A program made the translations under genes and the position numbers. Below the pieces are notes generated by a model, which had not been told where the DNA came from, did not search any database, and saw only the letters and a list, made by a program, of their open reading frames with translations. A DNA stretch of 32,821 bases from an uncultured Chlorobiaceae bacterium. Its GTDB lineage: Bacteria > Bacteroidota > Chlorobiia > Chlorobiales > Chlorobiaceae. Shown here piece by piece: positions 1-32,821 of the stretch (within the stretch, counting starts at the first letter, position 1; each line of letters opens with the position of its first letter). Location: NCBI GenBank assembly GCA_903871235.1, contig CAIQGA010000150.1:1-32821 (forward strand). Direction: 5' to 3'.

Positions 1-96
1 AGCCCACTTATCAACCAGGCTATGGTCGTAAGACTTGAGCTTGATTCTTATCTTTTGCTGTACAGCCACTTGTCAACCCTGTTTCGTGTTATCAAT

Positions 97-127
97 AAAA
101 AAGGGACGGGTTTCAAGGCCCCGTCCC
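97..127 (-). terminator. Rho-independent terminator after tuf
   Basis: Read on the minus strand, an 8-bp perfect GC stem (GGGACGGG pairing with CCCGTCCC, 103-110 with 120-127) is followed directly by six T residues at 102-97. It lies 19 bases beyond the tuf stop codon and should end the str operon transcript. Confidence 0.85.
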
Positions 128-146
128 GGGACGCCATACAATCTTC

Positions 147-1328
147 TTATTCAATAATCGAGGTAACGGAACCTGCACCAACCGTGCGACCGCCTTCACG
201 AATAGCAAAACGCAGCCCTTCATCCATAGCGATAGGGGCAAGCAACTCGACCTCTACACCAAGGTTGTCTCCAGGCATAACCATCTCAACGCCTTCAGGC
301 AGCGTCACAGAACCGGTAACATCTGTGGTACGGAAGTAGAACTGGGGACGGTAGCCGTTAAAGAACGGAGTATGACGACCACCCTCTTCTTTCTTCAAAA
401 TATAGACCTCAGCCTTGAACTTGGTGTGCGGCTTGATGGTGCCTGGTTTGGCAATAACCATGCCACGCTCGAGTTCAGTCTTGTCGACACCTCTGAGAAG
501 AAGACCGGCGTTGTCGCCTGCCTGACCTTCATCAAGAAGCTTCTGGAACATTTCGATACCGGTAACAACCGATTTACGCGTTGGTCTCAGACCGACGATT
601 TCAACCTCTTCGTTGATTTTGACACGGCCTCTTTCAATTCTGCCAGTACCAACTGTACCACGACCAGAAATTGAGAAGACATCTTCAACCGGCATCAGGA
701 AGGGTTTGTCGATATCGCGAACAGGCTCAGGAATGTATGAATCAACCGCATCCATAAGCTCCATAATTGCAGCCTCACCCTCTGGGTCACCCTCAAGAGC
801 CTTCAATGCAGAACCCTTGATGATCGGAATATCGTCACCAGGGAAGTTGTACTGGGTCAAAAGCTCTCTCAGCTCAAGCTCAACAAGCTCGATCAGTTCA
901 GGATCAGCAATGTCAACCTTGTTCAGAAAAACAACAAGTGAAGGGACGTTTACCTGACGGGCAAGCAGAATGTGCTCGCGTGTCTGAGGCATAGGACCAT
1001 CGGTACCTGCGACAACAAGAATCGCGCCATCCATCTGGGCAGCACCGGTGATCATGTTTTTAATGTAATCTGCGTGACCAGGACAGTCAATATGCGCATA
1101 GTGGCGCTTTTTGGTCTGGTACTCAACGTGCGCTGTTGAAATGGTAATACCGCGTTCTCTCTCTTCAGGAGCCTTGTCGATACTGCCGAAGTCACGCACT
1201 GCAGCAAGTCCCTGCTTTGAAAGAACCGAAGTAATTGCTGCGGTCAGGGTTGTCTTGCCATGATCAACGTGACCAATGGTTCCTATATTGACATGGGGTT
1301 TATCCCTTTTGTAGGACTCTTTTGCCAT
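147..1328 (-). CDS. tuf: Elongation factor Tu
   Basis: EF-Tu is the GTPase that delivers aminoacyl-tRNA to the ribosomal A site. The 393-residue product has the usual full length. Visible motifs are the P-loop GHVDHGKT at residues 19-26, the switch I sequence RGITI near 60, DCPGH near 81 and NKVD near 136, followed by the two beta-barrel domains. The ATG is preceded on the minus strand by GGAG about nine bases upstream, which supports this start. It is the last gene of the rpsL-rpsG-fusA-tuf cluster, 66 bases after fusA, and is followed by a strong terminator. Nothing is unusual in the protein. Confidence 0.99.
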
Positions 1329-1394
1329 AACTTGTCTCCGTGTCGGTTATCTGTTATTGTTTGTGTAATTAAATCTGATACAGCCGTCGCCCGC

Positions 1395-3509
1395 CTAGTC
1401 CGAATCCTTGCTTGTCCTCTTCTCCTGCAAAGCTTCCGCAATACTGCGTGGAACTTCGCGATAACAGTCAAACTCCATCGAATAATTCGCCCTTCCCTGA
1501 CTCATCGAACGCAAATCGGTCGAATAACCGAACATTGCTGAAAGCGGAACCTTGGCGTTGACAAACTGAGCTCCAGCCCTCTGGCCCATACCTTCGATAT
1601 GACCACGACGACTCGACAAATCACCCATGACGTCACCAAGATACTCCTCTGGTGTAACAACCTCAACCTTCATGATTGGCTCAAGCAAAACCGGAGCAGC
1701 CTTTTTAGCCGCACCCTTGAACCCGATTGAACCGGCAATCTTGAATGCCATTTCCGAAGAGTCAACCTCATGATACTTGCCATCCAAAAGGGTGACCTTG
1801 ATATCCTGCATCGGATAACCTGCAACAACACCGCCTTTCATTGCCTGCTGCACACCGGCATTAACTGCTGGAATATACTCCCTCGGAATAACTCCACCCT
1901 TGACAGCATCAACAAACTCATATCCTTTTCCCTCTTCAAGCGGCTCAACGCGGAGAACGACCAGACCGAACTGACCCTTACCACCGGACTGACGAACAAA
2001 TTTGCCCTCAAACTCCACCGACTCTCTGATCGTTTCACGATAAGCAACCTGCGGCTTGCCCACATTTGCCTCCACCTTGAACTCACGTTTGAGGCGATCA
2101 ACCAAAATTTCAAGATGAAGCTCACCCATACCAGCAATCAACGTCTGACCAGTCTCATCATCGGTCTTAACCTTGAAGGTTGGATCCTCTTCAGCGAGCT
2201 TGGCAAGTGACATGCCGAGCCTGTCAGAATCACTTTTGGTTTTCGGCTCGATGGCAATCTGGATAACAGGCTCAGGAAAAACCATTTTCTCAAGTACCAC
2301 TGGATGATTTTCATCACAAATGGTATCGCCTGTCCTCACATCTTTCAAACCAACTGCGGCTGCGATATCACCGCAATAAACACAATCTATATCCTCTCTC
2401 TTGTTGGAATGCATCTGAAGCACCCTGCCGATCCGCTCTTTTTTGCCAGTCATGGTATTGAGTACATAACTGCCAGCTTTGAGGAAACCGGAATAAACCC
2501 TGAAAAATGTAAGCTTTCCGACAAATGGATCCGTTGCAATCTTGAAGGCAAGAGCTGCAAATGGCTCATCATCTTTCGGCTCGCGAGTTACTGACTCCTC
2601 GGTACGTGGATGATGCCCTTCAACAGCACCAACATCGACCGGAGAAGCAAGATACTCGACTACAGCATCAAGCATAAACTGAACACCCTTGTTCTTGAAA
2701 GAGGAACCGCAAAGTACCGGAATAATGGTAACCTTGAGTGTCGCCTGGCGCAACACGTCTCTTACCTCTTTCTCAGTGATCTCCTCACCATTCAAATATT
2801 TTTCGAGAAGCGTGTCGTTATGCTCCGAAACCGCCTCAAGCATATTGATCCGCCATGTACGAGCCTCATTCTGAAGGTCGTGCGGAATCTCGACTTCATC
2901 ATAAGTGCTGCCATCTTCTTTATTATAGATGATACCTTTCATTCTGATAAGATCAACGAAACCGGCAAAAATCTCGCCTTCGCCAATCGGTATCTGAAGA
3001 GGAACCGGGTTGGCACTGAGCCGCTCCCTGATAGCCTTGACCGTATCAAAAAAGTTTGCGCCAGTCCTGTCCATTTTGTTGATGTAGGCAATCCTTGGCA
3101 CACCATACTTGTTCGCCTGGCGCCAGACCGTTTCAGACTGAGGCTCTACTCCACCAACCGCACAAAAAAGCGCCACAGCACCGTCAAGCACACGCAGGGA
3201 ACGTTCAACTTCAACCGTAAAATCAACATGGCCAGGTGTATCGATAATATTAATGCGATGATTGACACCGACATAATTACCAAACTTCGGTACCCAGAAA
3301 CAGGTTGTCGCAGCAGAAGTGATGGTAATACCACGCTCCTTCTCCTGATCCATCCAGTCCATCGTTGCACCACCATCATGCACTTCACCCATACGATGCA
3401 AGCGACCGGTATAATAGAGAATCCTCTCTGTTGTCGTCGTCTTTCCGGCATCAATGTGAGCCATGATACCGATATTGCGTACTTTATCTAAATCAACCAG
3501 CCTTGCCAT
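1395..3509 (-). CDS. fusA: Elongation factor G
   Basis: EF-G is the ribosomal translocase GTPase. The 704-residue product has the expected length and all five domains. The P-loop AHIDAGKT is at residues 17-24, with [12 protein letters not shown] and NKMD following in order, and the C-terminal half carries the domain IV/V sequences around GGKGQFG and the SSRRGH segment. It lies between rpsG (40 bases upstream) and tuf (66 bases downstream) in the conserved str order. This is a housekeeping gene with no sign of disruption. Paralogous EF-G copies exist in some bacteria, but the operon position marks this one as the main copy. Confidence 0.99.
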
Positions 3510-3549
3510 AACAAAATTTTAGACCTTTTATCCACACTTTGACAAACTC

Positions 3550-4017
3550 TCAGAACCTGAAATGCGCAAATGCCTTGTTCGCATCAGCCATACGATGTAC
3601 TTCATCACGCTTTTTCACCGATGCACCCTGCTCATTGGCAGCATCCATCAGTTCAGCAGCAAGCTTCTCAGCCATAGAACGACCGCCACGCTTTTTAGCA
3701 TAAATCTTCAACCAGCGGAATGCAAGCGCACCCCTGCGAGAAGCCTTAACCTCCATAGGAATCTGGTAGGTCGCGCCGCCAACCCTCTTGCTCCGAACCT
3801 CAACGACCGGCGCAATATGCGACATAGCCTTGCGGTACACTTCAAGCGGATCCTCTCCAGCAAGTTTCTCGGCAATGATAGCAAACGCATCATAGACTAT
3901 CTTTGTAGCAACAGCCTTCTTACCATCAAGCATCACAGCATTGATAAAACGGGCAACACTTTCATCCCCGTAACGGAAATCAACACCGATTCTTTTATAG
4001 CCAACTTTTTTGGGCAT
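3550..4017 (-). CDS. rpsG: 30S ribosomal protein S7
   Basis: S7 is the 155-residue primary binder of the 3' major domain of 16S rRNA. The length and the conserved N-terminal basic region, the [10 protein letters not shown]-type segment (here VGGATYQIP) and the FAHFRF C-terminus identify it. The start MPKKVGYKR is preceded on the minus strand by AGAGAAG at good distance. It sits 32 bases after rpsL and 40 bases before fusA. In other bacteria S7 represses its operon by binding the rpsL-rpsG spacer. The spacer here is short and no such structure was established. Confidence 0.98.
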
Positions 4018-4049
4018 GTTCTTCTCTGAATTTATGATTCTGTTTTTAC

Positions 4050-4460
4050 CTACCTCTTACCCTTGCCCTTGACAGGAGCTGGCACACCAGCTTTCGGCTG
4101 TTTCGCCCCGTATTTCGACCTGCTCTGCTTACGATCAGAAACACCGGACGTATCGAGCGAACCGCGCACAATGTGATAGCGCACACCAGGAAGATCCTTG
4201 ACCCTGCCGCCGCGAATCAAAACGATTGAATGCTCCTGCAGGTTATGACCTTCTCCCGGAATATATGCCGTAACTTCAATCTTGTTAGACAACCTTACAC
4301 GCGCAACTTTCCGCAACGCTGAGTTAGGTTTTTTTGGAGTCGTCGTGTAAACACGCGTACAAACCCCGCGCTTCTGCGGGCATTTTTCAAGCGCTGGTGA
4401 CGCTGTTTTTGAGGCTTTTACACTTCTTCCGAGCCTGATGAGCTGCTGAATCGTCGGCAT
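4050..4460 (-). CDS. rpsL: 30S ribosomal protein S12
   Basis: S12 is the decoding-centre protein of the small subunit. The start at 4460 gives [12 protein letters not shown] and a 136-residue protein, matching the family. The open frame runs 36 codons further upstream, but that extension is not S12-like. The two loops hit by streptomycin mutations are visible as [10 protein letters not shown] and KDLPGVRYH and look wild type. A GAAAGAGAG stretch upstream of the ATG may serve as a weak ribosome-binding site. It is the first gene of the str operon. Confidence 0.98.
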
Positions 4461-4735
4461 ACTGAAACTCTCTTTCTTTTTAAAAAACCTCTGATTACAA
4501 AAAAACGCAATGCAATGCTTAAAAATCCATAAGGACAGACAATGTAAGCGAATTATGAAAAAAAACAAAACCTAAATGAATATATTTCGCTTCATGAGAG
4601 AAAATAATTGTGATCATCAATTCCCGCCCGCAAGAAGCAGTCAAACGCCCTGAAACAGCCACTTCTGCGGAACAGTTTCCACTCTGCAGTACCAAACGTT
4701 CCAACCAAGCTACCCTGCAGAAAATGCTGGTGTGC
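4461..4735 (-). promoter_or_regulatory. Leader/promoter region of the str operon
   Basis: These 275 bases separate rpsL from the hemE terminator and hold no convincing gene. The part nearest rpsL (4461-4620) is AT-rich and presumably carries the str promoter, but no clear -35/-10 pair can be named. Near 4629-4673 the two arms CCGCAAGAAG and CTTCTGCGG can pair across a 26-base loop with one bulge and could form a leader hairpin. Inference only. Confidence 0.4.
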
Positions 4736-4773
4736 AAAAAAAAACTCCCCCCGTGTCGAGCACAGGGTGGAGT
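4736..4773 (-). terminator. Rho-independent terminator after hemE
   Basis: On the minus strand, arms ACTCCACCCTGTG and CACGGGGGGAGT (4744-4773) pair around a five-base loop with one mismatch and one bulge. A run of nine T residues follows (4744-4736). The position, about 20 bases after the hemE stop, fits hemE termination. A-tracts on both sides mean the hairpin is flanked by T on the minus strand only after the hairpin. Confidence 0.75.
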
Positions 4774-4795
4774 AAAAAAAAAGAGAAGTCGGGCC

Positions 4796-5851
4796 TTAAT
4801 GGTACTTGGCGCTCTCTTCCTTGACGAATTCGACGAGCAGTTTCAGGTTTTCCGGCTCCATATCGGGCAGAATACCGTGGCCGAGATTGAAAACATGGCC
4901 GGAATGTTCGGTATGCTGACCAAATGACTTCAAAATCTTTGAGGCTTCAGCCTTGATTCTTTCAGGCGTACCGTAGAGCACCGTCGGATCCAAATTACCC
5001 TGCAGGGCTACACGGTCACCAAGTTCGGCACGTGCCTTTCCGATGTCTATACCCCATCCAAGACCCATGGCCTCACAGCCAGTATCAGCGATATCAGAAA
5101 GAATGGTGTTGCAATCTTTTGAGAAGACAATAACCGGAGTGTCAGGATACTTTGCCTTGATTGCCTGAACCGTATCCTTGATGTAAGGGAGAGCGTATTC
5201 ACGATAGTCATCCTCGGAGAGTGCGCTAGCCCATGAATCAAAAATCTGGATAGCATCGGCTCCTGCTTCGATCTGCTTGAGCACGTAGGAAGTAATAACA
5301 CCTGAAATCTTGCTGAGCAGTGAATGTGCCATGGCAGGCTCACGGTACATCATCTTCTTGGCGTAGGCATAGTTTTTCGATCCGCCGCCTTCAACAGCAT
5401 AGGTAAAAAGGGTCCATGCCGCACCGGTAAATCCAATAAGTGGCACACGGTTATCGAGTTCCCTCTTGGTCATTCTGAGCGCGTCCATCACATAGCCGAG
5501 CTTTTCGTCAATGTCTGGCACAATCAGTTTGTCGATATCGGCCTGGGAACGAATCGGCGGAGTGAGCTTGATACCCTTGGATTCGATGATCTCGACATTC
5601 ATACCCATGGCTTCATTGACCACAAGAATATCAGAAAAAATAATAGCCGCATCCACACCCATGAGTTCAACAGGTTGAATGGTCACCTCGGTTGCCAGTT
5701 CCGGGGTCTTGCAGAGGGTTAAAAAATCGGTTTTTTCTCTCACAGCACGGTACTCCGGTAAATAACGACCTGCCTGGCGCATTACCCAGATGGGGGTTCT
5801 TGAACATGGCTGGCGTTTTAGTGCCCGGAGAAAAAGATCATTTTTGAGCAT
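4796..5851 (-). CDS. hemE: Uroporphyrinogen III decarboxylase
   Basis: HemE decarboxylates the four acetate side chains of uroporphyrinogen III to give coproporphyrinogen III. This is a cytoplasmic step shared by haem and bacteriochlorophyll synthesis, so it carries heavy flux in a phototroph. The ATG at 5851 (MLKNDLFLRALKRQ) gives 351 residues, the usual length. A TTG three codons earlier is less likely. The substrate-binding RQAGRYLPEY near residue 25, the FSDIL region carrying the catalytic Asp, and the C-terminal NLGHGILP with its His are all present. The gene stands alone between rpsL and the sdh group and has its own terminator. No clear Shine-Dalgarno sequence is visible. Confidence 0.97.
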   Translation of the reverse strand: MLKNDLFLRALKRQPCSRTPIWVMRQAGRYLPEYRAVREKTDFLTLCKTPELATEVTIQPVELMGVDAAIIFSDILVVNEAMGMNVEIIESKGIKLTPPIRSQADIDKLIVPDIDEKLGYVMDALRMTKRELDNRVPLIGFTGAAWTLFTYAVEGGGSKNYAYAKKMMYREPAMAHSLLSKISGVITSYVLKQIEAGADAIQIFDSWASALSEDDYREYALPYIKDTVQAIKAKYPDTPVIVFSKDCNTILSDIADTGCEAMGLGWGIDIGKARAELGDRVALQGNLDPTVLYGTPERIKAEASKILKSFGQHTEHSGHVFNLGHGILPDMEPENLKLLVEFVKEESAKYH

Positions 5852-6022
5852 GCAATGCAATAATTTGATGGGTTAACAAAACAAGAGGCCTGTCAGATCG
5901 TCCGGTAATTCCCCGGCTGAGAGCAAAGTAAAAGTGCAAAGTTACGCTTTTTCAGCCTTTTTTAAAACTTTCCCGAAAGATCGTCCACCAAAAAATCAGC
6001 AACCCCACTCCTGGAACTATCT

Positions 6023-6871
6023 TCAGCAGACAATGTGCCGTTTAATACCAAGCTCTTTGGCACTGTATCCAAGTGCAAGTCCAATCATTTCAGAAATATG
6101 AAAAACGGGAATGGAATGCTCAACACCTGCATTTTTAAGCGCCTTGGCCTGATAGCCATCAAGAGAGGTGTGACAGAGTGGGCAAGGTGTCACAATAAAA
6201 TCAGCCTTCGACTCAATGGCCTCCTGAAGTGCCTCGGCAGCCACATTGAGTGACTCTTGCTCGGCAACCAGCAGGGTATGAAATCCACAGCAACGATTTT
6301 TATGGGTATAGGGAATGGTTTGACCGCCCAAAGCCTCAATCAACTGGTCCAGTGAGGTTGGATCAACAGGATTGTCGTGGCCAAGAACCGTTGATGGCCG
6401 AAGTATATGGCATCCATAAAAAGGGGCTATCCGATAGTTTTTCAGCGGCACCTTTACCTTCTCACGGATGGTATCGAGCCCGACATCATCAACCAGTACC
6501 CAGAGCAGATGCCGCACCTCAGAAGTGCCACGGTATTCAAGCCCCTCCTTTTTCAGAATCTCGTTGATCTCACGCTTCAGTTCCGGCGATTCATCCAGCT
6601 TTTTCTTTGCCGTACGAATCGTCATCAAACAGGTGTTGCAGGAGACAATAAGATCAAGCCCCATCTTTTCGGCAAGGGCAATATTGCGCCCATTGACCAG
6701 CGCAAAATGTTTCGGGCTGACATACTCAAGGTTACTCCCCCCGCAGCAGGTACCTTCGTGGAGTTTGACAAGCTCAATTCCAAGATCTTTCTGCCAAAGC
6801 TCAATCGAACGATCCACCTCTTTGGTCATGGACTCATTGATACAGCTCAGGTAATATGCATATCGCTTCAT
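6023..6871 (-). CDS. sdhE: Succinate dehydrogenase/fumarate reductase, HdrB-like subunit (SdhE type)
   Basis: This 282-residue protein has two cysteine-rich CCG domains, as in heterodisulfide reductase subunit B. The first has C10, CCG at 42-44 and C78-x2-C81. The second has GCH near 155, RCCGF near 195 and CPLC near 232. In the non-classical succinate:quinone reductases (type E) such a subunit replaces the haem-containing membrane anchors and links the flavoprotein/Fe-S dimer to the quinone. It is the third gene of sdhA-sdhB-sdhE, 17 bases after sdhB, and no SdhC/SdhD-like membrane gene is present. In green sulfur bacteria the complex is expected to run as a fumarate reductase in the reductive TCA cycle. 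The direction of reaction is inferred. Confidence 0.88.
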   Translation of the reverse strand: MKRYAYYLSCINESMTKEVDRSIELWQKDLGIELVKLHEGTCCGGSNLEYVSPKHFALVNGRNIALAEKMGLDLIVSCNTCLMTIRTAKKKLDESPELKREINEILKKEGLEYRGTSEVRHLLWVLVDDVGLDTIREKVKVPLKNYRIAPFYGCHILRPSTVLGHDNPVDPTSLDQLIEALGGQTIPYTHKNRCCGFHTLLVAEQESLNVAAEALQEAIESKADFIVTPCPLCHTSLDGYQAKALKNAGVEHSIPVFHISEMIGLALGYSAKELGIKRHIVC

Positions 6872-6888
6872 CGAGCACTTCTCCCCTG

Positions 6889-7923
6889 TTATTTTTTATG
6901 AGATTTGTGATCCTGCTTTACATGTTCGGTCATCTCCCTGAACATCGCCCTGAATATCTTTATCCCTTTGGCTGATTTTACCAACGGCGGTGGTGGCGGT
7001 GTACGACGTTTCATGATCATCTTCATGGCCATAGGCAGAAGATTCTGCATCGTCCAGACGACACCGTTGGTGCGAATAGGAAGGGTCGCCTCAATCAGCT
7101 TACCCTTCTTTTCAATATCCGTCATAAAAGCTTCTGCATGTTTGGAGCCACTGGTATCCTTCATTCCCCTGCTCTCAATGGCATCTTCACGCAGTCCATG
7201 AATAGCATCCATAATCGGAATACTTTTCACACACGATTCCTGACAACGATAACAGTGCGTACAGTCCCATACACCATGATCCTTGACCAGTTCAGCAAGA
7301 CGCTGCTCATGCATGGAGTCGCGACTATCAACACTCATGCGATAAGACTTCAGCAGCACGGCAGGAGAAACATACTCCTTGTTCGCCCTCAAGATACTGC
7401 ATTCGGAAACACAGGATGCGCAAAGAATACAATCCGTCGCCTTATCGTAACGAAGGAACTCCTCTTCGGAGATCAAAAACTCCTTTTTGCCCATCTCGGC
7501 CTCAGGCATGGTTGAATCGATCCAGTTCGAGTAGTGCACCATCTTGCCGACAAGCGGATCCATATCGACAATAAGATCTTTGATGAGCGGCAGGTTGCGC
7601 AACGGCTCAACTTTGATGATGCCAGGTTCACGGCTTTTAGCAAGCACATCCCAGACCTGGGTCGTACAGGCAAGCTGGGATAGTCCGTTCACCCTCATGC
7701 CGCAAGAGCCACAGATTCCGGCCTGACAGAAAGCCCTGAAGCTCACCGAGCCATCAATATGCTCCTTGATATAATTCAACGACCTGAGCACCGTAACACC
7801 CCTCTCAACCGGAATGGTATAATCGTCAAAATAGGGCTTGCTGTCGACCTGTGGATTGAAGCGGAAAACCCGGAAGGTGACATCTTTTTTCCCCTCTTTA
7901 TGCTGATCTGTTGACACCGTCAT
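6889..7923 (-). CDS. sdhB: Succinate dehydrogenase/fumarate reductase iron-sulfur subunit
   Basis: This subunit carries electrons between the flavoprotein and the quinone-reactive subunit. An N-terminal ferredoxin domain shows the [2Fe-2S] motif CQAGICGSCG followed by a fourth Cys near residue 86. A C-terminal helical domain has CILCASCVSEC near 165 and CTHCYRCQESC near 220, two sets of cluster ligands. The ATG at 7923 (MTVSTDQHK) gives 344 residues; a TTG two codons upstream is possible. It is longer than classical SdhB (about 240) because of a C-terminal extension ending in lysine/histidine-rich sequence. It lies 11 bases after sdhA and 17 before sdhE, so the three are one operon. Confidence 0.92.
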   Translation of the reverse strand: MTVSTDQHKEGKKDVTFRVFRFNPQVDSKPYFDDYTIPVERGVTVLRSLNYIKEHIDGSVSFRAFCQAGICGSCGMRVNGLSQLACTTQVWDVLAKSREPGIIKVEPLRNLPLIKDLIVDMDPLVGKMVHYSNWIDSTMPEAEMGKKEFLISEEEFLRYDKATDCILCASCVSECSILRANKEYVSPAVLLKSYRMSVDSRDSMHEQRLAELVKDHGVWDCTHCYRCQESCVKSIPIMDAIHGLREDAIESRGMKDTSGSKHAEAFMTDIEKKGKLIEATLPIRTNGVVWTMQNLLPMAMKMIMKRRTPPPPPLVKSAKGIKIFRAMFREMTEHVKQDHKSHKK

Positions 7924-7934
7924 AAGCAAAATAG

Positions 7935-9638
7935 TTAATAAGTTCTTTCCTGGAGTTCATAACGTCCCATTGTTACCGGCTTTTCACCAAGGGTGACGTT
8001 ACCCTTGACCAGGGTAGCCAGTGTATGCTTGTGCCAGTTCACGTCATCGCGTACAGGAAAATCAATCCGGGTATGGGAACCCCGACTTTCCTGACGGGCA
8101 TAGGCTCCGGCAGCAACAGTTTCAGCCAGATCCAGCATATTTTTTAATTCAAGCACCTGCATAAGGTTGGTATTGAAAACATCACTGCTGTCAGAGATAC
8201 GAACTTTTTTGAAGCGATCCTTAAGCTCCGCAAGATCAGCGATCCCTTTCTGCAGCAGGGAGGACTCCCTGAAAATACCAACGTTGAGTGCCAGCGTATG
8301 GCCAAGCTCTTCACGCAACTCACCATAGCGCTCATAGCGACCGGAAGCCTGCATTCCACCCCTGATCTCGTCAAACTGTTCGGCAAGCTCAGCCTCAGTT
8401 ATCCTGCCGGGCGTGAATTTTCCCGCCTCTTCAGCCGCCGTGCGACCGGCAATGCGGCCAAACACAAGAATATCAAGCAGCGAATTTCCTCCGAGACGAT
8501 TTGCTCCATGAACCGAAACACAGGCGCACTCACCAGCAGCATAGACGCCCTCCATGACCGTTCGTGTCTGGTTATCAGTATCGATTCCTCCCATTGAGTA
8601 ATGGGCGGTCGGCTTGACCGGAATGGGCTCTTCTATTGGATCAACGCCCTCAAAATTCATCGCCATTTCTCGTATCTGGGGAAGACGCGATTTGATCAGA
8701 TCCGCTCCGAGATGGGTGAGATCGAGATGGACATAAGTACCAGCAGGGCTGTCGAACCCCCTTCCCTGAAGAATTTCCGTTTCTATCGAGCGTGAAACCA
8801 AATCCCTCGGGCCGAGCTCCATCTTCTCTTTCGCATACCTTGCCATGAATCGCTCACCATCCTTGTTGACGAGGTATCCACCCTCGCCCCTTGCCCCTTC
8901 AGTGACAAGCAGTCCGCTCTTTCTCAAGCCTGTGGGATGAAACTGGACAAACTCCATATCTTTCATTGGTATGCCTGCCCGATAGGCAATGGCCTGACCA
9001 TCACCGGTATTGCCCGCCGCATTACTTGACCGGTTCCAGTACATTTTTGCATAGCCCCCGGTTGCAAGAATAACCGTTTTGGCCGGGAACGCTTCAACCT
9101 TGCCGCTCTTCATATTCATGGCAATAAGCCCTTTCGAACGACTTCCGCTGACCGAGAGGTTCAGGGCAAAATACTCATTGAAAAAAATAACCCCTTTTTT
9201 CAAACACTGTTCATAAAGCGTCTGCAGAATGGTATGACCTGTTTTATCAGAACAATAACAGCAGCGTGGACGACCGGCACCGCCAAAAGGTCTCTGGGCA
9301 ATGGTGTTGTCCTCCATCCTTGACCACGGCGTCCCCATATTTTCAAGTTCACGGATGATTTTTGGCGCTTCCGAGCAAAGCACATCAACAGCATCCTGAT
9401 CGGCGAGATAATCACTCCCCTTGATCGTATCAAAAATATGCATCTCAACCGTATCGTCCTTAGCCTTGTTACCAAGCGCAGCATTGGCTCCGCCCTGGGC
9501 CGCAGAGGTATGTGAACGGTTGGGATAGACTTTAGAGAGAACGGCGATATTCAGTGCCGGATTGGTTTTCATTGCCTCCATGGCGGCATAAAGTCCGGCT
9601 CCGCCGCCCCCGACAATAACAATATCAAATGGTTTCAT
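7935..9638 (-). CDS. sdhA: Succinate dehydrogenase/fumarate reductase flavoprotein subunit
   Basis: This is the catalytic FAD subunit interconverting succinate and fumarate. The 567-residue protein opens with the dinucleotide fold VIVGGGGAGLYAA. RSHTSAAQGG follows, whose His is the expected covalent FAD attachment site, then the substrate-site sequences HPTGL and GEGGYLVN, and TAHYSMGGI. The gene leads the sdhA-sdhB-sdhE operon, with the upstream CBS gene about 140 bases away. All active-site elements look intact. Whether it acts mainly as fumarate reductase cannot be read from the sequence; the reductive TCA cycle of Chlorobiaceae suggests so. Confidence 0.95.
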   Translation of the reverse strand: MKPFDIVIVGGGGAGLYAAMEAMKTNPALNIAVLSKVYPNRSHTSAAQGGANAALGNKAKDDTVEMHIFDTIKGSDYLADQDAVDVLCSEAPKIIRELENMGTPWSRMEDNTIAQRPFGGAGRPRCCYCSDKTGHTILQTLYEQCLKKGVIFFNEYFALNLSVSGSRSKGLIAMNMKSGKVEAFPAKTVILATGGYAKMYWNRSSNAAGNTGDGQAIAYRAGIPMKDMEFVQFHPTGLRKSGLLVTEGARGEGGYLVNKDGERFMARYAKEKMELGPRDLVSRSIETEILQGRGFDSPAGTYVHLDLTHLGADLIKSRLPQIREMAMNFEGVDPIEEPIPVKPTAHYSMGGIDTDNQTRTVMEGVYAAGECACVSVHGANRLGGNSLLDILVFGRIAGRTAAEEAGKFTPGRITEAELAEQFDEIRGGMQASGRYERYGELREELGHTLALNVGIFRESSLLQKGIADLAELKDRFKKVRISDSSDVFNTNLMQVLELKNMLDLAETVAAGAYARQESRGSHTRIDFPVRDDVNWHKHTLATLVKGNVTLGEKPVTMGRYELQERTY

Positions 9639-9690
9639 ACGCTCAAGTATCCTTGTGAAGCCGCAGAGAGGGCCTCACTGATTAAATGGA

Positions 9691-9718
9691 GGGGCACTGC
9701 AACCGACCGAAGTGCCCC
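9691..9718. repeat. Perfect 8-bp inverted repeat upstream of sdhA
   Basis: GGGGCACT (9691-9698) and AGTGCCCC (9711-9718) form a strong hairpin with a 12-base loop between the CBS gene and sdhA. No T-run follows on the minus strand, so it is not a canonical terminator for the CBS gene. It could be a weak terminator, an mRNA-stabilising hairpin in the sdhA leader, or an operator. Confidence 0.5.
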
Positions 9719-9778
9719 GCTCATTGAAATTGCTTTTTCTGGTAGTACTGAGGAAAGCTGTACAAGATACCCTGATTG

Positions 9779-10276
9779 CTACAGGGCTACATGATCATCA
9801 TGAACAGGAAGTTCCTCAACTGCATGAAGCACATCCGTCATATTGAGGAGACCAAGAATTTTATTGTTTTCCATGACGGTAAGGCGCCTGATATTGCTCC
9901 GTTTCATCAAACGAAGGGCATACTTGATGCGGAGGCTGGGATTAACACTGATGACCGGCTTGCTCATAATCTGAAACACAGGAGTATTCCATGGATCACG
10001 GTGAACATCCTCGCCCGGATCAATCACCTTTTCAAGAATATCTTTCTCCGTCACAATACCATAGCAATCGTCCTCATTACGCGGTTCAACAATAAGACCG
10101 CTCTCCTTGCTCCGTTTCATTATCTGCAAAGCTTCGGCCACCGTACAACTACCCTTGATTACGTGAAACTCTTTCTGCATAAGAGCAGATACCGGCAGCG
10201 TACGCAATGTTATAAGCTGATCCATAGTCATCAGGTTACTTAAGATTAAAAAAACAGATAACGCCCATTTTTTCAT
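9779..10276 (-). CDS. CBS-domain pair protein
   Basis: Two consecutive CBS motifs fill the protein: residues about 27-85, with the GIVTEKDIL signature, and about 100-155, with [22 protein letters not shown]. Such pairs form a Bateman module that binds adenine nucleotides or related ligands, and no catalytic domain is attached. The first ATG gives 165 residues but begins with a hydrophobic stretch that resembles a signal peptide and is odd for a cytosolic CBS protein. The internal ATGs at 10231 or 10225 ([11 protein letters not shown]) are plausible true starts. None of the three has a strong ribosome-binding site. It lies upstream of sdhA on the same strand, so a link with central metabolism is possible but unproven. 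Confidence 0.85.
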
Positions 10277-10426
10277 GTCTGGACAACAAAAAAACAGACC
10301 ACCGAATTTAAGTCAGAAAGCAGAAAAAGAGAGGAACACCAGCCGATAACCGTACAACTGGCGCAAGAGATCAATTTATAAAAAAAAACAACATAATAAC
10401 AAGAAGAGCGCTCATAAAAAATGAAG

Positions 10427-11068
10427 TTATGCAATTCCGTGTATTTTTTTATAGGCAGCCCAGTTCTGTTTCAAGGCAAGAAAAGCCTTGAAATCTTTCT
10501 GAAGCAGGAAGGGATTGGCAGCTCGCTCTGCACTGATGGAGGAGGTGGGTGACTGGCCGTAATCGTGCCCTGGATAGACACTTGTCTCTGGAGGAAGCAG
10601 CATGAGTTTGCGGTGCAGAGAGTTGTATTCATCAAGCGCCTCCTCTTCAGTGCCAGTGCCCCCCACCTTTCCCGTAAAAAGGGTGTCACCGGTAAAAAGA
10701 GCATCGCCGACATAAATGCAGAGAGAATCCCTCGTATGCCCGGGCGTATGGAGAATGCGGGCCACAAGAGCACCAAGAGGAAAAAGAGCCCCATCTTCTA
10801 CGGTAATGCCGGTCAGTTGGCAGGTATCACCGTAGAGCAGGGGGGAAAGAGCGGTCATCAGCCTGATGGCTTCATTGCCATTGGTGTGATCGTTATGGCC
10901 ATGGGTTGAAAAGATGTAACGGATTGCAAAACCCCGCTCAGCAGCAAACCGCACAATCAAACCTGGATTGTAAGAGGCATCAATAACAAGAGCATCCTTC
11001 GAAACCTCATCGGCGACAAGGTAACCGAAGTTTCTATCGCCGCCTGTACGAAACTGTTCAACAATCAT
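10427..11068 (-). CDS. Metallo-beta-lactamase-fold hydrolase (glyoxalase II/persulfide dioxygenase-like)
   Basis: The metal-binding signature THGHNDH near residue 55, HTPGH near 109, TGDTLF near 131 and PGHDYG near 170 define a glyoxalase II-like metallohydrolase. The C-terminal segment with FLALKQNWAAYKKIHGI is typical of a prokaryotic MBL subgroup annotated as hydroxyacylglutathione hydrolase. The ATG at 11068 (MIVEQFRTGGDRN) gives 213 residues and starts 25 bases after the RND pump gene. A longer open frame to 11131 would overlap that gene and adds nothing conserved. The substrate is unknown. Co-transcription with a CsoR/CstR-type regulator makes a persulfide- or thiol-related substrate possible, but the sequence is nearer glyoxalase II than ETHE1. 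Confidence 0.85.
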   Translation of the reverse strand: MIVEQFRTGGDRNFGYLVADEVSKDALVIDASYNPGLIVRFAAERGFAIRYIFSTHGHNDHTNGNEAIRLMTALSPLLYGDTCQLTGITVEDGALFPLGALVARILHTPGHTRDSLCIYVGDALFTGDTLFTGKVGGTGTEEEALDEYNSLHRKLMLLPPETSVYPGHDYGQSPTSSISAERAANPFLLQKDFKAFLALKQNWAAYKKIHGIA

Positions 11069-11093
11069 ACTGTTTGCATCTTTTACGTTTAGC

Positions 11094-14000
11094 CTATTTT
11101 TTCTCAACAATATAATAGACAATCGGCACAACCACGAGCGTCAAAATGGTTGAAAGAACACCACCCCAAATCAGCGATATGGCAAGTCCCTGAAAAATCG
11201 GGTCAAAAAGCATGACAAGAGAGCCGATAACAACAGCGCCTGAAGTCAGAATGATCGGCTTTGTACGAACCGCAGCCGACTCTATGACCGCCCGCTTGAG
11301 ATCAGCACCTTCCGCCCTGCGGATCTGGATAAAATCAATAAGCAGTACCGAGTTGCGTACCATAATTCCCGCCAGGGCAATCATGCCAATCATGCTGGTT
11401 GCGGTAAAAAAGGCGCCGTGCACAAAATGGCCTGGGATAATGCCAACAAGGCTCAGCGGAATGGCAATCATCATGATCAGCGGAGTCTTGAACGACTGAA
11501 ACCAGCCGATAATCAAGAGATAAATGATGACAAGAACAACTGCAAAGGCGGTGCCAAGATCCCTGAAAACTTCAAAGGTAATCTGCCACTCCCCGTCCCA
11601 TTTCATGGCCAGTTTCTCGTCCGAAGCGGGGCTGGCCGTATAAAGCGGGCTGACGCTGTATCCTCCCGGAACCTTGAGCTGCTCTATTTTTTTATCCATG
11701 TTGAGCATGGCATAGACCGGACTCTCCGTCGCTCCGGCAACATCTGCCGTCACATAAACAACCCTGCGGAGATCCTTGCGGTAAATACTCTTCTCCTTAA
11801 TCTTCTCTTCAACCCTCACCAGCTCCGAAAGCGGAATCATCTCTCCAGCCCGCAGACGGGTTGTCAGGGTTCCCATACCCTGCGACTGCACAAAAAGAGT
11901 TGAAAGATCATGCAAGGAGGTTCTGTCAGACTGTGGCAGCCTTACCTGGATTGTGACAGGATCAAGCTCTTTGTCGGTATGCAGTACCCCTACATCCATG
12001 CCGGCAAGCGACATACGCAGCGTCTGGGCAATCTGTTCAGCACTCACTCCGCGGAAAGCGGCACGCTCTTTGTTGACCACCAGATCGTAAACCTTCTGGT
12101 CATCTTCAACCATCCAATCAACATCAACCACTCCAGGAGTCTCCTGAAAAACCTTTTTGACCTGCCTGGCAAGTGCAATCTGCTGCTCCTGTGATGGACC
12201 ATAAATTTCAGCAACAAGAGTGGAAAGCACCGGAGGGCCTGGAGGAATCTCAACAATCTTGGCATTGGCATTGTACCGCCTTGCAATCTGCTGCACCCCG
12301 GCCCTCACCTTTTTGGCAATATCATGGCTCTGCGCCTTGCGCTCATCTTTTGGTACAAGATTGACCTGAATATCGCCCATATTTTTTGCCTGACGCATGT
12401 AGTAATGACGCACAAGGCCGTTAAAATTGATAGGCGCATTGATACCGACATAGTATTGATAACTGCTGACTTCGGGCACGGTTTTCAGATAGGCCGAAAT
12501 CTCCTTGGTCACCCTTGCCGTCTGCTCAAGTGCGGTACCTTCTGGCATATCAACAATAACCTGAAACTCATTCTTGTTGTCAAAGGGAAGCATCTTCATC
12601 TGAACGGCCTTCATCGGCACCAGCAGAATGGCACCAACGAGCATCAGCCCGACCACCCCAAAAGCAATCCAGCGCTTGAAACTGCTCTCAATAAAGGGAG
12701 TGAGAATCGTGTTGAAGAGTCTGTAATAGCCTGTATTGGTAATGTCATACTCTTCATGATGCCCCTCCTCTGTTTTCAGAAGACGGAATGCAAGCCAGGG
12801 CGTGGCAATGAGGGCAACAAGCAGCGAAAAAATCATGGCCAGCGAAGCACCTATTGGCATCGGGCTCATGTAGGGACCCATCAGACCTGAAACAAAGACC
12901 ATCGGAAGCACGGCGGCTATAACCGTAAAGGTTGCCAGAATCGTCGGATTACCCACCTCATTGATCGCCGTAATTGCCGCCTGCAGCCTTGGCTGCCGCT
13001 TCATGGCAAAATGCCGATGAATATTCTCGGCAATAATGATCGAGTCATCAACAACAATACCAGTTACAAAAATCAGCGCAAAAAGAGTCACCCTGTTGAG
13101 TGAATAATCGAGCAGATAATAGATAAGCAGGGTAAGGGCGAAGGTAATCGGCACCGAGGCAAAAACCACCAAAGCCCCCCTCCATCCAAGAAAAAAGCCG
13201 ACCACAATCGTTACCGCAACAACTGCCACAATGAGATGCTCAAGAAGAGTAAAGACCTTGTCGGTTGCTGTTGCGCCGTAGTTCCTCGTTTCGGATACCG
13301 TCACATCGGCGGGAATAAAACCTTTCTTGAGATTATCAACCCTTGCGAGCACCTTATCAGCAAGCTTTGAAGCATCACTTCCCTGCCGCTTGGCCACCGT
13401 CAAGGTCACCGCAGGATACTCGCCCGAGGCTGAACCTTTCGGAGCCGCCGCCGCCCAGCCGAAAAAGTTGTAATTATTGACCTCTTCTGGCCCGTCCACA
13501 ACACTTGCAACATCGCGGAGGTAGACCGGTGATGCGCCGTAGATACCGATTACAATATTGGCAACATCATCGGCGCTCTCAAGAAAGCGTCCCGAACGAA
13601 CAATGAGTTCCTCATTCATCTGCTTGAAATCACCAGAAGTCATCTGAGTGTTGGACAGTTGTAACTGACGGGCAATCTGCAAGGGGCTCACATTGAACTG
13701 CCGGAGTTGTTCCTTATTGAGCACAATCTTTACCTGGCGTTTCAATCCCCCCTTTATCTCAACATCACCGATATTCTTGATTTTTTTTAGCTCATCAGCC
13801 ACCCCTACGGCAGTTTTACGAAGCTGAAAGGGATCCTTTGTCTTACTCCAGAAGGTGAGATTAAGTACCGGGACATCGTCAATCGAGACCTTTTTCAGCA
13901 ACGGGAACTGGACTCCAGGAGGCATTTTGTCCATATTTTTCATCAGGGTAGACCACAACTTGACCATGCTTTTCTCAGCATCCTCACCAACCTTGTAGCG

Positions 14001-14294
14001 TACCGTCACCACAGCAAAGTCAGGCAGGGAGGTGGAATAGACATAATCCACGCCAGGAATTTCAGTCAAGGTACGCTCAACCGGCTTGGCAACCCGTACC
14101 TCTACCTCAGCAGGAGTTGCTCCCGGATAGGGAATATAGAGGTCAACCATCGGCACCACAATCTGGGGCTCCTCCTCTCTCGGCGTCATAAATGTCGCCA
14201 TAATACCCACCAAAAGAGAGGCCACCATCAAGAGCGGTGTAATTTTCGAATTGATAAACTGTTTTGCAAGTTTACCGGCAATACCATCATTCAT
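11094..14294 (-). CDS. RND-family efflux pump, inner-membrane permease
   Basis: The 1066-residue protein has the size and repeat plan of AcrB/HAE-type RND permeases: an N-terminal helix, a large periplasmic loop with the YPGATPAEVE signature near residue 56, helices 2-6, a second loop and helices 8-12. TGIVVDDSII near residue 415 has the paired Asp of the proton relay in the form typical of HAE pumps rather than the VDGAV form of CzcA/CusA metal pumps. It overlaps the adaptor gene by eight bases and is followed by the MBL hydrolase. With TolC upstream it should form a tripartite exporter, provided the severely shortened adaptor still works. Substrate unknown. Confidence 0.95.
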   Translation of the reverse strand: MNDGIAGKLAKQFINSKITPLLMVASLLVGIMATFMTPREEEPQIVVPMVDLYIPYPGATPAEVEVRVAKPVERTLTEIPGVDYVYSTSLPDFAVVTVRYKVGEDAEKSMVKLWSTLMKNMDKMPPGVQFPLLKKVSIDDVPVLNLTFWSKTKDPFQLRKTAVGVADELKKIKNIGDVEIKGGLKRQVKIVLNKEQLRQFNVSPLQIARQLQLSNTQMTSGDFKQMNEELIVRSGRFLESADDVANIVIGIYGASPVYLRDVASVVDGPEEVNNYNFFGWAAAAPKGSASGEYPAVTLTVAKRQGSDASKLADKVLARVDNLKKGFIPADVTVSETRNYGATATDKVFTLLEHLIVAVVAVTIVVGFFLGWRGALVVFASVPITFALTLLIYYLLDYSLNRVTLFALIFVTGIVVDDSIIIAENIHRHFAMKRQPRLQAAITAINEVGNPTILATFTVIAAVLPMVFVSGLMGPYMSPMPIGASLAMIFSLLVALIATPWLAFRLLKTEEGHHEEYDITNTGYYRLFNTILTPFIESSFKRWIAFGVVGLMLVGAILLVPMKAVQMKMLPFDNKNEFQVIVDMPEGTALEQTARVTKEISAYLKTVPEVSSYQYYVGINAPINFNGLVRHYYMRQAKNMGDIQVNLVPKDERKAQSHDIAKKVRAGVQQIARRYNANAKIVEIPPGPPVLSTLVAEIYGPSQEQQIALARQVKKVFQETPGVVDVDWMVEDDQKVYDLVVNKERAAFRGVSAEQIAQTLRMSLAGMDVGVLHTDKELDPVTIQVRLPQSDRTSLHDLSTLFVQSQGMGTLTTRLRAGEMIPLSELVRVEEKIKEKSIYRKDLRRVVYVTADVAGATESPVYAMLNMDKKIEQLKVPGGYSVSPLYTASPASDEKLAMKWDGEWQITFEVFRDLGTAFAVVLVIIYLLIIGWFQSFKTPLIMMIAIPLSLVGIIPGHFVHGAFFTATSMIGMIALAGIMVRNSVLLIDFIQIRRAEGADLKRAVIESAAVRTKPIILTSGAVVIGSLVMLFDPIFQGLAISLIWGGVLSTILTLVVVPIVYYIVEKK

Positions 14295-14703
14295 GGGTTT
14301 GATCCTCCGCAGTCACACGTTTTATTACCGTTACACCTTCAACAAACGCAGGAGCAGAGACTCCCACCACAGGCTCTCCTTTATCCAGCCCGCCAAGAAC
14401 AACAACATCGCCCTGCATAGAACGCCCTGTACTGATCCATCGAACAGAGAGGCGATTATCAGCCCCGACAACGAACACTGCTGTAAGCTCCCCTTTACGG
14501 AAAATTGCCGATGCAGGCACCAGCAGCACCTCATCACCCCCTGCCTCAACCGCACTACGAACGGCAACAACACTCACGACAGCAACAGGAGAGAGCTGGC
14601 TTCGGCTTTTTATCGACTCCGGATCATGGTTGCCGCACCCTGCAAAAAACAGTGAAATGGCCAACAGAAAAGGAAAAAATTTCTTTTTTATATCCACGCT
14701 CAT
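14287..14703 (-). CDS. Internally deleted periplasmic adaptor (membrane fusion) lipoprotein
   Basis: The 138-residue product starts with a lipoprotein signal peptide (basic MSVDIKKK, hydrophobic core, lipobox FAGC with C23). It then has the usual adaptor opening VAVVSVVAV near residue 45 and jumps directly to the C-terminal membrane-proximal beta domain (VLLVPASAIFRKGE, GLDKGEPVV). RND adaptors normally have 350-400 residues. The lipoyl, alpha-hairpin and most of the beta-barrel domains, about 200 residues, are missing, yet the frame is kept. It lies between tolC (31 bases) and the RND gene (8-base overlap). It may be a decayed gene or a reduced adaptor; a pump-bridging role looks unlikely for this form. 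Confidence 0.8.
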   Translation of the reverse strand: MSVDIKKKFFPFLLAISLFFAGCGNHDPESIKSRSQLSPVAVVSVVAVRSAVEAGGDEVLLVPASAIFRKGELTAVFVVGADNRLSVRWISTGRSMQGDVVVLGGLDKGEPVVGVSAPAFVEGVTVIKRVTAEDQTHE

Positions 14704-14734
14704 AGAATTATTTCGCTTCAGTTAAAAAAGCCTC

Positions 14735-16060
14735 TCAGTTACCACGGTAATAGTCAAGCTCACTTTTCGACACACAATAATCATAGAATGCCTGGTTCAA
14801 CCTCATTTTCGAGTAGGTGTAGGCCTGCTCTCTCATCAAAAGCTCGAAGGTCATCGCCATGCCTGTCTTAAACTGCTCACCGATAAAATCAAGGCTTACC
14901 TTTGCCTCCTCAAGAGATTTGCGGGCAACAGCAATTCTTGCTTTGGCAGTTTTCAGCGACCTGAGCGACCGGTTCACCTCAGCCTGACTATTGCTCTTTG
15001 CCGCCTCATAGTTGTACATCGCCTCACGCGTCTGCGCCTTGGCCTCCTGGGTACGACCCGCCGTTGCCATACCATCATAAATATTCCACTGCATATTCAT
15101 CCCAAGCGCCCAACTGGAACCACCGCCAAAAATATTGTTACTGTGCAGGTTGGTCTGCATAAAGGCGTTCAGGCGCGGAAGTGTTGAGGCATGAACCATC
15201 TCTTCCTGACTTGCTGCTACCTGTCGAAAGGTTTCGAGTGCCTTAAGATCGGCGCGATTCTCAAGCATGTATGATTCATTTCCATCAGGCAGCAAATCAT
15301 CAACAACAAAATCACCAGTCGGCACAATGCTCACGCCCGGCTCAAGATTAAGCAGCACGGCAAGAACGTCCGTGCCATTTTTTATCTCGTCATGCAGCAG
15401 AAGCTTCTGCTCCTGAAGCTCAGCAAGCCTCACATCGGTCGAAAGCTTGTCAGATTTTGTCAACAACCCGGCACGATAGCCCTTGGCGGCATCGTTGCTG
15501 TGAGTCTGCATGGTTTTTATAGACTGTTCGACTGCCGTTATGTTTTTTCGGGCAAGAATGATCCCGTAATAGACCTTGCTGACCTGGAGGCCAATACTCT
15601 CCTCTGTGCGAAGGGCCATAAGCTCCTGTCCCTTTTTGGCGGTTAACGCCATACTCCGGCCTATTGCAGCATCAGCATTGTACAGAGGCTGCATCACCTG
15701 GAGAGAAGTATTGAAATCGTTGATAACATCAGCGTTATTAAGCTTTTCAGGCATAAAATCACTCTGCTGTACACTATTCTGCTGCAACTTGAAGACCAGC
15801 GCAGCCCCGGGATCGTTGGTCACAACCAGCGTCTCCGACAGCGTCACTTTCGGCAGATATGACTGTCGGGTCTGAACTACCCTCCCTTGAGCCTGATCGA
15901 CCCTGCTTTTGGCCGCCTTTACCGTATAATTGTTTTGACGGGCCATAGTGATGGCGTCAGAAAGAGAGAGCCGCATTGTTCTGTCTGCGGTTTTTGCCTG
16001 AAGCGGCGAGGCCAAAGCTGCAACCACACCAAAACCAATCAATGCCTTGTATATCTTCAT
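14735..16060 (-). CDS. tolC: TolC-family outer-membrane efflux protein
   Basis: The 441-residue protein has a signal peptide (MKIYKALIGFGVVAALASPLQA) and two OEP repeats of long coiled helices rich in Ala, Gln and Lys. Typical family sequences are LSLSDAITMARQNN after the signal and YNYEAAKSNSQAEVN in the second repeat. It should form the trimeric outer-membrane channel for the RND pump encoded downstream. The gene begins six bases after the CsoR-family repressor and ends 31 bases before the adaptor. It looks complete, in contrast to the adaptor. Confidence 0.92.
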   Translation of the reverse strand: MKIYKALIGFGVVAALASPLQAKTADRTMRLSLSDAITMARQNNYTVKAAKSRVDQAQGRVVQTRQSYLPKVTLSETLVVTNDPGAALVFKLQQNSVQQSDFMPEKLNNADVINDFNTSLQVMQPLYNADAAIGRSMALTAKKGQELMALRTEESIGLQVSKVYYGIILARKNITAVEQSIKTMQTHSNDAAKGYRAGLLTKSDKLSTDVRLAELQEQKLLLHDEIKNGTDVLAVLLNLEPGVSIVPTGDFVVDDLLPDGNESYMLENRADLKALETFRQVAASQEEMVHASTLPRLNAFMQTNLHSNNIFGGGSSWALGMNMQWNIYDGMATAGRTQEAKAQTREAMYNYEAAKSNSQAEVNRSLRSLKTAKARIAVARKSLEEAKVSLDFIGEQFKTGMAMTFELLMREQAYTYSKMRLNQAFYDYCVSKSELDYYRGN

Positions 16061-16066
16061 TTCTTT

Positions 16067-16318
16067 TTATTGTTTAGAGATGAGCTTCAAAATCTTTTCA
16101 ACACTTTTTGAATCATCATTACTCATGCACTCCTTGAGGTTGCGATGCAGTACCAATGAAAACGTGTTGTCCAAAGCGGCCTTTGCCGCCTGAAACTGGG
16201 TAATAATCTGTGAGCACTCCTCTTCCCTTTCAATCATCCTGACAAGTCCCTCAACCTGACCGGCAACCCTTTTCAGCCGGAGAATCACATCGCTCATGTT
16301 CCGTTCAGTTTTAATCAT
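16067..16318 (-). CDS. CsoR/RcnR/CstR-family transcriptional repressor (DUF156)
   Basis: This is a small all-helical repressor. From the ATG at 16318 (MIKTERNMSDVI) it has 83 residues, with the family core LKRVAGQVEGLVRMIE. In this numbering the sensor positions are C35, N60 and C64. Copper-sensing CsoR has Cys-His-Cys at the equivalent sites and RcnR has Cys-His-His. Loss of the His while both Cys remain is the pattern known from persulfide-sensing CstR. A later ATG at 16297 is also possible. The longer frame to 16357 runs into a likely operator and is rejected. It is the first gene of the efflux operon, six bases before tolC, and presumably autoregulates it. Confidence 0.85.
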   Translation of the reverse strand: MIKTERNMSDVILRLKRVAGQVEGLVRMIEREEECSQIITQFQAAKAALDNTFSLVLHRNLKECMSNDDSKSVEKILKLISKQ

Positions 16319-16348
16319 AAGAATCGCACAAAAAAATTGACTGATACT

Positions 16349-16379
16349 GATACCCATACCCCCTACAGGTATTCAAGAT
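16349..16379 (-). promoter_or_regulatory. Operator and promoter of the efflux operon
   Basis: ATACC (16350-16354) and GGTAT (16368-16372) are inverted arms around a C-tract (CATACCCCCTACA). This is the inverted A/T-arm plus G/C-tract form of CsoR/RcnR/FrmR-family operators. On the minus strand TTGAAT (16378-16373) lies 17-18 bases upstream of TATCAG. The operator therefore falls between likely -35 and -10 boxes, so a bound repressor would block RNA polymerase. Confidence 0.55.
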
Positions 16380-16381
16380 AT

Positions 16382-16425
16382 AAAAAAAACGAACACCCCG
16401 CAAGCACTTTTCATTGATTGCGGGG
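16382..16425 (-). terminator. Terminator of the cruB gene group
   Basis: A perfect 8-bp stem (CCCCGCAA at 16396-16403 with TTGCGGGG at 16418-16425) around a 14-base loop is followed on the minus strand, after six bases, by eight T residues at 16389-16382. It lies 27 bases after the last gene of the cruB group and separates it from the efflux operon. Confidence 0.75.
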
Positions 16426-16451
16426 CATGATGAAAAAAAACTGTTGAAAAA

Positions 16452-17111
16452 TCAACCCCGTTTTTTTCCACCCTCTACAACAAGTTCAGCCGCAGTGCAG
16501 CAAATATCAGACTGAATCTGGCAGAGCATACTTTCTGTTGCCTGTTGCATGATCTGCGACATAACGGTCTCGCTCATAAACCTCAAAATACCCTCCGGCA
16601 TAAGGTTCAAGGGAAACGAGAGTTCAAAATCAAGAGCAATATCGGTATCAAAATAGACTGATGTACGACCATCATGCTGATGCAACAAACAAATCTCAGA
16701 ACTTGCATGCCCGACAAAGGTGTTGGGAGAGATCCGTTCAACTTCCGGATGATCGCGAACCGCTTCCCAGCGAATCCGCCTTCCATCACCATTGAGATGC
16801 GCTCTATTTTTTACCCTGGACGCCAACTGCTGACCGTAACTGTCATTAAACGAAAAAACCTCCTCCAGTTGGCGAACAAAAAATACTGCCGTGATCGGAT
16901 TATTTCGGGGGTCGGCCACCTGAAAAATCCACTGAAAAATACCTTGGTCCACCAAATACTTGACATTACTACAATAAGGATTACACTTCAGCAGCTTTTC
17001 ATGATCTGAAAAATAGAGAATTGATTCATGGAAACATGAGTCAAGAACCACATGCGCTTTGCTTTTACCAACAACTTCCATTGATGTACTGAAAAAATTA
17101 AGGAACCGCAA
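16452..17111 (-). CDS. Conserved protein, SRPBCC/DUF1997-like
   Basis: The 219-residue soluble protein has no signal peptide or membrane segment. The pattern of short beta strands, a middle stretch with TFVGHASSEICLL, then DFELSFPLNLMPEGILRFMSETVMSQIM and a long C-terminal helix resembles DUF1997, an SRPBCC-like family of phototrophs. That assignment is from memory and is moderate. Several cysteines (26, 43, 47 and a CC pair near 206) stand out. It is the last of four leftward genes headed by the lycopene cyclase and ends at a terminator. A role in pigment or chlorosome handling is suggested only by context. Confidence 0.65.
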   Translation of the reverse strand: MRFLNFFSTSMEVVGKSKAHVVLDSCFHESILYFSDHEKLLKCNPYCSNVKYLVDQGIFQWIFQVADPRNNPITAVFFVRQLEEVFSFNDSYGQQLASRVKNRAHLNGDGRRIRWEAVRDHPEVERISPNTFVGHASSEICLLHQHDGRTSVYFDTDIALDFELSFPLNLMPEGILRFMSETVMSQIMQQATESMLCQIQSDICCTAAELVVEGGKKRG

Positions 17112-17165
17112 GTCCGTGAAAAGAGTTCTGAAGCTCTAAAACGCTTGTCATGGATTGAGAGTTCC

Positions 17166-17405
17166 TTATTCACTCTCTTCCGTCCTTTGCCGCATAACCT
17201 CAACCATATTTTCAGCCAAAGTGCCAGCAACCTTGTTGGCCACGTTTCCAGCCAGAAAGCCACCAAGGCCAGCAAGCAATATCCGTGGGACTCCGCGGAC
17301 AAAGAACGGAATCCCAAACGGGGAGAGAAGAAATGCCCCGCTTACAATTGCGGCTGCGGGCTTGAGAACTCCTTCCGGTAACAGGTGCTGTTGATTATCA
17401 GACAT
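17166..17405 (-). CDS. Small hydrophobic protein of the pigment block
   Basis: The 79-residue product has a polar N-terminus (MSDNQQHLLPEG), two hydrophobic segments (about residues 14-34 and 40-61, Gly/Ala-rich with GLGGFLAGNVANKVAG) and a charged C-terminal helix ending in EES. It looks membrane-associated or able to insert in a monolayer. I do not recognise the family. It sits 54 bases before the DUF1997-like gene and 81 after the Ala-rich gene, all in one direction. A chlorosome-envelope or membrane role is possible from size and setting, but there is no direct evidence. Confidence 0.65.
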   Translation of the reverse strand: MSDNQQHLLPEGVLKPAAAIVSGAFLLSPFGIPFFVRGVPRILLAGLGGFLAGNVANKVAGTLAENMVEVMRQRTEESE

Positions 17406-17486
17406 AAAAACTCTTGTTTACACTCTTGACAAGCAAGTCATCTCTACTTCATAAACGCCTTATCAAACAAAAACGAAGCCTGCGAC

Positions 17487-17846
17487 CTACTCTTTTTTAG
17501 CCGAGGCATCAATAATTTTATTGAGTGAATTAGATACCATATCGCATACCATCTCAACCATCTTCAACTGCGAGGTGCCAATATCAACCAGAGAGCAGCA
17601 ATAAACATTAAAGGCTTCAACGGTATCAATAAGAGGCTCAGATAGTGCTGAATCCTCGGCCTGCTCCGGAGCAACTGCTGCTTTAGGCAATGCGCCGCTT
17701 CCCTGTTTGGCAGCAACAGCACCACTTTGCGCCTGGGATGGCGAAGTTGTTGCTGCTTTTATGGCTGGCTCCTCTTGGGAAGAGACATCACTTTTTTTGA
17801 ACCGGGAAAAAAATCCGCCTTTTTTTTCATCTTTTACCATGATCAT
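17487..17846 (-). CDS. Small Ala-rich protein with C-terminal helical domain
   Basis: The 119-residue product has a basic N-terminus (KKGGFFSRFKK), a low-complexity Ala/Ser/Gln/Pro linker (about residues 22-65) and a compact C-terminal part (about 68-119) predicted to be one or two helices with a CC pair and Met/Val heptads. The form suggests a tether: a basic patch, a flexible linker and an oligomerising helix. Family unknown. ATGs at 17846 and 17840 are equally good. It follows the lycopene cyclase gene by 26 bases and is almost certainly co-transcribed with it. Confidence 0.65.
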   Translation of the reverse strand: MIMVKDEKKGGFFSRFKKSDVSSQEEPAIKAATTSPSQAQSGAVAAKQGSGALPKAAVAPEQAEDSALSEPLIDTVEAFNVYCCSLVDIGTSQLKMVEMVCDMVSNSLNKIIDASAKKE

Positions 17847-17872
17847 TGTGTATTTAAAGGTTTAAGAAAACA

Positions 17873-19417
17873 TCAATTTTTCACAGATTTCGGAGAGAAC
17901 GCCCAACCAATCAGATTCTTCATCATACCAATCGATCCATTCAGACCAAGCTTGCTCGCCGTTGCCCTTAAAATTCCAGGATAACCACAGGCAACATGAA
18001 CACCGACAACGAAAAGGTCAGCAAGATCCATGGTATCGCGAAACAATGATTCACGATAACGGGGCGGAAGACGATCGAGTACGATCATGACCTCATTCAT
18101 CATTTCATTGACAAAGTTACGGCTATCGGTCTCTTTACTGTAGCACATATACTTCATGAGGTTTGCCATAGCAGCCACATTGGGCTCGTATGCACTCACC
18201 CGCTCAAGACTCGCCTTCTCCAGTTTACCACTCTGCAAAACACGCTCCAACCCGGCGGTCAAGGACTTGATATTACGAACAAATGATCCAAAGCCACAAA
18301 AAGTCAAGGGCGAACCAAGAGCGGCTGCATCGCCGATCATAAGAATATTGTCAGAGGCAACTTCGCGAGCAAGGGTAAAACCGTCATGAAAATATGCCGG
18401 GATAATGCCAAAAACTGGCCGATGAATAACAAAATCGTCTCCCGGATTTTTATAAGAGGGGAGTTTGCGGAAATAGGTCTCAAACAGCCCGAGAAGAGTC
18501 TTGTCGTTACACGAATCAAGAGAGTCATAAAAAAAGAGGTAGGTCGTATACTGCTTTTTTCCGGCAGGAAACCCCTCCCAGATTAACTGGCGACCATTTC
18601 CGGCACTGTGATCTGCTGGCTCAATGCTGACAAGTATTTCACCAATCTCTTCATCCACCCCCTCCAGACCGGAGGCAAGAGTCCCGACCGTCGGACAAAC
18701 ATGTGTCTGGGGGCGTCCATTGTTCAACTGCCTGGCAACAGGAGATGAAACCCCCATGGCATCAGCAAAAAGTCTCGCCTTATAATAAAATTTTTCATGA
18801 TCCCGATCTTCAACCTCGACAACAACATGACCCGGAAACTGAAAGCACCTTGTAAAGGTTCGACCACATAAAACCTGATTGCCAGCAGCAGCAAGAATTT
18901 TTTGTTGTGCAAGTTCCAGCAGTGTATTGGCCTCAACCGCACAATCAAGCACATTATCAAGATAGAGTCTTTTTTTTCGGCCATCTTCAACAAAAAACTC
19001 GGCCCAGCCTGTTTTATAACGGCAAACAATACTACGCTCAATCTCTTCGGCCGAAAAACACCCCGTCTCCTCCAGATTTTTCAGCTCACTCCTCGATATA
19101 TTCCAGTCACGGGTCGACTTCCCCGGAGTATTGCGGTCAAAAACAAGCACTGAACGCTGATACTTTTCAGCCATAACCGCAGCATGAAAAAGAGCCAGAG
19201 TTCCCCCAGCATACACAATATCATACTCTCCACTGATCGTTATCCCCTTGGGCATCATCTCTCCGTCAAAAACCACGTCCAGACAGACGCCACTGTTGAC
19301 CTGCTCCCAATAGCGGTCGATTTCAAGGATTTGCTCAAAATACTTTCGACCATCATCAAGCATACTGAAGTGCTTATAAACAAGCGGATGCGTCTCCCGT
19401 ACCTGTTCGAGTACCAT
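17873..19417 (-). CDS. cruB: CruA/CruB-type lycopene cyclase
   Basis: This 514-residue flavoprotein belongs to the CruA-type carotenoid cyclases. It has a nucleotide-binding fold near residue 65 (YDIVYAGGTLALFHAA, ending in the acidic VFDR), a middle substrate domain, and the C-terminal FAD-contact block NILMIGDAAALGSPLTFCGFGS near residue 365. Green sulfur bacteria carry CruA, which makes gamma-carotene; brown species also carry CruB, which cyclises the second end towards beta-carotene and isorenieratene. I prefer CruB because the gene is divergent from a likely bciD, an association known for brown strains. CruA cannot be excluded without alignment. It heads a leftward four-gene operon. Confidence 0.75.
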   Translation of the reverse strand: MVLEQVRETHPLVYKHFSMLDDGRKYFEQILEIDRYWEQVNSGVCLDVVFDGEMMPKGITISGEYDIVYAGGTLALFHAAVMAEKYQRSVLVFDRNTPGKSTRDWNISRSELKNLEETGCFSAEEIERSIVCRYKTGWAEFFVEDGRKKRLYLDNVLDCAVEANTLLELAQQKILAAAGNQVLCGRTFTRCFQFPGHVVVEVEDRDHEKFYYKARLFADAMGVSSPVARQLNNGRPQTHVCPTVGTLASGLEGVDEEIGEILVSIEPADHSAGNGRQLIWEGFPAGKKQYTTYLFFYDSLDSCNDKTLLGLFETYFRKLPSYKNPGDDFVIHRPVFGIIPAYFHDGFTLAREVASDNILMIGDAAALGSPLTFCGFGSFVRNIKSLTAGLERVLQSGKLEKASLERVSAYEPNVAAMANLMKYMCYSKETDSRNFVNEMMNEVMIVLDRLPPRYRESLFRDTMDLADLFVVGVHVACGYPGILRATASKLGLNGSIGMMKNLIGWAFSPKSVKN

Positions 19418-19725
19418 AAGCAGCTAATACCATTTAAAAGAACCGTTGCAAAGAAAAGGGAAAGTTACACCTTCTTCCCTCTCCATCAAAGCGCCATAAA
19501 TTCCCCGAACCCTCAACAGTCCATTTTTATCCTTTGTAAGGTAAACAAAAAGAGAGGCTCAAAGCGCTCATTGAGCATGAAAACAGTTTTAAAGCTGACA
19601 GAATTTTGTAATTTCAGTGGGCTGATGAACACACCGACAGAAGGGTGCAATTCATCGCAAAGGTCTTGAGCAGCAAGCCAATGTTGAATGAAAGCCTGCA
19701 TTTTGGTTTAACGACAAACTTGATC
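19418..19725. promoter_or_regulatory. Divergent promoter region between cruB and bciD
   Basis: About 300 bases separate the two divergent starts and must hold both promoters. The only clear symmetric element is the 11-base palindrome GCTCATTGAGC near 19588, a possible operator. The rest is AT-rich with no convincing -35/-10 pair. Two in-frame alternative starts of the rightward gene (GTG 19645, ATG 19681) lie within this stretch. Confidence 0.35.
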
Positions 19726-21111
19726 ATGGGACAAACGGCTCCTCAACACAAAAAACCCTTCAAACTGCTTCTGATTGCGCCAAAGGGAAAAAAAGACTCG
19801 AAAAGCAACCAGAAGCCATTGTTCAACATGGCGATCGGCGTTCTTGTGAGCATAACACCAAAAGAATATGACATTGAGATTGCTGATGAACATTTCAACG
19901 ACAAAATAACCTATGACGGAGAATACGACCTTGTAGGCATAACGTCAAGAACCATTGATGCGTCGAGAGCATACGAAATTGCCGACCAGTTTCGCCGTCA
20001 GGGTAAAAAAGTCGTACTCGGCGGGTTACACGTCTCCTTCAACCCGGATGAAGCACAGGCCCATGCCGACAGCATTGTCTGCGGAGAGGCCGAAAACCTC
20101 TGGAGCACCGTCCTGGAAGATGCAGCCGCCAATCGCCTGAAACCGCTCTACAACTCTCTTGATTTTCCCCCGGTAACAAAAATCGCCCCTCTTGATTATA
20201 TCAGGATTGGGAAATCTTCAAAGCGGGGAAAAATTGACGGAACAAAATCAATACCAATCTATGTCACTCGCGGCTGCCCTTTTGAGTGCTCGTTTTGTGT
20301 GACACCAAATTTTACAGGAAAACTCTATCGAACACAAGATCCTGAAGAGCTGAAACAACAGATTGAAACCGCAAAAGAGGTTTTTTTTAAACCGGGCCGA
20401 CGAGGGCAAAAACCATGGTTCATGCTGTGCGACGAAAACCTCGGCATCAACAAAAAAAGGCTTTGGGAGTATCTTGAACTCCTGAAAGGATGCAACATCA
20501 ACTACAGTGTTTTCTTCAGCATGAATTTCCTTGAAGACAAGGAGACCGTAAAAAGGCTTGTCGATTCAGGATGCCTCATGGTGCTGGTGGGCTTCGAGTC
20601 CATAAAGCAAAGTACCCTTGAAGCTTACAATAAAGGCCATGTCAATTCCGCCGATACATTCGCCAAAGTTATTGATGAGTGCCGGAGAGCGGGCCTGAAC
20701 GTACAGGGAAATTTTCTTGTCAACCCGGATCTTGACAGTTTTGAAGACATGGACGAGCTTGTGCGGTTTGTCAGCCGCAACAATGTTTTCATGCCAATCT
20801 TTCAGATCATCACCCCCTACCCTGGAACAACAATGTACCAGGAGTACACAAAAAAAGGGCTTATCACCGACTATGACTGGGAAAAATACAACGCATCCAA
20901 TCTTGTTATCCACTCCGCAAACTATGACCCGGTTGCTTTTCAGCACAAATTCCTTTCGAGTTACTACAAAGTCTATTCATGGAAAAATATTGCCAACAGG
21001 GTAAGAAAAAATCCCTATAAATTCCTTAACCTTATAACAAGCCTTGCCTTCAGAAAAAACATCGAGGAGCAGCTTGACACCTTTGAACGCCAACACAACA
21101 TCAAAAAATAA
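19726..21111 (+). CDS. bciD: Radical SAM protein, probable bacteriochlorophyllide C-7 oxidase BciD
   Basis: From the ATG at 19726 the protein has 461 residues. Residues about 10-135 form a cobalamin-binding-like Rossmann domain without the DxHxxG motif. The radical SAM core follows, with cluster ligands C184-x3-C188-x2-C191 ([10 protein letters not shown]), and then a helical C-terminal part. BciD oxidises the C-7 methyl of bacteriochlorophyllide to a formyl group, the last step to bacteriochlorophyllide e. The assignment rests on fold and on the neighbouring cruB-type gene; other B12-like radical SAM enzymes (BchE, BchQ/R-like) share the fold. In-frame starts at 19645 (GTG, after AAGG) and 19681 (ATG) would add 27 or 15 residues. 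Confidence 0.72.
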
Positions 21112-21141
21112 AACGCCGAAAACCAACAAGAAACAACAACC

Positions 21142-21267
21142 ATGCAGCAAATCACTCTCTACACGTCCATCTACGCACCCGTGCTCTATTTTTTTTCAGG
21201 CATTACCATCGTCATTCTTCTGAACAAATTTATAGGAAAACACTCCTCCAATAAAACGGCAAAATAA
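21142..21267 (+). CDS. 41-residue single-span membrane peptide
   Basis: A short frame beginning MQQITLYTSIYAPVLYFF and ending HSSNKTAK lies 30 bases after bciD on the same strand. It has one hydrophobic span (about residues 10-30) and a basic C-terminus, so it would be an inner-membrane miniprotein with the basic tail inside. Upstream AAGAA is a weak ribosome-binding site. The clean hydrophobic/basic arrangement and position argue for a real gene, but no family is recognised and chance cannot be excluded. Confidence 0.5.
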   Translation: MQQITLYTSIYAPVLYFFSGITIVILLNKFIGKHSSNKTAK

Positions 21268-21326
21268 GAGCGAGTGACTGAAAAACCCCGGCACTCCATC
21301 TTTATTTTGCGCGAGCTGGTTCACCA

Positions 21327-21953
21327 CTATGTGCCGCCAAGGGTGTCACGCGCCTCTTCAAGCACGGCAAGGGTAATCTCCTTATATCCCATCTCCTCGG
21401 CATACTCTTCAGCCATTGTCCTGAACTTCCCCTGCATAAAGGAGGGCATAGACTGAAACCACTCCTGGGCCTCCTGAGTCCATTTCGCCGACAACCCTCT
21501 GGATTTCAAGCTTTTATTATACTGATGAAGCACATCTTCAACAAAGATTTCAACAGCATCGCCCTCTGAAAGAACATCTGGTGGAAAAATTGTTTCAACA
21601 AGAATTTTATTGCGGATCAAGTGCATTTTCAACTGCGGCAGATAGAGCACCGCTGCCGTAGACTGCGAACTTCCGCATGTCAAAAAGAGCGCAACTTTTT
21701 TCCTTTTAAGATTTTTTTTCAGGTCGCCAAAAATCAAGGCGCCCAAAAGCTGTGAGGCAACAACAAAATTGTACACCGGCGCACCAAGAATGACAAGATC
21801 AAATTCCCCTACAAAACTGTAGTCTGCCAGCGCCCTGCACTTTGCTTTTTCAACATAAACGCCTGATTCCGCCAGGCCGAGCCCTATGGCATCAATAATC
21901 GCCTCAGTAGAACTGTTAGAAGTTCTGCTGTCGTACAAGATAAGAGCTTTCAT
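21327..21953 (-). CDS. Flavodoxin-like protein fused to a PCP_red domain
   Basis: Residues 1-150 form a flavodoxin-like domain, with the FMN phosphate loop LYDSRTSNSSTEAI near 7-20 and ILGAPVYNF near 55-63. Residues 158-202 match the PCP_red pattern (W-x3-A, MPSFMQGKFR, EEYAEEMGY, ITLAVLEEA), the small C-terminal domain of ChlB/BchB, the dark-operative protochlorophyllide reductase subunit, where it helps bind the pigment. The 208-residue fusion thus joins an electron carrier to a chlorophyll-precursor module. It is convergent to bciD. Supplying electrons to a pigment-modifying enzyme such as BciD is an attractive inference, not shown. Confidence 0.85.
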   Translation of the reverse strand: MKALILYDSRTSNSSTEAIIDAIGLGLAESGVYVEKAKCRALADYSFVGEFDLVILGAPVYNFVVASQLLGALIFGDLKKNLKRKKVALFLTCGSSQSTAAVLYLPQLKMHLIRNKILVETIFPPDVLSEGDAVEIFVEDVLHQYNKSLKSRGLSAKWTQEAQEWFQSMPSFMQGKFRTMAEEYAEEMGYKEITLAVLEEARDTLGGT

Positions 21954-22226
21954 CGAAAACTTTTTATAAAATTCTTATATATCATTATAATTAAATGAAA
22001 TGAGAGAACGAAAACGAAGCAAAAAAAGCAAAAACTTTACCAATCGCTCAATATTTCCATTTTTTGAACCTTCCGTATACTTGAAAAATTTTCCGAAAAG
22101 TTTCCAAAGATAATGAAAAAGAGAGAGTAAACTTTTGACGGGTGAATTTTTCTTCTCTTCTGAAAAGGACACATGCTGCATTGGCCAATATAGGCTCGCC
22201 TCTCTATGGTGTAGAGTGCAAAATCG
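21954..22226. other. Intergenic stretch upstream of the flavodoxin gene
   Basis: This AT-rich stretch should hold the promoter of the flavodoxin-PCP_red gene on the minus strand. A 68-codon minus-strand frame (21975-22181) is rich in Phe/Leu/Lys, has no recognisable family and looks like chance. GGCTCGCC occurs at 22193-22200 and again at 22264-22271. It marks the junction between the pigment block and the defence island. Confidence 0.4.
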
Positions 22227-22376
22227 CTACGACTTGGGTAGTAAAATTTCCTTTAGCCATGAGGGCTCGCCACCACCTGTTTTCTGGCGCAGGGCAGAGC
22301 CAGTGATTTTATGACCAGAGGCTTGCAGTTCATGACCAGCCTGAATAATCTCGTCAGGCTTAAACTTGATTAAAGG
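22227..22376 (-). pseudogene. Remnant of a KfrA_N-like DNA-binding domain
   Basis: An open stretch of 49 codons, with no ATG/GTG/TTG start in its frame, follows the brxL stop. Its translation (IKFKPDEIIQAGHELQASG, then KITGSALRQKTGGGEPSWL) resembles the N-terminal helix-turn-helix of KfrA-type proteins, in which ALRQKTGGGEPSWL corresponds to the recognition helix (xIRxxLGGGSPxxL). KfrA-like genes occur on plasmids and near BREX and other defence genes. The piece ends at a TAG at 22227-22229. It is probably a decayed gene fragment; family assignment is from memory. Confidence 0.5.
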
Positions 22377-22377
22377 C

Positions 22378-24435
22378 CTACCTGCTCTTGATAAATGTCA
22401 CCTCAAAGGCTTTGCAGGGCCGGAACTGCTGAAGGCGATTGTTAAAGGTAAACGTATCGTTCATCTCATAGTGCTGAAAAATATCCAGTCCGCGATCAAG
22501 CAGGATTTTCCATCCATTGTCCGTCTCGATATGTCGGGCGTGAATGGTGGCGGTTCCATCAAACTCCCAGGTAAAAGCAATACCTGCTGCGATGCATGAC
22601 TCCTCTATCTTTTCAAAATACTCTTTCTGTTGGCCTCCCTTGAAATCCTCTTCCGTTGTGATTACATGAACGGCAACCTCCTCCTCCATCGGCTTGTGTT
22701 TGACAACCGTCTCAAGAAACTCCATGAGATTTCGCACCTGATAAAAGATGCGGATATAGGGATCAGTAAGCACAATGCGGCTTGCACCGCTCAGGTATGA
22801 GCCAAAAAGCGAGTCATAAGAGACTCCCCGCTGGTTCTCCTGAAAAGTAAGATGCTCTTCTTTAACGGCAGGGGCGGCAACTGAAGCAACAACAGCTCCA
22901 GAAACCTCCGTGAAATCCAGCTCCCGGCTTTCAACCTGAGGCAGTTTTCCATCAACCTCACCAATCGTTTTGTTGTAGAAATGAGGGTATACTTCCTCTT
23001 CAAGCGTTGTAACTGTTCTTGATTGACCAGAGACATCCGTATAAGCAAAATGAACCTTTAGATAGGTCGAATCGATTCGCATCAACTGATCCTTAACCCT
23101 TTTCCGCCCCTCAATAGAAAATTGAAGCAGCTCTTCAATCTCCTCTTTTGAAGCTCCTCCCTGAGGAAACAGGATCTTCATGAGACCAGAAAAAGTTTTA
23201 TTAACGCCATCCCGGTCACGGGTTGAAATATCGGGAGAAAGTGAAAAGTGCTCTTGATAACGATCTGAATAGTCGTGGTTGCGCATGGAGCGAAGAATTT
23301 CGGCAAGGTAATCGACAACAAATCCATAACCACTGGAAAACATCTCTCCTCGAATAATATCCACCTCCCACCCTGGTGCATAGAAATGGATACGGTCGAG
23401 AAAAGCAGAGTCATAAAACTTTTCGGGCAGCTCATCAAACAGGTCGGAGTGCTTGAGCATGTAGGGCACAGTATGCCGGGTGTTGCCAACGAAAACCATG
23501 GATGCTTCTGCTCCAAGGGTTTCAACACCCCGGGAGAAGGACTTGTTGGCCATGTAGTTTTTCATGATATCGACCAGCGCCTTATCCACCCGTTTCTGTT
23601 TACCGGCAAATTCATCAAAGGCCACTACATCCCAATAGCCGACCAACCCTATTTTACCCGAAGCGTTGCTCACAAAAAGCTTGGGCACCGTCACCTCACC
23701 CCCGGAAATAAGAATACCATGCGGGGAAAACTCCGAATAGATATGCGACTTCCCAGTCCCCTTGGGGCCAAGTTCAATCAGATTGTAGTTGCGTTCACAG
23801 TAGGGGATCAACCTGACGAGCTGAGTCAGTTTGCTGCGTTTTCCGAACATTTCAGGATTGAATCCGATGCTCTGGATCAGCAGATCAATCCACTCGTCAG
23901 TAGTGAATTGCTTGCGGGCTTCAACATAACCCTCAAAATCGAAGTGGGACAACTGAATCGGTTTCAGCGTCGAAAGGATCCACGGCACAGCGTTCTTCTC
24001 TTCCTTGAACTCGTACTCAATATCCGCAATGCACCATACACCCCCAACCAGTAATTTTGGATGAGTCTTGATCGTACCGGAATCAACCAGAACCTTCTTT
24101 ATTCCAAGATTTGAAAACTCTGCCTCGTATGCGTCACTCTTGTCATTCAGCGCAACACTGATCTTATCGATGACCTTATATCTTCCCTTCTCCTTGATAT
24201 TGGATCGAACCAACCCGGCTTCATTGCGATGCACATAGTGTTTACGGAGAATCTCCTTAACAGTCTCGATGCCGGTTTGAATCGAAGCATCATCGCTTGT
24301 CGCACAGTATTGACCCAACAGATATTCAAGAACGTATGTTGGAACAATGGCGTTGCCTTTGACGGTCTTGACAAGATCCTTGCGTACAACAAGCCCTGCG
24401 AAATGAGTGTTTATTTTCTGGTCGAAAAGAGTCAT
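22378..24435 (-). CDS. brxL: BREX Lon-like AAA+ protein BrxL
   Basis: BrxL is the AAA+ DNA-associated ATPase at the 3' end of type 1 BREX operons. The 685-residue length fits. Residues about 1-190 are the N-terminal domain. The Walker A motif GPKGTGKSH is near 225, Walker B VVAFDEFAG near 270, sensor-like FVGNTRHT near 315 and a conserved FLDRIHFY near 345. From about 550 comes the C-terminal domain with FGSYLSGASRIVLTDPYIR. The ATG at 24435 directly abuts inverted heptanucleotide repeats and has no Shine-Dalgarno sequence (GAAAACAG precedes it). The coding sequence itself looks intact, so expression rather than function is in doubt. Confidence 0.93.
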   Translation of the reverse strand: MTLFDQKINTHFAGLVVRKDLVKTVKGNAIVPTYVLEYLLGQYCATSDDASIQTGIETVKEILRKHYVHRNEAGLVRSNIKEKGRYKVIDKISVALNDKSDAYEAEFSNLGIKKVLVDSGTIKTHPKLLVGGVWCIADIEYEFKEEKNAVPWILSTLKPIQLSHFDFEGYVEARKQFTTDEWIDLLIQSIGFNPEMFGKRSKLTQLVRLIPYCERNYNLIELGPKGTGKSHIYSEFSPHGILISGGEVTVPKLFVSNASGKIGLVGYWDVVAFDEFAGKQKRVDKALVDIMKNYMANKSFSRGVETLGAEASMVFVGNTRHTVPYMLKHSDLFDELPEKFYDSAFLDRIHFYAPGWEVDIIRGEMFSSGYGFVVDYLAEILRSMRNHDYSDRYQEHFSLSPDISTRDRDGVNKTFSGLMKILFPQGGASKEEIEELLQFSIEGRKRVKDQLMRIDSTYLKVHFAYTDVSGQSRTVTTLEEEVYPHFYNKTIGEVDGKLPQVESRELDFTEVSGAVVASVAAPAVKEEHLTFQENQRGVSYDSLFGSYLSGASRIVLTDPYIRIFYQVRNLMEFLETVVKHKPMEEEVAVHVITTEEDFKGGQQKEYFEKIEESCIAAGIAFTWEFDGTATIHARHIETDNGWKILLDRGLDIFQHYEMNDTFTFNNRLQQFRPCKAFEVTFIKSR

Positions 24436-24518
24436 CTGTTTTCAGTAATCTGTTTTCAGTAATCAGTTGTCAGTAATCAGTTGTCAGTTTTCAGTAATCA
24501 GTGGTCAGTTTTCAGTTG
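24435..24518 (+). repeat. Twelve tandem heptanucleotides TCAGTNN (left arm)
   Basis: Twelve 7-base units read TCTGTTT or TCAGT followed by AA, TG, TT or GG (for example TCAGTAA, TCAGTTG, TCAGTTT). The first unit begins with the last base of the brxL start codon and the last three encode the C-terminus of the four-helix protein. On the right side of that gene the same heptads occur in inverted orientation. Confidence 0.9.
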
Positions 24519-24857
24519 TTTTTCTATTGAGTTGATGAGACCAACCAGCATGGCGGAGATTTCTCTGGTTTCGTTCACCCACGTATTGCCTTGAGATTTG
24601 TCGATATAGCCAATGTCTATGCCGATATAAATTTGCGTTCTCAGCTCACCGCACGATCCCTTGGAATATTGCAAAAACCTGATAAACTCTTTTTTTGAAC
24701 TTCTCTCCAAGCCCTCAGCAATGTTGCTCGGAATAGATAATCCCGAACGAGTTATCTGATCTCTGAAACCAAAATCCTTACAATCAGCAAACGATTTGTA
24801 CAGCTCAGCCGAAAGCCTCGCCGACCGCTTCCAAACTTCCAAATCCTCAAACCTCAT
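24498..24857 (-). CDS. Four-helix-bundle protein (S23/IVP family)
   Basis: The 119-residue protein has the hallmarks of the TIGR02436 family, relatives of the proteins encoded in 23S rRNA intervening sequences and of Avd. It opens MRFEDLEVWKRS, has the central SIPSNIAEGLERSSKKEFIRFL near residues 40-60 and then IGYIDK. The ATG at 24857 is preceded by AGGGAGGT at ideal spacing, so it is preferred over the GTG at 24872. The last codons (KQLKTDH) are written in the flanking heptad repeats. Function is unknown; members are basic helical bundles thought to bind nucleic acid. It interrupts the BREX operon between pglZ and brxL. Confidence 0.87.
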   Translation of the reverse strand: MRFEDLEVWKRSARLSAELYKSFADCKDFGFRDQITRSGLSIPSNIAEGLERSSKKEFIRFLQYSKGSCGELRTQIYIGIDIGYIDKSQGNTWVNETREISAMLVGLINSIEKQLKTDH

Positions 24858-24870
24858 AGAAACCTCCCTC

Positions 24871-24933
24871 ACTGATAACTGACAACTGACAACTGATTAC
24901 TGATTACTGATTACTGACAACTGACAACTGACA
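24871..24933 (+). repeat. Nine tandem heptanucleotides ACTGANN (right arm)
   Basis: Nine perfect-length 7-base units read in order ACTGATA, ACTGACA twice, ACTGATT three times and ACTGACA three times. A partial unit then meets the pglZ stop codon. This is the reverse-complement orientation of the left arm at 24435-24518, so the four-helix gene is bracketed by inverted arrays that could pair. Confidence 0.92.
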
Positions 24934-24935
24934 AC

Positions 24936-27470
24936 TTAGAAATCAAAATCGCTGGTAAATGAGCGCCGCACAGAATAGCGGATCGACTTGTACTCGCTGT
25001 AGTGGGAGGTACCAGGATATTTCTCATCCAGCCTCAAAATAACCTCCTGACCGTTCACCTCATCAGCTTTGCTGGTCAACAGAAAACGTACCTGCCGCTC
25101 ACGATCCCGGGAATTGTTAGAGCTAATATCAAAAACAAGGGTGTGGAAATCGGAAATCAGATCTCCAGCAAGAGTATACATCCCGGCAACAAGAGTCCTT
25201 GTCTGAACCTTTTCGGTAACCGGCTGCGACTGATAGAGTACAATGGCAAGCTGACCGGAGGTGATAACCGAGCTGGTGCCACGAATAATATCCACATCAA
25301 CAACCGAAATGTCGCTCTGCCGCTTTTTATTGATCCTGATAAGGGGAATCACCACCTCCTGCAACGATGCTCCTCCATGCACATAACGGCTTCCTGAACC
25401 CTTGAGACGCAAGCGATTGATTGATTTCGGAATCTGCACCTCCATATTTCCCGTCAGTCCAAGCTGGGCGGAATTGAACTTCCTGAGACCCGAAGCCTCT
25501 TTCAGCCCCTTCCCAAGTACAAATCGCCGGTCGCGGAAAAAAATCCGCTCACCTTCAGCCTCCTCTGCTGAAAAATCGCTTTCGTCAAGAGCACGGTTCT
25601 GGTAGATAAATCCATGATCAGAAGTGACCAGCAAGTTATTGGCATTGGCTCCGGTGAGTTTCTTGATCAGCTTGACAAGATCCTGCAAACTCTCTTCAAC
25701 AGCCTCGAATACCCTCTCTTCCGATTCGCGCTTGTCGCCAGTAAGGTCAATGCGATTATGGTAGAGATACACCACATCATGATCGCGTAGCAATGCCCGG
25801 CACTCATCACCCTTGAGCGCCATCACCTCATCCGCCTTGACTGCTATACCCCGCCATGAAGCTGACTGGCCGAGAATTTTCGAGCGATTGGCCGTGCCCT
25901 GCGAGCTGAGGCCATCCACCATCACCATCCCTGTATCGTTATCGGCAAGCTCCAGCGCTCTGTTCGGCAAAAGCGAGGCCATACAGAGCTGTGTATAGCT
26001 CGGCAGCATTGCGAGCACCGGCTCCAATTGTGCATCATACCGGTCTTCCTGCCGAATAAGCGTGAGCAATTCATCACCAATTTCGTAGCGTAACGCATCG
26101 GAAATAATGACACAGACTTTATTTTTCTTTGAGAGAAATGGCTGTACAAACCGCTCGAAAACACTCTTCTGGAGCAGAACAGGAGAAGCCTCCCATGCAT
26201 CGGTTTTGTCAACGAACGACTGCCACCGATCGTTCAGCTTCAGGAGATAGTTGTTGGAGTAAAGATTTTCCACTTTTTCGCTTAACTCCGCCATCAGCGA
26301 GGCTTGGGCAGAGATGCTGGCATGATGGGTGAATTTACGGTAGAACTGATCGAGCCGAAACCAATAGCGACTGTACTGCTGAACGCCATCAGCCATGGAA
26401 CTCATATCCAGTTTTGCCTCTTCGATTGCATGCATGAAAAGCGCAGCATACTCAACAGCCTCATAGAAATGGTGGAACTCTTTGAACCAGTGGCCTTGGC
26501 GTCGCAGGCGGATCCATTGCGTTACTTCATGACTGAACACCGTTCGAGCGGCAAGAGCCCGAACCAGATCACTGATAATTTTTCGGTCAATCAACCGGAA
26601 ATAATCGAGTTCAATCAGTTGACGAAAATCAAGCCCCTCCAGTTTCTCTGCAAGACGCAGAATCCCGGCACACTCATCCGAAAGCACTTCAAAGCAGCGC
26701 TCAAATTGACGGCAGTCTTTCCAGCGCTTCAAAAACACCAGCGCATCACCGGAAAGCTTATCATTTCCATCAGTGCCAACGGCAAAGCAGAACTTGAACA
26801 ACTCGATAACAAAATCCTTAAGGCCAGGCTCAGATGATTCATAGCCATAATTCCGTTTCATCAGCTCCCAGAAATATCCATCCAACCGGCAGCGCTCAAT
26901 CAACCGGAACTTATCACCATCCAGTAATTCCAGCCCCAACTGTTTATCATTCGAAGCGCTCCCAGCCAACTCGTCGAGCAGATGTTCCACCACCATATCG
27001 AGCTGAGGGGCGGAACCGGCACAAACCGCAACCATTTTCAGCCTGATAAGGCCGGGAGTATCATCCGACTTGAGCACTTTTTTAAGGCTCTCAATCCTCT
27101 TCGCAGACTTGTAGAATTCAGCATGATCCTTCACCACATCCCGAAAATCACTGCCAAGCTCCAACTCTGAGAGCCAGATACTCGCTTGATCAGCACGAAA
27201 CTCCCCATGAGCAAGCTCCACATCGAGGAGCCAGTTATCGAGCATTGCTGGTTGCGCCCCTTCACGATAAAGCAGAAATTTCTGTTCCGGCTGTTCACGC
27301 AGAATGCGATACTTTACGCCAAACTCGTTGTTGGCAAGCTCAATTTTTTCAACACCCTCAAGCTGTACGGCATCGAATGCGTCTCGCAGCTCACGCTTTG
27401 TATCATTCCAGAAGACAATACGATGACGCTCAAAGAGCCTGTTCAGAGCCTGGGCAATGCGACTATTCAT
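24936..27470 (-). CDS. pglZ: BREX type 1 alkaline-phosphatase-superfamily protein PglZ
   Basis: PglZ is a core BREX protein with a metal-dependent phosphatase/nuclease-like domain. From the ATG at 27470 (MNSRIAQALNRLFERH) it has 844 residues, typical of the type 1 (type A) form. A long helical N-terminal half is followed by the catalytic domain, with metal-ligand motifs IISDALRYE near residue 457 and TSDHGF near 617, PSYTQL between them and GGASLQEVVIP near 700. GGGAGA lies six bases before the ATG, and the start overlaps the DUF4276 stop as ATGA, which shows tight coupling. An open extension to 27506 is therefore not needed. Catalytic residues appear intact. Confidence 0.95.
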   Translation of the reverse strand: MNSRIAQALNRLFERHRIVFWNDTKRELRDAFDAVQLEGVEKIELANNEFGVKYRILREQPEQKFLLYREGAQPAMLDNWLLDVELAHGEFRADQASIWLSELELGSDFRDVVKDHAEFYKSAKRIESLKKVLKSDDTPGLIRLKMVAVCAGSAPQLDMVVEHLLDELAGSASNDKQLGLELLDGDKFRLIERCRLDGYFWELMKRNYGYESSEPGLKDFVIELFKFCFAVGTDGNDKLSGDALVFLKRWKDCRQFERCFEVLSDECAGILRLAEKLEGLDFRQLIELDYFRLIDRKIISDLVRALAARTVFSHEVTQWIRLRRQGHWFKEFHHFYEAVEYAALFMHAIEEAKLDMSSMADGVQQYSRYWFRLDQFYRKFTHHASISAQASLMAELSEKVENLYSNNYLLKLNDRWQSFVDKTDAWEASPVLLQKSVFERFVQPFLSKKNKVCVIISDALRYEIGDELLTLIRQEDRYDAQLEPVLAMLPSYTQLCMASLLPNRALELADNDTGMVMVDGLSSQGTANRSKILGQSASWRGIAVKADEVMALKGDECRALLRDHDVVYLYHNRIDLTGDKRESEERVFEAVEESLQDLVKLIKKLTGANANNLLVTSDHGFIYQNRALDESDFSAEEAEGERIFFRDRRFVLGKGLKEASGLRKFNSAQLGLTGNMEVQIPKSINRLRLKGSGSRYVHGGASLQEVVIPLIRINKKRQSDISVVDVDIIRGTSSVITSGQLAIVLYQSQPVTEKVQTRTLVAGMYTLAGDLISDFHTLVFDISSNNSRDRERQVRFLLTSKADEVNGQEVILRLDEKYPGTSHYSEYKSIRYSVRRSFTSDFDF

Positions 27471-28147
27471 GTTGTTTCTCCCAGATTCTCCAAACGAATC
27501 AGCCATTCATGAAAATGCTGGCATCTCCCCCGTAAAACAGGAAGCCCGATTTTCTCAGTCACCAACACACCTGAACTGACTTTATCATATTCTGGAATTT
27601 CTTTGATAATCCGTTTTGATGGCGCTGTCTCCCACCCGTCATTGATTAATTCCGGATTCTGTGCGCCAACCATTTGTAACAGATTCTTGATAGGATTATC
27701 ATGCTCCATGTATTCCCAGTCTAACTTTTGCGGGTCAGCAAGAATGAGTGCTTCAAACTCATGAAGCTGAATGTAGGGGATAAATCGATGGTCTCCGATA
27801 TTTTGGTAGAGAGCTTCCTCCAGTATTTCACAACGCTTGTAAGGATCTGCTTGCCTTAACGCCTCCTGATAGCCAGGAAAGTCATCGGGCAAAGCATACA
27901 GATCAAACATGGTGGTGAAACGACATTCTGGATTGTCATCTTCCTTCAGCCATGTCAGAATATCGTTTTTTGCTTTCTGATAGTGCAGTAATCCACCGCG
28001 ATACTCTTTTGCTGTCCGCTTGTCTTTGCTCGTCAGCACACAACGAGCATCAGCAAAAACAGTTGACTTAGCCAAGTGTGGAGCTAACACCTTTTTCACA
28101 AAAGCCTGTTCAGTCTGGCCTTCAGCAGTTACATGCAGGCGAATCAT
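27467..28147 (-). CDS. DUF4276 Toprim-like protein, partner of the adjacent ATPase
   Basis: The 226-residue protein matches DUF4276 by its opening IRLHVTAEGQTEQAF (Glu9, Glu13), FDLYALPDDFPG at 81-92 and LHEFEALILADP at 128-139. The EGxTE motif followed by a downstream acidic block is the layout of Toprim nuclease folds such as OLD, RloB and AriB. The ATG at 28147 overlaps the ATPase stop (ATGA) and its own stop overlaps the pglZ start, so it is locked between the two. ATPase/Toprim pairs act in OLD-like and PARIS-like defence, where the ATPase restrains the effector. The nuclease activity here is inferred. Confidence 0.85.
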   Translation of the reverse strand: MIRLHVTAEGQTEQAFVKKVLAPHLAKSTVFADARCVLTSKDKRTAKEYRGGLLHYQKAKNDILTWLKEDDNPECRFTTMFDLYALPDDFPGYQEALRQADPYKRCEILEEALYQNIGDHRFIPYIQLHEFEALILADPQKLDWEYMEHDNPIKNLLQMVGAQNPELINDGWETAPSKRIIKEIPEYDKVSSGVLVTEKIGLPVLRGRCQHFHEWLIRLENLGETT

Positions 28148-29298
28148 GGCTGACCTCCCAGCACATTTTTCTCCCACAACTCTGACAGACTGTAGTTTTT
28201 CAACCAATCCTGAAGCTGTTCAGCATCCAATTTTTTGAAAACCGAACAACGATTCGTTTCGTCACGATCAACTATAAGCAGATCATCAGGATTGAACTCA
28301 TCCACAAAGCGGGTTGATTGCGTAGCTACAAGAATCTGGGTTTTTTTTGCTACCGTATGAATCATCCCCGCCAACTCAGCTATAGCCGCGGGATGAAGAC
28401 CAAGCTCCGGTTCATCAAGTATAATAAACTTCGGTAACAGTGCCGGAGGTTGCAATAATAGCGTTGTCAAAGCCATGAAACGGAGTGACCCATCCGAAAT
28501 TTGATCCGGCCCAAAAAGATATTCACTGCCATAGACATCCGTCCAATTAAGACGAACATACATGTCATTTCCAGGTAAGGTCTCCAAAGAAAAATCCCCA
28601 AACTGCGGCATGACACGCTGAATATGTCGAACAATCCGATCGTAGTATCGCGTGTACTCGTCATGCTCCTTCAGCATTTTCAGAAAAGCCGCCAGATTTC
28701 CGGCATCGTGACGAAGATATTTTGCATCGTCCACATAACGACGATCTTTAATGGGTGCCGTATCGGAAGTGTCATGAAAATGATAGGCACGAATCCCTGA
28801 GAGAAGAGTATAAACAACTTTGCTTGTCTGCCGTTCATCCTTACTTAATCCAGCTTCAGCACCACCGCTTTCCAGATAGTACTCTTGAGGTTTGTTACTT
28901 CCATTTTCCCGGAATGTCACCTTTTCACCACTGATAAAGAGACGATCAGGCAAACCATACGACAGTTTGACCTCGTAAGTGTCGGCAGCACTCTCTGACA
29001 AAAAGTGAAGGGTAAAAGAGAGAGATTCAGTCACTTTTGGGCCATAAAACAAAAGCTGACCAACTCCTTGCTTTCCAACATAATTCTGCAGTGCACCGGT
29101 TGTAAGGAAGTTCAGCATCTTGAAAAATGAGACCACATTGCTTTTTCCTGAGCCGTTGGCCCCCAGCAGTATAGTCACATCTCCTAACGGTATATTTTGT
29201 CCAGATTGGCTATCAACAGCCTTGAACCCTTTCAGGTCAATTGACTTCAGCTTCATACGAGGGTCGCTCTTGTTTATGTTGTGTTCCATTGTCTTCAT
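28144..29298 (-). CDS. ABC-type AAA ATPase (AAA_21) of the DUF4276 pair
   Basis: From the ATG at 29298 (MKTMEHNINK) the protein has 384 residues. AGGAG lies ten bases upstream, and a TTG nine codons earlier is less likely. Walker A GANGSGKSN is near residue 45, the signature-like SDGSLRFMAL near 265, Walker B IILDEPELGLHP near 297 and a switch region TQSTRF near 327. This is the SMC/OLD-like ATPase type common in defence systems. It is followed by the DUF4276 gene with ATGA overlap, making a two-gene ATPase-effector unit directly upstream of pglZ. Motifs are intact. Confidence 0.9.
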   Translation of the reverse strand: MKTMEHNINKSDPRMKLKSIDLKGFKAVDSQSGQNIPLGDVTILLGANGSGKSNVVSFFKMLNFLTTGALQNYVGKQGVGQLLFYGPKVTESLSFTLHFLSESAADTYEVKLSYGLPDRLFISGEKVTFRENGSNKPQEYYLESGGAEAGLSKDERQTSKVVYTLLSGIRAYHFHDTSDTAPIKDRRYVDDAKYLRHDAGNLAAFLKMLKEHDEYTRYYDRIVRHIQRVMPQFGDFSLETLPGNDMYVRLNWTDVYGSEYLFGPDQISDGSLRFMALTTLLLQPPALLPKFIILDEPELGLHPAAIAELAGMIHTVAKKTQILVATQSTRFVDEFNPDDLLIVDRDETNRCSVFKKLDAEQLQDWLKNYSLSELWEKNVLGGQP

Positions 29299-29305
29299 CT
29301 GAACT

Positions 29306-29389
29306 TTACTCCTCTTTAGTATCAAGGCTGGGGATCTTTTTGAGAGCCGGGCCGAATTTCTGGTAGTTCAGTTGCACCAAGTCAGCTTC
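29306..29389 (-). pseudogene. Short remnant resembling the 3' end of pglX
   Basis: Between ptuB and the AAA_21 gene, a reading frame translates to EADLVQLNYQKF, then GPALKKIPSLDTKEE, and ends in TAA just before the AAA_21 ribosome-binding site. The pattern (V-x-L/V-N-Y-x-K-F-G then a short Lys-rich tail) is what I recall at the C-terminus of type 1 PglX methylases. It has no start of its own and overlaps the ptuB stop codon. It may be a scar of the ancestral order pglX, ATPase, DUF4276, pglZ before the other modules entered. The identification rests on 27 residues and is uncertain. Confidence 0.5.
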
Positions 29390-30005
29390 CAAAAAGGTAA
29401 CGTATAGTTGACCAGAGCTCTCCGTACATTCCGCCGCTATCCCGTTGAAGATATCCCGAAACAAAGCGATTCACGTCATCCTGATTCAAAGAGTCATCCA
29501 AAAAGGGTTCAATAGCACTCTTTCGCAAGCTTCTGAGTTTGGGAATATCAAGACCAAGCCTGACGACTGTTTCAGTTGCAGCTTTATCCGTCGGTTGTGC
29601 GGAACTGATATATCCGTCTCCGGTAAAAGCAAACCTGCTCTCACATTCCGGATCAAGCGGAGATAGCAGCAATTGCTCATCAAACCACTTATCCTTCAGA
29701 TTGCCACAATGACGCGGTTCTCCTCTTTTCAATCTCTGCTGACAAGAACAAAGCAGGTTAGTAAAATCCAACGGGTCTGTTGATGTATTCTCCTGAGGGC
29801 TGAAATGCTCAATATGAGAGTCGTTATCAGTTAACCTGCGCTCACAATAACAACAAATATACCCTTGCTCAGCCATAAGAGCCATCTTGACAATGTTCTT
29901 AACATCTCCACTCAGTTTACCGTAAGTCGGCGACCATTCATCATTCTTGAGGGCTTTCCACTCGGCCAAAGCCGCCGGTTCTTCCTGCTTGACGATGTAC
30001 TTCAT
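29382..30005 (-). CDS. ptuB: HNH endonuclease, Septu PtuB-like (TIGR02646 type)
   Basis: The 207-residue protein shows a cysteine/histidine HNH core: GYICCYCERRL at 48-58, SHIEHFSP at 63-70 with the likely catalytic His, DFTNLLCSC at 80-88 (Asn and Cys) and HCGNLKD at 99-105. The tail VVRLGLDIPKLRSLRK fits the TIGR02646 HNH family, found as PtuB in Septu and with retron Ec78. Its start overlaps the preceding ATPase gene as ATGA, as expected for a Septu pair. Role: DNA or RNA cleavage licensed by PtuA, by analogy. No frameshift is seen and the metal-site cysteines are present. Confidence 0.82.
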   Translation of the reverse strand: MKYIVKQEEPAALAEWKALKNDEWSPTYGKLSGDVKNIVKMALMAEQGYICCYCERRLTDNDSHIEHFSPQENTSTDPLDFTNLLCSCQQRLKRGEPRHCGNLKDKWFDEQLLLSPLDPECESRFAFTGDGYISSAQPTDKAATETVVRLGLDIPKLRSLRKSAIEPFLDDSLNQDDVNRFVSGYLQRDSGGMYGELWSTIRYLFGS

Positions 30006-31285
30006 TTGCCAATAATCTCCTTGCGCCTGATGAGGATTTCGGCTTTCAGCAGTTCAGGGTCTTCACCAATTTCAGACTTCATTTCGGCAATGGAACGCCG
30101 CGCCTCATCAAAATGAGCTTGATCAATGGCGGTATAAATATCATGAAGCCTTGTGCTGACAATGTCAGGCCGGGTCGTTTCAAGACCCATCAGGTCTTCG
30201 AGAATCCGGTCTATACTTTTTCCATAAGACTCGGAAGGTTGCTGAGCAACTATTCCCAAATCGGTCTGTATAAGAAGAAACAGGCTTTCCGGCTGAACAT
30301 GCGTGATAACATGCGGAGAATGAGTAGAGATAATAAACTGACAATTCGGAAACACCTCCAGAAGCTTCGGCACAATCAGGCGTTGCCACTTTGGATGAAG
30401 GTGCAGGTCAATTTCGTCCATGAGAATAATACCTTCGCCTTCAAGCGGATTAGGTCGTACAGGGTTGGCAATGGCCATCCGGCGGGCAAGATCTCCAACC
30501 ATAGCCATCAAACACTTTTCGCCATCTGAAAGCTGGTTGACCCTCAACGTCTTGCCATTTTTCTCCACCTCCATGCGAAGCGGATTACGACGTACGGTGA
30601 GATTAGTAAACTCAGGCATAAAGAGCATCAACGCGGCACGTACAGCTTCGAGTTGCCGATCTGGAAACTGGTATCCTTCAGGCTTTACAGGTTTTTCAGC
30701 ATATTTTCTGTTTTCATTTTCCAAATCTTCACGCTCCCTGAACCACTCAAAAAAAGCTCTAAAATTTGCGCCACCCGTTAACGAATCACTGTACGCTGAA
30801 AGAAGATCAAAACTATGCCGTTCTTTTATGCGAAGAGGAATGTCGAGTACTGCACGATTAACAGGGTAATAGGCAATCAACGGCAGATTTGTGAAGCCAT
30901 TGCTTTTTGTAATCTCAGATTGAACTTGCTTTGCAACCAAGGTTGTTGAAAGCAGAATTGAAACCGCATCTCTCTTGCTATACCCTTTACGTGTTTTTGC
31001 CAAATTCCAGGAAAAATAGCTTCCTCGAAAGTTACAAGTAATATGAAGGTCTGCAGATGCTTCACCGTTACGAATATCTGTCTCCTGAAGAGGACGTCCT
31101 GAAGAACTTTCATGCTTGACCCGATTGACAAACCAAGAGAGCAAAATAGCGGAAGCATCAAGGATGCTCGATTTTCCCGAGCCATTCGTCCCGAAAAACA
31201 CATTGAGTCGATCATGGAGTTCCAGCGGCAGCAACTTAGCTCCACGAAAACAGGTCATTGTTAATTGATGGACACGCATTCCCAT
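30002..31285 (-). CDS. ptuA: ATPase, Septu PtuA-like
   Basis: This 427-residue ABC/OLD-type ATPase has Walker A GTNGSGKSS at 32-40, signature LSDGEKCLMA near 256, Walker B GIILMDEIDLHLHP near 288 and the switch His in STHSPHV near 320. The following gene is a PtuB-like HNH nuclease with a 4-base overlap, the arrangement of Septu. Here it lies inside a BREX operon. The start at 31285 overlaps the upstream stop as TAATG; an ATG two codons later is also possible. The protein looks complete and functional. Confidence 0.87.
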   Translation of the reverse strand: MGMRVHQLTMTCFRGAKLLPLELHDRLNVFFGTNGSGKSSILDASAILLSWFVNRVKHESSSGRPLQETDIRNGEASADLHITCNFRGSYFSWNLAKTRKGYSKRDAVSILLSTTLVAKQVQSEITKSNGFTNLPLIAYYPVNRAVLDIPLRIKERHSFDLLSAYSDSLTGGANFRAFFEWFREREDLENENRKYAEKPVKPEGYQFPDRQLEAVRAALMLFMPEFTNLTVRRNPLRMEVEKNGKTLRVNQLSDGEKCLMAMVGDLARRMAIANPVRPNPLEGEGIILMDEIDLHLHPKWQRLIVPKLLEVFPNCQFIISTHSPHVITHVQPESLFLLIQTDLGIVAQQPSESYGKSIDRILEDLMGLETTRPDIVSTRLHDIYTAIDQAHFDEARRSIAEMKSEIGEDPELLKAEILIRRKEIIGK

Positions 31286-32229
31286 TACCGTTTGGTTATT
31301 TTTGGCCCAACATACACGACATATAGTGGCTCATTTGGATAGATTGGCCAAGAGAAATGAATCCGCAGTTGAGGTGTCTTGACCTTACCATGCCATGGAC
31401 AAAATAATGTTTGGCCTTGTACGTCAGGATGTTTAAATGTCAGTTCAGATTTAAAATCATTTTTTTCATCTGAAGACGAATCTGTAAACCATGCTTTTTT
31501 CCCTGTAAAAAAATTCCGATATAAACGGTCTCCGTATTCTGTACGCTCTCCGTCTTCGTCAAAACAATTCAGATATTTTGCAAGAATTTCAAGTTTACAT
31601 ATTAATTGATTAGCAGCTCCAGGAACAAATGGATGCCCCCGAAAAGGCTCAAAAGCATCAACCGAGAAGCTGATATGAGGGAAACGGATGCGACACACTA
31701 CCGCCAACTGTTCCCATGAATGAATTGGTTCAGGAGCCAGACGCAATGCAATTTCGAGGCTTGCGGTATTGACAATGCTTGTCTCTCTGTTATCACCATC
31801 AACCCTATGCCAGCAAACCAGAAGAGGCGAGCGCTCCCAATCGGATGGCATTATGCTCAACAGGTGGCAATCACCTCCATGAAGTACCCGAAAAGCGGCT
31901 TCTCCAATCGCTGAATCGGTTACAATATGGTCTAAACACTCCATAAAATCGTCAGAATTATGCAATCGAGCATCGTCCCAGTATGGGCCATTCTTCGTCA
32001 ACCAGAGTATTACAGCTTTTTTCTTATCCGCGCTCAGTTGTTGAACAGCCTGTGGCATAGCCAAGTCCCTGGTGACTTGAGCATAAGCCAGATTGCGATG
32101 ACAATAGAGTTCTCGCCTTAACAACCTACTCATGTTACGTGCTGCCATCAAGCGATCAATCGCATCAGAAAATGAGGCGATATCGGGAAACTGGCCATGA
32201 AAGGAGAGATCGTTTACAAGTACTTCCAT
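31285..32229 (-). CDS. Unknown protein paired with the DUF3696 ATPase
   Basis: From the ATG at 32229 (MEVLVNDLSFHGQF) the protein has 314 residues. A TTG seven codons upstream would overlap the previous gene, while the ATG starts one base after that gene's stop and follows a G-rich stretch. There are no membrane segments. Distinct C-terminal sequences are ELTFKHPD, FCPWHGKVK and LRIHFSWPI, then LYVVYVGPKITKR. A CPWHGK plus HFSW arrangement could be a small metal site. I do not recognise a named domain. Tight coupling on both sides makes it the likely effector or specificity partner of the upstream ATPase. Confidence 0.75.
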   Translation of the reverse strand: MEVLVNDLSFHGQFPDIASFSDAIDRLMAARNMSRLLRRELYCHRNLAYAQVTRDLAMPQAVQQLSADKKKAVILWLTKNGPYWDDARLHNSDDFMECLDHIVTDSAIGEAAFRVLHGGDCHLLSIMPSDWERSPLLVCWHRVDGDNRETSIVNTASLEIALRLAPEPIHSWEQLAVVCRIRFPHISFSVDAFEPFRGHPFVPGAANQLICKLEILAKYLNCFDEDGERTEYGDRLYRNFFTGKKAWFTDSSSDEKNDFKSELTFKHPDVQGQTLFCPWHGKVKTPQLRIHFSWPIYPNEPLYVVYVGPKITKR

Positions 32230-32230
32230 C

Positions 32231-32755
32231 TCAATCCCCCCAACCGGCAAAATGATTCATATCCTTATCAAACTGGTCAAAAAAGCCCTCTGGCCAAACA
32301 TCAATATTACCAAAAGGATCGATTTGTGGAGTAATAACCTGCGTCTGCTCAGCACTCCGTGGTTTAAAAAAGTGTAACATCACCTGTTCTGGAATAAGAC
32401 GATGCAGCCTGACGGCCCGGCGGATACCATTGAGGATATGATCACTATGCGTTTCAATCACCACCTGTACCCCGGCACGGGCCACATCTGCCAAAAATTG
32501 ACCCATGAGCGCCTGTCCTGCCGGATGAAGATGCACCTCTGGATTTTCGATGAGCAGCATATCCCCCTTTGCCGCCGATAGCGCAGCAATAACGATCGGC
32601 AAAACCTGAGTCAAGCCAAACCCAACATGAACCGGACGATGAAAGTCCGTATCATCTGAAGTCCGGAGGCCAAGGGTAACCGCATTAACCCTAGCAGCCT
32701 GTCGGAATTGAGATTTTCGCCAAAAAAAGCTATGATGTCGCCCATAAGCTGCAAG
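32231..32755 (-). CDS. DUF3696-type AAA ATPase, 3' part only; frame closed near the window edge
   Basis: The C-terminal ATPase half is clear: VGFGLTQVLPIVIAAL, Walker B LLIENPEVHLHP, the switch ETHSDHILNGIRRA, and the DUF3696 tail with IDVWPEGFFDQFDKD. The Walker A half lies beyond the window. Reading upstream, this frame meets a TGA at 32756-32758, while another minus frame stays open to the edge (it contains LMGDIIAFFGENLNSDRLLG). So either the gene is frameshifted around 32690-32755 or the N-terminal part belongs to the other frame through a sequencing error. The TTG at 32614 is not a credible start because homologous sequence continues upstream of it. It is coupled to the 314-residue gene. 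Confidence 0.72.
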   Translation of the reverse strand, partial: LAAYGRHHSFFWRKSQFRQAARVNAVTLGLRTSDDTDFHRPVHVGFGLTQVLPIVIAALSAAKGDMLLIENPEVHLHPAGQALMGQFLADVARAGVQVVIETHSDHILNGIRRAVRLHRLIPEQVMLHFFKPRSAEQTQVITPQIDPFGNIDVWPEGFFDQFDKDMNHFAGWGD

Positions 32756-32821
32756 TCACCATTTTTTTGATCTTGGTCATTTATGACCGTACTTTTTTCT
32801 GTTGAGAAGGCCGAAACAAGG

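Follow-up and report, generated by a model that had tools for sequence, protein, structure and literature searches.

An S23 gene within inverted heptad arrays at a BREX pglZ–brxL junction, a probable small mobile element

The 500-nt insert that separates pglZ from brxL in the BREX locus studied here is probably a small mobile element that combines an S23 gene with its heptad arms and resembles the 23S rRNA intervening sequence (IVS) in plan, with S23 playing an active part. Movement of gene and arms as one unit is well supported by comparisons among genomes and loci, from which all the evidence on mobility comes. On the minus strand of the window (the whole 32,821-nt stretch of DNA that was analysed), the order is pglZ, insert, brxL, and the spacer between the two host genes measures exactly 500 nt. 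The features of the region are as follows.

24936..27506, minus strand: pglZ (BREX-1 phosphatase, type A), the host gene upstream of the insert.
24436..24935, minus strand: the whole inserted element, 500 nt, delimited by the spacer length and by comparison with nine empty orthologous junctions (5–17 nt).
24871..24935, minus strand: 5' arm, TCAGTNN on the sense strand, equal to nine ACTGANN on the plus strand; abuts the pglZ stop codon.
24863..24870, minus strand: ribosome-binding site GAGGGAGG, immediately 3' of the 5' heptad arm, from reading of the sequence.
24498..24857, minus strand: S23 (four-helix-bundle) gene, PF05635 and TIGR02436, 119 aa from ATG 24857, from profile matches and purifying selection.
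24498..24518, minus strand: the final six S23 codons plus the stop, made of repeat sequence.
24435..24518, minus strand: 3' arm, twelve TC[A/T]GTNN units on the plus strand; extends to the brxL start codon.
22378..24435, minus strand: brxL (BREX Lon-like), the host gene downstream of the insert.

The left array occupies 24435 to 24518 with 12 uninterrupted 7-nt units, and its first position, 24435, is where the brxL ATG ends. The right array, nine ACTGANN units starting at 24871, follows directly after the pglZ stop codon (TAA). Inverted arrays of twelve and nine units meeting these two codons had been reported in the preliminary description, and the count is confirmed, with ten of the twelve left-hand units reading TCAGTNN and two reading TCTGTNN. 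Triple-heptad matches numbered 14 in the window, compared to none in 100 dinucleotide shuffles. Pure TAACTGA arrays are absent from the window, while the ACTGANN core does match and the array reaches the brxL ATG. The S23 gene runs from ATG 24857 to a TGA ending at 24498. Use of the listed start, GTG 24872, is improbable; GGGAGG lies 5–6 nt upstream of ATG 24857, from which a protein of 119 aa would result. The C-terminus of this protein, QLKTDH* (six codons and the stop), is encoded by repeat sequence, so that the ribosome-binding site of its own and the repeat-made last codons claimed earlier are both found. In a predicted RNA fold of the transcript (−176.6 kcal/mol; z = −8.2 relative to shuffled sequences), the two arms pair with each other and enclose the S23 gene as the loop, which supports, as a prediction, the earlier proposal that the arrays could form a hairpin or cruciform. 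Mirror symmetry between the two arms in heptad order or variable bases was looked for and not found, which makes simple fold-back copying of an entire arm unlikely. The insert contains no transposase, no target-site duplication is apparent by eye at the junction, and the ends of the element are not sharply defined. Its only gene is the PF05635 gene, and no DNA cutting or joining enzyme is encoded in it. Beside the BREX genes, at 27467–32614 of the window, lies a defence island with HEC-01A/B, Septu PtuA/PtuB and NsnB/NsnC-like genes; the match of the NsnB-like ORF at the window end is confined to the C-terminal part of its model.

The protein of the insert matched PF05635 at 121 bits (cut-off 33.8) and TIGR02436 at 119.8 bits (cut-off 24), in agreement with its first description as a four-helix-bundle protein. 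In the Pfam scan PF05635 was the only match and the bAvd model was unmatched. The solved structures closest to it by sequence are 2GSC (XCC0516) and 2RLD, and the Xanthomonas S23 protein has been described as a toroidal homopentamer of four-helix bundles (PMC4990558). When the window copy was compared with those of two other genomes, G023 and G030, dN/dS was 0.07–0.10, indicating purifying selection. These two and the window's genome (G000) were the only ones among 91 genomes searched to carry an S23 protein at least 90% identical to the window's. More broadly, an S23 gene above the Pfam cut-off was present in 94 of 150 genomes searched, and the window's own genome has one strong PF05635 gene. 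No relative of the window's S23 protein was found among 50,697 phage records.

Twelve orthologous pglZ–brxL junctions could be read within the genus. Three are filled, with 500 nt in G000, 449 nt in G023 and 445 nt in G030, and nine (G008, G015, G017, G025, G049, G050, G051, G056 and G059) are empty, with 5–17 nt between the genes. The G025 junction is empty although its brxL is 98% identical to the window's. Copy number of the arrays, suggested earlier as a point to compare, differs among the filled alleles G000, G023 and G030: exact TCAGT counts in the 5' arm are 9, 7 and 6, and exact ACTGA counts in the 3' arm are 10, 6 and 3, respectively. We considered whether the S23 gene might serve this BREX system as an accessory defence gene. 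It does lie between pglZ and brxL in three species, and another S23 element is found inside the pglX gene of G063. However, the gene is not conserved in orthologous loci as a BREX core gene would be, being absent from 9 of the 12 junctions, S23 has no PADLOC model, and S23 elements occur at many unrelated junctions elsewhere. The preliminary description had named presence at this junction in all related BREX loci as evidence against a cassette, and the nine loci without the gene show the opposite. An accessory role in BREX is thus largely refuted and retains very little credibility.

To assess how general this architecture is, we assembled S23 loci, 80 of them from named genomes spanning many phyla and the rest from the window's phylum. 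In each of the 133 usable loci, the highest-scoring ungapped inverted match between the two 200-nt flanks of the gene was determined. A score of at least 12 was reached by 76.7% of the 133 S23 loci, compared to 6.7% of 135 control ORFs of similar size from the same loci and 3.4% when arms were swapped between loci. A first pass against random windows had given 76.9% versus 1.5%. Tandem repeats of period 7 were present in 68% of S23 flanks and 7% of control windows, and those of period 8 in 16% and 1%, respectively. The arm signature was found in all taxonomic groups sampled (Pseudomonadota, Desulfobacterota and Campylobacterota, the PVC group, Bacteroidota, Bacillota and others) and, read by eye, on four plasmids. 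The heptad is usually private to each element, and S23 copies inside one complete genome differ in motif. A search for S23 genes with ACTGA heptads on both sides had been proposed; matched inverted flanks proved to be common, with a heptad that usually differs between elements. A layout shared across many phyla suggests that small mobile elements of this class are widespread and have largely escaped recognition. Two conserved 23S motifs, used for a crude scan, were absent from the sampled S23 loci. In two Pseudomonas genomes (L095 and L102) an S23 element, recognised from its flanks, apparently lies at the cysD–cysN junction.

Pairs of S23 genes that were at least 60% identical but lay in dissimilar flanking DNA shared an arm motif in 25% of cases, compared to 1–6% in other classes of pairs; L113/L122 and L094/L103 are examples of motif-sharing pairs at unrelated loci. 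Because related S23 genes at unrelated loci share their heptad above background, gene and arms appear to travel together. Insertion is also strongly oriented. Both neighbours were co-directional with S23 in 90 of 124 loci and both were opposite in 12 (p 6e-16); the neighbours were called with a simple ORF caller, and individual ones may be wrong, but an asymmetry of 90 versus 12 is too large to hinge on such errors. Similarly, the 5' arm was the G-richer one in 87 of the 98 elements showing a difference (p 8e-16). The sense bias would fit an RNA intermediate, and would equally fit selection against antisense insertions or for S23 expression. Together with the nine empty BREX loci and the sharing of heptads at unrelated loci, the sense-oriented, intercistronic bias supports the original view of a self-contained cassette at gene junctions.

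Heptad arrays also occur without the gene. The window's genome has about 17 ACTGA heptad sites, of which about 16 lie outside the window and are gene-free. Most of these are convergent palindromes in which a TCAGT arm, a short centre without the gene and an ACTGA arm follow one another, and a few are one-sided or at contig ends. Alignment with relatives showed that several gene-free arrays are polymorphic between species, with length changes largely in 7-nt steps. Arrays without the gene at many loci had been expected if the repeats were simple microsatellites, and such arrays do exist; however, as they are mostly convergent palindromes rather than one-sided and several are polymorphic between species, they are not plain microsatellites. 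The ACTGA palindrome pattern was found in 7 of 150 related genomes, six of them within the window's genus. Two genomes, G025 and G033, whose assemblies are 80–87% complete, carry ACTGA palindromes without a relative of the window's S23 gene. Arrays of another heptad, CAGCACT, were present in 21 of the 150 genomes, many without a matching S23 gene, and G015 has abundant gene-free CAGCACT arrays and no detectable S23 gene. Strict dependence of the arrays on a resident S23 is therefore not supported. CAGCACT heptad matches range from dozens to more than 100 per genome in G005, G015, G032 and G052, one of which is without detectable S23. We probably see non-autonomous or decayed relatives of the element in the gene-free heptad palindromes. 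For the motif CGAGANG, carried by the S23 element of G066 and occurring once in G079 and twice in G086, we looked for a burst of gene-free copies and saw none. Genome G006 contains two S23 copies with an internal TGA (on C236 and C127), one of them near long GGTTCA heptad arrays; both are probably decaying elements.

The element inside pglX of G063 (L050 381-3317; PADLOC PglX, E 7e-287) has a different heptad, AGTGGCT/AGCCACT. It spans 142 codons through which the pglX frame stays open, with S23 in another frame. Such openness was matched in 24 of 5000 synonymous shuffles; across all elements an open alternative frame was seen in 4 of 127, versus about 1 expected, so that the overall signal is weak and G063 alone is unusual. 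At the same place in pglX there is no insert in G000, G023, G025 and G059, and G030 and G050 have gene-free, in-frame TCAGT heptads. At a second pglX site motifs alternate likewise. Since these places alternate between an S23 element and gene-free arrays, both appear to use the same spots. Upstream of its S23 element, the G063 pglX gene has a second, gene-free heptad palindrome, again in frame. A heptad array in the window's genome (G000:C39; L035 993-1032) apparently falls within the coding sequence for the pglX C-terminus; most relatives have arrays at this site, and G059 has none.

These sites bear on the main rival explanation, which makes the heptad palindromes primary. Replication slippage and template switching would create and lengthen them at sites that tolerate them, and S23 genes would be passengers that survive best inside them, the stem insulating them in operon mRNA. 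Variation in array length between species, largely in multiples of 7 nt, would be expected from such a process, as would the various motifs in arrays at the same pglX sites, the persistence of arrays without S23 and arms that are not mirrored heptad by heptad. Passengers would not, however, be expected to have arms across many phyla far above controls, to share a motif above background when related genes lie at unrelated loci, or to have arms whose polarity follows the orientation of the S23 gene, and we regard this explanation as rather unlikely. A different possibility is that the arrays are post-transcriptional regulatory sites and that S23 is an RNA-binding regulator, autoregulated via its own arms and controlling host genes that have gene-free arrays. 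In its favour, the arrays lie directly against start and stop codons, selection on S23 is purifying, and a translational regulator binding TAACTGA repeats just before starts has been proposed (MacGregor 2015, PMC4679880). Yet the arrays are sporadic, polymorphic between related species, present in frame inside coding genes and found without S23, which makes regulation an improbable primary function, although a regulatory side effect is still compatible with the data. A mobile element with an active S23 is the explanation that we prefer.

The closest known parallel in plan is the 23S rRNA IVS, for example that of Coxiella burnetii, in which an S23-family ORF lies in the loop of a stem with complementary ends; it is sporadic, and mobility has been proposed (PMC4990558). 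The window element likewise has an S23-type ORF between complementary ends and a predicted stem. In contrast, its host RNA is a protein operon (pglZ–brxL) instead of 23S rRNA, and its stem consists of tandem heptads, with gene-free palindromes of the same heptad scattered in the genome. The TAACTGA heptamers of Beggiatoaceae, Cyanobacteria and Bacteroidetes are intergenic, near start codons, sporadic and variable in 7-nt copy-number steps, and their author raised the possibility that the mobile element is a protein binding the repeats (MacGregor 2015, PMC4679880). The window's heptads share with them the ACTGA core, proximity to start codons, 7-nt steps and sporadic distribution; however, the TAACTGA repeats are mostly direct, with a single inverted one, and the main text of that study is without S23 (PMC4679880). 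GGGAATC heptads of Xanthomonas and Nostoc lie between aligned ORFs near starts or stops, with 70–75 convergent inverted pairs per genome in Xanthomonas (Rehm 2015, PMC4692102). Heptad arrays between aligned ORFs and convergent inverted pairs are thus common to both cases, whereas the GGGAATC repeats were read as G-quadruplex sequences, in a main text likewise without S23 (PMC4692102).

In REP/REPIN systems one gene-bearing form, encoding the Y1 tyrosine transposase RAYT, accompanies many gene-free palindromes. The window element type too combines a gene-bearing form with many gene-free palindromes, but it lacks a tyrosine transposase, and its arms are tandem heptads with a motif that is usually private. 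Another PF05635-like gene of the window's genome, on contig C142, is bAvd (PF22296) beside a reverse transcriptase (PF00078), a diversity-generating retroelement. This Avd gene is without arms (inverted score 7.5). At G000:C142:60500-67500 (L251) a pentapeptide-repeat/Lcl_C target gene, bAvd and the reverse transcriptase are adjacent, and an AAA ATPase gene comes next. Avd (PF22296) weakly matches the S23 family; unlike the retroelement, the window element lacks both a reverse transcriptase and a TR/VR pair. Retrohoming of such retroelements depends on a hairpin or cruciform in the target DNA (PMC3240598), and by analogy a role for S23 with a hairpin is plausible. In the open-access literature we found no paper linking S23 to heptad arrays, and because the search was limited to that literature the novelty of the link is provisional.

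We propose that the element is a long imperfect hairpin in which inverted arrays of a single heptad form the arms and an S23 gene occupies the loop. Such an element would enter transcribed spacers in the sense direction, immediately behind a stop codon and immediately ahead of a start codon, and now and then coding sequence, where it keeps the frame. There it would act like an S23-bearing 23S rRNA IVS, but in mRNAs, so that the host operon transcribes the element and the neighbouring genes remain readable. The S23 protein, of which a solved homologue is pentameric and which is related to Avd, an accessory protein of retroelements, would bind the heptad stem and promote copying, and the intermediate would be RNA or single-stranded DNA. 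Comparison establishes the architecture and how general it is, the empty sites, the movement as a unit, the bias in orientation and the shared insertion spots, whereas the driving role of S23 in mobility, its chemistry, its binding to the heptad stem and the nature of the intermediate are inferred. Against S23 as the sole driver are the G015 arrays in a genome without detectable S23, the lack of a cutting or joining enzyme and of a visible target-site duplication. The unrelated motifs of many S23 elements within one genome, the unmirrored heptad order of the arms and the ACTGA palindromes of G025 and G033 also speak against the proposed model. More tentatively, it is possible that S23 is the mobility factor of a very widespread and so far unrecognised class of mini-elements. 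Each pentamer would act on a stem built from the heptad of its element, carry the unit to new places in transcribed DNA and give rise to gene-free heptad palindromes; the intermediate might be RNA or single-stranded, with a polymerase of the host or of a retroelement assisting.

The finding that most S23 genes lie inside inverted heptad arms turns two unsolved puzzles, the spread of S23 and the heptad arrays, into one testable object. Inverted heptad arms offer a simple signature for annotating S23 elements, which can also sit in frame inside a defence gene (pglX), and S23 becomes a direct candidate for the repeat-binding protein sought by others. If S23 is indeed the mobility factor, S23 elements would have left as their footprints the heptad repeats that are scattered through the window's genus and through Cyanobacteria, Xanthomonas and Beggiatoaceae.
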